Source of the DNA: a virus
Length of the DNA: 64,000 nt
Direction: 5' to 3' (one strand)
Virus record (IMG/VR): IMGVR_UViG_3300030085_004825
Span: 1 to 64,000 of that record
The translations under genes and the position numbers were made by a program. This document shows, piece by piece, positions 1 to 64,000 of the stretch (position 1 is its first letter; every line of letters begins with the position of its first letter). The notes under the pieces are model-generated. The model was not told the origin of the DNA, made no database searches, and was given only the letters and a program-made list of their open reading frames with translations.

Positions 1-26
1 ATTATTACAAGAATTAAATATTATAT

Positions 27-158
27 ATGGAAAGTGTATTATGGAGTGTATGGACTGGTTTTAGTGTGGTTATAACCCATTCATTGCCCGGACATGATTT
101 TTTAAGTCTGTTACAAAAATATATACAAAACACAATAAAACACACAAAGGTTTATTAA
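27..158 (+). CDS. possible 43-residue ORF, unknown
   Basis: This is an open frame from ATG to TAA with a stop just upstream, so it is not the tail of a longer gene. The product is 43 residues and ends in a basic stretch. No promoter element like those of the next five genes precedes it within the window, and I recognise no family. It may be a chance ORF in a leader region. Confidence 0.25.
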   Translation: MESVLWSVWTGFSVVITHSLPGHDFLSLLQKYIQNTIKHTKVY

Positions 159-196
159 AAAGAGTATTAACTGGGATAAAATTTATTAAAAAAGAT

Positions 197-220
197 TTCG
201 TATATTAAAGTATAATTAAA
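197..220 (+). promoter_or_regulatory. repeated early-type promoter element, copy 1
   Basis: TTCGTATATTA is followed after four bases by ATAATTAAA. The first T and the ATAATTA are 15 bases apart, as in the copies at 841, 1060 and 1306. The ATG at 229 lies 17 bases after the start of ATAATTA. Promoter function is inferred from repetition and position. Confidence 0.7.
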
Positions 221-228
221 AAAAAAAC

Positions 229-498
229 ATGGAATTAATATTTAAAAAATTTTTAAAGGATAATAACAAATTAATTAATGAGTTATATGATGAATATGGG
301 AGATGTGGTTTTATAGATAAATTATATGACACATACCAATTTGAGAACATGGTTAAAAAATGTAATTTTAATACTGAGGAAGAACAGGGGTATGTAGATG
401 GATGGACTGATGATAAGGATGAGTTATTTTATAAGATGTTAAAGGATTTTTATATATCACCCATAAATCAGTATATATTAGAATATGTTATAGTATAA
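229..498 (+). CDS. small hypothetical protein, 89 aa
   Basis: This 89-residue protein of unknown function is rich in Asp, Glu, Lys and Tyr and has two cysteines (C26, C45). It is probably soluble, with no signal peptide or membrane segment. It is the first of five short same-strand genes, each behind a copy of the same promoter-like element, a layout typical of phage early genes that act on the host. The leader before the ATG is a run of A with no Shine-Dalgarno match. The promoter-like element of the next gene overlaps its 3' end. Confidence 0.7.
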   Translation: MELIFKKFLKDNNKLINELYDEYGRCGFIDKLYDTYQFENMVKKCNFNTEEEQGYVDGWTDDKDELFYKMLKDFYISPINQYILEYVIV

Positions 499-504
499 TT
501 AAAA
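480..504 (+). promoter_or_regulatory. degenerate early-type promoter element, copy 2
   Basis: The downstream half, GTATAATTAAAAAA, matches the other copies. The upstream half is degraded to TATGTTA because it lies inside the coding end of the preceding gene. The spacing between halves is the same as in the perfect copies. It serves the ATG at 519. Confidence 0.5.
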
Positions 505-518
505 AATAAATAAAGGTT

Positions 519-818
519 ATGAAAAGTTTTAAGGACAAGTTTAAAGTAGTAAATGGATTAATAAAACAAACATCAGGAGGAATTATTGATGAGGAAAAAG
601 ATGTTGAATTGGATGTAACAGTAGGGTATCGTTCAGAGGATAATTATGGATGGTTTGAATTTTATGATGTTAAAACAGGAGGAAATGAGTGGTATGCTGA
701 GGGAGGATTATGGTTTGATGGAAAGGAATTAACTGATTACGATGGGGTATTTTCATTATCATCTTTTATTATATCATATCTTAAGAAGAAAGGATTTGAT
801 GTTTCATATGCAGAATAG
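519..818 (+). CDS. small hypothetical protein, 99 aa
   Basis: This 99-residue acidic protein is rich in aromatic residues. Its middle holds the motif WYAEGGLWFDGKEL followed by DYDGVFSL, and its end is predicted to be a helix. The style is that of small conserved hypothetical proteins of T4-like phages, but I cannot name a function. It has no membrane segment. It is the second gene of the left-hand cluster of short genes and starts in an A-rich leader without a Shine-Dalgarno sequence. Confidence 0.75.
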   Translation: MKSFKDKFKVVNGLIKQTSGGIIDEEKDVELDVTVGYRSEDNYGWFEFYDVKTGGNEWYAEGGLWFDGKELTDYDGVFSLSSFIISYLKKKGFDVSYAE

Positions 819-840
819 GAGTAAATTTACTAGAAATTAA

Positions 841-864
841 TTCGTATATTATATTATAATTAAA
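841..864 (+). promoter_or_regulatory. repeated early-type promoter element, copy 3
   Basis: A perfect TTCGTATATTA with ATAATTAAA starting 15 bases after its first base. The ATG at 873 lies 17 bases after the start of ATAATTA. Confidence 0.7.
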
Positions 865-872
865 AAAAACAT

Positions 873-1055
873 ATGAATAAATTAAGATTTGTTACGGACG
901 ATATTAAAGAGTTAAAAGAATTTAAAGTTAAATTAAACGAATTGGTAGAGGATCATCATCACGGAATATATTTAATAGATGATATATTTCACTATATAGG
1001 ACAAATAAATAAAACTTTAGATTATGTTATAAAACAGGACGAAGTAAATAAATAA
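873..1055 (+). CDS. small hypothetical protein, 60 aa
   Basis: This 60-residue protein is mostly charged helix, with a DHHHG motif near residues 27-31. No family is recognised. It is placed as a real gene because it sits between two copies of the promoter-like element at the usual distance and fills the gap between neighbours. Its start has an A-rich leader. Confidence 0.65.
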   Translation: MNKLRFVTDDIKELKEFKVKLNELVEDHHHGIYLIDDIFHYIGQINKTLDYVIKQDEVNK

Positions 1056-1059
1056 ATAA

Positions 1060-1083
1060 TTCGTATATTATAGTATAATTAAA
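1060..1083 (+). promoter_or_regulatory. repeated early-type promoter element, copy 4
   Basis: A perfect TTCGTATATTA with ATAATTAAA at the standard 15-base offset. It lies in the short gap between two small genes, 34 bases before the ATG at 1094. Confidence 0.7.
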
Positions 1084-1093
1084 AAGAGATAAT

Positions 1094-1297
1094 ATGTTTG
1101 AAAAAGAAATGTTATTGGGGATGCCCAAAGAGATGAAACTAGGTTTGTTGGATGATGCTAATAAAACTGGTGAATACACAATAGTAAGACAAATGATGAA
1201 GATATTATTGGATGCACCCATAAGTGAAGGTGGTATCAGTACTGAGGAGATACAAGAAGTACTTAGTATGAAAAAACAATACGGTAAGTTTAAATAA
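1094..1297 (+). CDS. small hypothetical protein, 67 aa
   Basis: This 67-residue protein is rich in Met and charged residues, with predicted helices throughout and no membrane segment. I recognise no family. The frame is supported by its own promoter-like element. The longer antisense ORF over this locus has no such signal and is rejected. Confidence 0.65.
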   Translation: MFEKEMLLGMPKEMKLGLLDDANKTGEYTIVRQMMKILLDAPISEGGISTEEIQEVLSMKKQYGKFK

Positions 1298-1305
1298 TAA
1301 AATAA

Positions 1306-1329
1306 TTCGTATATTACATCATAATTAAA
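1306..1329 (+). promoter_or_regulatory. repeated early-type promoter element, copy 5
   Basis: A perfect TTCGTATATTA with ATAATTAAA at the standard 15-base offset. The ATG at 1341 lies 20 bases after the start of ATAATTA. Confidence 0.7.
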
Positions 1330-1340
1330 AAAGATATAAT

Positions 1341-1589
1341 ATGAAAGTAACGTTTGAATTAGAGGAAAAAGAGTTGTGTGTATTAATTGATTTAATGCAA
1401 GGACATTGTGCAAGCGAGAAAGCGAGAGGTAAGAAAATGATGCCGTATTGGGAATCAGATGATCATGAGTTAAATAAAATGGAGATAGCGGGGCATAAGG
1501 ATAGACTAAATTTAGCTGAGGGATTAACTCATAAACTTGTTAAATTATATTGTGATGAGTTTTGGATAATAGATGGGATTGATGATTGA
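1341..1589 (+). CDS. small hypothetical protein, 82 aa
   Basis: This 82-residue acidic and histidine-containing protein opens with a beta-like stretch (KVTFELEEKELCVL) and continues as predicted helix. No function is recognised. It is the last gene of the left-hand cluster. A terminator hairpin follows 18 bases after its stop, so transcription of this unit probably ends here. Confidence 0.7.
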   Translation: MKVTFELEEKELCVLIDLMQGHCASEKARGKKMMPYWESDDHELNKMEIAGHKDRLNLAEGLTHKLVKLYCDEFWIIDGIDD

Positions 1590-1607
1590 TAGTAGTTGTT
1601 AAGGTTA

Positions 1608-1631
1608 GGGGGTAGTAATACCCCCTTTTTT
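1608..1631 (+). terminator. Rho-independent terminator
   Basis: The perfect 7-base stem GGGGGTA/TACCCCC closes a GTAA tetraloop and is followed by six T. It ends the unit of five small genes. Confidence 0.85.
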
Positions 1632-1639
1632 ATGTGGTA

Positions 1640-1674
1640 CCGTATATGGTAGTATATATATTATATGTATACGG
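1640..1674. repeat. 7-base inverted repeat
   Basis: CCGTATA (1640-1646) and TATACGG (1668-1674) are perfect inverted copies around an A+T-rich loop that is itself almost all alternating TA. It lies directly after the terminator. Confidence 0.5.
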
Positions 1675-1693
1675 CCATAATATAGTAATATCG

Positions 1694-1734
1694 TCCCACG
1701 CGCGCCGTTGTCAATATGGATGTGATGCGCGGGA
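1694..1734. other. GC-rich hairpin in A+T-rich region
   Basis: TCCC-AC-GCGC (1694-1703) can pair with GCGCGGGA (1727-1734), leaving AC as a bulge. The G+C density is unusual for this genome. It could be a protein-binding site or a structured RNA. Confidence 0.4.
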
Positions 1735-1932
1735 AGGAAAGGATTAGACACCCTTATAAATCGTAAACGATCTACCAACATCGATTAGTATATACTCATA
1801 TACCCCACAATGTAACCCAAATTCTCAAAATGGTAATTTTTTGTTTTTTCCACGGATATCAAATCTTTTTTTTTAAAAATTTTTTTTACTCGACAAAAAT
1901 ATATACCAGCACAATATGTATAAACAAAAAAT

Positions 1933-2169
1933 ATGAGTAATATTAAACAAGAAATGGATAAAGTAATCCAAGAATTAGAAAGTAAGGGTATCAACCACAC
2001 TACCACAGAACAACAAGTAGTTGGTTTAGGTGATATTGTAGAATCTTCTTTACAAAAGTTTGGAATTACCCAAGATAGGTTTAAAAGTTGGTTTGGTCTT
2101 CAAGAATGTAATTGTACCAAACGCAAAAAATATTTAAATAACCTTTTTAATTGGAAAGTTAATAAATAA
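1933..2169 (+). CDS. small CxC-motif protein, 78 aa
   Basis: This 78-residue protein has a helical first half and ends with CNCTKRKKYLNNLF, in which C59 and C61 form a CxC pair next to a basic cluster. Similar short CxC-RK-LN endings occur in small phage proteins encoded near fibre genes, but no function is known to me. It is the first gene after the gene-free stretch and is followed 3 bases later by a fibre-type gene. The leader is A-rich. Confidence 0.7.
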   Translation: MSNIKQEMDKVIQELESKGINHTTTEQQVVGLGDIVESSLQKFGITQDRFKSWFGLQECNCTKRKKYLNNLFNWKVNK

Positions 2170-2172
2170 TCA

Positions 2173-2490
2173 ATGTCAGTAAAATTTACATTCCATAATC
2201 CTTCAGCATCAGCTTATTTTATTATGGAGACAACAAAATCTTTTGATGAGGGATATACTTCGGCTACACCTAAGTATGCATCGGGTTCATTTTCCTCATT
2301 TACTGGGTCTGATATTACTACCCAACAAACATTTTTGTTTAAAGATGGGATTGTCCAAGATGATTTTAAATTAGCTCAAGTAGTACCTCCTGGTACTTCT
2401 TCATTTACATTTAATAATACTATTACTATACCTGTTGGGACTGTAATTTTTAGAGGGACAGGAGATTTTGACTTAATTATTGAAACTTAA
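2173..2490 (+). CDS. probable tail-fibre accessory protein, 105 aa
   Basis: This 105-residue protein is low in charge and rich in Ser, Thr, Phe and Gly with alternating beta-like segments, the composition of phage fibre or decoration proteins. It has no signal peptide. It lies between the CxC protein and the LamG adhesin and is spaced by only a few bases from both, so it is probably made and assembled with them. The specific role is inference. Confidence 0.65.
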   Translation: MSVKFTFHNPSASAYFIMETTKSFDEGYTSATPKYASGSFSSFTGSDITTQQTFLFKDGIVQDDFKLAQVVPPGTSSFTFNNTITIPVGTVIFRGTGDFDLIIET

Positions 2491-2499
2491 TATATACGT

Positions 2500-3399
2500 A
2501 TGGCTGTTTATAACATAACACGGAAGCAATTAAAGGAGAAAAGTACAATCCGAGGAGGTAGGAAAGTTGAGGGGATTTTAAATACATTTGAAATACCTGT
2601 TGCTGGTGGGTTTACTAATACCTATTCTGCTTTATTTACTGGTGCTACAAATGAAAAAATCGATACTGGTGATAGTTTTAAACCTTCAAGATCATCTTCT
2701 TTTAGTATAAGTGCGTGGGTAAAATATACTGGGGGTGAATATGATTCTAATACTATGCTTGTTTCTAAATTAGCAGCTGGGAGAGGTGCTGTATTTAGAG
2801 GGTATAGGGTGCAATTTAATAGTGAGATAGGCGTTGCATTTTCACTACAAGCTGTTGGGAATAATTTTATCACCCAGCAAACTGCTAAACATAGTGGATC
2901 AAATGCTCTTGTACCAACAAAAAACCAATGGAATCATATAGTAGCAACTTATAATGGAAATTTTAGTGGATCAGGAATGAATATTTATATTAATGGAGTT
3001 AGTTGTGTATCACAATCTGCAGGTGGTGATATTGTAAATAATTTTCAGAGAGGATCAACACCTAATGTATTAGATCTTTCTCAAGGAGAAATCCAAGATA
3101 CTTCAACTATTAGTATTGGATCACGAAGTGGTGGTGCAGGCTCAGTTTGGATTGGTAATATTGATGAATTTGTATTTTTTAATGGAGAGTTAGCCCAAAG
3201 TGATGTAACAGCTTTATATAATAGTGGATTACCTAATTTAGCAACTGATATAGATTATAGTAAACAATTTATAACCCCAGCACATTATTATAGAATGGGT
3301 GATAATGATGGAGGTACTGGTACTACAGTTACAGATCAAGTAGGTAGTGCAAATGGTACGCTTTTCTTTATGAACTTTGAAGAAGATGTACCAGATTAA
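2500..3399 (+). CDS. LamG/concanavalin-like tail adhesin
   Basis: This 299-residue protein carries a laminin-G-like (concanavalin A-like) lectin domain over about residues 40-240. Visible family features are SFSISAWVKYTGG, the central NQWNHIVATYNG, the IYINGV strand, then ISIGSRSGG and the closing IDEFVFFNGELAQSDV with ALYNSG. In phages such domains sit in tail fibres and bind surface glycans. The first 35 residues probably link to the fibre and the last 50 form a small beta tail. The gene follows a fibre-type gene and precedes a methyltransferase. The lectin fold is well supported, but the ligand is unknown. Confidence 0.85.
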   Translation: MAVYNITRKQLKEKSTIRGGRKVEGILNTFEIPVAGGFTNTYSALFTGATNEKIDTGDSFKPSRSSSFSISAWVKYTGGEYDSNTMLVSKLAAGRGAVFRGYRVQFNSEIGVAFSLQAVGNNFITQQTAKHSGSNALVPTKNQWNHIVATYNGNFSGSGMNIYINGVSCVSQSAGGDIVNNFQRGSTPNVLDLSQGEIQDTSTISIGSRSGGAGSVWIGNIDEFVFFNGELAQSDVTALYNSGLPNLATDIDYSKQFITPAHYYRMGDNDGGTGTTVTDQVGSANGTLFFMNFEEDVPD

Positions 3400-3401
3400 T
3401 T

Positions 3402-3968
3402 ATGAAACAATATAATGTAAATTTTCAAGATTCTCAAATTACATTTAATAAAAATAATGATCCTAATTTAATTGAACATGTAATGATGGATTGGGAGGAT
3501 GATCTTATGAAGGGTCATGCTAAGGTAGTATGTTATAATAAAGGAGATATTCTAGAATTTGGTTTTGGTATGGGTATATCTGCTACACATATCCAATCTT
3601 ATAAACCAAAATCTCACACTATAATAGAAATCCATCCCCAAATTATTGAAAAAGCCAAATTGTGGGCATTAGATAAACACAATGTTAAAATAATTGAGGG
3701 GGATTGGTTTGAATGTTTAGATCAACTAGATAAGTATGATGGCATATTTTTTGATACTTATAGTGATAATAATTTTACAGCATTTGGTCAAATAGCAAAA
3801 ACATTAACTAAACCAGGAGCTCATATTACGTGGTGGAACTCTATATCTAAACCCGATAATGTATATGGGTTTAAAGATGTTACATATATAAAATATGATG
3901 TAGATCCTCCTAAAAATAGTTATTTTAATGATAAGGCATATTATTTGCCTATAAAAATATTTCCCTAA
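3402..3968 (+). CDS. class I SAM methyltransferase, guanidinoacetate/arginine MTase-like
   Basis: This 188-residue enzyme has the Rossmann motif I LEFGFGMGIS (residues 51-60), the acidic residue of motif II in IIEIHP (E76), and YDGIFFDTY (112-120). The combination of GFGMGISATHIQ with FDTY is characteristic of guanidinoacetate N-methyltransferase and the related RMT2 arginine methyltransferases, which methylate a guanidino nitrogen using SAM. It is a little shorter than cellular forms. The substrate is not known; arginine of a virion or host protein, or a small guanidino compound, are possible. It begins 2 bases after the adhesin gene. Confidence 0.8.
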   Translation: MKQYNVNFQDSQITFNKNNDPNLIEHVMMDWEDDLMKGHAKVVCYNKGDILEFGFGMGISATHIQSYKPKSHTIIEIHPQIIEKAKLWALDKHNVKIIEGDWFECLDQLDKYDGIFFDTYSDNNFTAFGQIAKTLTKPGAHITWWNSISKPDNVYGFKDVTYIKYDVDPPKNSYFNDKAYYLPIKIFP

Positions 3969-3977
3969 TATTTATAA
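3969..3977 (+). promoter_or_regulatory. putative late-promoter motif TATTTATAA
   Basis: A perfect TATTTATAA that begins directly after the stop codon at 3966-3968. Its first base is 13 bases before the ATG at 3982. Confidence 0.5.
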
Positions 3978-3981
3978 GAAA

Positions 3982-4170
3982 ATGGCACATAAAGTATTTA
4001 TTAGACATACTTATATTTATAAATGTAGTGATAATAAATGTAAAGGAGAGTGGAAAATAAATGAAGCCGAAAACATTGAAAAATTGGGTTGTCCCCATTG
4101 TGGAAAACAAGACTATATAGAATATGTTAGAGTAGATCAACGTGAAAAATACAATAAAAAATGGGGATAA
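3982..4170 (+). CDS. zinc-ribbon small protein, 62 aa
   Basis: This 62-residue protein has two cysteine pairs, C15 with C20 and C37 with C40 in CPHC, the pattern of a small zinc ribbon. The rest is basic and aromatic. Such proteins often bind nucleic acid or a partner protein, but no specific role can be read. Its end overlaps the start of the lipoprotein gene by 10 bases in another frame, which suggests coupled translation. Confidence 0.75.
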   Translation: MAHKVFIRHTYIYKCSDNKCKGEWKINEAENIEKLGCPHCGKQDYIEYVRVDQREKYNKKWG

Positions 4171-4721
4171 AAATAAAACTAATTGTTTTATTTATATTAT
4201 GTTTTTTTTCTTGTAATAAAATTGATGATGATGGGTTTAAAATCTATAAAATTAAAGAAAATAAACATCGCTCTACTTTTAAAGTAAAATATACTGAAAA
4301 AGATTCATTTGATTTCCAAGTTAAATTTAATAAATCTGCTATATATACCTCTAAAGACCCTATAAACCAATTTGATGTTAATAAAATTTGGGGTTTAAGT
4401 GATTGTGGGACTACTCACCATAAAAATTCTATTCGATTTGGTTGGCGTTGGGATTTAAATCAAGAACAAATTGAAATTTTAATGTATCGCCGTTTATTAG
4501 GTGATTTTGATTTTAAATCATTAGGATATACAAATCCTGGGGATGTTAATTATATGTCGTTAGATATAACTGATAATTATTATTATATGTATTTAAATGG
4601 TATAGTAGATTCTATGGGTAGAGATTGTTGTAATGATCCTAAAAGAAGATATTTTTTATATCCTTATTTTGGTGGTACCGAAAAAGCCCCTCATGATATT
4701 ATTATAAAAATAAAAGATTAA
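4161..4721 (+). CDS. Bacteroidota-type lipoprotein
   Basis: This 186-residue protein begins with a lipoprotein signal peptide: K4 and K6, a hydrophobic core, then FFSC with the lipid-accepting C18 followed by NKIDDD. The mature part contains KFNKSAIYTSKDPINQ, DVNKIWGLSDCGT, IRFGWRWDLN and, near the end, YPYFGGTEKAPHD. I recognise this set as typical of a lipoprotein family common in Bacteroidota chromosomes. In the host it would be anchored in a membrane. A plausible role is superinfection exclusion or receptor masking, as known for lipoproteins of T5 and other phages; that is inference. It was probably acquired from a host. Confidence 0.8.
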   Translation: MGIKIKLIVLFILCFFSCNKIDDDGFKIYKIKENKHRSTFKVKYTEKDSFDFQVKFNKSAIYTSKDPINQFDVNKIWGLSDCGTTHHKNSIRFGWRWDLNQEQIEILMYRRLLGDFDFKSLGYTNPGDVNYMSLDITDNYYYMYLNGIVDSMGRDCCNDPKRRYFLYPYFGGTEKAPHDIIIKIKD

Positions 4722-4745
4722 AAAAGTAGGTTTTTTAAAAAAATT

Positions 4746-4767
4746 TTCGTATAGTTAAAAAAATTAA
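4746..4767 (+). promoter_or_regulatory. variant of the early-type promoter element
   Basis: TTCGTATAGTTA followed by A-rich DNA with AATTAA, 34 bases before the ATG at 4780. It matches the left-hand element in TTCGTATA and approximately in spacing. Confidence 0.4.
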
Positions 4768-4779
4768 AAAAAATACATT

Positions 4780-5004
4780 ATGAAAACTAAAAAGTTAACT
4801 ACCCCAGATGGAACTATTGTACATTATTTTGAAGGGAAAATGCATAATTGGGATGGTCCTGCTTTAATACCTGAAGGGAAAAGAAAAAATAAAGAATATT
4901 ATTTATATGGTATAAAATATTCTGAAGCTGAGTGGAAAGATGCTAAAAGGAGATGGGAAGGTTTGCCTTGGTATAAAGGATCTACCGCTAAAACTAGATT
5001 TTAA
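4780..5004 (+). CDS. conserved small phage protein with DGPA motif, 74 aa
   Basis: This 74-residue protein has a repeat-like core: G-x-x-HNWDGPAL followed by YYLYGIKYSEAEW. The same G-x-x-H-x-x-DGPA and YLYG-x-x-x-S-x-x-EW pattern occurs in short proteins of T4-like and large viruses and in longer beta-hairpin repeat proteins. Its function is unknown. It ends shortly before a TATTTATT motif and the next small gene. Confidence 0.7.
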   Translation: MKTKKLTTPDGTIVHYFEGKMHNWDGPALIPEGKRKNKEYYLYGIKYSEAEWKDAKRRWEGLPWYKGSTAKTRF

Positions 5005-5012
5005 TTTAAAAA

Positions 5013-5020
5013 TATTTATT
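5013..5020 (+). promoter_or_regulatory. late-promoter motif variant TATTTATT
   Basis: TATTTATT abuts the ATG at 5021, so a transcript started from it would be essentially leaderless. Confidence 0.35.
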
Positions 5021-5272
5021 ATGGATAATATTTATGAACAAAAATACCAAGCAGAATTAACAGATTTACAAGATCAATTAATAAATTTACAAAACAATTT
5101 AATTAGTATGTATAATATTAGAGATGATGTTTGGAGATATCACCCTAATAATGAAAATTTTGTAAATCCTATTGTTGAGTATGATAATGTTGTTGGGGAA
5201 ATAGAAGAATTACAAAAAACAATTAGTAAAATAGAATTAAAAGTAATGCATTTAAAGTCTGCTAACCAATAA
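5021..5272 (+). CDS. coiled-coil small protein, 83 aa
   Basis: This 83-residue protein has two long heptad-like helices (about 5-35 and 55-80, rich in Leu, Ile, Gln and Glu) around a short loop with DDVWRYHP. A helical hairpin is likely. I chose the ATG at 5021 rather than the upstream in-frame ATG at 4940, because the extra part overlaps the preceding gene and the TATTTATT motif lies just before 5021. The function is unknown. Confidence 0.7.
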   Translation: MDNIYEQKYQAELTDLQDQLINLQNNLISMYNIRDDVWRYHPNNENFVNPIVEYDNVVGEIEELQKTISKIELKVMHLKSANQ

Positions 5273-5278
5273 TATAAA

Positions 5279-5719
5279 ATGAATATAAATAACATATTTA
5301 GTTTATTTGGATCTAATGATAAAGACGATAAAGAAGATTTAGACGCTTTTAAAGATTCCCCTTTATTTAAAGTTGGGATGTTTAAAAAAATGATTTGGAA
5401 TGGAAAGGTTTTTAGAGATCAAGTTTTAAATTTTTTAAAAAAAGCTGATATTGACATGGAGATTGGGGATGATTTAGATGAAGCTGGGGATTATATGATG
5501 CACACTAGGGCTTATTATTGGGTACAGGATTGTAATTTACAAGACGAAGAATGGAAGAAAGCACTAAATCATTATATAGATGATGAGTTTGTAGTATGTT
5601 TTAAACTTTGTATAAAATATTTTGAAGAATTTGAAGAATTTGAAAAATGTGCTTTTCTTAAAAAAATTCAAACATATATAGAAAAACAAGAAGTTTTAAA
5701 TAAGTTAAAAGAAACTTGA
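5279..5719 (+). CDS. hypothetical acidic protein, 146 aa
   Basis: This 146-residue protein is strongly acidic in its first 30 residues and helical after that. Its motifs include MHTRAYYWVQDCNL and a FEEFEEFEKCAF stretch. It has no signal peptide, membrane segment or known catalytic motif. It starts 6 bases after the coiled-coil gene and is probably co-transcribed with it. I do not recognise a family. Confidence 0.7.
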   Translation: MNINNIFSLFGSNDKDDKEDLDAFKDSPLFKVGMFKKMIWNGKVFRDQVLNFLKKADIDMEIGDDLDEAGDYMMHTRAYYWVQDCNLQDEEWKKALNHYIDDEFVVCFKLCIKYFEEFEEFEKCAFLKKIQTYIEKQEVLNKLKET

Positions 5720-5809
5720 TTTCCTAAAATATTTTTATTACCTTAAAAACATATTTTGATTTTAAAAATGATTAAATAATTAAATGACTAAATAATTAAA
5801 TAAAAAAAA

Positions 5810-5977
5810 ATGAAAAATAAAGAGTTGTTATTAAGACGCTTACAAACTTTAGAAGGTTTACTTAAACGAACTAGAGTATATCTTAGTGAAAATCGTATAC
5901 AAGATACTAAAAAGGTACTTGAGCAAATCCTTGAATTAAGACAGGATATGGAATCAATAGTAGAAAGAGAAAACTAA
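5810..5977 (+). CDS. small helical protein, 55 aa
   Basis: This 55-residue ORF encodes an almost continuous amphipathic helix of Leu, Arg, Glu and Lys, with RRLQTLEGLLKRTR near the start and an acidic end. It has an A-rich leader of the same kind as its neighbours and lies in the gap between two larger genes, ending 16 bases before the HD-hydrolase ATG. The regular heptad-like content argues for a real gene. The function is unknown. Confidence 0.6.
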   Translation: MKNKELLLRRLQTLEGLLKRTRVYLSENRIQDTKKVLEQILELRQDMESIVEREN

Positions 5978-5993
5978 AATTAAAATAAAAGTT

Positions 5994-6788
5994 ATGAAAC
6001 TATCAGCAGAACACATACAAGCAAATTGGGAAGTATTTTTAACTAATATTGAACAATATATTTCTTCCCCTAGAAAAGAAAAATTACTCCAATTCTATAA
6101 AAAATATGAAGAACGTATTATGTTAATGCCTGCTTCCCATAAAAAAGAATATCATAATGCATTCCCAGGCGGATATGTTGAACATGTTAATAGGGTAGTG
6201 CGCTGTGCTTTAAAACAATGTGATTTATGGAAAGAAGAAGAAGCAGATATAACTACTTTTACAGAAGAAGAATTAGTATTTTCTGCTATTAATCACGATT
6301 TAGGTAAAATGGGTGATGAAGAAAATGAATCTTATATCCCCCAGACTGATAAATGGAGACGTGATAAATTAGGTGAAGATTATATGTTTAATGATAAAAT
6401 CCCTTTTGCTTCAGTACCAGATAGAGGTTTATTTTTACTCCAATCTCATAATATACAATATACATTTAATGAAATGGTAGCTATTCAAACACATGATGGT
6501 TTATATGACTCAGCAAATGATAAATATTTAAAAGGATGGATGCCAGAACAAAAACCAAGAACATGTTTACCTTTTATATTACACCAAGCCGATTTAATGG
6601 CAGCTCGTATTGAATTTGAACGTGAATGGTTATCTAAATTAAATAGAAAACAAAAATCCGTGGATAAGCCAAAAGAAAATTATACATTAGGAACAACACC
6701 AAATTCATCTAAAAAATTATCTACTAAAGTTAAAGCTTTAGGTTCGATGAAAAGTGATGGATTAAAAAATATGTTAGATAACTTATGA
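5994..6788 (+). CDS. HD-domain phosphohydrolase
   Basis: This 264-residue protein has the HD-superfamily metal ligands in order: H64 in FPGGYVEHV, H101-D102 in INHDLGKMG, H167-D168 in QTHDGLY, and H197/D200 in LHQADLMAARIE. HD proteins hydrolyse phosphomonoesters or phosphodiesters, and phage forms are often thought to act on nucleotides. The last 50 residues are basic and low in complexity. The gene overlaps the next by ATGA. It is similar in kind to HD genes of marine T4-like phages; the substrate is unknown. Confidence 0.85.
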   Translation: MKLSAEHIQANWEVFLTNIEQYISSPRKEKLLQFYKKYEERIMLMPASHKKEYHNAFPGGYVEHVNRVVRCALKQCDLWKEEEADITTFTEEELVFSAINHDLGKMGDEENESYIPQTDKWRRDKLGEDYMFNDKIPFASVPDRGLFLLQSHNIQYTFNEMVAIQTHDGLYDSANDKYLKGWMPEQKPRTCLPFILHQADLMAARIEFEREWLSKLNRKQKSVDKPKENYTLGTTPNSSKKLSTKVKALGSMKSDGLKNMLDNL

Positions 6789-7072
6789 TAATTTTAATAG
6801 TAACCGTTTGTATATTAGCAGTTTTATCTATAATTTTAGGATGGACGACTTATAACCTAATGAAAAAACAAGAAAAATCAGAAGATATTCTTTTAGGTTA
6901 TATGGAATACTTAGATAAATTTTCTAGAATAATTGAAGCTTCTAATAAAAAGTTAAAAGAAGTAGATAATAGAAGAATATTTGAAAAAGATGATGATGTA
7001 GGTATTATATTTGATTCAATTTTAAAAATCCAAGAAATTTTAAATGAATTCACAGTAAAAAAAGTTAAATAA
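6785..7072 (+). CDS. single-span membrane protein, 95 aa
   Basis: This 95-residue protein has one N-terminal membrane helix (about residues 2-22) followed by a charged helical region ending with FEKDDDVGIIFDSILKIQEI. The (F)E-x-DDDVG-x-x-F pattern looks like a conserved family of T4-like phages without known function. The start overlaps the HD gene stop (ATGA) and the late sigma gene follows after one base, so the three are probably one translational unit. Confidence 0.75.
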   Translation: MIILIVTVCILAVLSIILGWTTYNLMKKQEKSEDILLGYMEYLDKFSRIIEASNKKLKEVDNRRIFEKDDDVGIIFDSILKIQEILNEFTVKKVK

Positions 7073-7073
7073 T

Positions 7074-7787
7074 ATGCCTCCAATAAAAAAAAAGAGGAGA
7101 AAAAAAAGTAAAAATTATTTTACTCAAGAAACAGAAGATGCTATTGTTTTATACAATAGCATTTCTGACTCTGAAATGAAAAGTAAAATATATGAAGAAA
7201 AAATACACTATCCTTTTTTTAAACTAACCCAAAACATAATACATACTTTTAAATTTTATCACACTGAAGTAGAAAATTTAGAACATTTACAACATGAAAT
7301 CATAGTATTTCTGTTATCCAAAATCCATTTATTCAACCCAGATCGAGGTTCTAAAGCATATTCTTATTTTGGCACTATTGTAAAACGTTGGTGTATTTTA
7401 TATAATGATAAAAACTATAAGAAAAAAATTGTTACTAACCCCATTGAAGAAATAAATGAAGATGAATCTCACTCATATAATTTAGATATTTCAAACGTTA
7501 ATGAAGATCTATCTTTTTTTCTAGATAAATTTGTAGATTATGTTTCTATTAATTTATATAATTTTTTTCCAAAACCTCTTGATGCTAGAATAGCAGATTC
7601 TGTTTTAGAACTTTTTAGAAAAAGAGAAAATATAGATGTTTTTAATAAAAAAGCCCTTTATATTTACCTCCATGAAATGCTTCCTGAGGTAAAAACTCCA
7701 AAAATAACTAAAATATCTCAACAAATATATAACATATTTAAAAAACATTATCTTTTTTATTTAGAAAATGGATATATAAATTTTTAA
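7074..7787 (+). CDS. 55: late-transcription sigma factor (gp55-like)
   Basis: This 237-residue protein starts with a lysine-rich tail and continues with YFTQETEDAIVLYNS, PFFKLTQNIIHTFKFYH and, at residues 95-106, AYSYFGTIVKRW. That last stretch corresponds to sigma region 2 as seen in T4 gp55 and its relatives. Gp55 binds host core RNA polymerase and directs it to short late promoters of the TATAAATA type, together with the sliding clamp. Here the likely target is the TATTTATAA motif found before many genes, and one copy follows directly at 7795. Length is somewhat above T4 gp55. Confidence 0.85.
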   Translation: MPPIKKKRRKKSKNYFTQETEDAIVLYNSISDSEMKSKIYEEKIHYPFFKLTQNIIHTFKFYHTEVENLEHLQHEIIVFLLSKIHLFNPDRGSKAYSYFGTIVKRWCILYNDKNYKKKIVTNPIEEINEDESHSYNLDISNVNEDLSFFLDKFVDYVSINLYNFFPKPLDARIADSVLELFRKRENIDVFNKKALYIYLHEMLPEVKTPKITKISQQIYNIFKKHYLFYLENGYINF

Positions 7788-7794
7788 GTTTTTA

Positions 7795-7802
7795 TATTTA
7801 TA
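7795..7802 (+). promoter_or_regulatory. putative late-promoter motif TATTTATA
   Basis: TATTTATAC, with its first base 22 bases before the ATG at 7817. It opens the baseplate gene block. Confidence 0.45.
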
Positions 7803-7816
7803 CCCAAATAAAACAT

Positions 7817-8155
7817 ATGGGAAACTTAGAATCAAACATTTTTGGTAAGAAAAAATTTTCTGATATTTTAAAAGAAATCTACGACAACCAAAAGAAAAAA
7901 GAAACCCAAATTTCAGCTTTAATAAATGAATTAAAACCATTAATTAATGATATTGGTGATGCTACTTTAGTAGTTCCTTTAATTAAAGAGTATATGGAAT
8001 TAGGAATTAAAAATGATGAACAACTGATTAAAATGTCTACTATTATCCAACGTGCTTTATCCTCCAATAAATCAGAAGAAGAAGGTTTTGGTATGACTGA
8101 AGAAGAAAAAAAGCAGCTATTAACTGAAATAGAAAAATTTAACCCTAAAAAGTAA
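7817..8155 (+). CDS. hypothetical structural-region protein, 112 aa
   Basis: This 112-residue, mostly helical protein ends with the acidic-basic stretch TEEEKKQLLTEIEKF. Its middle (INDIGDATLVVPLIKEYMELG) looks like a compact helical domain. It is the first gene of the baseplate block and overlaps the next gene by one base (TAATG). The position suggests a small baseplate or assembly protein, but I recognise no T4 counterpart. Confidence 0.7.
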   Translation: MGNLESNIFGKKKFSDILKEIYDNQKKKETQISALINELKPLINDIGDATLVVPLIKEYMELGIKNDEQLIKMSTIIQRALSSNKSEEEGFGMTEEEKKQLLTEIEKFNPKK

Positions 8156-9462
8156 TGGCTATTTTTAGAGAAGGGCAAACTACTAAACTTGGATTAAAAT
8201 CTAATAATCCTTTTTTAGATTCTGGGGTATTAGCTACTTTATCTGCTTTAACCAATATAACATATGTTAGAGTAACAGATATAGTCTTAAATGAGAAACA
8301 TGATAAATATTCTGAAGTTGGTGAATGGAATGGTATAGGGGCTATATTTTATCAAACTATAGATTTAAATACTCCACAAGAAGGATTTGCTTTACCTTTA
8401 AATTCTAATAATAAAAATTTTCCTTTAATCAATGAGGTTGTATTAATAATGTCTATACCTAGCAGATTTAATCCTGATAGTGAATATTATGAAACCCAAG
8501 AATATTATTTTAATCCTACTAATATCTGGAATCACCCCCACCATAATGCACAACCCAAAAACCCAGATTCTAAGCTTCTCCCAAAAGGGCAAAAAAATGA
8601 TTATGAAATAAATAATTCTTACCAAGTAAGAAAAATTGAAGGTGAAGAAGGAACTGATATAGAATTAAACTATACTGATTTTCCTAATCCTTCACAAGAT
8701 ACATTTAAAGAAAAAAGCAACATTCATCCTTTATTACCTTTTATGGGTGATATATTATTTGAAGGTAGGTATGGACAAAGTATTAGATTTGGGAGTACAA
8801 ATATTTTAGATGAAAATATTGCAAAACCTAGCATATTTAATAATTACTCTAAAACTGGAGAAAATGGTGATCCTATTATTTTAATAAGAAATGGACAACC
8901 TAATAGTTCATCTAGTGAAGGATGGGTTCCTATAGTAGAAAATGTAAAAAAAGATTTATCTTCTATATATTTAACATCTACTCAAAGAATAGAATCATGT
9001 AGTTTAGCTAATGAAAACTTTAACTCATTCTTAATTAAACCTACATCACCTTCAACTTATAATTCTTCTCAAATAATTTTAAATTCTAGTAGAATTCTTA
9101 TAAATGCAAATGAAGATAATGTTCTTATTAGTAGCGAAAATGCTGTAGGGATTTCTGCAAATAAACAGGTAAATTTAGAAGCTACTAAAGATATTAATAT
9201 TGTGGGTGAGGTTATAAATCTTGGTGGTATAAAAGGAGTACAACCCACTCTAAAAGGAGATGAAACTATAGATTTATTAAATGATATATTAGATAACCTT
9301 ATTCAAATATCCACAGCTATAACTAATATTCAAAAACCTCTTATAGGTAGTGGAATGATAGATGGAGGACTTTACCTCCCAGCAAAATCATCTTTAGAAA
9401 ATTTTGAAAAAATTCAAAAAAGATTAAAAGCTTTAAAAACTACTATTGTAAAAGTAAAGTAA
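8155..9462 (+). CDS. baseplate central spike/hub-like protein (gp5-like)
   Basis: This 435-residue protein has an N-terminal OB-fold-like part, a conserved GDILFEGRYGQSIRFGS at residues 198-214, and a C-terminal beta-helix-like region (about 315-355) of alternating short strands such as ILINANEDNVLISSEN and VNLEATKDINIVGE. The last is the style of T4 gp5 and other needle proteins. I see no lysozyme domain, unlike T4 gp5. It probably forms the spike at the tip of the tail tube. It lies directly before carboxypeptidase-like and gp25 genes. Confidence 0.75.
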   Translation: MAIFREGQTTKLGLKSNNPFLDSGVLATLSALTNITYVRVTDIVLNEKHDKYSEVGEWNGIGAIFYQTIDLNTPQEGFALPLNSNNKNFPLINEVVLIMSIPSRFNPDSEYYETQEYYFNPTNIWNHPHHNAQPKNPDSKLLPKGQKNDYEINNSYQVRKIEGEEGTDIELNYTDFPNPSQDTFKEKSNIHPLLPFMGDILFEGRYGQSIRFGSTNILDENIAKPSIFNNYSKTGENGDPIILIRNGQPNSSSSEGWVPIVENVKKDLSSIYLTSTQRIESCSLANENFNSFLIKPTSPSTYNSSQIILNSSRILINANEDNVLISSENAVGISANKQVNLEATKDINIVGEVINLGGIKGVQPTLKGDETIDLLNDILDNLIQISTAITNIQKPLIGSGMIDGGLYLPAKSSLENFEKIQKRLKALKTTIVKVK

Positions 9463-9463
9463 T

Positions 9464-9850
9464 ATGGGACTAGTTAAAGGTATAATAATTGATTCTAAAA
9501 CAGGTGAACCTATAAAAAATATTAGAGTTAAAGTAATAACTAATGCTTCTCTATATAATATATCTCCTTTAAAAATTGTTAACAAACTTAAAAAAGTTAA
9601 TATAAAATCTATTCCTTTTACTAATAAAAAAGAAAAATCTTGGATTGTAACCATCCCAGTATTAAAAGAAAATATTTTTGTGTTAAATATAGTTATATCT
9701 AATTCACCTGATGTAGATTCTAAACAAGTAATTATAAAAACAGAAAATATAGTTAATTCACAAAATCAACATAAAGCTTTTGAAAATGTAGTTGAAGCTA
9801 CCTTAGATGCTATTATTCCTTTTGTAATTAGAAAATATGATAACATATAA
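9464..9850 (+). CDS. N-terminal part of a carboxypeptidase-regulatory-like structural protein
   Basis: This 128-residue frame begins with VKGIIIDSKTGEPIKNIRV, the first half of a carboxypeptidase-regulatory-like (CarbopepD) beta sandwich. The second half of that domain (TNKKGEFDINV and onward) lies at the start of the next gene, in the same reading frame. A single TAA (9848-9850) and one AAC codon separate the two. The region between the halves (residues about 30-125) is an insertion unlike the domain. Either the two are separate subunits, or the stop is read through, or this is a recent split. It lies one base after the spike gene. Confidence 0.7.
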   Translation: MGLVKGIIIDSKTGEPIKNIRVKVITNASLYNISPLKIVNKLKKVNIKSIPFTNKKEKSWIVTIPVLKENIFVLNIVISNSPDVDSKQVIIKTENIVNSQNQHKAFENVVEATLDAIIPFVIRKYDNI

Positions 9851-9853
9851 AAC

Positions 9854-10891
9854 ATGAGTAAAACTAATAAAAAGGGAGAATTTGATATAAATGTTAGAGA
9901 AGAAGCAGGTTTTCTTCTTGAAATAAGTAGTAATGGTTATGAAACAATAACTATTAACCCTTTTAAAGGAGATGGTAGTTTAAAAGATGATTTAGGAGTG
10001 ATATTTTTAGATTCCACAGAAAAGTCTAACAGAAAAGAAATCCAAAAAAATTCAATATACACTAAAACACAAATAGATGCTTTAAATTTTGGAAAAAAGG
10101 ATTTTCAATATTATATTATGGAAAGGCTTCGAAAAGAAGCACAAAATTTAAAAACAAAGGCTATCCCTTTTGTTTTAGATATTATAAAAGAGTTTGGAAT
10201 AACTAAATCAACAGAGTTAATAGAAAAATCTAGTGAAGATATACAACAAGCTATTAATGATTCAAAATGTGTTTCTCCTGATCAATTATTAGAATTAATT
10301 AAGAAAAGAAATAAACTTGTTAAAAAAATTAATACTACTTTAAAAATTGTAGATGGTACTCTTATATCATTAGGGATAACAGGAGGAATACTTCAAGGTA
10401 TTAAAATAGCTAAAGAAGCAGTTGTGTTAACTCCTTTTCCTTTACCTCCTATAGCTACTGAACTTATAAAAGAATTTGAAAAAAAGATTGCTAGATTTGA
10501 ATTTGGTATTGATATATTAACAATTATAATAGAATTAGTTCAAGAAATACTCTTACTCATTTTAAACCTCCTATCATTAACCGACCAGCTAATCCAAAAT
10601 TGCTCACCAAATACTGTAGATTTTCAAGAAAGAGTTTCTATAGAGTTAAGTGATTTAACTCAAGAGCAATCAAATGAACAAGAATCTCCCATAATTACTG
10701 AAGTAAATGGTTTTATTATGGATGTAGAAACTGAAATAACTACTAATTCTTTAAAGCGTAAAAGAGCTATAGCTAAAAACAAGCAAGGAGTTATAATGTT
10801 AAAAGGAGAATATTCTTTTAGCTCAATAGAACAAATACTTATAGATGAATTAGTATTTTATATACAACAAAATAATTTAAAAGCAGATTAA
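9854..10891 (+). CDS. baseplate-region structural protein, CarbopepD-like start
   Basis: This 345-residue protein opens with TNKKGEFDINVREEAG and ISSNGYETITINPF, the second half of a carboxypeptidase-regulatory-like domain whose first half is in the preceding frame. The rest is long helices, including a hydrophobic stretch near residues 222-245 (ILTIIIELVQEILLLILNLL), and a charged end. It is flanked by the spike and gp25 genes, so a baseplate or tail role is likely. The ATG lies 3 bases after the upstream stop in the same frame. Confidence 0.7.
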   Translation: MSKTNKKGEFDINVREEAGFLLEISSNGYETITINPFKGDGSLKDDLGVIFLDSTEKSNRKEIQKNSIYTKTQIDALNFGKKDFQYYIMERLRKEAQNLKTKAIPFVLDIIKEFGITKSTELIEKSSEDIQQAINDSKCVSPDQLLELIKKRNKLVKKINTTLKIVDGTLISLGITGGILQGIKIAKEAVVLTPFPLPPIATELIKEFEKKIARFEFGIDILTIIIELVQEILLLILNLLSLTDQLIQNCSPNTVDFQERVSIELSDLTQEQSNEQESPIITEVNGFIMDVETEITTNSLKRKRAIAKNKQGVIMLKGEYSFSSIEQILIDELVFYIQQNNLKAD

Positions 10892-10896
10892 CCCTA

Positions 10897-10905
10897 TATT
10901 TATAA
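10897..10905 (+). promoter_or_regulatory. putative late-promoter motif TATTTATAA
   Basis: A perfect TATTTATAA with its first base 15 bases before the ATG at 10912. Confidence 0.5.
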
Positions 10906-10911
10906 ACATAT

Positions 10912-11256
10912 ATGAAAACAGAAATACTTAAAAAATTAATTAAAGAAGCAGTAAAAGAAGCAATTCAAGATGAATTGAAGGATATTTTATTAGAAGCTAT
11001 TAAAACTCCTAAAACTCAAGTTGTGAGAGAATCTATACAACCCACTATAACCCCCTCACAACCTAAGCCCACCTATACAGAACCTACTATGGATATTAAA
11101 CAAAAATATGCTGATATAATGGGTGAAACTGCTATAAGCATGACAAGTAAAGATGCTTCTTCTTTTAATCCAAGAGGTGTAGATCCAATAAATGGAAATT
11201 TAGGTGATGGAGAGGTTAAAATGGATACAATAATGGGACTTCTAAATACTAAATAA
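10912..11256 (+). CDS. conserved structural-region protein with helical leader, 114 aa
   Basis: This 114-residue protein begins with the amphipathic helix LKKLIKEAVKEAIQDEL and contains IKE-A (residue 12) and LLE-A (residue 28), both fitting the prohead-protease pattern (I/L)xE-A. A Pro/Thr-rich linker follows, then a conserved end with YADIMGETAIS and DGEVKMDTIMGLLNTK. Similar proteins seem common in marine T4-like phages next to gp25. The function is unknown. It overlaps the gp25 start by one base. Confidence 0.75.
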   Translation: MKTEILKKLIKEAVKEAIQDELKDILLEAIKTPKTQVVRESIQPTITPSQPKPTYTEPTMDIKQKYADIMGETAISMTSKDASSFNPRGVDPINGNLGDGEVKMDTIMGLLNTK

Positions 11257-11666
11257 TGCCATTTAATCCCCAAACTATAGATGTTAACGATTTAGATCCA
11301 AATATAGGACTAGGGATAGATTTACCTTTTACAGGATCAGGAACTTTTAATTTAACTTTTAACACTCAAGAAGCTATAAAAAACAATTTAATTAATTACT
11401 TTTTAACTAACCCTGGTGAAAGACCTTTAAACCCAACATTTGGAGGTGGGTTAAGAAATTTTATATTTGAAGAAATAAATGATCTAACCTTTAATGATAT
11501 CAAATCACAAATCCAAAATAAAATTTCTTCAGTTTTTCCTTTTATTAAAATTAATCAACTTAATATATATTCTCCTTCTCAAGAAGAAAATAATAATGTG
11601 ATAATAGATTTAAAATATAGTATTTCTAGTACCCCCAACACAGGTTCTTTAACTTTTAACTTTTAA
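11256..11666 (+). CDS. 25: baseplate wedge protein gp25
   Basis: This 136-residue protein has the gp25/lysozyme-like W signature: TQEAIKNNLINYFLTNPGER followed by NPTFGGGLRNFIFEE. In T4, gp25 joins two gp6 and one gp7 in the inner baseplate wedge and helps trigger sheath contraction. Length fits T4 gp25 (132). The gp6 gene follows 2 bases later, the same order as W-J-I in P2-like phages. Confidence 0.92.
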   Translation: MPFNPQTIDVNDLDPNIGLGIDLPFTGSGTFNLTFNTQEAIKNNLINYFLTNPGERPLNPTFGGGLRNFIFEEINDLTFNDIKSQIQNKISSVFPFIKINQLNIYSPSQEENNNVIIDLKYSISSTPNTGSLTFNF

Positions 11667-11668
11667 AC

Positions 11669-13510
11669 ATGGCATTAAATAAAGATATAAAATATATTAA
11701 CAGGGATTTTACAGATTTTAGAAATCGTTTAATTGAATATACTAAAACTTATTTTCCTAACACGTATAATGATTTCTCCCCTACTTCTCCTGGGATGATG
11801 TTTATAGAGCAAGCTTCATATGTTGGTGATGTTTTAAGTTTTTACCTTGATAATCAATTTCAAGAAACATTTATTCAATATGCTCAACAAACTAATAATG
11901 TTTTTGAATTAGCCTATATGTTTGGTTATAAACCAAAAACTACAGGTGTAGCCCAAGTTAATATATCTTTATTTCAACAAGTACCCTCTAAACTTTCAGA
12001 TGGTGTTTATATACCTGATTTAGATTATTGTTTAACAATTGAAGAAAACACTTCTATTTCTACTAATAATAATATAAATTTTTTAATTCAAGATAAATGT
12101 GATTTTTCCATATCAAACCCACAAGACCCCACTGAAGTTTCTGTATACCAAGTATCAGATGGAAACCCCCAGTATTTTCTTTTAAAGAAAAATAGAATCG
12201 CTATATCAGCTGAAATTAATACTACTACTTTTACTTTTAATGAACCTCAACCTTTTACTACAATTAATTTACCTAATAACAATATTATAAAAGTATTAGA
12301 TATAAAAGACTCAGATGATAATACTTGGTATGAAGTAGATAATTTAGGGCAAGAAATGGTATTAGATACTATAAAAAACACTAATGTTAATAATCCTAAT
12401 AAAAATGATGATACTCCTTATTTATTAAGGTTAAAAAAAGTAGCTAGAAGGTTTTCAACTAGATTTACCTCTTTATCCAATTTACAAATACAATTTGGTG
12501 TAGGTACACCTGAAACAATAGATGAAGAAATAACTCCTAATCCTAATAATGTAGGTTTAGGTTTACCATTTAAACAAGATAAACTAACAGCTGCTTATTC
12601 ACCTACTAACTTTTTATACACAAATACTTATGGTATTTCACCTTCCAATACAACTTTAACTGTAAGATATTTAACTGGTGGAGGAGTAAATTCTAATGTA
12701 TTTGTTAATGAGTTATCAAACTTAGATAAATCTAATACTAAATTTAAACTTACTACTTTAAATACTACTACCTCTAATTATGTATTTGATTCTTTAACAG
12801 CAACTAACGAAGAAGCAGCTACAGGGGGAAAAGGAGGAGATACTCTAGAAGAAATAAGACAAAACACTTTATCACTTATAGCTTCCCAAAAAAGATCAGT
12901 AACATCAGACGATTATTTAATAAGAGCCCTAAGCATGCCTTCAGATTTTGGTTCAATAACTAAAGCTATTATCCAAAAACCTCAATTAACAGATTCACAA
13001 ATTTCAACTATAGAAACTTTAAGTTTATATATATTATCCCAAAATAACCAAAGCCAACTTTCAGTAGCTAATAATACTTTAAAACAAAATTTAAGAACTT
13101 ATTTATCTCAATATCGTATGATTGGAGATAATATTGAAATAAGAGATGCATATATTATTAACATAGGAATAGATTTTGAATTAATAGTATTACCTGAGTA
13201 TAATAACAGTGAAGTATTAATAAAATGTATAGATTCTTTAAAAGAGTATTTTAATATTAATAATTGGCAAATTAACCAACCTATTCAATTAAGGGATATT
13301 TATGTTAGATTAGATAAAATTAAAGGAGTACAAACAGTTAAAAACATTAATATAAAAAATATAGCTGGAGAATCTTTAGGGTATTCTCCTTATGCTTATG
13401 ATATAGTTAATGCTACTCAAAATCAAGTAATATACCCTTCTTTAGATCCAAGTATTTTTGAAATCAAATACCCTAATACAGATATTAAAGGTAGAGTGGT
13501 TTCTTTGTAA
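11669..13510 (+). CDS. 6: baseplate wedge protein gp6 (BaseplateJ-like)
   Basis: This 613-residue protein has the gp6 start INRDFTDFRNRLIEYTKTYF with SPTSPGMMFIEQASYVGDV and a FQETFIQYAQ helix, and later ETLEEIRQNTLSLIASQKRSV-like features of the BaseplateJ core (residues about 390-420). In T4, gp6 forms the inner ring of the baseplate. Its length is close to T4 gp6 (660). It lies between gp25 and further wedge genes. Confidence 0.9.
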   Translation: MALNKDIKYINRDFTDFRNRLIEYTKTYFPNTYNDFSPTSPGMMFIEQASYVGDVLSFYLDNQFQETFIQYAQQTNNVFELAYMFGYKPKTTGVAQVNISLFQQVPSKLSDGVYIPDLDYCLTIEENTSISTNNNINFLIQDKCDFSISNPQDPTEVSVYQVSDGNPQYFLLKKNRIAISAEINTTTFTFNEPQPFTTINLPNNNIIKVLDIKDSDDNTWYEVDNLGQEMVLDTIKNTNVNNPNKNDDTPYLLRLKKVARRFSTRFTSLSNLQIQFGVGTPETIDEEITPNPNNVGLGLPFKQDKLTAAYSPTNFLYTNTYGISPSNTTLTVRYLTGGGVNSNVFVNELSNLDKSNTKFKLTTLNTTTSNYVFDSLTATNEEAATGGKGGDTLEEIRQNTLSLIASQKRSVTSDDYLIRALSMPSDFGSITKAIIQKPQLTDSQISTIETLSLYILSQNNQSQLSVANNTLKQNLRTYLSQYRMIGDNIEIRDAYIINIGIDFELIVLPEYNNSEVLIKCIDSLKEYFNINNWQINQPIQLRDIYVRLDKIKGVQTVKNINIKNIAGESLGYSPYAYDIVNATQNQVIYPSLDPSIFEIKYPNTDIKGRVVSL

Positions 13511-13516
13511 ATATTA

Positions 13517-13525
13517 TATTTATAA
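13517..13525 (+). promoter_or_regulatory. putative late-promoter motif TATTTATAA
   Basis: TATTTATAATAAAAC, with its first base 22 bases before the ATG at 13539. Confidence 0.55.
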
Positions 13526-13538
13526 TAAAACTATTTAA

Positions 13539-14738
13539 ATGGCTATTTATAAAATATTCCCAACCCAAGATACTACCCTATATTCCTCTCACCCTTCTAT
13601 GAATACAGGAATAGATGCTATTTTAGAAGCATCTAATAAACTAGGAATAGATGGTTTACCTGATGTAGCCCGATATTTAGTACAATTTGATAATAGTGAA
13701 ATTAATGATATTATAACTAACAAAATTAGTGGAAGCACATACAGCGTTTACTTAACAAATTTTATTTCTGAAATTCAAGGAATAACTTCTAATACTTTTT
13801 TAGAAATACTCCCTTTAGCCCAATCTTGGGATAATGGTACAGGACAAACTTTAGATAATCCTATTACAGAAAATGGATGTTCTTGGGGGTATACTGATTT
13901 TAGTGGATCTACTTCTTGGTCTCCTTCTGGTGATTATGATGGTACTGAAGGGGTAATTTCTTATACTAGTTCATTTAATCCTTTATATAGTACACAAGGA
14001 GGAGGAAATTGGTTTTTTAATGGATCTAATAATTTACTTTATGTTTTAGCAGGGTATGTTTTAGATAACTACATAGATAACATAATAACATCTAACCCAA
14101 ATGTTATTAGTCAATCTTTTAATGTAAGAGATACAAAAGATTTAGAAGCTAAAGTAGATAATATAGTAAATAATTGGTATAGTGGTTCAATTCCAAATTA
14201 TGGTTTTATTGTAAAACTTGCAGATTCTTTTGAATTTAACCCTAGTCAATATGTACAACCACAATTTAAGTATTATAGTGTTGATACTAATACTATTTAC
14301 CCACCTCAATTAGAATTTAGATGGAGAGATTACTCTTTATATTCTCCTTCTACTTCTTCTATTGTAACAACTGAACAACTTAAACTCTCTTTATCTGAAA
14401 ATCCTGGAATTTTTACCCCAGAAAGTATAAATAGATTTTATATAAATGTAAGTCCTTTATATCCAACTAGAATATATAAAACAAGTTCATTGTTTACTGA
14501 TTTAAATTATTTACCAACATCTTCTTATTACGCGGTAAAAGATTTGGATACTAATGAATTTATCATTAACTTTGATGACCAATATACCCAAATTAGTTCT
14601 GATGAAAGAGGAAACTATTTTGATGTTTATATGAGTGGTTTAGAACCTGAAAGATATTATAAAATTTTAATAAAAACTGTGTTAAATAATTCAACTAAAA
14701 TTTTTGATGATAATTACTATTTTAAAGTTATAAATTAA
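13539..14738 (+). CDS. virion structural protein, DNRLRE-like start
   Basis: This 399-residue protein begins IYKIFPTQDTTLYSSHPSMN with NTGIDAILEAS and RYLVQFDNSEI, which resembles the start of DNRLRE-type beta-sandwich domains found in cell-surface and phage proteins. The rest is rich in Ser, Tyr, Asn and Gly with beta character. It lies between gp6 and the giant wedge-like protein, so it is likely a baseplate component or fibre adaptor. It overlaps the next gene by one base. Confidence 0.75.
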   Translation: MAIYKIFPTQDTTLYSSHPSMNTGIDAILEASNKLGIDGLPDVARYLVQFDNSEINDIITNKISGSTYSVYLTNFISEIQGITSNTFLEILPLAQSWDNGTGQTLDNPITENGCSWGYTDFSGSTSWSPSGDYDGTEGVISYTSSFNPLYSTQGGGNWFFNGSNNLLYVLAGYVLDNYIDNIITSNPNVISQSFNVRDTKDLEAKVDNIVNNWYSGSIPNYGFIVKLADSFEFNPSQYVQPQFKYYSVDTNTIYPPQLEFRWRDYSLYSPSTSSIVTTEQLKLSLSENPGIFTPESINRFYINVSPLYPTRIYKTSSLFTDLNYLPTSSYYAVKDLDTNEFIINFDDQYTQISSDERGNYFDVYMSGLEPERYYKILIKTVLNNSTKIFDDNYYFKVIN

Positions 14739-15097
14739 TGAAAAAGCAAATCCCTTTACAAAACAACACTACAGCTTTTTCTAAAGATGAATTTAGCCAA
14801 AATATAGACACTTCTTTCAATGAATTAGGAATTACCTCTTTATCTGAACAAATTGAAAACCAACCCACAGTAGATGAATTTTTTACTTTATATAACGATC
14901 TCTTTTATTCTATCCCAGAAAAAGGGGAAGTTGATTCTCATGAATATTTAATTCAACAAAGTAGTGAATATATAGATTTTAATCCTAATCAAGATGAAAT
15001 AATTGCTTTACAGAATGAAATAGCTGGATTAAGAAAAGAACTACTTGAATCTCAAACACAATTTATTAATCTACAAGTATCATCCTCAACATCATAA
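14738..15097 (+). CDS. small structural-region protein, 119 aa
   Basis: This 119-residue acidic protein has a helical end (residues about 85-112, EIIALQNEIAGLRKELLESQ) that could form a coiled coil. It contains no known domain. It overlaps the preceding gene by TAATG and the giant wedge gene follows 2 bases after its stop, so it may be a chaperone or connector of one of these neighbours. This role is only inferred from position. Confidence 0.7.
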   Translation: MKKQIPLQNNTTAFSKDEFSQNIDTSFNELGITSLSEQIENQPTVDEFFTLYNDLFYSIPEKGEVDSHEYLIQQSSEYIDFNPNQDEIIALQNEIAGLRKELLESQTQFINLQVSSSTS

Positions 15098-15099
15098 TA

Positions 15100-18000
15100 A
15101 TGGCTATAGAAATTTCTACTCTTCCTTCTACTCCTTATATATATCAAAACTTTGGCTCTGATACAAACAATATACCTTTTACCCAACCTAATAATCAACC
15201 ATTTTCAGGATCTAATAATATAGAATTTTATATTTTTGATCTTAACAATAATATACTATCTGAAAATTATAATTTTTCTGATTATTCCATTTTAAATGAA
15301 GGACAATTACCCTTAACTAATGTAATTTCTTCAATTTATGTAGATTTAGAAAAACAAATTGAAGATAGAGAATTACTTGATGGAGAGTATATAACATATT
15401 TTAATTTTTTTACTCCTAAAATAGGATCTTTTAATTCAAATTTATCTATTAAAGAAATTTCTGGGGATAGAAAAGAATTAGAATTTATATCCCCATTAGG
15501 AAATAATGAAGAAGTCACTAATTTTATAGGAGAAATAAATTCTTTTGATAATAGTAGTTTTCCTTATTTTTATTTAAATTTTGGAGAAAATAAACAAATT
15601 ATTGGTGTAAATTTAATTTCTAATGAAAATGGAAATTTTATAAAATTATATCAACCTCTTCCTGAAGAGTTTGACATTAATTCTAATTTTTGGGTTGTTA
15701 CCCCAATAACAGACCCTATAGCTTATAGTGTTAAAATAGAAAGTGAACCTTTTATTATTGATGAAACAGTAAAAATAAAAGGCCCTAATTTTAACTTAAA
15801 TATAAGAGATCAAGTTAATAATTCAACAAACAATTTATCATATCAAGATTTAATTCAAACTACTTTAACTAGTTCATACGATCAAGTTAACAATTTACTT
15901 CAAGCAAAAGAATTAAATGTAAATATAGATTATACTAATTTTTCCAATTTTACCCATTTTAGCTCAGCTAAAACTAGATTAGAAAATTTTTCTTACAAAG
16001 TTAACCTTATTGAAGAATATTCTTCTTCTCTTAACATATTAAGCAATACTACTGATACCGATACTTCAAGTAGTAAAGCAATATATGAAAGTAAAATAAA
16101 TAACATCATTAAAAATTTTGATGGATATGATCGTTTTTTATACTATGGTAGTAGTTCTTTTTCTTGGCCTAAAACAACACTTACTAAACCTTATCAACTA
16201 GCTAGTAGTGATAGTAATGAGGTTAAAAATTGGTTAGGAAATTTAAATGTTAATTCCCCTTTTTATGGAGGAATAATACTTTCTGCTTCTTTATTTGATG
16301 AAAAAAATGTTAATAGTTTATATTATTCTATCCCTGAATATTTAAGAAGTGATCCTAGTAATTCTCAATATGAATTATTTATTGATATGATTGCTCAACA
16401 TTTTGATAATATTTGGATTTATTATAGAGATGTTTCCCAAAAATATAATGCTGATAATCGTTTAAATCAAGGTATATCTAAAGATATAGTAGCTGATGCT
16501 ATTAAAGATTTTGGTATTAAACTATATCAAAATAATTTTTCTAATGAAGATTTATACACAGCATTTTTAGGGTTAACACCTAATGGAAATTTGTTTCCTT
16601 TCCCAAACATAACAGGATCATTACCCACCCCTACAGGATTTGAATATGTCAATAATTTAATATCTGCTTCTAATGATAGTATACCATTAGATGATGTAAA
16701 TAAGTCGTTATATAAACGAATATATCATAACATACCACATTTACTTAAAACTAAAGGTACTTTACCTGGCCTGCGTGCTCTTATAACTTCTTATGGTATT
16801 CCTGATACTATACTAAGAATAAATGAGTTTGGGGGTAAAGATAAAATTAATGTAAATGATTGGGATCATTGGCAAAGAGAATTTAATTATGCTTTTTCAA
16901 CAACAGGGAGCAACTTTATTTCTTCTTCATGGGATTGCCATGACCATTTCCCACCAGCGTTTGGAGGAGGAGCTAATGGTATTAATAACCAAATAATGTT
17001 TAGGTTTAAAACTAATGGTTTACCTACATCTAATATTCCCCGATCTCAAAGTTTATGGCATGTAAGTGGAAGTGGGTTTGGAGAAACTGCTATAACTTTA
17101 AGATATGAAGGTACAGCTTATGATAGTGCTTCATATAGTGGATCAATTAAAGATCCTTTTTGTGAGTATGCTTATTTAGATTTTTACCCTGACTTAGTAC
17201 ATTCATCATCAATTTCAGCTAGTATATATCTACCGTTTTTTGATGGTGATTGGTGGTCTGTAGCAGCAAGTAGAGATGATAGTACTTCTAAAAATTTTAC
17301 ACTTAGAGCTGCTAATAAATTATATAAAGGAGGTGATAATAATACAAAAATTGGTTTTATATCCTCTTCAATAATTAATCACTCAAACCCAATTGATGGT
17401 TGGAGACGTAAAAACTCAATAAGCTACTTCCCAGCCTCTTCTAGTATTTTAACTAATTACTTCCCTTTTTCAGGTTCATACCAAGAAATTAGATATTACG
17501 CTCCACCTATAACTGAAAGTGTATTTAGGGATTATACGATGAATCCTCATTCAATTGAAGGGAATACTACAAACTCATCTCCTAGTGATTTAACTTTTAG
17601 AGCTTCTTTAGGAGGAGAATTACATACAAGTTCTCTTTCTATCCATCCTAAAATAACAGGTTCATGGATAACAACTCAATCTTTTAGTGGAAGTGGAGAA
17701 GGATTTAGTAACTTTAATTTTAATGTTACCCCAACATTTTTACCTAATACTGAATTTATATTTTTTGATCAACCTATAGCAGGTATAAAAAATACAATTG
17801 GGGATAAAATTAGAATTGAAAATGATACACTCCCTGAGGGTAACACTTTATCTTCTTTTACTTCTTTATCTCAAACAACAAATATATCTCAAAGCTATAC
17901 TCCTAATATAAACTATTTAGAAGTAGCATTTTCACCACAAAATGAAATAAATGAAGACATAATAAATCAAATTGGATTCTTTGATATTGGAGAATACATT

Positions 18001-21000
18001 GGTGATCCAAGACAAAGATCTTCATCTGCTACTTCATATCCTGATTTAGATAATTTAAGAGATGATTATTTTGAAAAATATACTAAAAATTATAATTTAA
18101 AAGATTTTATACGTTTAATAAAATTTTTTGATAATTCATTATTTAAAATGATTAAAGATTTTGTACCTGCTCGTACAAGTCTTGCTTCTGGTGTAGTTAT
18201 AAAACAACATTTACTTGAAAGAAATAAATACCCACAACCACAAGTATCTTTTGAAAACCAAATCCATACAGGATCAATTGATATGGTTGAAATTTCTGGA
18301 GGTGCCGCTGGAGTATTTAACACATTTAATGGGCTAAATACTTCCCCTTATGGAATATCAGGAACAGGCCCAAATAATAAATACTTTTTAACCCAAAGTT
18401 GGGATGAAAATATATTAACTATTTCAGGATCTGCAGTAAAAACTTATTCTAATCAAGATGAATTTTATGATGGAATATTTAGTGGTTCTAATTTAACAGT
18501 TACAACCCAAAGTTTACAATCCCCATATCCTATAAACAATAAAGCTTTTAGCTATAACCAAGTACATTATTATGGTAGTCAAAGTGCCCAAATAACAGCT
18601 TTTAATGAAGGTTTAATTTTTGAAGATTTATTTTTAAATAATGTTACTTCTCCTCAAGATGGAGAAATATTATTTTTTAATGAAACTCCTACTCTAGCTC
18701 TCTTTAGAAAAACTAAATATTTAAAAATAGCTAAAGTTGATTGTAATGGAGTAGATAATACTTTAGTTTTAGGAAATGTAAATAAAGTTTTTGTTTTTTT
18801 ACCATTTTACAATACCTATATTCCTTATTCTTTAGAAATCCAAAATGAACAACAAAACTATTATCTATACCAACTTACAGAACCATCATTTTTTGTACCT
18901 TATGCAGATAACCAACAAGTTTTTCCTAACCAAACATTAAACTATTCTATTAGCGCTAGTACTACTCATTCTTTTGGGCTTAGCCCAGGAGGACAACTTC
19001 TCCCAGCTACAGAATATGATACAGTAATAGGTAATACTATTAATTATTTTGATGCTTTTGGTGGAGATTATACTTTTGAAAATACCCCAAATACTCCTCT
19101 ATATATTTCAGCTTCATTTTTATTTAGTGGAACTGGAGCATTAACTGCTTCAATATCAAGATTAATAGTTGAAAATGGGTTATCTAGTTTTCAACCAATT
19201 ACCTCTTCAGCAATATCGTCTCCTGGGAGTATTCAAATGAGTACTACATATTATGCTCTTAATGGAGATAGTTTGTATCTTACAGCTAAAGGAGCATCTT
19301 CTGCTACTTTTCGTACTGGATCTTTATTTATAACCCAAAGTAGACCTATAAGTACTTCAAGTTGTTACCCAATAATTGTTGAACCTTATATTACAGATGC
19401 AAATTTTTATAATAGTGATTTCAATTCATTAATTAATAATGTTGATTCTTATAAACTAAGTACTATTTTTCAAGATGTAGATTACACAACTAACATTTTA
19501 ACCCCCTCTAATTTTGATTTAATAATATCAGGTAGTGCTCTTAAAGCTCCTGTACAAGACTCTAACTATTCTTCTAAAGCATATACAAATATAAGATATA
19601 ATGGCTCTAAAACCACTTCTAGATTTTTAAATACTTGGTCTTCCAGAGATATAGGTACTTATGGAAAACTTCCCGCTGTAGAAAGTGATAAAGTTTATGT
19701 AGCTTATGGAGACATGGAAGGTGGGTGGCCACCTGAAAGAATGAATGCTTCTTCTTTTGGTATTAGATATTTAATTGATGAAGATGGAGATGTAGTTATA
19801 CCTAATGTTTCTGAAAATTCTTTACAAACAGTAAGAGGAACTTTTCAAACAGGAGAAAGATTTAGAATTAGTTCTAAAACAGAAGGATTTGGAGACCCTG
19901 AATGGGAATATAGAAAAATTATTAGGAGTGGAAATACTATACAACCTATTTTATATACCCAAATAGGAAAACAACCAGGTGCTTTATGGACTTCTTCTAT
20001 CCAATTAGTAGATATACAAGCTATTTCTGGTAGTGCAACTGCTAATTATCAAAATAATGGTAGTATTGGTACAATAAATACTCAATTCCAAAGAGATAGA
20101 TTAATACTCCAAAGCAGCCCATTTAATGACTCTCTCATTGGTATCAATGGAACAGCTACAGGTATCCCTACTACTTTTGGTTATTATGAAATTACATCTG
20201 GGATTCTTAGTGAAAATATTACATTAAATTTTAACATTAACCAATTAAATCTTAAATTCCACAAACCAAATGCTAATGAATATGTGTTTGCTACTACATT
20301 CCAACTTGGGGTAATTTTAAAAAGAAACGACGATACTATAGATGTGTACCAAGAAGAAATTAATACCATAATTATCTTCCCAGATAATGTTACCACAGGT
20401 CAAGTAAATAATATTTCTTTTCAAGTCCCTGCTTCTATTTTATCTGTAAATGATAGAATATCTTTTGAGATCGTTGCAGATATGCTCCCAGAAATCGTAC
20501 CTAATAACATTGCCCCATTACTTTCAATAGAAGGTGGAAACTATTCTATTACCCAAACCCCATTACCTACTTTACCTATCCTAGCAGGAAATAATGCTAT
20601 ATGGGGTTATTATGATAAAACAAATTACCCATATGTAATAACTTCTTCTGATGCTGTATCTGAATCATTAGGTGCACTTTATGGGGATTCTAATGCTAAA
20701 CAAATAGATATTCCTGAATCAGGATTTAACCCTATAACCTACCCTTGGTCAATAGAATATGGGGATGAATTTAGATTTGAAGGAAATGAAGACTTTTCAT
20801 ATACTGTTGGTCCTATTTTTGGACCTAATGAAACTGTATTTACTTACCCATACCAAGAAATAACAGCATCAAGAGTTTCACCAACAGGTTCAATTGAAGT
20901 CCATTTTAATAGAAATCTACCTATAAGTGCTAGCATAGATGTTTTTAATCTTGATCATTTTCTTATTAGAAGATACACAGATGATGCTTCAAGAATGATA

Positions 21001-21126
21001 TTTGAAGGATTTAAACCTTTAAACTCACAAGGCCCATATATTCTTACCCCTGAATACGCCTCAGACAAACTAAATAAATCAATTGACGAATATATTTCAG
21101 ATCTTACACAAAAAGGTTTGCTTTAG
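15100..21126 (+). CDS. giant baseplate wedge/fibre-connector protein (gp7/P2 gpI-like)
   Basis: This 2008-residue protein is the largest here. At residues about 538-575 it has a segment with NIPHLLKTKGTLPGLRALI and SYGIPDTI, the KGT-x-x-GLR-x-LI pattern typical of P2 gpI-type tail proteins, which correspond to T4 gp7 in the wedge. The order gp25, gp6, then this gene fits W-J-I. Around residues 640-800 lies a lectin-like beta region with DWWSVAASRDDSTSKNF, followed by more Ser/Gly-rich beta segments. It is about twice the length of T4 gp7, so wedge and fibre-like functions may be fused. A role in the baseplate is well supported, the exact assignment less so. Confidence 0.75.
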   Translation: MAIEISTLPSTPYIYQNFGSDTNNIPFTQPNNQPFSGSNNIEFYIFDLNNNILSENYNFSDYSILNEGQLPLTNVISSIYVDLEKQIEDRELLDGEYITYFNFFTPKIGSFNSNLSIKEISGDRKELEFISPLGNNEEVTNFIGEINSFDNSSFPYFYLNFGENKQIIGVNLISNENGNFIKLYQPLPEEFDINSNFWVVTPITDPIAYSVKIESEPFIIDETVKIKGPNFNLNIRDQVNNSTNNLSYQDLIQTTLTSSYDQVNNLLQAKELNVNIDYTNFSNFTHFSSAKTRLENFSYKVNLIEEYSSSLNILSNTTDTDTSSSKAIYESKINNIIKNFDGYDRFLYYGSSSFSWPKTTLTKPYQLASSDSNEVKNWLGNLNVNSPFYGGIILSASLFDEKNVNSLYYSIPEYLRSDPSNSQYELFIDMIAQHFDNIWIYYRDVSQKYNADNRLNQGISKDIVADAIKDFGIKLYQNNFSNEDLYTAFLGLTPNGNLFPFPNITGSLPTPTGFEYVNNLISASNDSIPLDDVNKSLYKRIYHNIPHLLKTKGTLPGLRALITSYGIPDTILRINEFGGKDKINVNDWDHWQREFNYAFSTTGSNFISSSWDCHDHFPPAFGGGANGINNQIMFRFKTNGLPTSNIPRSQSLWHVSGSGFGETAITLRYEGTAYDSASYSGSIKDPFCEYAYLDFYPDLVHSSSISASIYLPFFDGDWWSVAASRDDSTSKNFTLRAANKLYKGGDNNTKIGFISSSIINHSNPIDGWRRKNSISYFPASSSILTNYFPFSGSYQEIRYYAPPITESVFRDYTMNPHSIEGNTTNSSPSDLTFRASLGGELHTSSLSIHPKITGSWITTQSFSGSGEGFSNFNFNVTPTFLPNTEFIFFDQPIAGIKNTIGDKIRIENDTLPEGNTLSSFTSLSQTTNISQSYTPNINYLEVAFSPQNEINEDIINQIGFFDIGEYIGDPRQRSSSATSYPDLDNLRDDYFEKYTKNYNLKDFIRLIKFFDNSLFKMIKDFVPARTSLASGVVIKQHLLERNKYPQPQVSFENQIHTGSIDMVEISGGAAGVFNTFNGLNTSPYGISGTGPNNKYFLTQSWDENILTISGSAVKTYSNQDEFYDGIFSGSNLTVTTQSLQSPYPINNKAFSYNQVHYYGSQSAQITAFNEGLIFEDLFLNNVTSPQDGEILFFNETPTLALFRKTKYLKIAKVDCNGVDNTLVLGNVNKVFVFLPFYNTYIPYSLEIQNEQQNYYLYQLTEPSFFVPYADNQQVFPNQTLNYSISASTTHSFGLSPGGQLLPATEYDTVIGNTINYFDAFGGDYTFENTPNTPLYISASFLFSGTGALTASISRLIVENGLSSFQPITSSAISSPGSIQMSTTYYALNGDSLYLTAKGASSATFRTGSLFITQSRPISTSSCYPIIVEPYITDANFYNSDFNSLINNVDSYKLSTIFQDVDYTTNILTPSNFDLIISGSALKAPVQDSNYSSKAYTNIRYNGSKTTSRFLNTWSSRDIGTYGKLPAVESDKVYVAYGDMEGGWPPERMNASSFGIRYLIDEDGDVVIPNVSENSLQTVRGTFQTGERFRISSKTEGFGDPEWEYRKIIRSGNTIQPILYTQIGKQPGALWTSSIQLVDIQAISGSATANYQNNGSIGTINTQFQRDRLILQSSPFNDSLIGINGTATGIPTTFGYYEITSGILSENITLNFNINQLNLKFHKPNANEYVFATTFQLGVILKRNDDTIDVYQEEINTIIIFPDNVTTGQVNNISFQVPASILSVNDRISFEIVADMLPEIVPNNIAPLLSIEGGNYSITQTPLPTLPILAGNNAIWGYYDKTNYPYVITSSDAVSESLGALYGDSNAKQIDIPESGFNPITYPWSIEYGDEFRFEGNEDFSYTVGPIFGPNETVFTYPYQEITASRVSPTGSIEVHFNRNLPISASIDVFNLDHFLIRRYTDDASRMIFEGFKPLNSQGPYILTPEYASDKLNKSIDEYISDLTQKGLL

Positions 21127-21129
21127 TAA

Positions 21130-21138
21130 TATTTATTA
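21130..21138 (+). promoter_or_regulatory. late-promoter motif variant TATTTATTA
   Basis: TATTTATTA, with its first base 36 bases before the ATG at 21166. It is the most distant copy and differs in one base. Confidence 0.3.
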
Positions 21139-21165
21139 ATATAATATATAACTTAAAAATAAAAA

Positions 21166-21843
21166 ATGGGATATTTAAATAACCAAGTCATAACAGTTGA
21201 CGCTATATTAACCCGAAAAGGTAGAGAATTATTAGCTAAAAATGATGGTTCTTTTCAAATTACACAATTTGCTTTAGCAGATGATGAAATAGACTATACT
21301 CTATATAACCCAACACACCCTTCAGGATCTACATTTTATGGGGAAGCAATTGAAAATATGCCTTTATTAGAAGCATTCCCAGTTGAAACTCAAATCATGA
21401 AATATAAATTAGCTACTTTACCTCGGGGAACAGCTAAATTACCTGTTCTTGATTTAGGTTATGCTGCTATTACTTTAAAACAAGGTTCTTCATTAGCTAT
21501 TACACCTCAAACATTAAATTACTTAGGCGCAGATCAATCTTTTGAAACAAGTGGTTATTCTTGCACAATTTCTGATGCTAGATTATTAAGTACTTTTACA
21601 GGAACAGGAATATCTCAACAAACATCAACTAACAATGTGTTGCCAACTTCAACAACAACTTTAGGAACAGATGTTTCAACTACAATACTTGGTACTCAAA
21701 TTAATTTAAGAGCAACTACTATAAATACTCTATTTGGTTCTAATAGTTCATTATCTGCTACATTAACTTTTGTAGGTATAGATAGTGGAGCTCGTTTAAC
21801 TATACCTTTAACAATAACTAAAATAAACCCATCAACCGTTTAA
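21166..21843 (+). CDS. conserved virion structural protein, 225 aa
   Basis: This 225-residue protein opens with VDAILTRKGRELLAKNDGSF and ITQFALADDEIDYTLYNP, a pattern I associate with structural proteins of marine T4-like phages. The C-terminal half is Thr/Ser-rich beta sequence. There is no enzyme motif. It is the first of three tail-type genes after the giant wedge gene. Confidence 0.75.
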   Translation: MGYLNNQVITVDAILTRKGRELLAKNDGSFQITQFALADDEIDYTLYNPTHPSGSTFYGEAIENMPLLEAFPVETQIMKYKLATLPRGTAKLPVLDLGYAAITLKQGSSLAITPQTLNYLGADQSFETSGYSCTISDARLLSTFTGTGISQQTSTNNVLPTSTTTLGTDVSTTILGTQINLRATTINTLFGSNSSLSATLTFVGIDSGARLTIPLTITKINPSTV

Positions 21844-21853
21844 ACTATAAAAA

Positions 21854-22867
21854 ATGGCATTTAAATCTCTTGACCCACAAGATTTTGTAGTAAGTAGTGA
21901 TTCTATTACTTCTACTTTATGGTCAAACAATCTTCCTACATTAACACAATTTTTTACCTCTTCTACTCAAGCAGCAGCTTCTTCTGGTGATTATTATTTA
22001 AAAATCTATAATACCTCATCTGCAGATCAAGAATCACAATTTGAAGTAGTTTATGCTGATGCTTTAGGTAAAGGAAGTGAATTATATAATAGTATTGTGC
22101 CTAATAATTCACCTACAAAAACTATGTATGGGCAATATAGATCTCTTATTTTAGAAGATGAAAACGCTAGTTTTACCTTTGGAACAGATAATAATAGTCT
22201 TACCTCAGATAATTTTTGGGTAATTTCAGTAGATAGAACTAGATATAAACAATCTCTTTTTCCTGGATCTTTAAATTTAACTTTATCAGGGTCAGGAGGT
22301 CAAGAAATTTTACAATTAACAGATGATTCTAAAGATATTTTAGTTAATAGATTTTTAGGAAGTTCTAGATATTATCAATTAATATCTGGGTCAAATGGAA
22401 CAGCAGGTAGCCTAGCAGAAAGTGGGTATGTAGCAGGATCAGGCTCTTATGGTTTAGTATTCCCAGATTTAGGAACAATAATTTTAAACCCTCATGCTTT
22501 ATCCCAATCTATTAATCTTAACCCTTCTCGTTCAATTAATTCTCCTGGTTTAAATAATAAAAGTTTATTTGAGTCTATTAATTTAGGTTCTTCTTTTACT
22601 CTTAACTCCCAAGAAACAGTTACTTCAGATTATGTATTTGTTAGAGCCCGAAATAGTGAATTTAACTATTCAGAAAACCCTTCATTTATATCTGGATCAA
22701 CAGGTGAAGTTATATATGAAGATTTTATAAATCAACCTCAAGTATATGTCACAACAATTGGAATGTATAATAATTCAAATGAGTTATTAGCTGTAGCTAA
22801 ACTATCAAGACCTTTATTAAAAGATTTTACTAAAGAATCTTTAGTTAGAGTTAAATTAGATTTTTAA
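21854..22867 (+). CDS. virion structural protein, paralogue A
   Basis: This 337-residue protein is rich in Ser, Thr, Asn and Leu. Its end (FNYSENPSFISGS, then VTTIGMYNNSNELLAVAKLS, then VRVKLDF) closely matches the end of the following gene, so the two are paralogues with diverged N-terminal halves. Both are probably tail or baseplate surface components that share an attachment domain. The gene is 10 bases after its predecessor. Confidence 0.75.
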   Translation: MAFKSLDPQDFVVSSDSITSTLWSNNLPTLTQFFTSSTQAAASSGDYYLKIYNTSSADQESQFEVVYADALGKGSELYNSIVPNNSPTKTMYGQYRSLILEDENASFTFGTDNNSLTSDNFWVISVDRTRYKQSLFPGSLNLTLSGSGGQEILQLTDDSKDILVNRFLGSSRYYQLISGSNGTAGSLAESGYVAGSGSYGLVFPDLGTIILNPHALSQSINLNPSRSINSPGLNNKSLFESINLGSSFTLNSQETVTSDYVFVRARNSEFNYSENPSFISGSTGEVIYEDFINQPQVYVTTIGMYNNSNELLAVAKLSRPLLKDFTKESLVRVKLDF

Positions 22868-22872
22868 AATGA

Positions 22873-23793
22873 ATGAGTATTTACAAACCTTTTATAACAT
22901 CAGATATTGTTACTTCACCATTTGAAGTAAATAAATCTTTTACTTTTAAAGGTAATTCTGAACTTACCGCTTCTAATGTTTCAATAGATAGATTTATAGG
23001 CCGAAACCGAGCATTTGTTTCTGGTTCCCACACTACAGGATTAATTACAACTCAATACGAAAGATTAGTATATGACTCTATAAAAACATTATACTATTCT
23101 AATTTTTTAGAAAACCCATCTGGTTCTTCTGTAAGCACTGCTTCTTTTAATATTGATGGAACTATAACAGGTCTTGCCTCTACACCAAATTATTATAACT
23201 ATTTATCTACTACTTTAACCCAATCTAGATATTTCCCTACAGGACCTTCTCAACAAATATTAGTTTTTTCTATTCCTTCTAATTTATATGGTGAGTATAT
23301 TAAACCTGGATCTTTTATTTTAGAATGTAATGATGATGCTTTAAGCTGGGAAACAGACGCTACCATAACTGATGATAATAATGGTAATTTACTTTCAGCT
23401 AGTATTAATGTAGGTAATATAATTTATGAACATGGCATGGTGATATTAACTCAACAAGAGTGGGGGGTTAATGCTAATGATTTAGAAAACATGTATGATG
23501 GATTAAATATAACTTGCTCATTTACAAGTGCAACTATTATCCATGAATCACAATATAAATGTACGTTACGTCAAAATGAATTTAATTTTTCCCAAAACCC
23601 AACCCTTATTTCGGGTAGTTCTTTAGATGGTACTTTATACAATTTTGCTACAAGCTCATATTTTACTCCATATGTGACCACTGTAGGAATGTATAATAAT
23701 GCTAAAGAGTTAATTGCGGTAGCAAAATTAGCCCAACCCCTCCCAATTTCTCAAGTTACAGACACATCAATTCTTGTTAACTTAGACTTATAA
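22873..23793 (+). CDS. virion structural protein, paralogue B
   Basis: This 306-residue protein shares its C-terminal domain with the preceding gene: FNFSQNPTLISGS, VTTVGMYNNAKELIAVAKL and LVNLDL. The N-terminal part differs. I take the ATG at 22873; an ATG four bases earlier is in another frame. A structural role in the tail is likely. Confidence 0.75.
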   Translation: MSIYKPFITSDIVTSPFEVNKSFTFKGNSELTASNVSIDRFIGRNRAFVSGSHTTGLITTQYERLVYDSIKTLYYSNFLENPSGSSVSTASFNIDGTITGLASTPNYYNYLSTTLTQSRYFPTGPSQQILVFSIPSNLYGEYIKPGSFILECNDDALSWETDATITDDNNGNLLSASINVGNIIYEHGMVILTQQEWGVNANDLENMYDGLNITCSFTSATIIHESQYKCTLRQNEFNFSQNPTLISGSSLDGTLYNFATSSYFTPYVTTVGMYNNAKELIAVAKLAQPLPISQVTDTSILVNLDL

Positions 23794-23797
23794 AATC

Positions 23798-24247
23798 ATG
23801 AACTGGACATACAATAAAAAACAAATTGAGGATCTTTCTCATTTTCCTGAAAAAACCTTTGGATTTATTTATAAAATAACCCATACACCTACTAATAAAT
23901 CTTATATTGGTAAAAAAGTATTATTCCATAATCGCAAAGTTAAATTAACCAAAAAAGATTTAGCCTTATATGAGGGAATAGTAGGCCGTAAACCAGGTTA
24001 TAAAATAGCAACCAAAGAATCTGACTGGAAAACCTATTGGGGATCTAATAAACCTTTAAATGAACTCTTAAAATCAGAACCTAAAGAAAATTTTACTAAA
24101 GAAATATTAAAATTTGCCTCTACAAAAAAATTATTAACATATTATGAAACACAAGTTTTATTTGTTTATAGAGTTTTAGAAGAACCTGAAATGTATTATA
24201 ATGATAACATTTTAGGTAAATTTTTTAGAAAAGATTTTGAATTGTAA
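23798..24247 (+). CDS. GIY-YIG nuclease-like protein
   Basis: This 149-residue protein has a GIY-YIG core: FGFIYKITHTPTNKSYIGKK at residues 21-40, in which the GIY element is FIY and the second element is YIG. A WKTYWGSN stretch follows, and a probable catalytic glutamate lies in YYETQ (E117). GIY-YIG enzymes cut DNA, and in T4-like phages they include free-standing Seg homing endonucleases. This one may be mobile or a fixed nuclease. It sits between structural genes and primase. A small hairpin overlaps its stop codon. Confidence 0.8.
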   Translation: MNWTYNKKQIEDLSHFPEKTFGFIYKITHTPTNKSYIGKKVLFHNRKVKLTKKDLALYEGIVGRKPGYKIATKESDWKTYWGSNKPLNELLKSEPKENFTKEILKFASTKKLLTYYETQVLFVYRVLEEPEMYYNDNILGKFFRKDFEL

Positions 24248-24265
24248 GATAAGTTTTATATCTTA
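24245..24265. repeat. inverted repeat before the primase gene
   Basis: TAAGATA and TATCTTA form a perfect 7-base stem around a 7-base loop. It overlaps the stop of the GIY-YIG gene and ends 5 bases before the primase ATG, so it could affect translation of primase. Confidence 0.45.
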
Positions 24266-24270
24266 TAAGT

Positions 24271-25203
24271 ATGGTAAATGAACTACTAGTTAATCTAGTA
24301 AATAAAGTTTTAGGTCGAGGAAAACGTACTGCAAGAGGTAATCAAGCTTATACTTGTCCTTTTTGTAATCACCACAAACCAAAATTAGAAGTTAACTTTA
24401 CTGAAAATAAAAAAGGAGTTAATTTATGGCAATGTTGGGTATGTGGTAAAAAAGGTAAAACTATAAAAAGTTTATTTAAGCAATTAAAAGTATCATCTGA
24501 TTATTATCAACAACTAGGTAAATTAGTAAAAAATGTATCTGATGAAAATTTTACCTCTATTAAGGTTGAACAATTAGAATTACCTAAAGAATTTAAAAAG
24601 TTTACAAATAATAAAAATGATATTATAGCTAAACATGCTTATTCTTATTTAAGAAAAAGAAACATAACAACACAAGATATTTTAAAATATAATATAGGAT
24701 ATTGTGACTATGGACGATATTCAAATATGATTATTATACCTTCATATGATAACAACGGTAAATTAAATTATTTTACCGCGAGATCTTTTGAAAAAAATCC
24801 TTACATAAAATACCGTAATCCTGATGCTTCACGTGATGTTATACCGTTTGAATTGTTTATTAATTGGGATTTACCTATTATATTATGTGAAGGACCTTTT
24901 GATGCTATGGCTATTAAACGTAATGTTATACCACTATTTGGTAAAAACATACAACCTAATTTAATGAAAAAATTAGTTGAATCTAAAGTAGAAAAAATTT
25001 ATATAGCTTTAGATAATGATGCTATAAAACAAGCTTTAAAATTTTGTGAACAACTTTTAAACGTAGGAAAAGAAGTTTATCTTGTAGAACTGCAAGGAAA
25101 AGACCCAAGTGAATTAGGTTTTAAAAATTTTACTAAACTAATACAAACCGTTACTCCATTAACTGAATATAGTTTTATGGAGAAAAAATTATCTCTTATA
25201 TGA
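24271..25203 (+). CDS. 61: DNA primase (gp61-like)
   Basis: This 310-residue protein has an N-terminal zinc-binding domain with C29/C32 (CPFC) and C55/C58 (CWVC), then a primase core with a TOPRIM domain: ILCEGPFDAMAI around E207 and YIALDNDA around D248/D250. The enzyme makes RNA primers for lagging-strand synthesis together with the replicative helicase. The length is near T4 gp61 (342). The downstream nuclease gene overlaps it by ATGA. Confidence 0.9.
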   Translation: MVNELLVNLVNKVLGRGKRTARGNQAYTCPFCNHHKPKLEVNFTENKKGVNLWQCWVCGKKGKTIKSLFKQLKVSSDYYQQLGKLVKNVSDENFTSIKVEQLELPKEFKKFTNNKNDIIAKHAYSYLRKRNITTQDILKYNIGYCDYGRYSNMIIIPSYDNNGKLNYFTARSFEKNPYIKYRNPDASRDVIPFELFINWDLPIILCEGPFDAMAIKRNVIPLFGKNIQPNLMKKLVESKVEKIYIALDNDAIKQALKFCEQLLNVGKEVYLVELQGKDPSELGFKNFTKLIQTVTPLTEYSFMEKKLSLI

Positions 25204-25964
25204 ACATAAAAAAATCTTACAACCGAATCCTAAAAATATCAGATGATGCTAAACAAATAACATTACCTGATTCTAGATACTATCAAAGAAATGGTGAATA
25301 TTATCCTTCTATTACTTATGTTTTAAGTTATTATCCTAAAGGTAAATTTTTTGAAGATTGGCTTAAAAAAGTAGGATATAATGCTGATTATATTGTTAAA
25401 AAAGCAGGTGAAGAAGGTACACAAGTACATGAAATGATTGAAGAATATTTAGAAGGAAAAGAATTAAATTTTTTAAATTCTACTGGACACCCACAGTATG
25501 ACCCTAATATATGGCAAATGTTTTTAAAATTTGTTGAATGGTGGGAAGAATATAACCCTACCTTAATAGAAACAGAAGTACATTTATTTTCAGATAAGCT
25601 TAAAGTAGCTGGTACTTGTGATTTAGTTTGTGAAATAGATGATGAATTATGGATTATTGATTTTAAAACATCTAATAATTTGCAAACAACCTATGATTTA
25701 CAAACTGCTATTTATGGTGAATGTTATAAAGAATGTTTTGGAAAAAAGGCAGATAGATATGGTATTTTATGGTTAAAATCCTCTAAACGTAAATCTGCTA
25801 AAGGTAAAATGCAAGGTAAAGGATGGGAAATGTATGAATCTAAACGTACCCAAGAAGAAAATTTAGATATATTTAACACAGTTAAAAAATTATTTGATTT
25901 AGAAAATCCTACACATTCTCCATCATTTACTGAATTTAAAACTGTTGCTAAAAGAAATACATAA
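25200..25964 (+). CDS. PD-(D/E)XK nuclease (RecB-like)
   Basis: This 254-residue protein shows the RecB-family nuclease order: GTQVHEMIEEYLEGK with H77, then VAGTCDLVCEI with D141, then WIIDFKTS with D154 and K156, then LQTAIYGE with Q168. It probably degrades DNA ends or processes phage DNA in recombination. It overlaps the primase stop by ATGA, which fits a replication or recombination role. The catalytic residues appear intact. Confidence 0.85.
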   Translation: MNIKKSYNRILKISDDAKQITLPDSRYYQRNGEYYPSITYVLSYYPKGKFFEDWLKKVGYNADYIVKKAGEEGTQVHEMIEEYLEGKELNFLNSTGHPQYDPNIWQMFLKFVEWWEEYNPTLIETEVHLFSDKLKVAGTCDLVCEIDDELWIIDFKTSNNLQTTYDLQTAIYGECYKECFGKKADRYGILWLKSSKRKSAKGKMQGKGWEMYESKRTQEENLDIFNTVKKLFDLENPTHSPSFTEFKTVAKRNT

Positions 25965-25973
25965 TATGTATAA
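25965..25973 (+). promoter_or_regulatory. late-type motif variant TATGTATAA
   Basis: TATGTATAATCA, 11 bases before the ATG at 25976. The same 12 bases recur before the PhoH gene (53541). Confidence 0.35.
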
Positions 25974-25975
25974 TC

Positions 25976-27292
25976 ATGAGTAACATAAATGAAGCAGACC
26001 CTAAAAAAGGCACAGGTAAAAAACCTAAAGGATCAGGTAGACGTCTATACACAGATGAAGATCCATCTGATACAGTTAAAGTTAAATTTTCTACAAGACA
26101 AGATATAGTAGATACTTTAAATAAAAAATCTTTTAAAGCTAAATCTCATGCTCGCCAATCTCAGATTATTAATTTAATACATCAAAGAGTAAGAGCTGCT
26201 TTAAGTAGAACTAAAGATCCTAAAAAGAAAACTAAACTACGTTCTGCTTTTGAATACATTAAAAAACGTAAAGAAGCGTCTAAGAAAAAAACCCAACGTT
26301 TAAAAAAGGAAAATATTGACCCCAAGGCACAATCTAAACATAAAGGCAAAGCAGCACCATTTGGCTCAGCATATGAACCACTAAATGAAAATGCTACATA
26401 CTCTAATCATATAGATTATAAACAAGAAATTAAGGATTTAACAAAACATATGTTAAAAAAAGGTATGAATATCCAACCTTTACCTAAAGTAATATTTAAA
26501 CATAATGATAAAGAAAATGCTCAAGAATTTTTAGGTAGAACTGCTTATTATAATCCTAATAACATGACAATAGTTTTATATACTGAAGGTAGACATCCTA
26601 AAGATATAGCTAGATCATATGCACATGAAATGATTCATCATATTCAAAAATTAGAAGATAGATTAGAAAATATTTCTACTACTAATACTCTTGAAGATGA
26701 CCATTTAAATAATATAGAAAGAGAAGCATATACAAAAGGTAATATGGTTTTTAGAAACTATACAGATGGAAAAGATGGAGAAGAAGTTACTAGTTTAAAT
26801 GAAGGACCACAATTTGGAATATTATACCACTATACAGAATACTTATTAGATGTTTTAGATGATAATATGCTAAGGGGCCCAATAAGTTTAACACGTAGTA
26901 GAGATTCGTTTGTTAAAGATTGGATAGGGAGTGTACCTATTTTAGTATTAGATAAAGATAAATTACGTAATAATTATAAAATAAGACCCTATCAATCATA
27001 TGATGATGATGGTGGGTCCGAAGATGAAATGGAGGAGGTAATAGATAGAGATATTACAAATTTAAATAAATATATTATTAAAGTAATACTACCTAAACCA
27101 AATGAAGAATATGAAGATGCTTTAAAAGAAAAAGGTATACCTTATGAAATAGATAAACCATTAAACGAAAAGAAAAAACCATACAAACATAAACATGGTT
27201 TTGATAAAAATTTAGGTAAAGACCCTTTTGGTTTAAATCAATTTGCTAGAGAATTAGCTAGTTTAGAAGAAACCCCCCAAACCAAAAAATAA
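25976..27292 (+). CDS. multi-domain protein: basic domain, HExxH metalloprotease, possible ART-like domain
   Basis: This 438-residue protein has three parts. Residues 7-138 are very basic, with LYTDEDPSDTVKVKF, and could bind DNA. Residues 139-276 hold AHEMIHHIQ (H217, E218, H221) and a later NIEREAYTKGN, where E250 could be the third ligand of a zinc protease. Residues 277-398 have LYHYTEYLL, ISLTRS (303-308), VLDKDKLRNNYKI and DEMEEVI (350-356), an arrangement that resembles ADP-ribosyltransferase folds (H, ST, E). INE-A (6), LNE-N (138), LNE-G (276) and LNE-K (398) lie at or near the part borders and fit the (I/L)xE prohead-protease pattern. I infer a head-packaged protein cut into effectors. 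The protease motif is clear, the ART assignment tentative. Confidence 0.7.
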   Translation: MSNINEADPKKGTGKKPKGSGRRLYTDEDPSDTVKVKFSTRQDIVDTLNKKSFKAKSHARQSQIINLIHQRVRAALSRTKDPKKKTKLRSAFEYIKKRKEASKKKTQRLKKENIDPKAQSKHKGKAAPFGSAYEPLNENATYSNHIDYKQEIKDLTKHMLKKGMNIQPLPKVIFKHNDKENAQEFLGRTAYYNPNNMTIVLYTEGRHPKDIARSYAHEMIHHIQKLEDRLENISTTNTLEDDHLNNIEREAYTKGNMVFRNYTDGKDGEEVTSLNEGPQFGILYHYTEYLLDVLDDNMLRGPISLTRSRDSFVKDWIGSVPILVLDKDKLRNNYKIRPYQSYDDDGGSEDEMEEVIDRDITNLNKYIIKVILPKPNEEYEDALKEKGIPYEIDKPLNEKKKPYKHKHGFDKNLGKDPFGLNQFARELASLEETPQTKK

Positions 27293-27303
27293 AATAGTTA
27301 TTT

Positions 27304-27876
27304 ATGTCAGATTCAGTATTAAAAAAACAATTTAAAAAACAAGATGTAGAACGTCTTAGAAATCTTATAAAAGGTAAAACTGGAGCAAAAACCACAACAG
27401 GTATAGGATATCAAGGTGAAGAAGCTGTTAGTTATAAAGAAGGTGATATTTGGAAAGAAAATGGAAAAACTTGGACTATACGTGATGGTATAAAAGAGAA
27501 TATTACTAAATTAGATAAATTTAAAAAAACAGCTGTTCCCATATTTTGTCCAAACTGCAAACAAAATATGGATAAACAGTTAGATCCTTACTATTATAAA
27601 GCATATGGAGAATGTGTTGATTGTAGAGCAGTTACTGAAACAAAGTTAAAAGAAAAGGGCAAATGGAAAGAATACATTAACACTACATTTAATAAAGAAA
27701 TAGACATTAATATAGAAGAATATAAAAAGTTTATGGAAGATATGCTTTCTGAAAGTAATAATAATTATGTTACTGAAGCTGGGGATATTCAAAAATGGGT
27801 AGGAGGTATTGATAAAAAACGTGCTAAAAAAGCAATGGAAGAAGGTATTGAATATTTAAAAAATTTAAAAAAATAA
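27304..27876 (+). CDS. zinc-ribbon protein with possible protease sites, 190 aa
   Basis: This 190-residue protein has a conserved EGDIWKENGKTWTIRDGIK segment, a zinc ribbon with C82/C85 (CPNC) and C104/C107 (CVDC), then a helical part. LSE-S (residue 150) and VTE-A (158) precede a separate C-terminal helix (GDIQKWVGGIDKKRAKKAME). The VTE-A matches the predicted cleavage site of the capsid protein. It appears to be a conserved marine T4-like protein of unknown function. The context suggests a head protein. Confidence 0.75.
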   Translation: MSDSVLKKQFKKQDVERLRNLIKGKTGAKTTTGIGYQGEEAVSYKEGDIWKENGKTWTIRDGIKENITKLDKFKKTAVPIFCPNCKQNMDKQLDPYYYKAYGECVDCRAVTETKLKEKGKWKEYINTTFNKEIDINIEEYKKFMEDMLSESNNNYVTEAGDIQKWVGGIDKKRAKKAMEEGIEYLKNLKK

Positions 27877-27907
27877 TATTATTTTTATAATATGTATTAA
27901 CTTTATA

Positions 27908-27916
27908 TATTTATAA
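27908..27916 (+). promoter_or_regulatory. putative late-promoter motif TATTTATAA
   Basis: TATTTATAATAAAAC, with its first base 23 bases before the ATG at 27931. Confidence 0.55.
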
Positions 27917-27930
27917 TAAAACATTTTAAA

Positions 27931-28665
27931 ATGAAAGATAACTTTAATCTAAAAAAGTTTTTAACGGAAAATAAAACTATTGAAAATTCTAATCCTTTTT
28001 TAAAAGAAGCAAAAGAAAGCAAAGAAAAATTTAATAAAAGCAAATTAGAAAAAGCTATTAAAGCTGTACTTAAAAAAGAGGGTGGAGCTGCTGGTTTAAA
28101 ACCTTTGGTTGATGCTGCTAAAAAATTAGGAGCAGAAAAAAAGGATTTAATGGGTATTCTTAAAAAAATGTCATCTGTTGAAAAGCATAGACATGGTGAT
28201 TATATTTTAAAAGAAAATCTTCAATCTAAAATTCGTGAAATGATTATTAACGAATTAAGTCCTAATATAGAAGATGAAGAACATTCATATTTAGATTATG
28301 ATGAAATAGAAGATAAAGGAGATGATATGAGCATCACAGCTCGACTTGGGTTAGATAAAACTGATGATTTTTTAATAGATGAACCTTTAGAAGAAGCTAA
28401 AGAAGATGAACCTGAAGAAGATGTTGAAACTGAAGAAACTGAAGAAGATGTTGAAACTGAAGAAACTGAAGAAGATGTTGACATTGACTCTGAAGGAGGA
28501 CTAGAAGATTTAGCAGCTGATGTAGAAGGTGATGAAGGTGACCTTATGAATAACTTAATGGGAGCTTTAAAAATAGCTAAAGGAATGAACAATGAAAAAC
28601 TTACTACCCAAATTGGAAATACTTTAAAATTCTTTATAAGCGAATTTATATCAGATAAAGAGTAA
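27931..28665 (+). CDS. acidic repeat protein with FNLKKF leader, 244 aa
   Basis: This 244-residue protein begins with NFNLKKFLTEN, the same leader type as the next gene and as the one at 32504. LTE-N (13) and LKE-A (26) fit prohead-protease sites. A basic helical domain (about 30-110) is followed by a very acidic region made of a nine-residue repeat rich in EEDVETEET (about 163-184). The IREMIINEL helix near 100 resembles the leaders of other proteins in this block. The composition is like T4 scaffold or internal head proteins. It is probably co-transcribed with the next gene, 13 bases downstream. Confidence 0.7.
   Translation: MKDNFNLKKFLTENKTIENSNPFLKEAKESKEKFNKSKLEKAIKAVLKKEGGAAGLKPLVDAAKKLGAEKKDLMGILKKMSSVEKHRHGDYILKENLQSKIREMIINELSPNIEDEEHSYLDYDEIEDKGDDMSITARLGLDKTDDFLIDEPLEEAKEDEPEEDVETEETEEDVETEETEEDVDIDSEGGLEDLAADVEGDEGDLMNNLMGALKIAKGMNNEKLTTQIGNTLKFFISEFISDKE
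28417..28482 (+). repeat. 27-base tandem repeat coding acidic residues
   Basis: Two perfect 27-base units (28417-28443 and 28444-28470) begin GAAGATGTTGAAACTGAAG, followed by a 12-base partial unit. It probably arose by slippage, and copy number may vary among relatives. Confidence 0.85.
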
Positions 28666-28678
28666 AAAACTTTAACAA

Positions 28679-31600
28679 ATGGATAAGTTTAATTTAAAAG
28701 AATATCTTTATAATAATCCACTTTATTCTACTTCTTCTCAAAATATAGAAGAAAAAAATTTAGTAGAAGCTTTAGCTCTTATAAAAGAATTAGGTTTAAA
28801 CGTTGATAATAAAATTCTAAATGAAGGTTTAAAAGATTTTGTAAGTAATGTTAAATCTAAACTAAAAGACTTAAAACCCACAGAACGTTTATTAGCTACT
28901 TTATTTGCTAAAATAAAAAAAGGTTTACCAAAAGAAGTTAACATAAAAAAATTCCTTACTAATTTAAATCAATGGGCTAAAGAAAATAAAGGGAAAATAA
29001 CAAATGAAACTCTTAAAGATTTTCTTTCTACCCAAGATAGTAAAGAACTAAACGAAATAATCCTCTCAGATACTGCTAGTAAAGTAGGTAGTTGGTTTTT
29101 ATTAACTCTAAAAACAACTGCTTTAGTTTTATCACTTCTTACTCCTGCCACAGCTCAATCTTCTATAGATGATTCTGAACAAGATATTAAAAAAATAGAA
29201 ATTTCAGCAGACGATTCAGGTGAATCTTTAGAAGGTGGAGATTCTATTAATAGTGAAGATGTAGCTAAAGAACTTAATGTCCAAGATAAAATCCAAGATC
29301 TTATATCCACAGACTCAGAATCTGACGCTGTTAAAATTTCTTTTGATACTGGAGAATTTAAAACTAATACTGATTCTTATGGTAATGATATATTTAAGAT
29401 GTTAGAAAATGATCTTAAGAATACTAAAAACATAGGAGAAGATGGAGAAGGATATAGCATTGATCTTGAACACTCTGGAAACATATCCAACACACCAGGA
29501 GCCCAAGATGATAACCCAGATGGTCCTGATAAAACAGGTTTAGGAGATAAAAGAAATCAAGCTGCTAAAGAAGGCGCTGAAAAAGGGGTTAAAGAATTTT
29601 TAAAAAAATACCCTAAAGCTAAAGTAAAAATTATTGATGGGGGAACAAATGTAAGTGATCCTGGAGAAGAAGTAGATTTTGATTCTTCTGAAGCTAAAGA
29701 TAAACAAACTTCAATTGTAAAAATAACTAATAAAGATATCCCTCAAGATCAAGATCAAGAATCTGATTCAAAACCTATAGCTTCCCCTGAAGATTTAACT
29801 GCTTTTTATGCTGATAAACCTGTATATAATGGTAGTAGATATATGTCTATTTTATTTCATATTTTACCTAGAATAACAGATAGAGAATCTTTTGAATCTG
29901 TTATTAAAACTATAGGAATAAAAAAAGGAGAAGTAATTAGTGATAGTTTTATAAAAAGAAAATTAGCTGAATTAGAAAAAAAGAAATCAGAAAAAGGAGC
30001 TAACCAAGAAGAAATAGATAATGCTATTAAAACTTTATATTGGACTCGATCTTCTAAAAAAGCTCCATCTACTCTTCTTAATCAATTAAAAAAATTAACA
30101 GATAAAGACCCTAAATTAAAGGATAAAATAGGAGATAGACAAAAATATATTCTCACTAAACCTGGAAAAGCAGGACAAGCTGCCGTTTTAAGAGGAACAG
30201 GAGAAAAAATAGGAGATAAACAAAAAGTTGGCCCACAAATAGGTACAACTAAAAAAGGAGACGATTTAATGGAAACAGTTTCTCTTTTATCTCTTTTATT
30301 AGAAGCTAAAAGTGATTTTGATTATTTACCTTTTTATAAAGAAGATATAGCCACCCAAAATTTAGGTTTTCTTATACCATTTTATGCTGGCATTTGGCCA
30401 GGTGAAGATGAAGATTATATAGCTAGTGCTTTAGATGTTTTTGCTGATAATAGTAAAGATAATTCTTATAAAAGCAGTTTTAGAGAATTTACTAAATTTC
30501 CTGCTTTAACTCAAATTATAAATGATAAATATAAAAAGTTTGATAAAGATCTTTCTAAAACTCAAGATAAAAAACAAGAACCATCTAAAGATGTTAAGAG
30601 AAAAACTATCCCTGCTTCTAAATTATATAATATTATACAAACTACAACCGATGGTAAAGTTACAGTTTACTGGGGAAAGAATAAAAAAGATGAAGATTGG
30701 ATAAATTTAAAAACTGTAAATAATAAAGATTTAAACCCTGAAAAAGATGTAGCTCAATTTATAGGGCCTAATACTAAAATTGATAAAAAATCTGTAACAC
30801 TTTATAGAGATTTTGATACTAAAGATACTCCTACACAAAAAGATGTAGTCGATATAGATAAAAAATTAGATTCTAAAAAGAATATTGATAAATCTTTTAA
30901 ATTTGTAAACAATAAAGAGGAATTAGAAGATTTATTAATATTATTATTATCTAAAGTTAGTGATGAAAATGATGTAGATTCAAAAACTATAAAAAATTAT
31001 CTTCTTCAAATTGTACAAAGATTAGATGCTAAAGGAGAACCTGAACCCTCATCTACATCAACCTCTGGTACTAAAATAACATATGATTACGTGAAAGAAG
31101 ATAATACTAAAGATGTTGAAAGAGTTAATAAAAATATATCTAACTTTACAGCCCTAAACCCAGCAACAGCTAAAATTAATACTAGAGAAGAAATAATCCA
31201 ATACATACTTAGAGTAATCCTCCCAGAATTAAATCCACAATTTTTAAAAAAATCAAGTGATATAAAACAAGCGATTAGGAATGCTTTAAAAAATTATCCT
31301 AGTAAAGAAAACTTAAATGAAGCGTTTACTCCTGAAGAGTCTAAAAAAATATATGATAACTTTTTATCTATAATTGCAACTCGAAGAAACAAATTAGTTA
31401 AAAATTATGGCCCTGAAGCTGAAAAAGTAGCATATGCTACAGCTGTTAAACAAATTAATAAAAAAGCAAAAGAAAAACCTATGGAAAAAGAAATTGAAGA
31501 AGGTACTTGTGGGTATGGTATAGATGGAGAAATTGGAGATACACCAGCTGGCCCAGATATGATGATTAAACTTAAAGAAATGGTTAAAGATGCTTTAAAA

Positions 31601-32038
31601 AAACCCGTATCTGAAAAGTTTACTTCAAAACATGATGATAAATTTGATGATAAACGTAAGAATTTACCTGATGGTTTACAAAAAGCTATCTTAAAAAAAC
31701 AAGGCAAATTAGATGAAGATTTAGACATAGGCCACCAAGACGATGAACCGGGTATGCTAAAAGCAGATTTATATCGTATTGGAAAATATGCTATGGAACT
31801 TTATAAAATGGTTGATAAGTTTGATAAAATGGATAGTGAAGTAGATTTCCCACATTGGTGGCAATCAAAAATATCCAAATCAAGAGGTATGTTAGTTGCT
31901 GCTAAACACTATCTTGATTTTGAAATGAAAGAACCTCAAATTGATGCAATGGTAGATGTTGCAAGTGAGGAAGGAGTAATTGATGAATCTAAGACTAAAA
32001 AACTAGCTGAAGCTATATTTAATAAACTTAGATCATGA
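28679..32038 (+). CDS. giant mosaic head-region protein, 1119 aa
   Basis: This 1119-residue protein begins DKFNLKEYLYNN, the leader type of its neighbours. LVE-A (30), LNE-G (49), LNE-I (126) and a later LNE-A (near 879) fit the (I/L)xE pattern. A hydrophobic segment at 137-158 ends in TPATAQSS, like a signal sequence. Residues about 215-350 look OmpA-like (SFDTGEFKTNTDSYGND, GLGDKRNQAAKEG). After that come lysine-rich helical regions. The end contains GHQDDEPGML and VDFPHWWQSKI, which I associate with a domain of many marine T4-like phages. It looks like several proteins joined in one frame. The function is unknown, and packaging with later cleavage is inferred. It overlaps the next gene by ATGA. 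Confidence 0.65.
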   Translation: MDKFNLKEYLYNNPLYSTSSQNIEEKNLVEALALIKELGLNVDNKILNEGLKDFVSNVKSKLKDLKPTERLLATLFAKIKKGLPKEVNIKKFLTNLNQWAKENKGKITNETLKDFLSTQDSKELNEIILSDTASKVGSWFLLTLKTTALVLSLLTPATAQSSIDDSEQDIKKIEISADDSGESLEGGDSINSEDVAKELNVQDKIQDLISTDSESDAVKISFDTGEFKTNTDSYGNDIFKMLENDLKNTKNIGEDGEGYSIDLEHSGNISNTPGAQDDNPDGPDKTGLGDKRNQAAKEGAEKGVKEFLKKYPKAKVKIIDGGTNVSDPGEEVDFDSSEAKDKQTSIVKITNKDIPQDQDQESDSKPIASPEDLTAFYADKPVYNGSRYMSILFHILPRITDRESFESVIKTIGIKKGEVISDSFIKRKLAELEKKKSEKGANQEEIDNAIKTLYWTRSSKKAPSTLLNQLKKLTDKDPKLKDKIGDRQKYILTKPGKAGQAAVLRGTGEKIGDKQKVGPQIGTTKKGDDLMETVSLLSLLLEAKSDFDYLPFYKEDIATQNLGFLIPFYAGIWPGEDEDYIASALDVFADNSKDNSYKSSFREFTKFPALTQIINDKYKKFDKDLSKTQDKKQEPSKDVKRKTIPASKLYNIIQTTTDGKVTVYWGKNKKDEDWINLKTVNNKDLNPEKDVAQFIGPNTKIDKKSVTLYRDFDTKDTPTQKDVVDIDKKLDSKKNIDKSFKFVNNKEELEDLLILLLSKVSDENDVDSKTIKNYLLQIVQRLDAKGEPEPSSTSTSGTKITYDYVKEDNTKDVERVNKNISNFTALNPATAKINTREEIIQYILRVILPELNPQFLKKSSDIKQAIRNALKNYPSKENLNEAFTPEESKKIYDNFLSIIATRRNKLVKNYGPEAEKVAYATAVKQINKKAKEKPMEKEIEEGTCGYGIDGEIGDTPAGPDMMIKLKEMVKDALKKPVSEKFTSKHDDKFDDKRKNLPDGLQKAILKKQGKLDEDLDIGHQDDEPGMLKADLYRIGKYAMELYKMVDKFDKMDSEVDFPHWWQSKISKSRGMLVAAKHYLDFEMKEPQIDAMVDVASEEGVIDESKTKKLAEAIFNKLRS

Positions 32039-32499
32039 CAAGAGAAGCACTACAAAATAGATTAAAAATTTTAATTAAACAAGTGTATGCTAATAAAAGA
32101 ATTACACCTGAAGAAGCTGTTCAATATGATGAATTGACTAAGTTTCCTGAATTAAAAGCTGTTATTGTAGATCTTTTAACACCTGAATATGATAATTTTG
32201 TAGCTTCAATTGATTGGGTTGCACCACGCCCTTCTACATTTAGAATTAATTTAAAAAATGATCAACTATTCTATTTAATTTATGGTAAAAGAAGTTTTAT
32301 TGCTCAAGTTGAAGGCAAAAAATATTACTTATTAAATCTCCCTGAAGAACAACATGCTGCAGAAGCTATTGCTCGCATTTTAAGATTTGGAACCCCAGTA
32401 GATGAAGAAAATACTGATAATTTAGGTGATAGTCCTGAAGAAGATTCTCCCCCACCTCCTCCAACAGAAGAAGATACAACAGAAGAACCTGAAACATAA
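32035..32499 (+). CDS. conserved head-region protein, 154 aa
   Basis: This 154-residue protein has an N-terminal helical half and a globular centre (FVASIDWVAPRPSTFRINLK, FYLIYGKRSFIAQVEGKKYY), then an acidic tail with five prolines in a row. I think a similar protein is common in marine T4-like phages. No function is known. It is translationally coupled to the giant gene upstream (ATGA) and lies just before the cysteine-rich gene. Confidence 0.75.
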   Translation: MTREALQNRLKILIKQVYANKRITPEEAVQYDELTKFPELKAVIVDLLTPEYDNFVASIDWVAPRPSTFRINLKNDQLFYLIYGKRSFIAQVEGKKYYLLNLPEEQHAAEAIARILRFGTPVDEENTDNLGDSPEEDSPPPPPTEEDTTEEPET

Positions 32500-32503
32500 T
32501 ATT

Positions 32504-32947
32504 ATGAAAAATTTTGATTTAAAAAAGTTTATAAAAGAAGGTAAATTATATGAAGCAGCAATGGCTTGTCCTACTGCTACTCAAAATCTTGAATTAAATA
32601 CCAAAAATAGAGATGCTTCCATCCAAGCAGAATACATCCAGTATGGTCCACTAAATGTAGATGAACCAGGAGACTATTGGAAAGATATAGCTGAATATTG
32701 GAATACAACAGAAGAAGCAGCTAGAAAATCATTATGTGGTAATTGTGTTGCTTTTGATATCTCTCCTAGAATGGATGAATGCATGCCCGGCCAAACATCA
32801 GATAAAGATGGAAGATTAGGATATTGTTGGATGCACCACTTTAAATGTCATTCTGCAAGAAGTTGTAGAACTTGGGCTAAAGGTGGTCCCATTGTAAAAG
32901 ATAGTGTATCTTATGACTGGCAAGAAAGAAACGCAGATAAAGTATAA
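32504..32947 (+). CDS. cysteine-rich conserved phage protein with FDLKKF leader, 147 aa
   Basis: This 147-residue protein starts at the ATG at 32504; the longer in-frame ORF upstream only overlaps the preceding gene. Its leader NFDLKKFIKEGKLYEAA has IKE-G (12) and LYE-A (17), possible prohead-protease sites. The body has C78/C81 (CGNC), C93, C108, H111/H112, C115 and C121 before the conserved CRTWAKGGPI, a likely metal site. The body resembles a cysteine-rich protein widespread in cyanophages and other marine T4-like phages. The presence of a leader on a known body suggests targeting to the head. Confidence 0.8.
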   Translation: MKNFDLKKFIKEGKLYEAAMACPTATQNLELNTKNRDASIQAEYIQYGPLNVDEPGDYWKDIAEYWNTTEEAARKSLCGNCVAFDISPRMDECMPGQTSDKDGRLGYCWMHHFKCHSARSCRTWAKGGPIVKDSVSYDWQERNADKV

Positions 32948-33870
32948 TGGATATTTTAGATAAATTTTTACATAGTATAGCTTATAAGTTTCCTAAAGGG
33001 TATCCTAATATGGATAATCCTAAAGATAAAATTATACTTGAAAATGAATTTAAAAAAATAGGAGTAAGTCTACAAGAACTTACACAGGATGAACATTATA
33101 ACACTCGAAAAAAAGAAAGAGGAGAAGATATTTTATCTATTACTAATTTAAATCAAAAAATGTTAGGAGATAAATATACTGTTAAAGAAATTACTCCTAT
33201 TATCATAGATAAAATTAAAACTGAATTGCAAAAAAGATTATCATATTTTGAAAAAATGAATAATTTTTCTGCTTCTTTTAAAGAAACTATTGGTTATAAA
33301 ATTTTAAAACCTATACTAAAAATAAATGGTAATGAATATGAATTATCTTTAAAAACCCAATATAGTAAAGGTAAAGATAAACAAGGAGAACCTATAATGA
33401 AAGATAATATAGGAACAACTTACATTCTTACTATTTCAAATGATGAATTACTTACTTTACTACTTTACCCAACAATGGATGATTCTAGTATAGAAGATAG
33501 TTTAGAATCTCATGAAAAAAGAAAAGAAAAATCTAAAGGGGTTAGACTATTAACCTTAGGGGATTTTGAATATATTATAGACCTAGATGAACCAGTTAAA
33601 AAACCTGATGAAAAAATTAATTTAGGTGATTTAGATTATAAAGTAAAAGCATCATATAGAAAAGGTTCTACTTTTACTCACAATAAATATGGTGTTGGGG
33701 AGGTAGTTAATGCTGCTTCTGCTGGTACAAGAGCAGGTGAACCTGATAGTAGAGGGATAGTAGATTGGGTTGAAGTAGATTTTGGAAAACCTTATCTTGC
33801 TAGTGGGGAATTAAAGAAAACTCGTATTATAAAAAATGTTTATACTACTTTATCTCCATTAATTTCCTAA
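32947..33870 (+). CDS. conserved protein with SH3-like end, 307 aa
   Basis: This 307-residue protein begins MDILDKFLHSIAYKFPKGYP, which seems conserved in marine phages, and ends with GSTFTHNKYGVGEVV and VEVDFGKPYLASGELKK. The latter resembles the small SH3/Tudor-like tails of UvrD-type helicases (H-x-x-(F/Y)GxGxV). The middle is lysine-rich and helical. The gene overlaps its upstream neighbour by TAATG. The function is unknown; binding of DNA or RNA polymerase by the tail is possible. Confidence 0.7.
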   Translation: MDILDKFLHSIAYKFPKGYPNMDNPKDKIILENEFKKIGVSLQELTQDEHYNTRKKERGEDILSITNLNQKMLGDKYTVKEITPIIIDKIKTELQKRLSYFEKMNNFSASFKETIGYKILKPILKINGNEYELSLKTQYSKGKDKQGEPIMKDNIGTTYILTISNDELLTLLLYPTMDDSSIEDSLESHEKRKEKSKGVRLLTLGDFEYIIDLDEPVKKPDEKINLGDLDYKVKASYRKGSTFTHNKYGVGEVVNAASAGTRAGEPDSRGIVDWVEVDFGKPYLASGELKKTRIIKNVYTTLSPLIS

Positions 33871-33892
33871 ATAAAATTTGGATCCTTAAAAA

Positions 33893-33921
33893 AATAGATG
33901 TATATTCATTTAAAATCTATT
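33893..33921. repeat. inverted repeat before the phosphoesterase gene
   Basis: AATAGAT (33893-33899) and ATCTATT (33915-33921) are perfect inverted copies. The stem ends 5 bases before the ATG at 33927, so it may hide the start or mark a processing site. Confidence 0.4.
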
Positions 33922-33926
33922 AGATT

Positions 33927-35024
33927 ATGAAAACAAAAACAAAATCCCTATCATCAGAGATTACTGATAGGATAGTAACAGTAGATGGACTTTTAGAAGC
34001 CCATAATATATCTTTAGATAACTGGGATATAGAAAAACAAATAGTAAATACTTGGGAAGTAGGAACTAAAGGCCCTGATGGTAATATATTAACTACTCCT
34101 TTATTTCAAGTTAAAATTTGGTTAAATAGTAAAACTGAACCCATTGTAAAAAATATTAGAGAAGAATTTATAGAAGATTTAAAAAAGTTATCACCCAAAA
34201 TAGAAAAGATTAAATATAAATCTAAAATAGATAAAGATCCTTTATTACTTGAATTAAACATATTTGATTTACATTTAGGTAAAATCTCCTGGTCTGAAGA
34301 AACAAATCAAGAATATAATTTAGAAGTAGCTAGTGATATTTTTAACCAATGTATTGAGGAATTTATTCAAGAAACTTCAAATAAAAATATAGAAAAAATA
34401 GTATTTCCTATTGGAAATGATTTTTTCAACTCAGATAAATCATACCCATTTAATAGTACAACTAAAGGTACACCACAAGAAGAAGATGCTAGATGGCAAA
34501 AAACATTTCGTTTAGGTAGACAACTTCTTGTAAATGCTATAAACAAATTAACTAATATAGCTCCTGTAGATGTAATTATGGTACCTGGTAATCATGATTT
34601 TGAAAGAAATTTTTATTTAGGGGATTCATTAGAAGGTTGGTTTTACAACAATAAAAATGTAACTGTAGATAATTCCGCTAATCCAAGAAAGTATTATGAA
34701 TACGGGGAAGTATTAATTGGTTATACGCATGGTAATGAAGAAAAAGTAATAGATTTACCATTAATAATGGCAAATGAGAAACCTAAAGAATGGGCTATGT
34801 CTACTTTTAGAGAATTTCATTTAGGTCATGAACATCGCAAAAAAGAAATTAAATTTAAATCTACTGAAGAATATCAAGGGGTAGTTATCAGATATTTTAA
34901 TTCCCTTTCAGCTACTGATTCTTGGCACCATAAAAGAGGATATATAGGAGCTAAAAGGTCTGCTGAAGCATTACTTTGGGATAAAACAAAAGGTTTAAAA
35001 AATAATCTGTATTTTATAGTATAA
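33927..35024 (+). CDS. calcineurin-like metallophosphoesterase
   Basis: This 365-residue protein has the full metallophosphoesterase motif set: D114/H116 in FDLHLG, GND at 163-165, GNHD at 221-224, H268 in YTHGN and GHEH at 300-303. It therefore probably hydrolyses phosphoesters with two metal ions. About 100 residues precede the catalytic domain and have no clear fold. Similar proteins occur in many phages, and substrates range from DNA and cyclic nucleotides to protein phosphates. Its place among head-type genes is unexplained. Confidence 0.85.
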   Translation: MKTKTKSLSSEITDRIVTVDGLLEAHNISLDNWDIEKQIVNTWEVGTKGPDGNILTTPLFQVKIWLNSKTEPIVKNIREEFIEDLKKLSPKIEKIKYKSKIDKDPLLLELNIFDLHLGKISWSEETNQEYNLEVASDIFNQCIEEFIQETSNKNIEKIVFPIGNDFFNSDKSYPFNSTTKGTPQEEDARWQKTFRLGRQLLVNAINKLTNIAPVDVIMVPGNHDFERNFYLGDSLEGWFYNNKNVTVDNSANPRKYYEYGEVLIGYTHGNEEKVIDLPLIMANEKPKEWAMSTFREFHLGHEHRKKEIKFKSTEEYQGVVIRYFNSLSATDSWHHKRGYIGAKRSAEALLWDKTKGLKNNLYFIV

Positions 35025-35049
35025 TTTCTAACTTTCTTCTTTTTCTTAG

Positions 35050-35058
35050 TATTTATAA
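35050..35058 (+). promoter_or_regulatory. putative late-promoter motif TATTTATAA
   Basis: A perfect TATTTATAAC with its first base 11 bases before the ATG at 35061. Confidence 0.5.
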
Positions 35059-35060
35059 CT

Positions 35061-35918
35061 ATGGAACGATTAACTAATCTTATAAAAGAAGTATTATCCA
35101 CCAAACCAAAAGAAAAAGAAGGTTGTAATTGTGGGTGTGGTGGCTGTGATAAACCAGCTTCTAAAGGTATAACTTTAAATGAAAGTATAGCCCCCAAACA
35201 AATACTATCAGAAAATCTTCAATATCACGTACAAAATAAACTACCTTTAACTGAAAACACATTCCGTTATGGTTCTGAATCGTTTATTAATTTATGGGCA
35301 GAAGCTCGTTCTTTATACTTACGTGAAATTATTAATGTAAATGAAGATGATAAAGAAATTTTAAAAGAAACTGATTTAGGCAATTATGGAATATATGAAA
35401 ATATTAAAGTGCCCTTAGATATGCCTCTTTCAGTTAGAGCCAATGAAGTTCCTTTAATGAATATTTTAAGAAGAGCTGAAGAAAAAGGTCAAGAAGGATA
35501 CCCATTTTATAGAGAATTAGCTGATGAATTAAGACAAGAATCTATAGATTTGAACCGAGTTAAAGAAGTTTTAAGGGATTATGGTGTGTATTATGAATAT
35601 GAAGATCTTTTAAACTTAAATGAAGCAGCTAAAAAGAAAAAGAAAAAAGACCCACCTATAGGAAAACCAAAACGTGGGGGTTCTAAAGCATATTATGTTT
35701 ATGTTAGAGACCCTAAAACTAAAAAAGTAAAAAAAGTTTCATTTGGTTCTGGTGGGTTAAAAGCAAAAATTAATAACCCCAAAGCTAGAAAAGCATTTGC
35801 AGCTAGACATAAATGTGCTCAAAAGAAAGATAAAACAAAAGCATCATATTGGTCTTGTAGATTGCCTCGCTATGCTAAATTATTAGGTTTAAAATCATCC
35901 TTTAGTGGATTTTGGTAA
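35061..35918 (+). CDS. multi-domain head-region protein with internal LNE sites, 285 aa
   Basis: This 285-residue protein has a leader helix (MERLTNLIKEVLSTK), a cysteine cluster at 22-29 (CNCGCGGC), a domain with FRYGSESFINLWAEARSLY (68-86), and a basic C-terminal domain with PKRGGSKAYYVYVRD and KAFAARHKCAQKKD. The last two blocks look like separate conserved marine phage modules. LNE-S (41), LTE-N (65) and LNE-A (188) lie exactly between these parts, so prohead-protease cutting would release them. The next gene has the same kind of leader. The functions of the modules are unknown to me. Confidence 0.7.
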   Translation: MERLTNLIKEVLSTKPKEKEGCNCGCGGCDKPASKGITLNESIAPKQILSENLQYHVQNKLPLTENTFRYGSESFINLWAEARSLYLREIINVNEDDKEILKETDLGNYGIYENIKVPLDMPLSVRANEVPLMNILRRAEEKGQEGYPFYRELADELRQESIDLNRVKEVLRDYGVYYEYEDLLNLNEAAKKKKKKDPPIGKPKRGGSKAYYVYVRDPKTKKVKKVSFGSGGLKAKINNPKARKAFAARHKCAQKKDKTKASYWSCRLPRYAKLLGLKSSFSGFW

Positions 35919-35919
35919 A

Positions 35920-36354
35920 ATGGATAGATTAGAAAAAATAATTAAAGAAGTTCTTACTGAAAAAAAGAAAAAACGAGATAGATGCTTACGCATTGCTGAC
36001 CGTAAATTTAAAAAACCTTCAGCTTACAAATCAGGAGCTGTAGTTAGATGTAGAAAAGGGTCTATTTGGAAAGGATTAAAAGAAGAACAAATACGTGAAG
36101 TAGTTAAAGAATCTTTACGTGATTGGTTTAAAAAAGAAAAATGGGTTCGTATTAACACATCAGGTAATATAACTGGTCCTTGTGGTACAATGAAAAAAGG
36201 TAAAGCTACAACTCGTTGTTTACCTAAAGCTAAAGCACAATCTTTAACTAAAGCTGAAAGAAAATCAACTGTAGCTAAAAAAGTTAGAGGAGGTAAAAAA
36301 GGTAAACAATTTGTAAAAAATACTAAAAAAGCTGAATATAAAAAGAAGTCTTGA
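35920..36354 (+). CDS. basic protein with leader helix, 144 aa
   Basis: This 144-residue, very basic protein starts MDRLEKIIKEVLTEK, closely matching the leader of the upstream gene; this favours the ATG at 35920 over an upstream GTG at 35905. It contains RCLRIADRKFKKPSAYKSG and then WVRINTSGNITGPCGTMKKG with RCLPKAKAQSLTKAERKS, a conserved basic module of marine phages. The positive charge suggests binding to packaged DNA. LTE-K (14) follows the leader. Confidence 0.75.
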   Translation: MDRLEKIIKEVLTEKKKKRDRCLRIADRKFKKPSAYKSGAVVRCRKGSIWKGLKEEQIREVVKESLRDWFKKEKWVRINTSGNITGPCGTMKKGKATTRCLPKAKAQSLTKAERKSTVAKKVRGGKKGKQFVKNTKKAEYKKKS

Positions 36355-36611
36355 AACCCTACATTGATATAGAAGTTACAGATTCCTATATTATTCGTGA
36401 ATTTTCTGAAAATATAGATCCAATAGAATTGTTATGGCATCGTGATGATGAAGATAGAACTTTAGAAATCCTTGGAGAAACAGATTGGAAAATACAACTT
36501 GATAACGAATTGCCAACTTCGTTAAATCAACCGATATTTATACCAAGACACCATTGGCATCGTGTCATAAAAGGAAATAATAAATTAAAATTAAAAATAT
36601 ATAAAAAGTGA
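36351..36611 (+). CDS. small conserved cupin-like phage protein, TTG start
   Basis: This 86-residue protein has no internal Met, so the TTG at 36351, which overlaps the upstream stop as TTGA, is the only good start. It contains NIDPIELLWHRDDEDR, IQLDNELPTSLNQPIFIP and HHWHRVIKG. The histidine pattern (H-x-D and W-H-R) resembles small cupin-type metal sites. I think similar proteins are frequent in marine T4-like phages; the function is unknown. Confidence 0.75.
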   Translation: MKPYIDIEVTDSYIIREFSENIDPIELLWHRDDEDRTLEILGETDWKIQLDNELPTSLNQPIFIPRHHWHRVIKGNNKLKLKIYKK

Positions 36612-38650
36612 TATTAGACTGGAGAAATTTTGTGTTACGAAGTGATATAAAAAATTTACCTTTAGAGGAGCAGAGAAGAAAATTTTTAAAAGAACAGTTA
36701 GATCATGATAACCTTTTAAGTGAACAAAAACAGAGACAATATGAATTTTATATGTCTCAAATGCAATCCAAAGGAGGAGCAGCAGGAGGAGGTGGGTTTA
36801 CTGGTAATGCAAGTGATGGCCCTATTGCTGGAGCAACTGTAACCAGTAATATTGGAACTACAACTACTGACACATTAGGAAATTTTACCTTCCCAACAAC
36901 CCCTACCTCAGAAATAACAGTAACAGGTGGTACTGATTCTATTACAGGAGTAGCATTTACAGGAGAGCTAAAAGGATTTCCTCAATTTAAAACTGTTTCT
37001 CCATTAACTACATTAGCATTTCATTTAAAAGAAGAGGATGCAAGTCTAACTGCTGATTCAGCTGTGGATCTTTTATTTGCTAGTTCAAGCACATTGTTTG
37101 GAATAGAATTAGAAGTAGCAGACAAAGATATAATGCTTAATAAGGACTATGTAGCAGAATCAATACTAGAAGACAACCAAAAAGCTATTGCGGCTCAATC
37201 AATAGCAACGTATTTAGAGAGTGTTACTGAGATGGTAGGTAGTGCAGTTAAAAGTGCAGATGAAAGTGCAAAAGGATCAAACTTTACAGTTAATAGTGCT
37301 AAAGTTCAAGGCTATAAATCTATTGCCCGGCAAATACAACAAACGAGAGGAGCTAAAACTGAAATAGATCCTGAAGGACTATTTGATCTTGTTCAACGAC
37401 CAGATGGTCAATCTTTTACAAGGGGTAATACTGGAAGTCTTGATATAACAGCACGTCGAACTGTTAAAACATCGATAAATAATGTACGTACACAATTAGC
37501 AGAATTATCAAGATCTGAATTATATAATGCTAATTATTTAACAACACAAATACAAGCAGTTAACAGAGGTGTAAAAGAAGATTATAAAGTTCAAGCAGAA
37601 AGATTAGCCCGAGGTGATTCATCTAATTTTAAAAGCATAAACCAGATAGTAACTGAATCTACAGGAAGTTTGGCTCAAATTGAAAAAGATAAACCAAATG
37701 AAACAGATGCTAATACATCTAAAAAACCATCACGTGAATTTTTCCAATTAGGTGGAATGACTTACACAATGCAAGAAAAAGGACAAGATGCTGTTACACT
37801 TTCATTTAAAAGTGATCCTGGTCAAATGTTTGTAGTAGGAACTGAAATACGAAAAGGACAATTTTTAAACAATGATTCTGGCCCATTTAGACCAAATGAA
37901 GCTGGTAATTTTGTAAAAGCTGCGCCAACTATCATAGCAACACAAGTTACTGCATCAAGTGGTAAAGTATATGAAATAACATTGGCTAATCCTGGATTCC
38001 AAGTATTATCATCTCAATTAAAAGACGCAATAAAATATTTACCTGTTGCTACAGGTGGTTATACAATGCAAACTGAAAATAAAATCGGATGGTCAAACGC
38101 CGCAACACAGCCATTTACAGCTTCAATTGCTGCAAACCAAACAAAATCATCAGCTACTATCTCAGATAAAATTGGTAGCACACTTTATGAAATAGAATAC
38201 AATTCAGGAACAAGTCGATATGAATTTTCAACCACTCCACAGAAAGGAACAAAAACATTACATGCACATATTGCTGATTTTACTAATGAAGCACAATGGA
38301 CTAGTATTGGAAACCCAACTCCACCTGGTATAAGATTTCAAATTAATAATTTTGACACTCATCATATATCTGATAATGGTAGATATAGTATATCAGCCGG
38401 CGGAACAGCAGAAGTAATGTCTAATAAAACATTTAAATTAGGAGGCAGAATTTTAGAAGCTACGCTTACTGTTGGAAAAAGTAAAGTTAATATAGCATTA
38501 GTCCCAACTGATGGTACAAATGCACCTAATGGCCCCTTTACATTTAGAGTTGGATTAGGTAATGTAACAACAACAGCACAATTTACAAACAATGTACTTA
38601 CTGTTGTAGATGAAGACACTACATACACAATAACATATACACCTAAATAA
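36608..38650 (+). CDS. large virion structural protein, GTG start, CarbopepD-like domain
   Basis: This 680-residue protein begins MILDWRNFVLRSDIKNLPLE with EEQRRKFLKEQL, an N-terminus I associate with marine T4-like structural proteins; the GTG start overlaps the upstream stop as GTGA. A helical first part with a glycine-rich linker (56-63) is followed by a carboxypeptidase-regulatory-like domain (69-97, DGPIAGATV and TDTLGNFTF), a long helical region and beta-rich C-terminal domains. Codons with G or C at the third position are clearly more frequent than in neighbouring genes, a sign of recent transfer. A fibre or surface protein is likely. Confidence 0.75.
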   Translation: MILDWRNFVLRSDIKNLPLEEQRRKFLKEQLDHDNLLSEQKQRQYEFYMSQMQSKGGAAGGGGFTGNASDGPIAGATVTSNIGTTTTDTLGNFTFPTTPTSEITVTGGTDSITGVAFTGELKGFPQFKTVSPLTTLAFHLKEEDASLTADSAVDLLFASSSTLFGIELEVADKDIMLNKDYVAESILEDNQKAIAAQSIATYLESVTEMVGSAVKSADESAKGSNFTVNSAKVQGYKSIARQIQQTRGAKTEIDPEGLFDLVQRPDGQSFTRGNTGSLDITARRTVKTSINNVRTQLAELSRSELYNANYLTTQIQAVNRGVKEDYKVQAERLARGDSSNFKSINQIVTESTGSLAQIEKDKPNETDANTSKKPSREFFQLGGMTYTMQEKGQDAVTLSFKSDPGQMFVVGTEIRKGQFLNNDSGPFRPNEAGNFVKAAPTIIATQVTASSGKVYEITLANPGFQVLSSQLKDAIKYLPVATGGYTMQTENKIGWSNAATQPFTASIAANQTKSSATISDKIGSTLYEIEYNSGTSRYEFSTTPQKGTKTLHAHIADFTNEAQWTSIGNPTPPGIRFQINNFDTHHISDNGRYSISAGGTAEVMSNKTFKLGGRILEATLTVGKSKVNIALVPTDGTNAPNGPFTFRVGLGNVTTTAQFTNNVLTVVDEDTTYTITYTPK

Positions 38651-38652
38651 TT

Positions 38653-39375
38653 ATGAAAAGTTTAAAACAAACAAACGAAATAAAATTCAGTTCTTATGGT
38701 GTTTGGGAACTTCTTAGAAAAGTTTACCAAGATAAGGAAGAACTTTTACCAAAACTTGGATTTAAAAAATATGAAGATTTTTTAGATTGGATGAAAACAG
38801 GTGATCAAGATACACAAGATGAATTTGAATCTATAGTTGCTAAACATGAAAAAGAAAAAATGACCCCTATGACAGAAAATAAATTAAAACAAACTATAAA
38901 AGAAGAAATTAAACGTATTTTAAGTGAAAATATGTTTAAAAATGGTGATGTTGTTATGTATATGGGAGAAAAACATACTGTTGTTTCTGATGATGGTTTT
39001 ATTATTAAATTAAAATCTAGTAGAGACAATATTGTTAATCTTAATTATACCCAAGCAAAAGAAAAAGTTCGTAAACAAGATGACTTTAAAGAAGGAAAAA
39101 TTAATTTAAATGAGCATGGAGCAGGAAGAACTCCTGAAATTAGAGGTATGGTGAATATGTTATTTAAAGATGAAAGAATGACTAATGCTCCTTTAGCACT
39201 AGTTAAAGCATTAAATCTTTTAGATGATAAAACAGCCCAAGAACTTAACTTTAAAGTAGCAGAATATTTAAAACCTACTTTTAGCTCAGACCCTAATTCT
39301 CCTTCAAACACTGCTGCTATTAAAGCAATGATTGATATGGATAAAGAAAAAGGTAGAAGACCTAGTTTAGACTAA
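38653..39375 (+). CDS. head-region protein with internal LNE sites, 240 aa
   Basis: This 240-residue protein has an N-terminal module (GVWELLRKVYQDKEELLPKL), a leader-like helix LKQTIKEEIKRILSEN (78-93), a small beta module (FKNGDVVMYMGEKHTVVSDD) and a C-terminal module (RTPEIRGMVNMLFKDE). LSE-N (92) and LNE-H (154) fall between modules and fit the (I/L)xE pattern. It is the last gene before a terminator. The function is unknown. Confidence 0.7.
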   Translation: MKSLKQTNEIKFSSYGVWELLRKVYQDKEELLPKLGFKKYEDFLDWMKTGDQDTQDEFESIVAKHEKEKMTPMTENKLKQTIKEEIKRILSENMFKNGDVVMYMGEKHTVVSDDGFIIKLKSSRDNIVNLNYTQAKEKVRKQDDFKEGKINLNEHGAGRTPEIRGMVNMLFKDERMTNAPLALVKALNLLDDKTAQELNFKVAEYLKPTFSSDPNSPSNTAAIKAMIDMDKEKGRRPSLD

Positions 39376-39381
39376 CATACA

Positions 39382-39400
39382 GACTGATTCATAGCCAGTC
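39382..39400. repeat. small hairpin before terminator
   Basis: GACTG and CAGTC pair around a 9-base loop. It is not followed by T and is too short for a tRNA. Confidence 0.35.
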
Positions 39401-39427
39401 GACTTAAAATAAAAATTTTTTAGAGCT

Positions 39428-39461
39428 GTGGCCTAATCTTTGGATTAGGTCACTTTTTTTT
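39428..39461 (+). terminator. Rho-independent terminator
   Basis: An 11-base stem, GTGGCCTAATC with GATTAGGTCAC (one G-T wobble), closes a TTTG loop and is followed by eight T. It ends the 25976-39375 block. Confidence 0.9.
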
Positions 39462-39487
39462 ATATATTTAGCACATAAAATTTACAA

Positions 39488-40843
39488 ATGAATAAAATAG
39501 TAATTGTAGGAGCAGGTGTAGCAGGTATTAATGCTGCAACTAAATTAGTTGATAATGGATATCCTGGTGATAAAATCACTATAATTGACATGGGTAAAGA
39601 CCCATATAATAGATTACCTGAAGAGGTAATGACGGGAATGCTAGGTGCAGGTGGTTGGAGTGATGGTAAATTAACTTACCATACTGAAGTAGGAGGTCAA
39701 TTATCAAAATATTGTGGTAAAGATAAAGCAATGGAATTATTTGATCAAGTTATAGCTAACTTTAAACGATTTCACCCTAAACCAGAAGAAGTACAATGTT
39801 CTGATCCTCAAGCAGAACCTGATTTTATTAAACCATATTTTGGTTTACGCTTATTCCCTGTATGGCATGTTGGAACTGATTATTTACACGAAATAGGTAA
39901 AAATTGGTATGATTATTTAGTTGAAAAGGGTATTAAATTTGTTTGGGAACATAAAGTTTATGACATTAACTTTGATAAACAAGAAGTATCATTAGCAAAT
40001 CATGATTTTGCAGGTGAAATAGAATATGATCATTTAATTTTTGGTGTAGGTAAATCAGGAATTGATTTTGGTAAAAAACTAGCTGAAAAATATAATTTAC
40101 CAACTGAACCTAAAGCAGTACAAATAGGTGTTCGATTTGAAGCACCCCAAAAACATTTCCAAAAATTAATAGATATTAGTTATGATTTTAAATTATATAG
40201 AAAATTTGAAGATAAGGGTGTATCACTACGTTCATTCTGTACAAACAATAACGCCGCTTACGTTGCTGCGGAACATACTTATGGCGATGTAAGTTATAAT
40301 GGACATGCTAAAAAAAATGAAGCATATCGAAATAATATGACTAATTTTGGTATACTAATGGAAATTAGAGGTATAGATAAACCATTTGATTGGTCAAGAG
40401 AGGCAGTTAAAAAATTACAAATTAATGGTGTAGGTACATACTATTCACCAAGTAATAGAACACCATCTAAAACATCAGAAGGTGATTCTGTTAAATGTGT
40501 TAAAGTAGACAACACAGAACCATTATTTGATGCGTTAGGAGAATATGGCAATTATATAGTTGATTTTATTAAAGATATGACAAAAGTATTTCCTACACTT
40601 GGGGATGATTGGGGTATTTATATGCCCGAAGTAAAATATTTGTCACCTGAACCATTAGTAGATTATAATAATCTTAGTTTAACTAAATATTCTAACGTAT
40701 ATTTTGTAGGTGATGCTTTAAGCGCAAGGGGAATTACAGTCTCAGGAGCACAAGGTACTTATGTTGCTGAATCTATATTAATAGATGAAGAAGTAAAAGA
40801 AATGGAAAAAAATTCTTCTGATTTAGAAGATATAGAATTTTAA
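39488..40843 (+). CDS. FAD-dependent dehydrogenase (COG2509-like)
   Basis: This 451-residue protein has an N-terminal FAD-binding Rossmann fold (VIVGAGVAGINAA, GxGxxG at 8-13, acidic D34 after strand 2), the GAGGWSDGKLT stretch (53-63) and a C-terminal FVGDALSARGITVSGAQGT with AES that closes the FAD site. This set matches the uncharacterised FAD-dependent dehydrogenases of COG2509, whose substrate is unknown. Such an enzyme is unusual in a T4-like phage and is a candidate auxiliary metabolic gene. It stands between a terminator and a TATTTATTA motif, so it may be transcribed separately. Confidence 0.85.
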   Translation: MNKIVIVGAGVAGINAATKLVDNGYPGDKITIIDMGKDPYNRLPEEVMTGMLGAGGWSDGKLTYHTEVGGQLSKYCGKDKAMELFDQVIANFKRFHPKPEEVQCSDPQAEPDFIKPYFGLRLFPVWHVGTDYLHEIGKNWYDYLVEKGIKFVWEHKVYDINFDKQEVSLANHDFAGEIEYDHLIFGVGKSGIDFGKKLAEKYNLPTEPKAVQIGVRFEAPQKHFQKLIDISYDFKLYRKFEDKGVSLRSFCTNNNAAYVAAEHTYGDVSYNGHAKKNEAYRNNMTNFGILMEIRGIDKPFDWSREAVKKLQINGVGTYYSPSNRTPSKTSEGDSVKCVKVDNTEPLFDALGEYGNYIVDFIKDMTKVFPTLGDDWGIYMPEVKYLSPEPLVDYNNLSLTKYSNVYFVGDALSARGITVSGAQGTYVAESILIDEEVKEMEKNSSDLEDIEF

Positions 40844-40847
40844 GTAA

Positions 40848-40856
40848 TATTTATTA
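40848..40856 (+). promoter_or_regulatory. late-promoter motif variant TATTTATTA
   Basis: TATTTATTAG with its first base 13 bases before the ATG at 40861. Confidence 0.4.
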
Positions 40857-40860
40857 GAAA

Positions 40861-41079
40861 ATGGCTAAACTAATAGATTTACTAAATGAATCTTTTTATG
40901 ATTCAAATAAATTATATTCTAAACAATATATACTTAATGTTACGGCAAATGCACCACGAAATATTAAGGATGTAGTAAGAAATTTAAAAATTATTGATTG
41001 TGTTGATTCAAACAATAATAAAAAAGAATGTGTAAAAATACCAGAAGTTTTGTATATTTACATTAGTGGTAAATATTAA
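40861..41079 (+). CDS. small hypothetical protein, 72 aa
   Basis: This 72-residue protein begins MAKLIDLLNESFYD, with LNE-S at residue 10, the same tripeptide that marks possible prohead-protease sites elsewhere. The remainder has two cysteines and no known domain. It lies between the FAD enzyme and the P-loop protein. The function is unknown. Confidence 0.65.
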   Translation: MAKLIDLLNESFYDSNKLYSKQYILNVTANAPRNIKDVVRNLKIIDCVDSNNNKKECVKIPEVLYIYISGKY

Positions 41080-41091
41080 TTAAATAAAATT

Positions 41092-41622
41092 ATGAAAATA
41101 GGTTTTTGTGGTACAATGAGTGTAGGTAAAACTACATTAGTTAATGAACTAAAAAAATTACCTGAATTTAAGGATTATAAATTTGCTACTGAGCGTAGTG
41201 AGTATTTAAGAGATTTAGGTATTCCTTTAAATACTGACTCTACAATTAAGGGTCAAATAATATTTTTAGCAGAACGATCTTCTGAATTGTTACAAGAAAA
41301 CATTATAACAGATAGAACTATAGTAGATGTTATAGCATTTACAAAATCTGCAAAATCTATTTCTTGGACTCAAGGAAAACAATTTCAAGAATTAGCTAAA
41401 AATTTAATTAATGATTATGATTATTTATTTTATGTTTCTCCTAAAGGTGTAGAATTAGAAGATAATGGAGTTAGAACAATAGATAAAGAATATCGAAAAG
41501 AAATTGATGAATCAATTAAAACCATAATAGGTGATAAATTAGGTAAACACCCTAAATACACAGAAATATCTGGTTCTACTGAAGAAAGAATTAAAAAAAT
41601 TAAACAAGTAATATTTTCTTAA
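41092..41622 (+). CDS. P-loop AAA/kinase-like protein
   Basis: This 176-residue protein has a Walker A motif GTMSVGKTT (7-15) and the style of small kinase-like AAA proteins related to NadR and nucleoside kinases, with TDRTIVDVIAF as a possible Walker B-like strand and YDYLFYVSP further on. It would phosphorylate a small substrate or hydrolyse ATP. Similar proteins occur in T4-like phages. Its position next to the FAD enzyme may reflect a shared nucleotide pathway, which is only a guess. Confidence 0.75.
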   Translation: MKIGFCGTMSVGKTTLVNELKKLPEFKDYKFATERSEYLRDLGIPLNTDSTIKGQIIFLAERSSELLQENIITDRTIVDVIAFTKSAKSISWTQGKQFQELAKNLINDYDYLFYVSPKGVELEDNGVRTIDKEYRKEIDESIKTIIGDKLGKHPKYTEISGSTEERIKKIKQVIFS

Positions 41623-41634
41623 TATTTATAAATA
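41623..41634 (+). promoter_or_regulatory. late-promoter motif TATTTATAAATA
   Basis: TATTTATAA overlaps the classical T4 late sequence TATAAATA (41627-41634), 24 bases before the ATG at 41651. It is one of two places where both forms coincide. Confidence 0.6.
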
Positions 41635-41650
41635 AATAAAAATATACATA

Positions 41651-42454
41651 ATGAAAAAATCTCGTTTACTTGAAATTATTCGTGAAGAAATTTCCTCAAC
41701 TTTAAGTGAAGTTCCTTTCCCTGATGGACCTCTTGATGTTAAAAATCCTGAAGATATAGCAACTCGCCCTGAAGAGCGTGATGAAAAACCTCTTCAAGAT
41801 GCTATTAAAAGTGCTGTAGATATATTAAAAGCAGAATACCCAAATTTAACTAATGATGATTTAGCTAAATTAATTACTAAAGTTAATTCTGATAAAAATA
41901 GACAAGCTGATAAAGACATCAAACAAAAAACATCAGATGGAGAAACTCTAGAAATAGCAGCGGATTCTCAAATTGGAAAAGATTACAAAGCTGCTTTAAA
42001 TGCTATAGCAGATACTATAGAAGATCAAGCTGAAATATACCAAACAAATAAAATTGATGGTTTAATTAGTCAAAAAGGTGTTGATGCTAAAACAGTAGAG
42101 AGATTAGAAAAATTAAAAGAAAGAGGATATACTTATACTTTAGGATTTCCACAAACTTTAAAAGCAGTTGAAAGGGCAGTAGGTGGAGGTGCAACTAGAA
42201 AACCTTCTAAACCAAAAGCAGAAAAAGCAACAGCAACAGAACCAAAAGCAGAAAAAACAACAGCTTCTGAACCTAAAAATGATAGTTTATCTGATTTAAA
42301 AGATGAAGTAGCTAAAGTTACTACAAATATGAAAGATTTAGCTAAAAAATTCTCAAAAGCTGAAGGAGAAGAAAAAGAAGATTTAAAAAATCAACTTAAA
42401 GATCTAAACAAAAAGAAAAAAGAATTAGAAAAAGAATTAGAAAAACAACTGTAA
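41651..42454 (+). CDS. lysine-rich coiled-coil protein with leader helix, 267 aa
   Basis: This 267-residue protein starts with the leader-type helix LLEIIREEISSTLSE, with LSE-V at residue 20. The middle is helical, then a Lys/Ala/Glu/Thr-rich linker with the duplicated PKAEK-x-T motif (about 197-215) leads into a long coiled coil at the end (DLKDEVAKVTTNMKDL to the C-terminus). The composition suggests a head-core or internal protein. A small terminase is not excluded by its position two genes before the large terminase, but no such domain is visible. Confidence 0.65.
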   Translation: MKKSRLLEIIREEISSTLSEVPFPDGPLDVKNPEDIATRPEERDEKPLQDAIKSAVDILKAEYPNLTNDDLAKLITKVNSDKNRQADKDIKQKTSDGETLEIAADSQIGKDYKAALNAIADTIEDQAEIYQTNKIDGLISQKGVDAKTVERLEKLKERGYTYTLGFPQTLKAVERAVGGGATRKPSKPKAEKATATEPKAEKTTASEPKNDSLSDLKDEVAKVTTNMKDLAKKFSKAEGEEKEDLKNQLKDLNKKKKELEKELEKQL

Positions 42455-42467
42455 AAAAGTTTTTTTC

Positions 42468-42827
42468 ATGAATAGGGAAGTTAAATTGAAGTTATGGCAT
42501 ATTTTAATATGTGTAACTGTTTTTATACTTTTATTATATTTTACTATTACTACAATAACATCACCTGTTAAAGTTGGAGATTATACTAAACAAAAGCAAA
42601 AGATAGATAGTTTAAATGTTGTTATACTTGGATTAGAAGATAAACAATTGGAATTAAATAAATCTATTATATACCAACAAAATGAAATTGTTATTTTAAA
42701 TAAACAAATTGATAGTACAAATATAGAAATAGTAAAAGTAAAAGAACATTATGGTAAAAAAATTAAAAATATTACTACTTATACTCCTACTCAACTCGAT
42801 AAGTTTTTCACAGAAAGATACCAATAA
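42468..42827 (+). CDS. spanin-like inner-membrane protein (Rz-like)
   Basis: This 119-residue protein has a short basic N-terminus, one membrane helix (about residues 8-31) and a long periplasmic coiled coil, ending with PTQLDKFFTERYQ. This is the layout of an inner-membrane spanin. The last 77 bases overlap the next gene in the +1 frame, as in Rz/Rz1 pairs. The assignment rests on architecture, not on sequence match. Confidence 0.65.
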   Translation: MNREVKLKLWHILICVTVFILLLYFTITTITSPVKVGDYTKQKQKIDSLNVVILGLEDKQLELNKSIIYQQNEIVILNKQIDSTNIEIVKVKEHYGKKIKNITTYTPTQLDKFFTERYQ

Positions 42828-43179
42828 AATTTGTTTTGATTATAATATTGCTAAAAAAATAGCAGTTGATTTAACTAAAGGTGACTCCGCAATTGCAGAA
42901 CTAACCAAAACCAACCAGTTAATTTTAGAATTAAATGAAAAATCTATTAGACAAGATAGTGTTATAAAAGATTTTGAAACTAAAGATTACAACTATATTC
43001 TTCAAATTGAAAATCATGTTCAAATAAATGAACAAAATTCTTTAATTGTTAAAGGGTTAGAAAAAGATGTTAGTAAATTACAAAAATCAAATAATAGATT
43101 AAAAAAAGGTCTTAAATTTTTAGGTGGAGGTTTTTTGGCTATTTTAACTCCTTTAATTATATTAATAGTACTTAAATAA
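42751..43179 (+). CDS. exported coiled-coil protein nested with the Rz-like gene
   Basis: This 142-residue protein has a signal peptide (KKLKILLLILLLNSISFSQ), a coiled-coil region (about 45-115) and a hydrophobic C-terminal helix (about 120-141). It starts inside the preceding gene, in another frame. No lipobox is visible, so it is not a standard Rz1 lipoprotein; it could be anchored by its C-terminal helix. Proteins of this build seem common next to Rz-like genes in phages of Bacteroidota. A lysis role is inferred. Confidence 0.65.
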   Translation: MVKKLKILLLILLLNSISFSQKDTNKICFDYNIAKKIAVDLTKGDSAIAELTKTNQLILELNEKSIRQDSVIKDFETKDYNYILQIENHVQINEQNSLIVKGLEKDVSKLQKSNNRLKKGLKFLGGGFLAILTPLIILIVLK

Positions 43180-43180
43180 A

Positions 43181-44764
43181 ATGAGCCAAGATCTTAAACA
43201 GAAAATACGAGAAGAATATGTAAAATGTGCTGCTTCCCCTGCATATTTTATGCGTAAGTATTGTTATATTCAACACCCTAAACGTGGAAGAATTCAATTT
43301 AATTTATACCCTTTTCAAGATAAAGTATTAACTTTATTTCAAGAAAATCCTTATTCTATTGTTTTAAAATCTAGACAGTTAGGTATATCTACTTTGACTG
43401 CAGGTTATTCATTATGGATGATGTTATTTAACCAAGATAAAAATATACTCTGTATAGCAACAAAACAAGAAACTGCTAAAAACATGGTTACTAAGGTTAA
43501 ATTTATGTACGATAATTTACCTTCATGGCTTAAAGAAAAACAAAAACCTTCTGAAGATAATAAATTAACTCTTAGACTAAATAATGGCTCCCAAATAAAA
43601 GCCACTTCAGCAAGTTCAGACGCTGGTCGATCAGAAGCAGTTTCTTTATTAATAATTGATGAGGCAGCTTTTATTAACAACATAGGTGAAATATGGGCTT
43701 CAGCACAACAAACATTAGCAACAGGAGGTGGTTGTATAGCATTATCTACCCCTTATGGTACTGGAAATTGGTTTCATAAAACATGGGTTGCAGCTGAATT
43801 AGGTGATAATAGTTTTTTACCTATTAGGTTACCTTGGGAAGTTCATCCTGAACGAAACCAAGCCTGGAGGGATCAACAAGATGCAGATTTAGGAACAAGA
43901 ATGGCAGCACAAGAATGTGATTGTGATTTTTCTACTTCTGGTGATACTGTTTTTTATGCTGAAAATGTTGATTACTATGAAAAAGAATGTATTAGAGAAC
44001 CATTAGAAAAACGTGGATTAGATAAAAATTTGTGGATATGGGAACCGGTTGATTATTCAAGAGATTATTTAGTTGTAGCTGATGTTGCTCGTGGCGATGG
44101 GAAAGATTACTCAGCGTTTCATGTGTTTGATGTTGAAACATTTACACAAGTTGCTGAATATAAAGGTCAAATGGGTACTAAAGATTTTGGTAATTTATTA
44201 GTTGGTATAGCAACTGAGTACAATAATGCTTTACTTGCACCTGAAAATTCAAGTATAGGATGGTCAACTATTCAAACTATCCTTGATAGAGGTTATCAAA
44301 ATTTGTATCATTCACCTAAAGGTAACAGTATGTCTGTAGATAACTATTTTGATCCTTATATGGATTACAGTAAAATGACACCTGGGTTTACAATGGCTTC
44401 AAATACTAGACCAATAGCAATTGGTAAATTTCAAGAGGCAGTACGAGATCGTGGTGTTATGTTTAGATCTGTGCGACTATTAGAAGAAATGAAAGTATTT
44501 ATATGGAGAAATGGTAGAGCTGAAGCCCAAACAGGGTATAATGATGATTTAGTTTTATCTTTTTCTATAGGCTGTTATTTAAGAGAAACAGCATTTAAGT
44601 TAAGACAACAAGGAATGGATATGGCTAAAAGTATGTTAAATAATGTTAGTAATAACGCTTCACCCTATGCAGGTGGATATTCTAATAATAGTACTTTTAA
44701 AAATCCTTATAAAATAGATAACCCTTACTCAAACGGTCAAGAAGATATTTCTTGGTTATTATAA
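43181..44764 (+). CDS. 17: terminase large subunit (gp17)
   Basis: This 527-residue protein has the ATPase motifs SRQLGIST (64-71, Walker A-like) and SLLIIDEAAF (Walker B with D160/E161), the coupling motif LSTPYGTGNW, and nuclease residues D301 in VVADVARGDG and D455/D456 in GYNDDLVLS. It pumps DNA into the prohead and cuts concatemers. Its length is shorter than T4 gp17 (610) but usual for marine relatives. The portal gene follows directly. I did not identify the small terminase. Confidence 0.93.
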   Translation: MSQDLKQKIREEYVKCAASPAYFMRKYCYIQHPKRGRIQFNLYPFQDKVLTLFQENPYSIVLKSRQLGISTLTAGYSLWMMLFNQDKNILCIATKQETAKNMVTKVKFMYDNLPSWLKEKQKPSEDNKLTLRLNNGSQIKATSASSDAGRSEAVSLLIIDEAAFINNIGEIWASAQQTLATGGGCIALSTPYGTGNWFHKTWVAAELGDNSFLPIRLPWEVHPERNQAWRDQQDADLGTRMAAQECDCDFSTSGDTVFYAENVDYYEKECIREPLEKRGLDKNLWIWEPVDYSRDYLVVADVARGDGKDYSAFHVFDVETFTQVAEYKGQMGTKDFGNLLVGIATEYNNALLAPENSSIGWSTIQTILDRGYQNLYHSPKGNSMSVDNYFDPYMDYSKMTPGFTMASNTRPIAIGKFQEAVRDRGVMFRSVRLLEEMKVFIWRNGRAEAQTGYNDDLVLSFSIGCYLRETAFKLRQQGMDMAKSMLNNVSNNASPYAGGYSNNSTFKNPYKIDNPYSNGQEDISWLL

Positions 44765-44776
44765 AAAAATAAAAAA

Positions 44777-46684
44777 ATGGCAGATACTGGATTATTTGGT
44801 AGATTAAAAAGATTATTTTCAACTGATGTAATTATTAGGAATGATGGTGAAGACCAATTAAAAGTAGTTGATATAAATAAAGTTCAAGTTTCAGGTGAAT
44901 ATGAAACAAATGCTTTAATAGATAGATTTAATAGAATTTATACTAATTCTAATACTTCAATTTATGGTTATCAAAGTAGTTTTAACTACTTAATGTTAAG
45001 ACCTCAATTATATTCTGAATATGATGCAATGGATACTGACGCTATTATAGCTTCTGCTTTAGACATTATTTCAGATGAATGTACTTTAAAAAATGATATG
45101 GGGGAAGTACTCCAAATTAAAAGTTCAGATGAAGATGTTCAAAAAATTCTATATAACTTATTTTATGATGTATTAAATATAGAATTTAATTTATGGCCTT
45201 GGATTAGAAATATGTGTAAATATGGGGATTTCTTTTTAAAATTAGAAATTTCTGAAAAATTTGGTGTTTATAATGTTATACCTTACAATGCATTTCATAT
45301 AGAAAGACAGGATGGTTTTGACCCTGATAGACCTGCTGATGTAAGATATAGATTTGATCCAGATGGCATTAACCAAGCATATGGCCAATACTCAGTACCT
45401 ACTTCTAATTATCAAAATAATGATAACGACAAAGCTATCTATTTTGATAACTATGAAGTAGCACACTTTAGGTTACTTTCAGATACTAATTTTTTACCCT
45501 ATGGTAGATCATATTTAGAACCTGGTCGTAAATTATTTAAACAATATACAATGATGGAAGATGCTATGTTAATTCATAGAATCGTCCGTGCTCCTGAAAA
45601 ACGTATATTTTATATTAATGTTGGAAATATTGCACCTGCTGAAGTAGAAAACTTTATGCAAAAGACAATATCAAAAATGAAACGCACCCCTTACATTGAC
45701 CAAGAATCAGGTGATTATAATTTAAAATATAACATGCAAAACTTACTTGAAGATTTTTATATACCAGTAAGAGGCAATGATCAAGCAACTAAAATAGATA
45801 ATTTAGGTGGGTTACAATATGATGGAATTCAAGATGTAGAGTATTTAAGAGATAAATTATTTGCTGCTCTTAAAGTACCTAAAGCATTTATGGGTTATGA
45901 AAAGGATTTAACTGGTAAAGCTACATTAGCAGCTGAAGATATTAGGTTTGCTCGTACAATTGAACGTATACAAAGAATTATAGTTTCTGAACTTAATAAA
46001 ATTGCTTTGGTTCATTTGTATGCTCAAGGTTATAAAGATGATGCTTTAGTAAATTTTGAACTTTCATTAACTAACCCTTCTGTAATTTATGATCAAGAAA
46101 GAGTAGCTTTAATGAGGGATAAAGTAGATTTAGCTAACTCAATAGTAGAAAATAAGTTAATGCCTACTGATTTTATTTATGAACATATATTCCATTTAAG
46201 TGAAGATGAATATGAAGAATATCGTTCTTTAAATGTACAAGATGCTAAACGTAAATTTAGATTAGCTCAAATTGAAAATGAAGGTAATGATCCTCGTGAA
46301 ACAGGAAAATCTTATGGAACACCTCATGATTTAGCTTCATTGTATGGCAGAAATAGGTATGATGGTGGAGAAGTACCTGAAGGGTATGATGAAGATAAAG
46401 AAGCGTTAGGGAGACCAAAAGAAAAAACGTCTAATAGAAATACACAAGATAATGCTTTTGGTAAAGATAGAATAGGAGCTATTGGAATGAAAAAAGATAA
46501 TGATGAATCTGATTCAATAAAGCCTAACTATAAAGGTGGATCTCCTTTAGCTTTAGAAACAAAAAAGAAACGAAATAAAAATCTTAAAATGTTTAATGAC
46601 ATCAAAAACCAGAAAAAACAAATGATATTTGAAAAAGAAATTAAAGGAAATTCATTATTAGATGAAAATCAAATAAAACAATAA
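44777..46684 (+). CDS. 20: portal protein (gp20)
   Basis: This 635-residue protein is the T4-type portal. Conserved elements include AMDTDAIIASALDIISDECT, FNLWPWIRNMCKYGDFFLKL, PYGRSYLEPGRKLFKQY, APEKRIFYINVGN and FMGYEKDLTGKATLAAED. Twelve copies form the DNA entry ring at the head vertex and nucleate head assembly. The C-terminal 130 residues are charged and less conserved. It precedes three core genes and the prohead protease. Confidence 0.93.
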   Translation: MADTGLFGRLKRLFSTDVIIRNDGEDQLKVVDINKVQVSGEYETNALIDRFNRIYTNSNTSIYGYQSSFNYLMLRPQLYSEYDAMDTDAIIASALDIISDECTLKNDMGEVLQIKSSDEDVQKILYNLFYDVLNIEFNLWPWIRNMCKYGDFFLKLEISEKFGVYNVIPYNAFHIERQDGFDPDRPADVRYRFDPDGINQAYGQYSVPTSNYQNNDNDKAIYFDNYEVAHFRLLSDTNFLPYGRSYLEPGRKLFKQYTMMEDAMLIHRIVRAPEKRIFYINVGNIAPAEVENFMQKTISKMKRTPYIDQESGDYNLKYNMQNLLEDFYIPVRGNDQATKIDNLGGLQYDGIQDVEYLRDKLFAALKVPKAFMGYEKDLTGKATLAAEDIRFARTIERIQRIIVSELNKIALVHLYAQGYKDDALVNFELSLTNPSVIYDQERVALMRDKVDLANSIVENKLMPTDFIYEHIFHLSEDEYEEYRSLNVQDAKRKFRLAQIENEGNDPRETGKSYGTPHDLASLYGRNRYDGGEVPEGYDEDKEALGRPKEKTSNRNTQDNAFGKDRIGAIGMKKDNDESDSIKPNYKGGSPLALETKKKRNKNLKMFNDIKNQKKQMIFEKEIKGNSLLDENQIKQ

Positions 46685-46696
46685 TAAATTTTTATA

Positions 46697-46708
46697 TATT
46701 TATAAATA
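46697..46708 (+). promoter_or_regulatory. late-promoter motif TATTTATAAATA
   Basis: TATTTATAA overlapping TATAAATA (46701-46708), which starts 24 bases before the ATG at 46725. The offset is the same as at 41623. Confidence 0.6.
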
Positions 46709-46724
46709 AATAAACTTATTAAGA

Positions 46725-47579
46725 ATGCAAATTAAACATTCAAAGTATAAAAACACAGGTATTTTATTTGAATTATTAGTACGTCAAATTACAACGGATA
46801 CTTTAGAAAATAAAACTTCACCTGCTAAAGATATATTACAAAAATATTTTGTAAAATCTGAATTAGGAAGAGAATATAGACTATATGAATCTCTTTTAAA
46901 AAAAACCTCATTAACTGAAGCTAAAGCCTCTATTACAGTTTCTACTTTAGTTGAATCATCTAAATCATTAAATAGAGGAGCTATTAAAAGACAAAAATAC
47001 AATCTTATTAATGAAATTAAAAAACATTATGATTTAACACACTTTTTTAATCATAAACTTCCTAATTATAAGCCTTTTGCTGCATTTTATACTTTACTAG
47101 AATTAAATAATTCTACCACCCCAAACCCAGAACAATTAATTCAAAATAAAATTACTATTTTAGAACATTTAACTGTTGCTTCTATTAAAGAAAGTAAAGT
47201 TAGAGATGAGGTAATGGATGAAGTAAATAAATCTGATAAAGATACTAAACTTCTTACTTATAAAATTTTAATGGAAAAATTTAATGGTAAGTACGATAAT
47301 TTAGCATCAAAACAGAAATTAATTCTTAAAGAATATATTAACTCAATTGATAATGCTCCTCGTTTAAAAAGATTTTATACAGATAAAATATATGAAATTA
47401 AAAAGGAATTATTAGATTTAAATAAAGGTACTAAAAATAAAGTTACTAAAATAAAAATTGCTGAAGTTGTTTCTTTAATTAAGGTTCCATCTAAAAACTA
47501 TAAACTTAAAGATAAAGATTTAGTTGATTTATTGCAATATTGTGATTTAATAGACGAATTAGAAACAGCTAATGGATAG
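46725..47579 (+). CDS. conserved prohead-region protein, 284 aa
   Basis: This 284-residue helical protein begins QIKHSKYKNTGILFELLVRQ, a start I associate with a conserved protein found between portal and protease in marine T4-like phages. LTE-A near residue 65 fits a prohead-protease site. T4 has core proteins gp67 and gp68 at this place, so a core or assembly function is plausible. Its last 8 bases overlap the next gene. Confidence 0.75.
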   Translation: MQIKHSKYKNTGILFELLVRQITTDTLENKTSPAKDILQKYFVKSELGREYRLYESLLKKTSLTEAKASITVSTLVESSKSLNRGAIKRQKYNLINEIKKHYDLTHFFNHKLPNYKPFAAFYTLLELNNSTTPNPEQLIQNKITILEHLTVASIKESKVRDEVMDEVNKSDKDTKLLTYKILMEKFNGKYDNLASKQKLILKEYINSIDNAPRLKRFYTDKIYEIKKELLDLNKGTKNKVTKIKIAEVVSLIKVPSKNYKLKDKDLVDLLQYCDLIDELETANG

Positions 47580-48003
47580 AATTAAAGAAATAGTAAGAAA
47601 AAAATTAAAAGAAATGTCCGCTACTAACCAAAGTGGCGCTTCTTTTACCCCAGGTGAAGGGGCTAACTATGCTACTCCAACAGTTTTTAATAAAAATAAA
47701 AACGCTAAAGGAGCTAAAAATATTTATTATTATAAATTAGGATTTAAAAATGTTCCTAATATAAAACCTAAATCATACGACAAGAAAAAATTATGGGAAA
47801 TGAATGATTTCCAAAAACAACGTATAGCTGGGTTAGATGAAATTGAAAAATTAATGAATGAAATAACACCATTAGTTTCTAATGCAAAAAATGATACAAT
47901 TGAATTATATGGTGGAAACGTTGGTTCATATGATATCACACAACCAATAGAAATAGTTAAAAGCTATTTAAAAGAAATAAAAGAACTACTAACAGAAAAA
48001 TAA
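47572..48003 (+). CDS. prohead-region protein with capsid-like cleavage junction, 143 aa
   Basis: This 143-residue protein has a 14-residue basic leader (MDRIKEIVRKKLKE) followed by MSATNQSGASFTPGEG. In the capsid protein the predicted cleavage site is LVTE-A followed by SATNQGGGTFSVGQG. The similarity extends to the DNA. I infer that the leader is removed by the prohead protease after LKE and that the mature end resembles that of the capsid protein. The remainder has YYYKLGFKNVP and helical parts. An internal ATG at 47614 could give a leaderless form. Confidence 0.75.
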   Translation: MDRIKEIVRKKLKEMSATNQSGASFTPGEGANYATPTVFNKNKNAKGAKNIYYYKLGFKNVPNIKPKSYDKKKLWEMNDFQKQRIAGLDEIEKLMNEITPLVSNAKNDTIELYGGNVGSYDITQPIEIVKSYLKEIKELLTEK

Positions 48004-49851
48004 ATGAAAAAGACATTACAAGACCAGTATTTGTTAATTAAAGAAGGTAAAGGCCACAAAGACGTCTTTATTAAGGAAGCTAAACGACAGTTTCCTGGTT
48101 TAATTCGTAACGCTGCTACATATACAGAAGTAGCAAATGTACTTAAAACTAAAAATCTTATTAATGAAAACGTTGTTGGTTTAGAACCAATTAACCAATT
48201 ACAACCTTCTAAAAAAGAATCATTTGAAGTTGCTTTTGAAAACTTTTTAGCTGAAGCAAAGAAAGAACATTTTGATGATGAAAAAGCTGAACTTAAAAAA
48301 CCTTCAAAACAAGTAGAAGAAGATGCTGAAAAGAATTTTGACTATGAGGATAAGAAAAATCCTGATAATTTAATTTTTGATCAGATTATGAAAGGATACT
48401 ACACTGAAATGAAAGATCCTAAAAATGAAAATAAAACAATGGAACAATTAAAAGCCATTGTAATTAAAAATCTTGAAAAAAATCCTATATATTACACTGA
48501 AAAAGGTCAATTCGGTGTAAAAGATTTAGGGTATGCAGTAGACCATCCTGGTTTAGGTGAACCAAAAGAACCTAAAGGAAAATACAAGTCAAGTGGATAC
48601 GGTGATTTAAAAGAGTCTATTCAACCAAAACTTAAAAAAGATGAAGCATCTAAATTATTTGATTACCATGAAAGAACAGGAATACTTCCCCAAGATATAA
48701 CTCCAGAAGAATATAATGAAATAATGTCATATTATGGTATTAAAAGAGATAATGAGGATTTTACTGACCCTTCAGGTGGGAGTGGTTTACATAGCCACTT
48801 AGAAGAAGCTAAATTGCGTAAAGTAATCCGTGAAATGGTTGATTCTGAATTAGAAGAAATGATCAACATCAACCCAGTAAGTGGTGGTGGTGGTAGACGA
48901 AAAATACCTACAAATTATCTTTTACCTGATTCAATTATTAGTAAACTTAATTTAAGTAACCCAGGCCCTAATGCCCCTACATATGATGAATCAGCACAAA
49001 TTCCCCACATTAAAGTATTTTCTAAAGGTGAAGAGGTAATTCTTGCTATATCTGATTTAATGTATATTGCTTTAAAAGGAGTAACAAGAGGTAGATCTAC
49101 AAGAGCTCAAAATGTTGCTAAAGCTACCTTACAAAAAATCCAAGATAATTTTACTGAAAAAGATTGGCCAGCAATTAGAGCATTAATCAAGAAATTTACT
49201 GATGACAGAATTTCAGAATTACCAGTTAAAGGACAAATGAGACCTTACCATATGGTATCCTTCCCTGAGGGGTATTCATTAAAAATAGTTGATGATGGTA
49301 TAATGATAGACTTACCCCCCTATAAACCAGATACTCTACCAGAAGCTAAAATACGAAAAGTAATTAAAGAAAATGTTAATAAAGAATTAGCTGAAATTAA
49401 TAAATTAGCTGAATATGAAGTGTATGAATCTAAATTAGCTAAAATTATGGAGTTAATTGAAAAGAAAAATTCATTTCTTGAAAGAATTAACGAAGATGAA
49501 GACATGAAAGCTTTAACTGATAAAAAGAAAGTTAAAGAACTTAAAAAAGATGTTAAAATTTTAGAAAGAGCTAAAGCTAAAATTGAAAAAGCACTTGCTA
49601 AAGAAGCTAAAAAAATTAAATCTATTCCTAAAAAAGAAGTAATTGATGAAGATGAACCACTTGAAGAATTTGATAATTCTACTGAACAAGCTAAAGAATT
49701 AGATCAAACAGTTGGAGAATTAAACCCAGAAATAGAAAAATTAAAAGATACTATTGATTCTCTTGAAGAAAACTATTCTGAACCATCTGATGAAGATGAA
49801 GACGTAGAGCCGGATTGGGAATGGTTAAATGATATAAGAAGAGGAAGATGA
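48004..49851 (+). CDS. large prohead-core-type protein, 615 aa
   Basis: This 615-residue protein opens with LQDQYLLIKEGKGHKDVFIK, which seems conserved in marine T4-like phages. It holds several possible cleavage sites: LAE-A (in ENFLAEAKKEH), LEE-A and LPE-A, the last two each followed by nearly the same helix (KLRKVIREMVDSELEE and KIRKVIKENVNKELAE). The C-terminal third is a long charged coiled coil with a very acidic end. The composition and position before gp21 suggest a core protein degraded or trimmed during head maturation. It overlaps the gp21 gene by ATGA. Confidence 0.7.
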   Translation: MKKTLQDQYLLIKEGKGHKDVFIKEAKRQFPGLIRNAATYTEVANVLKTKNLINENVVGLEPINQLQPSKKESFEVAFENFLAEAKKEHFDDEKAELKKPSKQVEEDAEKNFDYEDKKNPDNLIFDQIMKGYYTEMKDPKNENKTMEQLKAIVIKNLEKNPIYYTEKGQFGVKDLGYAVDHPGLGEPKEPKGKYKSSGYGDLKESIQPKLKKDEASKLFDYHERTGILPQDITPEEYNEIMSYYGIKRDNEDFTDPSGGSGLHSHLEEAKLRKVIREMVDSELEEMININPVSGGGGRRKIPTNYLLPDSIISKLNLSNPGPNAPTYDESAQIPHIKVFSKGEEVILAISDLMYIALKGVTRGRSTRAQNVAKATLQKIQDNFTEKDWPAIRALIKKFTDDRISELPVKGQMRPYHMVSFPEGYSLKIVDDGIMIDLPPYKPDTLPEAKIRKVIKENVNKELAEINKLAEYEVYESKLAKIMELIEKKNSFLERINEDEDMKALTDKKKVKELKKDVKILERAKAKIEKALAKEAKKIKSIPKKEVIDEDEPLEEFDNSTEQAKELDQTVGELNPEIEKLKDTIDSLEENYSEPSDEDEDVEPDWEWLNDIRRGR

Positions 49852-50480
49852 GTAAAGAACTCTTAATAGAAACTAGACAATTTAAACCAAGTCCTGTTCA
49901 ACTTGTAGAAGGGTTAAACAGAGGTGGAAACATTTTTGTTGAAGGTATCCTAGCTACTGTTGAAGTTAAAAACGGTAATGGTAGATACTATAAAAAAGAG
50001 TTATGGGAGCGTGAATTAGCAAACTTTCAAAAGAAAATAGATCAAAAATCAACTGAAACGTGTGGTGAATTAGATCATCCTGACTCTCAAATAATTAATT
50101 TAAAAAATGCATCGCATGCTATTAGAGAAATAAGATGGGATGGTGATGAAATTTTAGGTACTGTTGAAATATTTTGTGATCCCGGAGATAAAGGAACTGA
50201 ATCTGGCCGTATAGCAGGAGCATTAGTTAAAAATGGTTTAATTATAGGTATATCTTCTCGTGGAATGGGTTCACTAAAACAAATGGGTGAAGTAATGGAA
50301 GTACAAGATGACTTTGAATTACTTACTTGGGATTTAGTATCTAACCCATCAAACCCAGATTCTTGGATGAAAAATGGTCAATTAAATGAATCTAGATCTA
50401 CATTCCTTCATCCATATGCGCGCACTAATTCAATTATTACCGAAATATTATGCGCTAAGGGCACCTGTCCTGTAATGTAA
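49848..50480 (+). CDS. 21: prohead core protease (gp21)
   Basis: This 210-residue protease has the expected motifs: FVEGILATVEVKNGNGRYYK, CGELDHPDS with catalytic H77, and LIIGISSRGMGSL with the catalytic serine at 136 or 137, plus VSNPSNPDSW. It is a herpesvirus-protease-like serine peptidase that cuts scaffold, core and capsid proteins at (I/L)xE-(A/G). The protein itself carries QLNE-S at 181, a possible autocleavage site. It is followed by a structured gap and the scaffold gene. Confidence 0.92.
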   Translation: MSKELLIETRQFKPSPVQLVEGLNRGGNIFVEGILATVEVKNGNGRYYKKELWERELANFQKKIDQKSTETCGELDHPDSQIINLKNASHAIREIRWDGDEILGTVEIFCDPGDKGTESGRIAGALVKNGLIIGISSRGMGSLKQMGEVMEVQDDFELLTWDLVSNPSNPDSWMKNGQLNESRSTFLHPYARTNSIITEILCAKGTCPVM

Positions 50481-50498
50481 ATGCGACTTTAATTCCTC

Positions 50499-50579
50499 CT
50501 CATATATGTATATGAGAATATGCCACGATTCTATGTGGCATCGCAATTAATTATTCTATTACGTTTTTTAAATAAACGT
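50499..50579. other. three hairpins in the scaffold-gene leader
   Basis: CTCATATA/TATATGAG (50499-50516), ATGCCAC/GTGGCAT (50520-50541) and ACGTTT/AAACGT (50561-50579) follow one another. None has a T run, so a terminator is unlikely. They may stabilise or process the mRNA of the scaffold and capsid genes. Confidence 0.55.
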
Positions 50580-50608
50580 ACTTTCCCAACAAAATAAAAT
50601 TTAGGAAA

Positions 50609-51778
50609 ATGGCAACAAACAGAGATTTGCTTAAAGAAGCAATCGCAGATGCTAAAGCTGTAAAAGAAATGGCAATAGCAAACGCTAAAGAAGCTTTAGA
50701 AGAAGCCTTTACACCTCGTTTAAAAGAAATGTTATCTGCTAAAATCCAAGAAATGGAATATGAAGAAGATGATGTTAAAGAAATGAAATCTTACGATGAA
50801 GATGATTCTAAAATGGAAGAAGCTATGCATGACGAAGATGATTCTAAAGATAGTATGGAAGAAATGAAATACGAAGAAGATGATTCTAAAAATAGCATGG
50901 AAGAAGACATAGACGAGATGAATTTGGAAGAACTATTAGCTGAATTAGAAGAAGAAGAAAAAGTGGAAGAAGGAAAAAAATCCGACGACGAAGAAAAAGT
51001 AGAAGAAGGAAAAAAATCCGACGACGAAGAAAAAGAAGATGTTAAAGAAGCTATGGATGAAGAAGATGATGACATGGCTGGTGATGACATGGATGAAGAA
51101 GGAGAACCACTTGATCTTGAGGACATGACTGATGAAGACCTTAAAAAGATGATTGAAGACGTAATCGCTGACATGATTGAATCAGGGGAACTTGAAGCAG
51201 GTGAAGGCGCTGAGGAAGAATCAGAAGAAGAAGGTGAAGAAATGGAAATGTCTGATGAAGAAGAAGTTGATTTAACAGAATTATTGAAAGAAATTGAAGC
51301 AGAAGAAATTTCTGAAAGGAAAAAAAGTAGTGCTAAAAAAGATGCTACTAAAAAAGATGCTGCTGAAGAAGAAGTTGAAGACACTAAGAAAAAGCTTAAA
51401 GAAGCTGAACTTAAAATTGAATCTTTAGAAAATAAACTTCAAGAAAAGGATCTTCAATTAAATGAAGCTGTTAAAGAAACAAATACATCTAACTTGTTAA
51501 ATGCAAAACTTCTTTATTCAAATAAAATTTTCAAGTCTAAAAACTTGAATGAAAGTCAAAAAGTGAAAGTATTAAGTTCGTTTGATAAAGCAAATACCGT
51601 TAAGGAAGCTAAATTAGTGTACGAAACTTTAAGCGAAGGTTTAAAAGTTAAAAAGAACACTATTAAAGAAAACTTAGGTAGAGCTTCTAAAACAACAACA
51701 ATACCAACAACTAAAAAACCAATTGTTGAATCTAACGAAGTATTCGCTAGAATGCAAAAATTGGCAGGTATTAAATAA
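50609..51778 (+). CDS. 22: prohead scaffold protein (gp22)
   Basis: This 389-residue protein is extremely acidic and helical, with many Glu/Asp runs, a coiled coil (about 255-290) and a conserved C-terminus FARMQKLAGIK. These features and the position between protease and capsid gene fit T4 gp22. It has many (L/V)KE-A and LEE-A sites (LKE-A at 10, LEE-A at 32), as expected for a protein degraded by gp21. Two copies of a 12-residue repeat (KVEEGKKSDDEE) lie near residue 118. Some lengthening relative to T4 gp22 (269) is due to the acidic region. Confidence 0.88.
   Translation: MATNRDLLKEAIADAKAVKEMAIANAKEALEEAFTPRLKEMLSAKIQEMEYEEDDVKEMKSYDEDDSKMEEAMHDEDDSKDSMEEMKYEEDDSKNSMEEDIDEMNLEELLAELEEEEKVEEGKKSDDEEKVEEGKKSDDEEKEDVKEAMDEEDDDMAGDDMDEEGEPLDLEDMTDEDLKKMIEDVIADMIESGELEAGEGAEEESEEEGEEMEMSDEEEVDLTELLKEIEAEEISERKKSSAKKDATKKDAAEEEVEDTKKKLKEAELKIESLENKLQEKDLQLNEAVKETNTSNLLNAKLLYSNKIFKSKNLNESQKVKVLSSFDKANTVKEAKLVYETLSEGLKVKKNTIKENLGRASKTTTIPTTKKPIVESNEVFARMQKLAGIK
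50954..51025 (+). repeat. 36-base tandem duplication in the scaffold gene
   Basis: Two 36-base units (50954-50989 and 50990-51025) differ in one base. Their near identity indicates recent duplication. Confidence 0.9.
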
Positions 51779-51807
51779 ATTTAAAAACGACAAAAACTAA
51801 AAAACAA

Positions 51808-53487
51808 ATGTCAACAATTAATTCATTACTCGAAAACTCTGCAAATAGTTATAAAAACTTGCAGAGCGATGCTGCTAAAATGGCATCAAAATGGGGTAAA
51901 ACCGGATTGTTAGAAGGTCTCGGAGGCGAGATTGAAAAAAACAATATGGCGATGATCCTCGAAAACCAAGCTAAACAGCTTGTAACTGAAGCTTCTGCTA
52001 CTAACCAAGGTGGCGGTACCTTTTCAGTAGGACAAGGTGAACAATGGGCTGGTGTAGCACTTCCATTGGTAAGAAAAGTATTTGGATCTTTATCTACTAA
52101 AGAATTCATGTCTGTTCAACCAATGAACCTACCTTCAGGTCTTGTATTTTTCCTTGATTTCCAATATGGACAACAAAAAGAACTAGACTTCGGTCCTGCA
52201 GGAGATGTTTATACTGCTGGTTCTTCAATGTATGGTAATACTGACCCAGGTGCTAATGCTGACCCATCAGGTGGTCTTTATGGTGCTGGTAGATTTGCTT
52301 ATTCAATTAACCAAAGATCAGCTTCATTAGACGGTACTATTTCTTCAGCTACTTGGGCACAAGTTGATTATGATTCTGCTAAATCTGCTTCTATAGCAGC
52401 AGGAGTTACATATTCAGCGGTTGCTATTGATATGTCAACGTTAACTGGATCTGGTGCTACAAACCCAGATTTTAAAGGAGCTAGAGCATTTACTGCTACT
52501 TCAGCTTCTATTGCTACAACTTCAAATATCTTACCACAATATACTTCTGTTAATGCAGCTACTGGTACTGTAACATTTATTTATGAACAATCTTCAGCTT
52601 CATTTGCTGATTTAGATGAGCCATTCTATGTTACTTATAACCTACAACCAACTGATAACAACAGAGGTGATTTTGAAGATACTACTGGAGGTGGATTCCC
52701 TAATGCTGAATCAACAACTGCTGATCAATTAGCAATCCCTCAAATTGATATCAAAATGAAATCTGAAGCTATTGTTGCTAAAACACGTAAGTTAAAAGCA
52801 CAATGGACACCAGAATTTGCTCAAGATTTGAACGCTTACCAATCTTTGGATGCTGAAGCGGAATTAACTTCAATCATGAGTGAATATATTGCATTAGAAA
52901 TTGATTTGGAAAACTTGGATATGTTGATTCAAGATGCATCTGCTGCTGATGAGTATTGGTATGCACAAAACAATAGAGTTCTAAATGCTAACAGTGATGG
53001 ATATGATAATCCTGGATTCTTTAATACACAAGGACAATGGTTCCAAACTTTAGGAACTAAAATGCAGAAAGTATCTAACAAGATTCACCAAAAGACCCTT
53101 AGAGGTGGTGCTAACTGGTTAGTATGTTCTCCATCAGTTGCTACAGTCCTAGAATCAATTCCTGGATTTGCTTCAACATCTGATGGTGATGCTGCAAAAG
53201 CGTCTTATGCATTTGGTATCCAAAAAGCAGGTAACTTGAATAACCGTTATACGGTTTACAAGAACCCATACATGACTGAAAATGTAATCCTAATGGGTTA
53301 TAGAGGTTCTCAATTCTTGGAAACAGGAGCAGTATTTGCACCATATGTTCCATTAATTATGACTCCTCTAGTATACGATCCAGATACATTTACACCACGT
53401 AAAGGTCTCTTGACTCGTTACGCGAAGAAGATGATTCGACCTGAATTCTTCGGACGTATCTTTGTAAATGATTTACATCAACTATAA
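51808..53487 (+). CDS. 23: major capsid protein (gp23)
   Basis: This 559-residue protein has a propeptide and the T4 gp23 body. QAKQLVTE-A (61/62) is the predicted gp21 cleavage site, close to E65/A66 in T4. Then come ALPLVRKVFGSLSTKEFMSV, QPMNLPSGLVFFLDFQYG, the FAQDLNAYQSLDAEAELTSI stretch and the C-terminal PYVPLIMTPLVYDPDTFTP with GLLTRYAKKMIRPEFFGRI. It forms the head shell. Codons here are more G/C-rich at some positions than in neighbours, as expected for a highly expressed gene. A terminator follows. Confidence 0.95.
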   Translation: MSTINSLLENSANSYKNLQSDAAKMASKWGKTGLLEGLGGEIEKNNMAMILENQAKQLVTEASATNQGGGTFSVGQGEQWAGVALPLVRKVFGSLSTKEFMSVQPMNLPSGLVFFLDFQYGQQKELDFGPAGDVYTAGSSMYGNTDPGANADPSGGLYGAGRFAYSINQRSASLDGTISSATWAQVDYDSAKSASIAAGVTYSAVAIDMSTLTGSGATNPDFKGARAFTATSASIATTSNILPQYTSVNAATGTVTFIYEQSSASFADLDEPFYVTYNLQPTDNNRGDFEDTTGGGFPNAESTTADQLAIPQIDIKMKSEAIVAKTRKLKAQWTPEFAQDLNAYQSLDAEAELTSIMSEYIALEIDLENLDMLIQDASAADEYWYAQNNRVLNANSDGYDNPGFFNTQGQWFQTLGTKMQKVSNKIHQKTLRGGANWLVCSPSVATVLESIPGFASTSDGDAAKASYAFGIQKAGNLNNRYTVYKNPYMTENVILMGYRGSQFLETGAVFAPYVPLIMTPLVYDPDTFTPRKGLLTRYAKKMIRPEFFGRIFVNDLHQL

Positions 53488-53510
53488 GATATAAATTATA
53501 AAGATTAAAT

Positions 53511-53537
53511 AAGCCTGGCGAAAGCCAGGCTTTTTTT
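53511..53537 (+). terminator. Rho-independent terminator after the capsid gene
   Basis: The perfect 9-base stem AAGCCTGGC/GCCAGGCTT closes a GAAA tetraloop and is followed by a T run. Confidence 0.95.
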
Positions 53538-53540
53538 GTA

Positions 53541-53549
53541 TATGTATAA
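53541..53549 (+). promoter_or_regulatory. late-type motif variant TATGTATAA
   Basis: TATGTATAATCA directly after the terminator, 24 bases before the PhoH ATG. It is the same 12 bases as at 25965. Confidence 0.4.
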
Positions 53550-53564
53550 TCAAATGTTATAATA

Positions 53565-54227
53565 ATGGCTAAATCAAATATAGAAAAAACCCCACCAAAA
53601 GGAGCAGTTAAATTTTCAATAACACTTTCTGAAGAACAAAAATCAGCTAAACAAGCAATGTTTCATCATCCTTATAATTTTATTGTAGGTAAAGCAGGTA
53701 GTGGTAAAACAATGTTAGCATGTCAAGTTGCACTTGATATGTTTTTTAAAAGAATGATAAATAAAATTATTATAACTCGTCCTACTGTTTCAACTGAAGA
53801 CAATGGTTTTTTACCTGGTGATGAAAAAGAAAAAATGGAACCATGGTTAGTACCTATTCGTTCTAATATGAGAAAGGTGTATAATAAACCTGCTATTTTA
53901 GAAAAAATGGAAGCAGATGAAAATATTGAATTAGTTTCTTTAGCTCATTTTAGAGGTAGAACATTTGAAAATTCTGTAGTAATAGTAGATGAATTTCAAA
54001 ATTTAACCCGCTCACAATTAGGAATGGCTTTAGGTAGATTAGGTAAAGGTTCTACAATGATATTTTGTGGTGATAATCAACAAATAGATTTAAAAGATAA
54101 AAATTATTCTGCAATACATGATATGGCAAAAATTGTAGAATCTGAATATGTGTATAAAAGAATTTTACATGATAACCACAGACACCCAGCAATTGATGAA
54201 GTCTTTGAAATGTTAAGTGGGATGTAA
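53565..54227 (+). CDS. phoH: PhoH-like ATPase
   Basis: This 220-residue protein has Walker A GKAGSGKT (42-49), the PhoH-typical ITRPTVST, GFLPGDEKEKM, SVVIVDEFQNL (Walker B, D142/E143) and FCGDNQQIDL. PhoH proteins are ATPases found in many marine phages; the cellular role is thought to be in RNA metabolism, and in phages it is unsettled. Placement after the capsid gene behind its own terminator and promoter-like motif suggests separate expression. Confidence 0.9.
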   Translation: MAKSNIEKTPPKGAVKFSITLSEEQKSAKQAMFHHPYNFIVGKAGSGKTMLACQVALDMFFKRMINKIIITRPTVSTEDNGFLPGDEKEKMEPWLVPIRSNMRKVYNKPAILEKMEADENIELVSLAHFRGRTFENSVVIVDEFQNLTRSQLGMALGRLGKGSTMIFCGDNQQIDLKDKNYSAIHDMAKIVESEYVYKRILHDNHRHPAIDEVFEMLSGM

Positions 54228-54245
54228 GTTTTCCAACATTTTTTA

Positions 54246-54254
54246 TATTTATAA
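54246..54254 (+). promoter_or_regulatory. putative late-promoter motif TATTTATAA
   Basis: TATTTATAATAAAAA with its first base 18 bases before the ATG at 54264. It opens the fibre cassette. Confidence 0.55.
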
Positions 54255-54263
54255 TAAAAAATA

Positions 54264-54665
54264 ATGGCTGCAGGAAAATATTCTTTTACTATTGAACAAG
54301 GAACTACTACAAATTTTGAAATCCAATATAAAGATTCAAATAACACCCCAGTTGATTTAACTAATTATTCAGGTAGACTGCAAATTAGATCTACTTATGC
54401 TCAAGATAGTGGTGAACTATTTTTAACATTATCATCTTCTTTAAATTCTGATGGAACTGGATTAAATTTTAGTGGTTCAAACGGATCTACTTCCCCCACA
54501 TCAGGATCAATAGGTATTTATATTGCAGCTTGCACTAGTTCAGCTTTAATTTTTAATGAAGCAAAGTACGACCTTGAACTTTATTCAGGAAGTGGTGAAT
54601 GTCCCTTTACTATAAGATTATTAGAAGGGAACGTAAAATTAAGTAAAGAAGTAACTCGAATATGA
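54264..54665 (+). CDS. fibre/baseplate-type beta protein, 133 aa
   Basis: This 133-residue protein begins YSFTIEQGTTTNFEIQYKDS with PVDLTNYSGRLQIR, a beta-sandwich start found in phage tail proteins of the BppU-like type that anchor fibres. The end is a further beta region with PFTIRLLEGNVKLS. It overlaps the collagen-like fibre gene by ATGA, so the two probably assemble together. Confidence 0.75.
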   Translation: MAAGKYSFTIEQGTTTNFEIQYKDSNNTPVDLTNYSGRLQIRSTYAQDSGELFLTLSSSLNSDGTGLNFSGSNGSTSPTSGSIGIYIAACTSSALIFNEAKYDLELYSGSGECPFTIRLLEGNVKLSKEVTRI

Positions 54666-56329
54666 GTAAAATAAGCATTTCAAGTCAAAATGTCCAAGTA
54701 ACCCCTACAGTTACAGAAAATAAGGTTGAAATAAAAACATCTAACCATAATGATGTTACTATAACTCAACCAAATACTGAAATTGTTGAAATAGTTACAG
54801 GACCACAAGGGGCTAGAGGTCTCCAAGGCCCTTCAGGTTCTCAAGGCCCTTCAGGTTCTCAAGGATTGATTGGTCCCCAAGGTCCTTCAGGTTCTCAAGG
54901 CATCCCAGGCCCAATAGCTAATACAGGTTCATTTGTTACAAATGATCAAACATCTTCAATGTCAGTATTAACTGCTTCATATGCTTTAAATGTTGAAACT
55001 TTTGATCCTTTCCCATATACTGGAAGTGCTATAATTACAGGTAGTTTAGATGTAATAGGACCTGTTACATTAGCTCATGATGGAGGAACTAATTTAACTC
55101 TTGAAACAACTAACACTTATGGAGAAATATCATTCACAGGTAGTGGTGTAGCAAACATAATTAGTAAAGAATCTGATTTACGCCTAAAAGGAGGCTCAGG
55201 AAATCAATTATGGTTAGGTGCTAATGATGTAAATGGGTTATTTAGAATTATTGAAGATGGTAATGCAAATATAAAGGGTGGATTAAGAAATGTTAAAATA
55301 AGAGCAGATGAAGGATTTACTTTAGGTTTAGGAGCAAATAATGTAAATGATATTCTTCTTATTAGTAGCAGTACCACCTCTATCTCAGGATCACAAATTG
55401 TATATGGAAGTACACCTTCTGAACTTGTAAGAATTACTCAAACAGGAACTGGCCCTGCTCTTTTAGTAGAAGACTCAGCAAACCCTGATTCAACCCCAAC
55501 TATCATAACTAAAGATGGGGATGTATTTATAGGATCTGGGTCTGCCCCTGCAACATTAGGAGGGTTAACCCCTAAGCTATATATTAAAAATGGAGATAGT
55601 GGATATGATTCACATTTAGCTATTGATACTGCAATGTTATTTGAAGGGCAAGGAGCTACATATTTTGCAACATTAACCCAAGACTCAGTTGTTGGTGGTT
55701 TTTATATGGGCAGCAATTCAGACCCATTTGGAGCTGTAGTAAGATGGGGATACGATGCTGGTAATTTAGAACTTATAGCTGCATCTGTAGGACATGGTAT
55801 TACATTTCAAGTTGGAAATAAACCAACTGCTTCAATGACATTACAACCTATTAGTAGTGGTACCTCTGACCCAACAGCTGTTTTAAATGTAACAGGAAGT
55901 ATAATAACAAATAATATAACAGCATCAAATAATATTAGTGCTAGTAATATTGTAACAGGTTTAACGGGCTCATTTGGATTATTAACGGGTTTATCTCCTA
56001 TAATAGTTAGAGATCAAATAACATTTGAACAACCTATTACAGCATCATCTAATATAAGTGCAAGTGGAACTATAGAATCTGCAGGTAACATAACAAATGG
56101 AACATCAAGAACCTTATTTACCACAGCAAGTATAGTTTATAGTGGAAGCAATGTTACACAAGTAACACAAAGTTTTGGTGCAACCCAACAAATAACAAAC
56201 ATAATATACTCAGGATCATTTGAAGATGGAAATCCTTTATCAGTATCCGTGACTGGATCAGATGGGGTTAATAAATTATACACTCTAACATATAGCGCAA
56301 GTTTAGTTACACAAATAATACAAAGTTAA
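54662..56329 (+). CDS. collagen-like tail fibre protein
   Basis: This 555-residue protein has an N-terminal beta segment, then about 38 residues of collagen-type G-x-y repeats (47-84: GPQGARGLQGPSGSQGPSGS and on), then long Ser/Thr/Gly-rich beta repeats typical of trimeric fibres, with ASNNISAS, ITASSNISASG and a C-terminal SGSFEDGNPLSVSVTGSDG. The collagen segment would trimerise the shaft. It probably contacts the host surface. No chaperone or peptidase domain is visible. Confidence 0.85.
   Translation: MSKISISSQNVQVTPTVTENKVEIKTSNHNDVTITQPNTEIVEIVTGPQGARGLQGPSGSQGPSGSQGLIGPQGPSGSQGIPGPIANTGSFVTNDQTSSMSVLTASYALNVETFDPFPYTGSAIITGSLDVIGPVTLAHDGGTNLTLETTNTYGEISFTGSGVANIISKESDLRLKGGSGNQLWLGANDVNGLFRIIEDGNANIKGGLRNVKIRADEGFTLGLGANNVNDILLISSSTTSISGSQIVYGSTPSELVRITQTGTGPALLVEDSANPDSTPTIITKDGDVFIGSGSAPATLGGLTPKLYIKNGDSGYDSHLAIDTAMLFEGQGATYFATLTQDSVVGGFYMGSNSDPFGAVVRWGYDAGNLELIAASVGHGITFQVGNKPTASMTLQPISSGTSDPTAVLNVTGSIITNNITASNNISASNIVTGLTGSFGLLTGLSPIIVRDQITFEQPITASSNISASGTIESAGNITNGTSRTLFTTASIVYSGSNVTQVTQSFGATQQITNIIYSGSFEDGNPLSVSVTGSDGVNKLYTLTYSASLVTQIIQS
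54824..54895 (+). repeat. 18-base tandem repeats coding the collagen-like segment
   Basis: CAAGGCCCTTCAGGTTCT occurs twice in tandem (54824-54859), followed by a diverged unit and a third copy with one substitution (54878-54895). Copy number is likely to vary by slippage. Confidence 0.85.
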
Positions 56330-56338
56330 TATTTATAA
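56330..56338 (+). promoter_or_regulatory. putative late-promoter motif TATTTATAA
   Basis: TATTTATAATAAAGA overlaps the upstream stop region, 18 bases before the ATG at 56348. Confidence 0.5.
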
Positions 56339-56347
56339 TAAAGAATT

Positions 56348-56638
56348 ATGGCAACATACACACTACCAAATGGATCAACATGGAACACCGGTTTAGATTA
56401 TTTTAATCAAACCGACCAAAACGTGTATCAATTTATTAAAGAAGTAGAAACAGCAAATACTCCTGTTAAAACATTTATTTCTGGAGCTAATGCTAATATA
56501 CCAAGAATGACTCAACAACAATGGACTGAGTCTTCATACGACAATTATAACTATATACGCAATACTGTCTACACATACAAGGATAACACATACACTAGAC
56601 AGCATGTAACAGAAACATTTGAAATACAAAGTAAATAA
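56348..56638 (+). CDS. small fibre-cassette protein, 96 aa
   Basis: This 96-residue protein is rich in Thr, Asn, Tyr and Gln (TYTLPNGSTWNTGLDYF, QQQWTESSYDNYNYIRN). It has no signal peptide or known domain. It lies 2 bases before the beta-helix gene and shares its less A+T-rich codon style, so both were probably acquired together. An accessory or chaperone role for the spike is possible. Confidence 0.65.
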   Translation: MATYTLPNGSTWNTGLDYFNQTDQNVYQFIKEVETANTPVKTFISGANANIPRMTQQQWTESSYDNYNYIRNTVYTYKDNTYTRQHVTETFEIQSK

Positions 56639-56640
56639 TT

Positions 56641-58068
56641 ATGGCATGGACATTATCAGGTGATTATTATGTAGACGCAGTAGCCGGTGATGACGGTAAT
56701 GCAGGAACATCTACAGCACCATTTAAAACAATACCTGCAGCAATAGCAGCTGCTGAAGCAGAAGCCTCTGGATATTATGACATCATAGTTGGAGCTGGAA
56801 CATACACAGACAGACTAGTATCTGGAAATAGTTCTAGATACATGTGCCTTAAAGCAGATGGTGAAGTAATATTTGACGCTAGTAGCACCGGCGACAGTGC
56901 ATTTTACAACGGTAAGTTTTGGGTAGTAGAAGGATTTAAAATAATTGATGTTGAACAAGCACTACAAAAATCAACTAGCGATGCAAATCGAGTAAATTTT
57001 CACAAATGCTATATAAAAAATTGTGCTGATTGGTATATAGATTTAACAATGAATGAACTATCATTTTATAACGACACTGGTTGTATATTTGAAAACGTTG
57101 GAAGCACAAACCTAAGCACATCACACTATGCTCGCTATTTTAATTTTTATAATTGTATGTTTATTAATAGTTGGATGCCAGGTTATAGAGATACTGGTGG
57201 TCAGTTTAGTAGTAATACTTATCAACCATCAGCCAATGAATGTGTATTTGTAAACACTGAAAATAATGGAATCACTAATTATTATTCTGGACCAGCTTCT
57301 GTAGCTTATGGAAATGTTAGAAATAGCGTATTTAATGAATTTGCTGTATACAGGGATAAAAACGCCATAAAACGATCAGGATCTGCATTAGCCGAATTCT
57401 TTGACACAGGCAACAACGGCAATTACTGGGAAGCTGGAGCTAAAGTTGTCAGTATGTCATTTAACACAGATATATCTGGATCTAATATGATGTCAGACGC
57501 AATATACACTCTATCTGGTGTTGCATCTAATAAAGATTATTTCCAAAATTCCCGTATGGGTAATACTAGATTTGCTGGTACTAACAACATGGCAACAGCT
57601 TATGGATATCAAGACATTGCATCCAATCCATTTCACACTGCCGGTGGAGCAACTTGGACGAATATTACTGCATCAGATGTAGGAGGCCTACAAATTTCAG
57701 CATCAACTGTACCAACTGGTACAATAGAGTCTGCAGTTATAGATCAAGGGAGTGTTAAAGTTATACGACAAATTAAAACTTCATTTACTTCTACAGAACT
57801 AGGAGCAACAGGTATATCAGTACACACTGCAAGTGTAGACAATAAATTCCCAACCAGACAAACATTTGAAATGCGTTATGGAAATACTTCTGATTTATCT
57901 AGTACTCCATATCAAATATTTGATACTAGTTTACCAACATATATAGATTCAAATGGTAGTGGAAGTGGTGATATAACATTTAACTCTGGTAGTAACTTTA
58001 ATTTTCCAAGTGCAAGATATTTACAACTTAAATTTACATTAAGAACCAACATGACTGGATCAACCTAA
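56641..58068 (+). CDS. right-handed beta-helix tail spike-like protein
   Basis: This 475-residue protein begins DYYVDAVAGDDGNAGTSTAP with FKTIPAAIAAAEA and IIVGAGTYTDRLV, the start of a pectate-lyase-like (DUF1565-type) right-handed beta helix. Repeated short strands (HKCYIKNCADWYIDL, FYNDTGCIFENVGS, FNFYNCMFINSW) continue to about residue 230, and a separate beta domain follows. Such folds bind or cleave polysaccharides, but catalytic acids cannot be assigned. The G+C content looks higher than in flanking genes, a sign of transfer. Confidence 0.8.
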   Translation: MAWTLSGDYYVDAVAGDDGNAGTSTAPFKTIPAAIAAAEAEASGYYDIIVGAGTYTDRLVSGNSSRYMCLKADGEVIFDASSTGDSAFYNGKFWVVEGFKIIDVEQALQKSTSDANRVNFHKCYIKNCADWYIDLTMNELSFYNDTGCIFENVGSTNLSTSHYARYFNFYNCMFINSWMPGYRDTGGQFSSNTYQPSANECVFVNTENNGITNYYSGPASVAYGNVRNSVFNEFAVYRDKNAIKRSGSALAEFFDTGNNGNYWEAGAKVVSMSFNTDISGSNMMSDAIYTLSGVASNKDYFQNSRMGNTRFAGTNNMATAYGYQDIASNPFHTAGGATWTNITASDVGGLQISASTVPTGTIESAVIDQGSVKVIRQIKTSFTSTELGATGISVHTASVDNKFPTRQTFEMRYGNTSDLSSTPYQIFDTSLPTYIDSNGSGSGDITFNSGSNFNFPSARYLQLKFTLRTNMTGST

Positions 58069-58547
58069 TGGCAGTAGATGATAGAATATTATTTTATGGT
58101 GCAGCTATACAAAGCGATACTCCTAGATTTTATGGAGCATCTATAGTTGCAGATACACCTCGTTTTTATGGTGCTTCTATAGTTACAAATAATTACATGA
58201 ATGGAGATATACTTGTAATTGATGGGGAAACATCCGAACCTATTAATGGAGCAACCATAACTATAACATCTACACAAACAAATCCTATACATTATGTTGG
58301 AAATTTATCTGGCACAACTAATAGTGATGGTATATTTACAGCAACAGGTTCATCAACAACTGGAACTACCCTAACCATTGAAGCAAATGGATTTACAACA
58401 TATACAGGACCATTAACATCTACAGATTATGATTTTGGATTAACTATACCTTTATTTAAAGGTGGAGGAACATCTAAAAAGATATATACTACAAATAAAG
58501 GTAATATCCTTATTAATCCTAATGATACTGTTCTTATAGAACTCTAG
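58068..58547 (+). CDS. repeat plus CarbopepD-like structural protein, 159 aa
   Basis: This 159-residue protein starts with three 12-residue repeats (FYGAAIQSDTPR, FYGASIVADTPR, FYGASIVTNN). A carboxypeptidase-regulatory-like beta domain follows (about 45-125, with IDGETSEPINGATITIT, NSDGIFTATG and EANGFTTYTGPL). The repeats may bind a partner or form a beta spiral. It overlaps the spike gene by TAATG and closes the fibre cassette. Confidence 0.75.
   Translation: MAVDDRILFYGAAIQSDTPRFYGASIVADTPRFYGASIVTNNYMNGDILVIDGETSEPINGATITITSTQTNPIHYVGNLSGTTNSDGIFTATGSSTTGTTLTIEANGFTTYTGPLTSTDYDFGLTIPLFKGGGTSKKIYTTNKGNILINPNDTVLIEL
58092..58199 (+). repeat. three 36-base tandem repeats
   Basis: The units at 58092, 58128 and 58164 each begin TTTTATGG(T/A)GC and code for FYGA(A/S)I. 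DNA identity has decayed, while protein identity is kept. Confidence 0.8.
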
Positions 58548-58558
58548 GTTTTTTTTAA

Positions 58559-58567
58559 TATTTATAA
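58559..58567 (+). promoter_or_regulatory. putative late-promoter motif TATTTATAA
   Basis: TATTTATAACAAAAT with its first base 21 bases before the ATG at 58580. Confidence 0.55.
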
Positions 58568-58579
58568 CAAAATACTAAC

Positions 58580-59734
58580 ATGGCAAATATACCTATATGG
58601 CCAGGATCAAGTAGTTTCTTCCCAGGAGCTACACCTTTTGGCTTTTATGATAATGATTCTCAATTCCAACAAGATACTGATAGATTTGCTAAGTTTGCAG
58701 CTCAACGTTTAGGATATCCTCTTGTAGAAGTTGAATTGCAAGATTTAAATTTTTATACAGCATTTGAAGAAGCGATTACAACTTATGGGAATGAGTTATA
58801 TGCTTATCAAGTAGCAGATAATTTATTGTCTTTTCAAGGTGCTTCTTCCTCTATTGGTCCTGCTAATGAAGAATTACCTCAAGAAAATTTTTCTGAAATA
58901 GTACGTCTTTCTAATCAATATGGAACTGAAGCAGGAGTAGGTGGAACTGTAACATACCATAAAGGAATATTACCTCTAGAACCAGGAAAACAAACTTATG
59001 ATTTAAATGAATGGGCTATAAGTGAATCAATTGAAGGTAGGATTGAAGTTAAACGAGTTTACTATGAAATTTCTCCTGCAATTATGAGATACTTTGACCC
59101 ATATGCAGGCACAGGTGTAGGAATGCAACAAATGATGGATTCATTTGGTTGGGGGTCATTTTCTCCTGCTATCAATTTTATGTTAATGCCTATTAATTAT
59201 GATATGCAAAAAATCCAAGCAATTGAATTTAATGATCAAATTAGAAAATCTCAATATACTTTTGAATTAGTAAATAACCAATTAAAAGTTTTTCCAATTC
59301 CAATACAAAGAAGTATAAAAGCATTATGTTTTCAATATGTTAAATTAAATGATACAAACCAACCTTATTACGATAGAGATGGTAGAGAAATTATAACCAA
59401 CGCTTCTAACGTACCATATGAAAATCCTAACTATACACGCATTAACTCAGTTGGTAGGCAATGGATATTTGAGTATGGTTTAGCAATTGTAAAAGAAATT
59501 TTAGGATATGTTAGAGGAAAATATTCACAAATACCCATCCCTGGATCTGAAGTAACTCTAAACCAATCAGATTTAATTTCTGCTGCAACAGCTGAAAAAG
59601 GAGCATTAATAGAAAGATTAAGAGCATATTTTGAAACAACCTCTCGTAAAACATTACTTGAGAAAAAAGCAGCAGAAGGTGAAGCACAAAATAAAACTTT
59701 AGGGCAAGCCCCTATGACAATTTTTATAGGATAA
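58580..59734 (+). CDS. 13: neck protein gp13-like
   Basis: This 384-residue protein has AAQRLGYPLVEVELQDLNFY and TAFEEAITTYGNELYAYQ near the start, a pattern I associate with gp13-type neck proteins of marine T4-like phages, and a charged helical end. In T4, gp13 and gp14 form the neck that closes the filled head and joins it to the tail. The gp14 homologue follows one base after the stop. Confidence 0.82.
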   Translation: MANIPIWPGSSSFFPGATPFGFYDNDSQFQQDTDRFAKFAAQRLGYPLVEVELQDLNFYTAFEEAITTYGNELYAYQVADNLLSFQGASSSIGPANEELPQENFSEIVRLSNQYGTEAGVGGTVTYHKGILPLEPGKQTYDLNEWAISESIEGRIEVKRVYYEISPAIMRYFDPYAGTGVGMQQMMDSFGWGSFSPAINFMLMPINYDMQKIQAIEFNDQIRKSQYTFELVNNQLKVFPIPIQRSIKALCFQYVKLNDTNQPYYDRDGREIITNASNVPYENPNYTRINSVGRQWIFEYGLAIVKEILGYVRGKYSQIPIPGSEVTLNQSDLISAATAEKGALIERLRAYFETTSRKTLLEKKAAEGEAQNKTLGQAPMTIFIG

Positions 59735-59735
59735 T

Positions 59736-60245
59736 ATGGCACTATTTGGTACACAACGTGATGTTTCTTTAATAAAAAAAATAAACAGAGAGTTATTAGG
59801 AGATATAATAACTCAACAATGTGCTGTGTATAAACTAAATATTTCCGAAACTAAAGTAAACATATATGGTGAAGCATCAGGAGAAAAATACTATCAAGAT
59901 CCTGTATTATTTAATGTTTTAATTGAAAGAGGTGATCAAACTTATTCTACAGGAGATATGGGTGTTGATTATGGAAGAGAAATGGAGTTTAGGTTCTTTA
60001 GAGATGATTTAGTTGATGCTAGTGTAGTTATGGAACCTGGAGATATTATTATGTACTATGAAGCATATTTTGAAGTAGATAGTGTAGTAGATAACCAACT
60101 ATTTGTTGGTAAAGACCCAAGATATCCATATAATGAAAATCCACTAAACCCAGGACTAGAAAATTTTGGTGCTAATGAATCAATAATATGTAAAACTCAT
60201 CATGTACCTGCTGATAAAGTACAAATTACTAGAGAAAGATTATAA
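59736..60245 (+). CDS. 14: neck protein gp14-like
   Basis: This 169-residue protein carries RELLGDIITQQCAVYKLNIS, VNIYGEASGEKYYQDPVLF, MEFRFFRDDLVDA and EPGDIIMYYEAYFEVD, the core of gp14-type neck proteins. It is shorter than T4 gp14 (256), as often in marine relatives. It partners gp13 and is followed by a conserved tail-completion-type gene. Confidence 0.82.
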   Translation: MALFGTQRDVSLIKKINRELLGDIITQQCAVYKLNISETKVNIYGEASGEKYYQDPVLFNVLIERGDQTYSTGDMGVDYGREMEFRFFRDDLVDASVVMEPGDIIMYYEAYFEVDSVVDNQLFVGKDPRYPYNENPLNPGLENFGANESIICKTHHVPADKVQITRERL

Positions 60246-60248
60246 AAT

Positions 60249-61151
60249 ATGCCCCAATCAAGAAAACCTAACCCCAAATCACAAAAAGAAATATCTAATA
60301 ACCAGATAGACCCTTATGTTTTTCCTGAAACAGGGCAAACTCTTGGGAATCCTAATACTCCCTTAGATTATAAACCATTCACTGATAAAAATCAAAGTGG
60401 TTTAGATTTTAATAGATCTGAAAAATTATCTTTAAAAGGTGATAAAGTAAAAAAATTTTCAATAGGTTTACAAGATATAGATGAATCTATAATGTATTAT
60501 TTTAATAATGTAATACGTCCTTTTGTTTATCAAAACACAGACAGAATACCTGTACCTGTAATATATGGTTCCCCTGAAAAATGGAAATCAGTACAAAAAG
60601 ATGGTTATTATAGAGATAAAAATGGAGCTATAATGTCTCCTTTAATAATGTTTAAAAGAGATACAATAGATAAAAATAGATCTTTAGCTAATAAATTAGA
60701 TGCCAATCACCCTCATGTATACACCACCCATAAATCAGTATACAATAAAAAAAATGCTTATTCTAATTTTAATGTTTTAAATAATCGTATACCTACAGAA
60801 CAATTTATAGTAAATGTTGTACCTGATTATGTTACTTTAACTTATTCATGTGTTGTACAAACTTATTATTTTGATCAACTAAATAAAATTTTAGAAGCTA
60901 TTAATTATGCTTCAGATGCATATTGGGGTGACCCTGAACGTTTTAAATTTAAAGCTTCAATAGATAGTTATTCAACAACTGTAGAAGTTTCTGATAATAC
61001 TGATAGAATTGTAAGAGGTAGTTTTTCTATAAAATTGTTTGGGTATATAGTTCCTGATAATATCCAAAAAGAATTAACAGCTATTAAAAAATATAACAGT
61101 AAAAGTAAAATTGTAATAGGGATTGAGTCTGTTGATACTCTTCCTAAATAA
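60249..61151 (+). CDS. conserved neck/tail-completion-type protein, 300 aa
   Basis: This 300-residue protein contains LKGDKVKKFSIGLQDIDESI, MYYFNNVIRPFVYQN, PVPVIYGSPEKWKSVQKDGY and DKNGAIMSPLIMFKRD. I associate this set with a conserved structural protein in marine T4-like phages encoded next to gp14. In T4 the gene at this place is the tail terminator gp15, so a tail-completion role is possible, though I cannot confirm homology to it. The C-terminal third has a beta domain with RIVRGSFSIKLFGYIVPD. Confidence 0.75.
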   Translation: MPQSRKPNPKSQKEISNNQIDPYVFPETGQTLGNPNTPLDYKPFTDKNQSGLDFNRSEKLSLKGDKVKKFSIGLQDIDESIMYYFNNVIRPFVYQNTDRIPVPVIYGSPEKWKSVQKDGYYRDKNGAIMSPLIMFKRDTIDKNRSLANKLDANHPHVYTTHKSVYNKKNAYSNFNVLNNRIPTEQFIVNVVPDYVTLTYSCVVQTYYFDQLNKILEAINYASDAYWGDPERFKFKASIDSYSTTVEVSDNTDRIVRGSFSIKLFGYIVPDNIQKELTAIKKYNSKSKIVIGIESVDTLPK

Positions 61152-61163
61152 TTTTTATAAATT

Positions 61164-61646
61164 ATGGCTGAACCTAGTAAACCTACTTTATATAATCATA
61201 GATTTAGAGCTAGCAAATTAGATAGTTTTGCTTTAAAAGATACTCCTATACCAACTGCATCTAAAGCCATATTTGCTGAAAGTGGAGATGGCAATTTTAG
61301 TGGTAATTTTACAGGTAATGGGTCAGGTTTAACTAACTTACAAAGACCTATTTCAAATTCTATTTCAACCCATTTTACAGCAAGCAATTTAAATGCAGGG
61401 TTTTATTTTAGAGTAGGTGGAAATGTGACTTGTTCTATTCAATCTTCTTCATTAGTAACTTGTGATGTAGGAAATGAATTTAAACTTTTTCAAACCTCAT
61501 CAGCAGGGCAAACTTTAATTTTAACAGGTAGTGGTGTAACTTTAAATTCTAAAAATGGTAATATTAATCTTAATGGTCAATTTTCTTTAGCAACTTTAAA
61601 AAAAGTTGGAAACGATGAGTGGGATTTAACAGGAGATATAAAATAG
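61164..61646 (+). CDS. structural protein, 160 aa
   Basis: This 160-residue protein has GDGNFSGNFTGNGSGLTNL, the typical repeat seen at fibre and decoration protein junctions, followed by a beta domain (residues about 70-155) ending LKKVGNDEWDLTGDIK. This end resembles beta domains near the C-termini of phage structural proteins. It is probably a virion decoration or fibre component encoded between neck and sheath genes. Confidence 0.7.
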   Translation: MAEPSKPTLYNHRFRASKLDSFALKDTPIPTASKAIFAESGDGNFSGNFTGNGSGLTNLQRPISNSISTHFTASNLNAGFYFRVGGNVTCSIQSSSLVTCDVGNEFKLFQTSSAGQTLILTGSGVTLNSKNGNINLNGQFSLATLKKVGNDEWDLTGDIK

Positions 61647-61703
61647 AAAATTGGAATATCAAAAAATTTTACGTATTATAAAATAAACAAATAAAAATAA
61701 ATT

Positions 61704-61976
61704 ATGGCAATAGTTACAAATCAAAAAGAAAAAGTTTTTTTAACAGAGGAAGAACTTAAAACATTAAGAGATATTCAATCCCAAACTAAGGGAATAATTT
61801 TAGAATTAGGAGAAATCCAAGTAATGAAACTTCAATTAGAAACTAGAGAAAAAAATGCTAAATCTATTTTTGAACAAACTCTTAAAAAAGAAAATGATTT
61901 TACCCAACTCCTTTTAAAAACCTATGGTACTAGTGAATTAAACCCAGAAACTGGGGAAATTATTAAAAGTGTTTAA
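61704..61976 (+). CDS. coiled-coil small protein, 90 aa
   Basis: This 90-residue protein is helical, with LTEEELKTLRDIQSQTKGII and ELGEIQVMKLQLETREKNAK, and ends with YGTSELNPETGEI. It resembles short coiled-coil proteins found in phages of Bacteroidota. The leader contains ACGTATTATAAAATAA, loosely like the early-type element, and no TATTTATAA motif. The function is unknown. Confidence 0.7.
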   Translation: MAIVTNQKEKVFLTEEELKTLRDIQSQTKGIILELGEIQVMKLQLETREKNAKSIFEQTLKKENDFTQLLLKTYGTSELNPETGEIIKSV

Positions 61977-61984
61977 TTTAATTA

Positions 61985-61993
61985 TATTTATAA
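61985..61993 (+). promoter_or_regulatory. putative late-promoter motif TATTTATAA
   Basis: TATTTATAACAAAAC with its first base 28 bases before the tail-sheath ATG at 62013. Confidence 0.55.
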
Positions 61994-62012
61994 CAAAACT
62001 TAATAAAATAAT

Positions 62013-64000
62013 ATGTCTGAAATTATTATTTCTCCTGGAGTAGACGTAACAGAAAATGATCAAACTTTTAATTTTCAACAACCTGCTCAAGCTGATGTTG
62101 CTATTATAGGCCCTACAGTAAGGGGAAAAATTAATATTCCTACTATAGTTACTTCATATGAAGATTATATACAAAAATATGGTGATGATTTTTTAAGTGG
62201 GAGTAGTAATTATAACTATTTTACTTCTTTAGCAACGTATAACTTTTTTCAGAATTTAGGAGATGCACCTGGATCAGTCTTAATAACTCGTGTTGTAAGT
62301 GGTAGTACAGTAACAGATTGGACTCCTGCTACATCTTCTAGAATAGAAACTTCTTTTACAGAAATACAAGCTTCAGCAAGTGTTCCTTTTACACCATTTT
62401 TTCCATCATCATCATTTTTTATTTCCCAAGGTGCTTCTTCTGATAATCTTACAGGAACTTTTTCAATAAATGGTATAACTTTAGTTATTACAGGTAGTGC
62501 TCATAATTCTTCTTATAGTGGAAACTTTACTAATACTTCTACTTTAATATATGTCCCTTCAGGTTCAAATGTTGCTAATACGGTAATCTCAGCTTCAGAA
62601 CATTTAGCTGCTAGTAGTTCTTTACCAGCTTATAGTTCTTCTTTAGGAAATATATCATCCTCAGCAGACACAAATAATTTATTATTAACATATATTGGAC
62701 AAAACTCTGCAGGTATAGGAAATAACCAAGTATTTACTTCAGGAAGTACTGCTAGTGGTAACATTACATATACTTTTTCAGGTGGTGTAAATACAGAAGC
62801 ATTTGTGCTAGAAACTATATCTGAGGGAGAAATAATGAATAGTGAGGGTCCTACAGGACCAGATGGTACTTTATTAAGTGGGTCTGAAAATAATTACAGA
62901 TACCAAATAACATCTCCAAATGTAGAAGATGGGACTTTTAATTTACTTATTAGAAAAGGTAATGATACTACAACTTTTCCTTCTGTATTACACACAATAG
63001 GTCCTATTTCATTAGATCCTAATTCTTCAAATTATATTGAAAAAGTAATAGGAAACCAAATTCATACTTTAACCCAAGATAGTACAACAAGTGAGTATTT
63101 CATTCAAACCACAGGCAATTACCCTAACAGATACCCTACTATTAGAGTTAAACAAGTAAATGCTACTACTGTAGATTATTTTAATAATGATGGAACTGTA
63201 AAATCTGAATATACAAGTTCAATGCCTCTTACTCAAAGTGGGGTATTTGGAGGAGCTTTAGGAAATAATATACCAACAAATGCTGCTGGTAACTATTATG
63301 AAAATATTACTGATTCAAACATTCAAGGTCTTTCTCCTAGTAACTATTCTGAATCTATTTCTTTATTATCTAATAAAGATGCTTATAGATATAACACTAT
63401 AATCACTCCTGGATTAATAGCTGATCCTAATTTTTACCCTAATAGTAATATTATTGTTTCTCAATTAATATCTATGGTAGAAAATAGAGGAGATTGTATG
63501 GCTATAATAGATATTTCTAAATACAATGAAAACACTGGCCAGATAATAGCTAATGCTCAAACTAGAAATACTTCATATGCTGCTACTTATTGGCCTTGGG
63601 TGCAAACACCTCTTCCTAATAATCTTTCTACTTTAGTATGGGCTCCTACATCTACTTTTATCCCTGGAGTATATGCCTTTAATGACTCAAATGGTTACCC
63701 TTGGCTTGCCCCTGCAGGCATAAATAGAGGAATTATTAGTAATGCTACTCAAACTGAAAAAGTATTAACTCAAGGTATTAGAGATACATTATATCAAAAT
63801 AGAATTAATCCTGTGACTACTTTTATAACTCCTCAAGGGAATTCTATTGTTGTATTTGGACAAAAAACTTTACAAAAACGTAATACTTCTTTAACACGTA
63901 TTAATGTAAGACGTTTGTTAATTAATTTAAAAAATTACATATCTCGGGTAGCAAATGAATTTGTTTTTGAACAAAATACCCCTGAAACTAGAGAAGATTT
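62013..64000 (+). CDS. 18: tail sheath protein (gp18), cut by window end
   Basis: This open frame runs off the window after 662 codons. The start SEIIISPGVDVTENDQTFNF with QPAQADVAIIGPTVRGK is typical of T4 gp18, as are the later ENRGDCMAIIDISKYN, SYAATYWPWVQTP, LVWAPTSTFIPGVYAFNDSN and YPWLAPAGINRG. Near the window end RINVRRLLINLKNYISRVAN belongs to the conserved C-terminal domain, so only about the last 60-100 residues are missing. The protein forms the contractile sheath around the tail tube. The tube gene gp19 would be expected next. Confidence 0.93.
   Translation, partial: MSEIIISPGVDVTENDQTFNFQQPAQADVAIIGPTVRGKINIPTIVTSYEDYIQKYGDDFLSGSSNYNYFTSLATYNFFQNLGDAPGSVLITRVVSGSTVTDWTPATSSRIETSFTEIQASASVPFTPFFPSSSFFISQGASSDNLTGTFSINGITLVITGSAHNSSYSGNFTNTSTLIYVPSGSNVANTVISASEHLAASSSLPAYSSSLGNISSSADTNNLLLTYIGQNSAGIGNNQVFTSGSTASGNITYTFSGGVNTEAFVLETISEGEIMNSEGPTGPDGTLLSGSENNYRYQITSPNVEDGTFNLLIRKGNDTTTFPSVLHTIGPISLDPNSSNYIEKVIGNQIHTLTQDSTTSEYFIQTTGNYPNRYPTIRVKQVNATTVDYFNNDGTVKSEYTSSMPLTQSGVFGGALGNNIPTNAAGNYYENITDSNIQGLSPSNYSESISLLSNKDAYRYNTIITPGLIADPNFYPNSNIIVSQLISMVENRGDCMAIIDISKYNENTGQIIANAQTRNTSYAATYWPWVQTPLPNNLSTLVWAPTSTFIPGVYAFNDSNGYPWLAPAGINRGIISNATQTEKVLTQGIRDTLYQNRINPVTTFITPQGNSIVVFGQKTLQKRNTSLTRINVRRLLINLKNYISRVANEFVFEQNTPETRED

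Follow-up and report, generated by a model that had tools for sequence, protein, structure and literature searches.

Putative head-packaged cargo polyprotein of a marine T4-like phage, with exchangeable modules joined at gp21-type sites

Described packaged and injected proteins, and the phage locus

In T4, a short leader ending in an L/I-X-E site suffices for entry into the head. The T4 prohead protease gp21 cleaves by the rule L/I-X-E; the internal proteins have propeptides of 10-19 residues with a capsid-targeting function, and 7 residues are removed from Alt and 65 from gp23 (PMC9026906). The protein described here resembles T4 IPI-III (PMC9026906) in having a short N-terminal leader that ends in L/I-X-E and a gp21-type protease, and, by inference, in the small, variable, host-facing accessory nature of the proteins concerned, but IPI-III are encoded by separate genes, each with its own propeptide cut, whereas the present type is a tandem fusion with a site at every junction. 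It would also resemble T4 Alt, an ADP-ribosyltransferase (ART) that is packaged in the head and trimmed by gp21, but its own putative ART has no sequence match to the Alt family, is nearest to Tpt1 and DarT, measures about 120 aa, and is only one of several modules. In the head ejection proteins of SPN3US and phiKZ (PMC10052503), cleavage by a gp21-like protease follows a short motif with E as its last residue, and some propeptides have multiple sites; there, however, cleavage removes propeptides that mostly leave the head, and release of several enzymes from one chain is not described.

Polyvalent proteins (Iyer et al., 2017, PMC5512222) combine several enzymatic or DNA-binding modules, including zincin and ART domains, in one mosaic polypeptide that is predicted to be injected, and the present protein meets the definition of several such domains in one phage polypeptide. 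The difference lies in release, which is attributed there to embedded metallopeptidases, whereas the joints described here fit gp21 and exist without a zincin. No PolyVal family was found among the Pfam matches of the 438-aa protein (up to E 1) or of the ART module family, with the Pfam profiles rather than those of the paper. Leaders cut by gp21 in T4, as well as polyvalent proteins, are already known; no description of tandem modules joined or shuffled at prohead-protease sites was found in the full-text open-access literature, and this combination appears to be new.

The DNA analysed, termed the window, comprises the first 64,000 bases of a viral record of 122,391 bases. Its order of genes, with primase, exonuclease, the cargo gene, terminase, gp20 portal, gp21 protease, scaffold and gp23, is that of Flavobacterium phage immuto (NC_055915), and the source is a marine T4-like (Immutovirus-related) phage. 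We propose, with a probability of about 0.7, that the cargo gene encodes a head-packaged polyprotein, which gp21 cleaves to give separate proteins that are probably injected, and that the shuffling of modules takes place at these cleavage sites, which serve as their joints. The features of the window that bear on this proposal are collected in Table 1.

Table 1. Parts of the putative cargo polyprotein and head genes of the window
Feature	Position	Strand	Basis or remark
Putative cargo polyprotein ORF	25976-27292	+	438 aa, ATG start, reading frame open
Leader MSNINE, closing with gp21-type site E6/A7	25976..25993	+	syntenic L014 has MSNLNE
Basic module, residues 7-111	25994..26308	+	net charge +24; many different left neighbours in relatives
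Spacer ENIDPK...EPLNE, residues 112-138, terminal site E138/N139	26309..26389	+	recurs as its own block with differing neighbours on both sides
Predicted zincin-type metalloprotease module, residues 139-276, terminal site E276/G277	26390..26803	+	invariant residues, AF2, Foldseek, dN/dS
Predicted ADP-ribosyltransferase-fold module, residues 277-398, terminal site E398/K399	26804..27169	+	invariant residues, AF2, Foldseek
Basic C-terminal tail module, residues 399-438	27170..27289	+	neighbour comparison in relatives
gp21-type prohead protease, likely processing enzyme	49848..50480	+	PHROG 207 head maturation protease, E 2.4e-48
Scaffold/core protein	50609..51778	+	position (place of immuto gp67, just before gp23), composition; [LI]xE 18 versus 4.3 expected
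Major capsid protein gp23	51808..53487	+	PHROG 138, E 1.4e-68

In the scaffold and neighbouring core ORFs, LxE occurs three to four times above expectation. As judged from its sequence, gp23 is likely to be cleaved at VTE61/A62, and immuto has VSE/A at the equal place.

Outside the head genes, a SegE-type GIY-YIG endonuclease (PF19835, 2.2e-28) is encoded at 23798-24247. The best PHROG for it is labelled 'NAD synthetase', a label also borne by the similarly placed immuto KNV73_gp100, and which looks wrong.

Modules of the polyprotein and their exchange

An earlier note, made from the window sequence alone, had described a three-part protein with [L/I]NE sites at or near its borders. The sites are there, as INE at residues 4-6 and LNE at residues 136-138, 274-276 and 396-398, four triplets where 0.35 would be expected from window composition, and the first region is basic, as that note had claimed. 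Three parts proved too few, since a 6-residue leader, a basic module followed by a 27-residue spacer, a zincin, an ART and a basic tail can be distinguished. A fifth joint is probable at LEE432/T433, to judge from relatives in which different modules come after LEE. The basic module had no match in a Pfam search, and nothing usable was returned for the whole 438-aa protein by PHROG, NCBIfam or PADLOC, or for the protein and its module profiles by sequence searches of the PDB. Two Pfam matches of the 438-aa protein, PipA (E 0.043) and Fib_alpha (E 0.94), failed the cut-off and were not used.

Scanning viral contigs with the whole protein yielded 27 loci, and second and third scans with the ART module alone yielded 12 and 80. 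Related loci number ∼90, and the longest of their polyproteins reach about 1,380 aa; apart from the immuto records, all of these relatives are uncultured. In the ORFs of the 27 whole-protein loci, many of them 500 to 1,364 aa long, the blocks of the window protein were reordered and other blocks were interposed. Window blocks 4-112/138, 135-276, 274-392/398 and 395-432 had separate matches in different relatives, with ends on xNE sites, and alignments repeatedly stopped at 138, 276 or 398, or started at 4, 135, 274 or 395. When neighbours were tabulated, every window module had many different ones on each side, and the joint was nearly always xNE or LxE; in other proteins, for example, the basic module was preceded by LNE, INE, VNE or LHE.

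Counted over all pairs, 76 of 247 alignment ends fell within 3 aa of [LIVT]NE, compared with 9.6 expected. After strict deduplication to dissimilar contexts, ends at [LIVT]NE numbered 53 of 391 (12.5 expected, sd 3.4) and starts 31 of 380 (10.3 expected, sd 3.2), so that homology broke at these joints three to four times more often than by chance. For the broader [LIVMT]xE, the counts were 123/391 ends (51.7 expected, sd 6.8) and 98/380 starts (42.9 expected). Most deduplicated breakpoints lay away from sites, a class that includes alignment noise and recombination inside modules, and some junctions, namely the left border of the spacer and breakpoints internal to the basic module, lack LxE.

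One exchange could be read directly from the sequences. Locus L014 has the gene order, flanks and short leader of the window, but the ART is missing, and ...SLNE/KEKPYK stands where the window has ...SLNE/ART...PLNE/KKKPYK. These comparisons show that the parts of the window protein are exchangeable modules within polyproteins.

Predicted folds of the zincin and ADP-ribosyltransferase modules

The earlier note's metalloprotease motif was retained in part. HEMIHH lies at residues 217-222 and is conserved, but the third ligand proposed, E250, was not supported; E248, within IEREA (247-251), is the invariant residue instead. H217, E218, H221 and E248 were identical in 18 of 18 aligned zincin sequences. 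Folded from an alignment of related-locus sequences only, with the immuto sequence left out, the module gave an AF2 model (pLDDT 81, pTM 0.79) in which a helix, three strands, the HExxH helix and the Glu helix follow in order, and Foldseek matched it to CapP, selecase, IrrE/PprI and a DPC-repair protease (E 0.013-0.17). With HExxH, a downstream Glu ligand and a minimal zincin fold, the gluzincin definition is met, and residues 139-276 are, on residue and model evidence, a minimal zincin. Its core layout is the one described for the metallopeptidases of polyvalent proteins (PMC5512222). The site-bearing ends of the model have pLDDT < 50 and are therefore probably flexible.

The motifs that the earlier note had read by eye as an ART triad were located in the order stated, YHYT at 284-287, SLTR (part of its ISLTR) at 304-307 and DEMEEVI at 350-356, and the structure prediction it had called for bears it out. 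Residues 277-394, modelled from 12 sequences, gave pLDDT 86.6 and pTM 0.81, and the ten best Foldseek matches in the PDB all belong to the ART superfamily (2 Tpt1 and 8 DarT, E 0.0035 to 0.45, probability 0.57-1.00), with noise below them. In a search of viral models, 15 phage proteins matched at E < 1e-3, with names uninformative for fold. The fold and the conserved residues of H-[ST]-E type satisfy the definition of the superfamily, and residues 277-398 are predicted to adopt an ADP-ribosyltransferase fold, from which NAD-dependent transfer is inferred. The matches are modest for both modules, with best E-values of 0.0035 for the ART and 0.013 for the zincin.

It is possible, although unlikely, that the third module merely resembles an ART, being inactive or using NAD for other chemistry as in Tpt1; such an outcome would be independent of packaging. 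The best Foldseek E-value of only 3.5e-3, and Tpt1 as the best single match, leave room for it. Against it, H285, T306-R307 and E353-E354 are invariant in all 12 homologues (without residue-level superposition), DarT is among the top Foldseek matches, the Tox-ART-HYD1 profile matched 3 of 12 relatives (best 8.7e-4), and the module, like the zincin, is under purifying selection (dN/dS 0.12-0.16 for the two). Nucleic acids are the targets of DarT and Tpt1, and RNA polymerase is that of T4 Alt. No PHROG or Pfam match to Alt was found for the 438-aa protein or for members of the ART module family, and tblastn of the ART module against annotated phage records found no record that encodes it. Matches in phage isolates were confined to immuto (zincin and nucleotidyltransferase) and to two Pelagibacter phages, in which the basic module matched weakly and over part of its length.

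Joint consensus, proposed processing and relatives

At the joint that precedes the ART module, 67 of 69 distinct proteins have Glu as the last residue (P1). Over a set of 68, P1 was E in 67, P3 was L or I in 61 and P1' was G or A in 63, with other upstream positions variable. As far as aligned sequences can tell, this consensus is the gp21 rule of T4. At least 30 different DNA 9-mers encode P3-P1 at this joint, and selection therefore acts on the protein; given this diversity, a recombination sequence at the DNA level is not supported as an explanation of the joint. Two properties expected of a gp21 substrate are present, L/I-X-E at the joints and a gp21 gene in the window and in 10 of 10 module-carrying relatives of at least 150 kb (PHROG 207; among shorter fragments, 1 of 6).

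The same site closes the leaders of freestanding copies. Freestanding ART genes begin with MIKLIDLLNE/[AG]KQVG or MKKSQLKQIIKEEIRKVLSE/G, resembling capsid-targeting leaders, and polyproteins whose N-terminal module is a nucleotidyltransferase also have a clear leader. In the window protein the leader consists of MSNINE alone; it is short and not helix-like as in the freestanding copies, and the window protein may therefore be targeted by some other means. Genome-wide, [LI]xE was present in 38 of 131 N-terminal 16-mers compared with 20% internally; with so mild an enrichment, it is the module families that carry the leader argument. Taken with module exchange at the sites and the gp21-type consensus, these leaders lend strong comparative support to the earlier note's use of LNE as a marker of processing borders.

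Several other ORFs of the window have similar features. The 72-aa ORF at 40861-41079 starts with MAKLIDLLNE/S, nearly the leader of the freestanding ART, and is likely to be a small packaged protein. Adjacent ORFs at 35061-35918 and 35920-36354 have leaders MERLTNLIKE and MDRLEKIIKEVLTE and several LxE sites; the former ends in a basic module, and the latter has a relative in L072, where an ART module separates two blocks and is joined to them at LEE and LNE; by eye, it also resembles immuto gp84. The 1119-aa ORF at 28679-32038, whose LNE triplets end at residues 49, 126 and 881, is a candidate second cargo polyprotein, and had no significant Pfam or PHROG match.

It seems distinctly improbable that the protein is a polyvalent one, injected uncut, with release inside the host by the zincin that it contains. 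Zincins are the commonest polyvalent-protein domain and are proposed processors (PMC5512222), and the core layout of the window zincin is equal. However, among the 43 polyproteins with 400 aa or more, HExxH is absent from 16, and 15 of those 16 (some of them contig-end fragments) keep xNE joints, so that the embedded zincin is not needed for joints and is not supported as what defines them; in addition, joints are present in freestanding single-module genes without a zincin, and the site equals the gp21 rule. Still less can be said for a multidomain protein that is active in the producing cell and never packaged, with LNE as no more than a preferred linker or place of recombination. Virion proteomics was found neither for the window phage nor for Immutovirus, the gene has primase and exonuclease genes as its neighbours and not those of the head, and phage recombination at recurrent linkers is common, all of which would suit it; yet joint DNA is diverse while P3, P1 and P1' are constrained, the leaders of freestanding copies end in the identical site, and the consensus equals that of the head protease. 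An action of the freed zincin and ART on phage assembly or head contents, instead of the host, is very unlikely. Both would sit in the prohead, and T4 IPIII also affects head assembly (PMC9026906); against this, close relatives can do without the modules or swap them (L014), as fits accessory cargo directed at the host better than a core assembly role.

For the head-packaged cargo polyprotein, the evidence from sequences and predicted folds is strong, and its packaging, cleavage, injection and enzymatic targets are inferred. The basic module, the minimal zincin, the small Tpt1/DarT-type ART and the basic tail would be independent proteins joined by gp21-type sites. The precursor would enter the prohead core, where gp21 would cut after each [L/I]xE and free the pieces inside the head, and these would leave with the DNA and act on the incoming host. 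By inference, the basic parts, module and tail, would serve to hold DNA, the zincin would have a host or phage regulator as its substrate, and the target of modification by the ART would be a protein or nucleic acid of the host. Because every joint would be a cleavage site, modules could be inserted, lost or exchanged without disturbing their neighbours, and this would account for the different module sets that related phages have at one locus.

A broader reading, which we consider rather probable, is an effector-delivery polyprotein in which the head-maturation protease doubles as processing enzyme, the cleavage site is a universal joint, and a module pool is shuffled among marine T4-like phages, with conversion between freestanding and embedded forms included. 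The pool would comprise ART, several zincins, cupredoxin, DUF192, nucleotidyltransferase, deoxyribonucleotidase and basic modules. The leader rule of T4 has apparently been turned into a cassette format, in which any site-bounded module could be packaged and released. If this is true, the site becomes a search key in metagenomes for injected phage effectors, including counter-defence or takeover proteins without a recognisable sequence family; large 'NadR/nucleotidyltransferase' annotations in such phages are explained as chains of separate proteins; and the format is a natural counterpart to engineered T4 protein-packaging systems. Which of these proteins reach the host becomes a testable question.

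Among the blocks identified in relatives are a nucleotidyltransferase at the N-terminus (L021, CTP_transf_like, 1.7e-4; L017, a cytidyltransferase PHROG), DUF192 (L021, 8.2e-23), an IrrE-like zincin (L010, 0.0018), a deoxyribonucleotidase (L017, 1e-22), a weak match to the T4 endoribonuclease RegB at about residues 420-484 of the L017 polyprotein (E 0.0052) and, by eye, basic and zinc-ribbon-like blocks. The nucleotidyltransferase module was not found in the rest of the 122 kb record, which may be incomplete. At the equal place in immuto, the counterpart is a 907-aa protein annotated NadR. The nucleotidyltransferase annotated NadR, the ART and the nucleotidase of relatives give hints of nucleotide/NAD metabolism at the start of infection, which remains an inference.

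KNV73_gp088 of immuto (L029, 18288-21011), annotated NMN adenylyltransferase NadR, is itself multi-module, with two HExxH modules and LxE joints. A C-terminal module GGAAGHMAHPFNL...VKIDGVNSSIRL...HEGVVIRD in L021, L022, L024, L025 and L040/L070 looks like a nucleic-acid ligase by eye, without profile confirmation. In L010 and L014, a plastocyanin-type cupredoxin (PF00127, 2.2e-17 and 7e-16, respectively) stands as a single module flanked by xNE/LxE joints, and would be an unexpected cargo for a phage head.

Follow-up and report, generated by a model that had tools for sequence, protein, structure and literature searches.

Short, apparently removable N-terminal leaders on otherwise unrelated proteins of aquatic T4-like phages

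Why should three neighboring genes of a virus, whose products have nothing else in common, all begin with much the same short peptide? We examined this in a window of 64,000 nucleotides (the whole stretch of DNA analysed here), which comes from a 122,391-base IMG/VR record with an S77 prohead protease inside.

A leader shared by unrelated proteins

A first-pass annotation of the window had reported a common leader on the genes at 27931, 28679 and 32504, and all three copies are indeed present, each at a gene start, with the consensus [NK]F[ND]LK[KE][FY][LI] (class A). In the first (27931..28008, + strand; gene 27931-28665, N-terminus MKDNFNLKKFLTEN), the leader reads MKDNFNLKKFLTE/NKTIENSNPFLKE/A, where slashes mark two candidate [LI]xE sites, and it is kept in relatives (MDNFDLKKFLKESKAIENLNP...). 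The second (28679..28825, + strand; gene 28679-32038, 1119 aa, N-terminus MDKFNLKEYLYNN) is the weakest copy: it reads K-E-Y and its first site is degenerate, without E (MDKFNLKEYLYNN...NIEE...ILNE/G), while an 81%-identical relative (L411) begins MDKFNLKRYLYNNPLYST. The third (32504..32554, + strand; gene 32504-32947, N-terminus MKNFDLKKFIKEGKLYEA) starts at a downstream ATG within an ORF listed from 32426 and precedes a Cys-rich body (MKNFDLKKFIKE/GKLYE/A). When all ATG, GTG and TTG starts in the 122,391 bases were searched with a relaxed regular expression, the record gave five class A leaders in total, all at gene starts; the two outside the window, at 117573 (MDNFNLKKYLAENKLETTKE) and 121755 (MDNFDLKKYLTESRLLKEEA), were absent from the first-pass annotation, as were the further leader classes and the scaffold link described below. 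A GroES/GroEL-like pair (G000, approximately 115341-117270; translations judged by eye) lies just 5' of the leader gene at 117573.

The pattern M[DEKN]NF[ND]LKK[FY]L.E, searched as degenerate DNA, matched at least 120 IMG/VR stretches, with up to four copies in each, and a scrambled pattern of the same residues matched none in IMG/VR; in the GTDB genomes (257 Gb) only 2 stretches carried it, both of them MAG contigs. Among 3,931 non-redundant ORFs (many of them from loci fetched by the motif itself), its frequency at protein starts was 67 times that at later methionines. We extracted 99 distinct class A proteins, two of them from the window's own record; their leaders come in a short version, MDNFDLKKYLAEGRLLKE/, and a long one, MDNFDLKKYLVENKVTTNSKMLNE/.

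The bodies behind the three leaders had been called unrelated, and counting the different bodies across phages had been proposed as a check. With the proteins cut at residue 27, 96 class A proteins fell into 74 families (blastp, E 1e-3) or 64 (E 0.1), so that dozens of unrelated bodies do follow this one leader. Pfam folds found behind leaders include an Fe/Mn superoxide dismutase (both Pfam domains, beginning at residue 15), a zeta-toxin-like kinase, an NT5C nucleotidase, a GNAT acetyltransferase, a sigma-70 factor and an HD phosphohydrolase; a zincin match stayed below the Pfam cut-off. Bodies resembling ADP-ribosyltransferases and protein kinases, picked by eye, had no Pfam or NCBIfam match and are therefore not claimed.

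It had also been noted that the third body occurs elsewhere without the leader, and this was confirmed by a leaderless 129-aa homologue in MW202701, annotated as a high potential iron-sulfur protein. Searches of Pfam, NCBIfam and PDB sequences lent no support to an iron-sulfur identity of the 32504 body, and an AlphaFold2 model of the protein (mean pLDDT 38, 4 sequences) was discarded, so the assignment rests on the annotation of homologues only. In Actinomycetia phage DSL-LC01, which has no S77, another homologue (OQ999401 63051-63785) lies directly before genes annotated as capsid maturation protease. S77 is absent from two phages that encode a homologue of this body: one of the homologues is leaderless, and the other has a longer N-terminal part, left unread.

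Further leader classes and their exchange

N-terminal scans of the fetched loci brought out three more leader classes: class B (MKKSELKQLIKEEI..LNE/; 82 IMG/VR stretches, with 73 bodies in 49 families), class C (MI.L.DLLKE, also written MI[KS]L..LLKE/) and class D (...RMQKLAGIITE/). With loose regular expressions, we counted 516 leader bodies in 244 families, 20 of them with two leader classes. As classes B and C consist of simple helices and the loose expressions also catch the large terminase, TerL, the class B and C counts and the totals of 516 and 244 are upper bounds; at least one of the approximately 20 two-leader families, TerL itself, is a false positive of this kind. The helical moment of leader A was not above that of the bodies (0.33 vs 0.44), unlike those of B and C, and an amphipathic helix was rejected for it, as was a T4 late-promoter consensus (TATAAATA), which was found 5' of only 1 of 99 leaders.

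Within the window, the additional classes are represented on the + strand by class B-like leaders at 35061..35105 (gene 35061-35918, MERLTNLIKEVLSTK; a match to the loose class only) and 35920..35961 (gene 35920-36354, with a DUF5872 body; MDRLEKIIKEVLTE/), a class C-like leader at 40861..40890 (gene 40861-41079, MAKLIDLLNE/S; again a loose match), and a class B leader at 41651..41710 (gene 41651-42454, MKKSRLLEIIREEISSTLSE/V) that is kept in relatives.

As judged by sequence comparison, one and the same body can stand behind different leaders, with the junction sometimes at [LI]-x-E. The zeta-toxin-like kinase follows leader A in one case and leader C in another, the pairwise alignment beginning at LLKE; an A/B pair of bodies is 52% identical, and an A/D pair gives a weaker match. 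The DUF5872 body, with its B-like leader in the window, has a class A leader in L212:399-830, and the NT5C-type nucleotidase family is found behind both B and C. The earlier term “portable” is well borne out, given the dozens of unrelated bodies behind the leader and the homologues of those bodies with another leader or with none.

Leader ends, head genes and the scaffold tail

Leader ends resemble sites of a prohead protease. A second [LIM]xE falls at residues 15-27 in 57 of the 64 class A body representatives, mostly at 17/18 or 23/24 (control windows gave 10.5, with a maximum of 19); after the core, [LIV]xE was present in 45 of 54 class B leaders (control 4.6) and in all 27 of class D (control 2.3). 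In T4, gp21 cleaves after L/I-X-E, and the propeptides of the capsid-targeting sequence (CTS) are 10-19 residues long (PMC9026906). Read from their residues, the leaders meet the description of peptides ending in a gp21-type L/I-X-E site; cleavage there is inferred.

The head genes of the window lie on the + strand and comprise a putative prohead core protein at the T4 gp67/gp68 position (48004..49851), the prohead protease of the Peptidase_S77/T4 gp21 family (49848..50480, E 6e-26), a scaffold protein at the T4 gp22 position (50609..51778) and a gp23-like major capsid protein (MCP; 51808..53487). The MCP has conserved predicted sites at GLLE/G, MILE/N and QLVTE/A, and cleavage at the last would release a 61-residue propeptide; that of T4 gp23 has 65 residues (PMC5694885). 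Class B-like helices occur inside the putative core protein (e.g., EEAKLRKVIREMVDSELEE), with 29 cores in 54 orthologues vs 2.3 in shuffled sequences. A segment of the 47572-48003 protein, SATNQSGASFTPGEG, is similar to one that closely follows the predicted MCP cleavage site, SATNQGGGTFSVGQG, and in L136:6222-6470 a class B leader is joined to a similar segment, SSTGTGATFTPGTG; this is possibly another shared head module.

The scaffold protein ends ...ARMQKLAGIK, and its C-terminal RMQKLAGIK (51749..51775, + strand) is the same peptide as the class D core. Of 64 loci, 59 have RMQKLAGI at the end of the ORF directly 3' of the protease; two inserted ORFs, one fusion to the MCP, one ORF cut short and one RMRKLAGII account for the other five. 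(The inserted ORF, MVKLCPTCK..., between protease and scaffold in L039 and L048 is possibly a homing endonuclease.) A scan of IMG/VR for RMQKLAGI, independent of any leader, found it at 91 extreme C-termini, at 23 N-termini (21 body families) and at 3 other places. On this sequence evidence, the class D leader is the scaffold's extreme C-terminal peptide. No such reuse of the scaffold tail was found in cyanophage S-SM2, where the gp22-tail YLRTL recurs at one other place only, on the opposite strand, and is no more frequent than a reversed control pattern.

The class A motif was found in none of the portal, core, protease, scaffold and major capsid proteins, and no known head protein carries the motif of either A or C. 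Every one of the 13 records with a leader and a length of 100 kb or more encodes S77, the window's record included (we have no base rate for large IMG/VR contigs); that the records without S77 are fragments is suggested, only weakly, by the absence of gp23, since the gp23 search matched no record at all. A leader gene lies immediately 3' of the protease in three genomes (G005, G012 and G014), and many other leader genes are distant from the head genes.

A cultured member of the group exists. Among 50,697 phage records searched by tblastn, Flavobacterium phage vB_FspM_immuto is the only isolate matched by the leader A peptide; the same kind of search found no class B leader in cultured phages. 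Leader classes A-D were assigned to about a dozen immuto genes, including gp087 (annotated deoxyribonucleotidase) and gp077 (annotated cob(I)alamin adenosyltransferase). Class A leaders were assigned to gp003, gp069, gp076, gp077 and gp092, class B leaders to gp080 and gp095, and class D leaders to gp083 and gp230. The phage is grown on Flavobacterium sp. LMO8 in the laboratory; immuto also encodes an S77 protease, and its scaffold-position protein ends RWQKLAGIIK.

Proposed capsid targeting and its alternatives

The suggestion that the leader is a capsid-targeting tag gains support, if only indirectly, from the protease-type leader ends, the co-occurrence with S77, the leader genes in the head cluster and a class D peptide identical to the scaffold tail. 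We consider it likely that the leaders are interchangeable, protease-removed capsid-targeting propeptides that load diverse proteins into the prohead: portability, leader exchange, the conserved [LI]xE sites, the class D/scaffold-tail identity and the S77 co-occurrence are observed, and docking, cleavage, packaging and ejection are inferred from them. Under this proposal the leader would dock its cargo on the prohead core or inner shell during head assembly, classes A-D filling the same role and being exchangeable; class D, carrying the peptide that ends the scaffold protein (RMQKLAGII), should bind the scaffold tail's own partner, and class B resembles helices within the putative core protein. 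The prohead protease would then remove the leader at [LI]xE, and the cargo would be packaged and later ejected. It is because one type of tag copies the scaffold protein's own tail that the tags probably load proteins into the head; packaging remains an inference because there are no virion proteomics or fusion data.

The leaders might instead dock to some other part of the virion (tail, baseplate or neck) or to a phage-made cell compartment, their [LI]xE ends being incidental. One loose class B protein (10912) does adjoin baseplate genes, its immuto homologue lies just 5' of a baseplate gene, and no binding partner is known for A and C. We nevertheless think this unlikely, with class D being the scaffold's own C-terminal peptide, class B-like helices over-represented in the protein that occupies the gp67/68 position, [LI]xE ends strongly enriched in A, B and D, and leader genes 3' of the protease gene in several genomes. 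A host-directed signal acting after infection (for secretion, membrane targeting or degradation) would also suit a leader that is short, N-terminal and apparently removable, but the leaders are charged and without a hydrophobic core (the best 12 residues have a mean hydrophobicity of -0.01 to 0.22), the class D peptide is C-terminal in the scaffold, and bacterial genomes contain next to no copies of the leader; such a role seems very improbable.

Hardly more can be said for a translation or expression cassette, in which a shared 5' region would help late expression and the peptide would be irrelevant. The DNA 5' of the leaders is A/T-rich and in some cases similar (TTATAACTAAAAC, AAAATAAAATAAA), but the variation in class A is concentrated at third codon positions (entropies of 0.22, 0.21 and 0.72 bits at the first, second and third) and 14 peptides are encoded by 64 DNA versions, which argues for selection on the leader peptide and not on a DNA cassette; further, four unlike peptides swap on the same bodies, and the leader terminates in [LI]xE. 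The notion of a single ancient family whose bodies diverged past recognition while the N-terminus was kept is scarcely tenable: it would explain why all members have the leader, and many of the bodies are indeed small, acidic and of unknown fold, yet the distinct folds (SOD, P-loop kinase, sigma-70, GNAT, HD and NT5C) go most of the way to refuting it, and bodies also occur with other leaders or with none.

Targeting to the prohead, the reading we favor, has its nearest parallel in the CTS of T4, which is carried by the internal proteins IPI-III and Alt and is removed by gp21 (PMC9026906, PMC3012670). Both are short peptides that sit at the N-terminus of unrelated bodies and end in L/I-x-E, and both occur in T4-like phages that encode an S77 protease. 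The differences are that the leader sequences are not those of T4 and form four exchangeable classes, that they usually have two [LI]xE sites and 17-27 residues, that one class is the scaffold C-terminal peptide, and that far more bodies, enzymes and a sigma factor among them, stand behind them, with packaging inferred. Homology of the leaders to MKTYQEFIAEA, the N-terminus of T4 ipII, could not be established, and a tblastn search with the ipII leader matched mainly enterobacterial phages, no Flavobacterium phage being named in the tally. That the leaders work like the T4 CTS is thus an inference by analogy, homology not having been shown.

Inner-head and ejection proteins of the giant phages phiKZ and SPN3US likewise have N-terminal propeptides, cut after x-x-E by an S77-related protease, and two diverged proteins, gp53 and gp54, are reported to share an identical 15-residue start (PMC5694885). 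The parallel extends to the propeptides, the sites and the protease, but their propeptides are mostly longer than 100 residues and protein-specific, with no report of a portable, exchanged tag. The scaffold tail invites a different comparison. In P22, a C-terminal segment of the scaffold protein binds the coat protein; here, too, the terminal scaffold peptide shows strong conservation and probably serves in an interaction, but unlike in P22-type scaffolds it is reused at the N-termini of cargo.

A large family of aquatic T4-like phages, then, equips hundreds of proteins that are otherwise unrelated with short N-terminal tags that appear to be removable, and we found no earlier report of these leaders in the literature searched (subscription papers and preprints were largely outside its coverage). 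On balance, though with less assurance than for targeting itself, we favor an open cargo-loading code, in which a cargo that is large and changes fast (redox enzymes, kinases, nucleotidases, sigma factors and unknowns) enters the heads by way of leaders that can be exchanged and are removed by the protease, one of them a copy of the scaffold C-terminus. If this is true, the injected proteins of uncultured phages, normally known only for the few cultured phages with virion proteomics, could be listed by sequence alone: each genome would contribute several tagged proteins, and the small sample studied here up to about 240 families. Uncultured aquatic T4-like phages are a large group, and a sequence-readable leader would name candidates throughout it and give annotations to short genes that resemble noise. 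Since class D and the scaffold C-terminus are identical, the long-standing question of the CTS binding partner becomes directly testable, and the leaders might be used to put foreign proteins into such heads in laboratory phages.

The superoxide dismutase, zeta-toxin-like kinase, nucleotidase, sigma factor, zincin-like and Fe-S-like bodies are noted as candidates for the injected set, which suggests that redox protection, transcription and nucleotide metabolism are all represented in the set. On a phage contig (L263:2131-2784), a class C leader precedes the Fe/Mn superoxide dismutase, which is a candidate packaged redox enzyme, and a sigma-70 family factor with a class A leader (L195:8509-9105) is possibly a pre-packaged transcription factor.

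The protein encoded at 25976-27292 in the window combines a zincin-like motif, HEMIHH (HExxH), with the segment KGTGKKPKGSGRRLYTDEDPSD; L263:2780-3427 and L198:10126 have similar segments preceded by class C leaders, and in L167:6961-7386 a class C leader is joined to the zincin-like part. Finally, runs of short adjacent genes that mostly differ in leader class or body, as in L262:9392-13199, L182 and L283:2163-5287, are read as cargo gene clusters.
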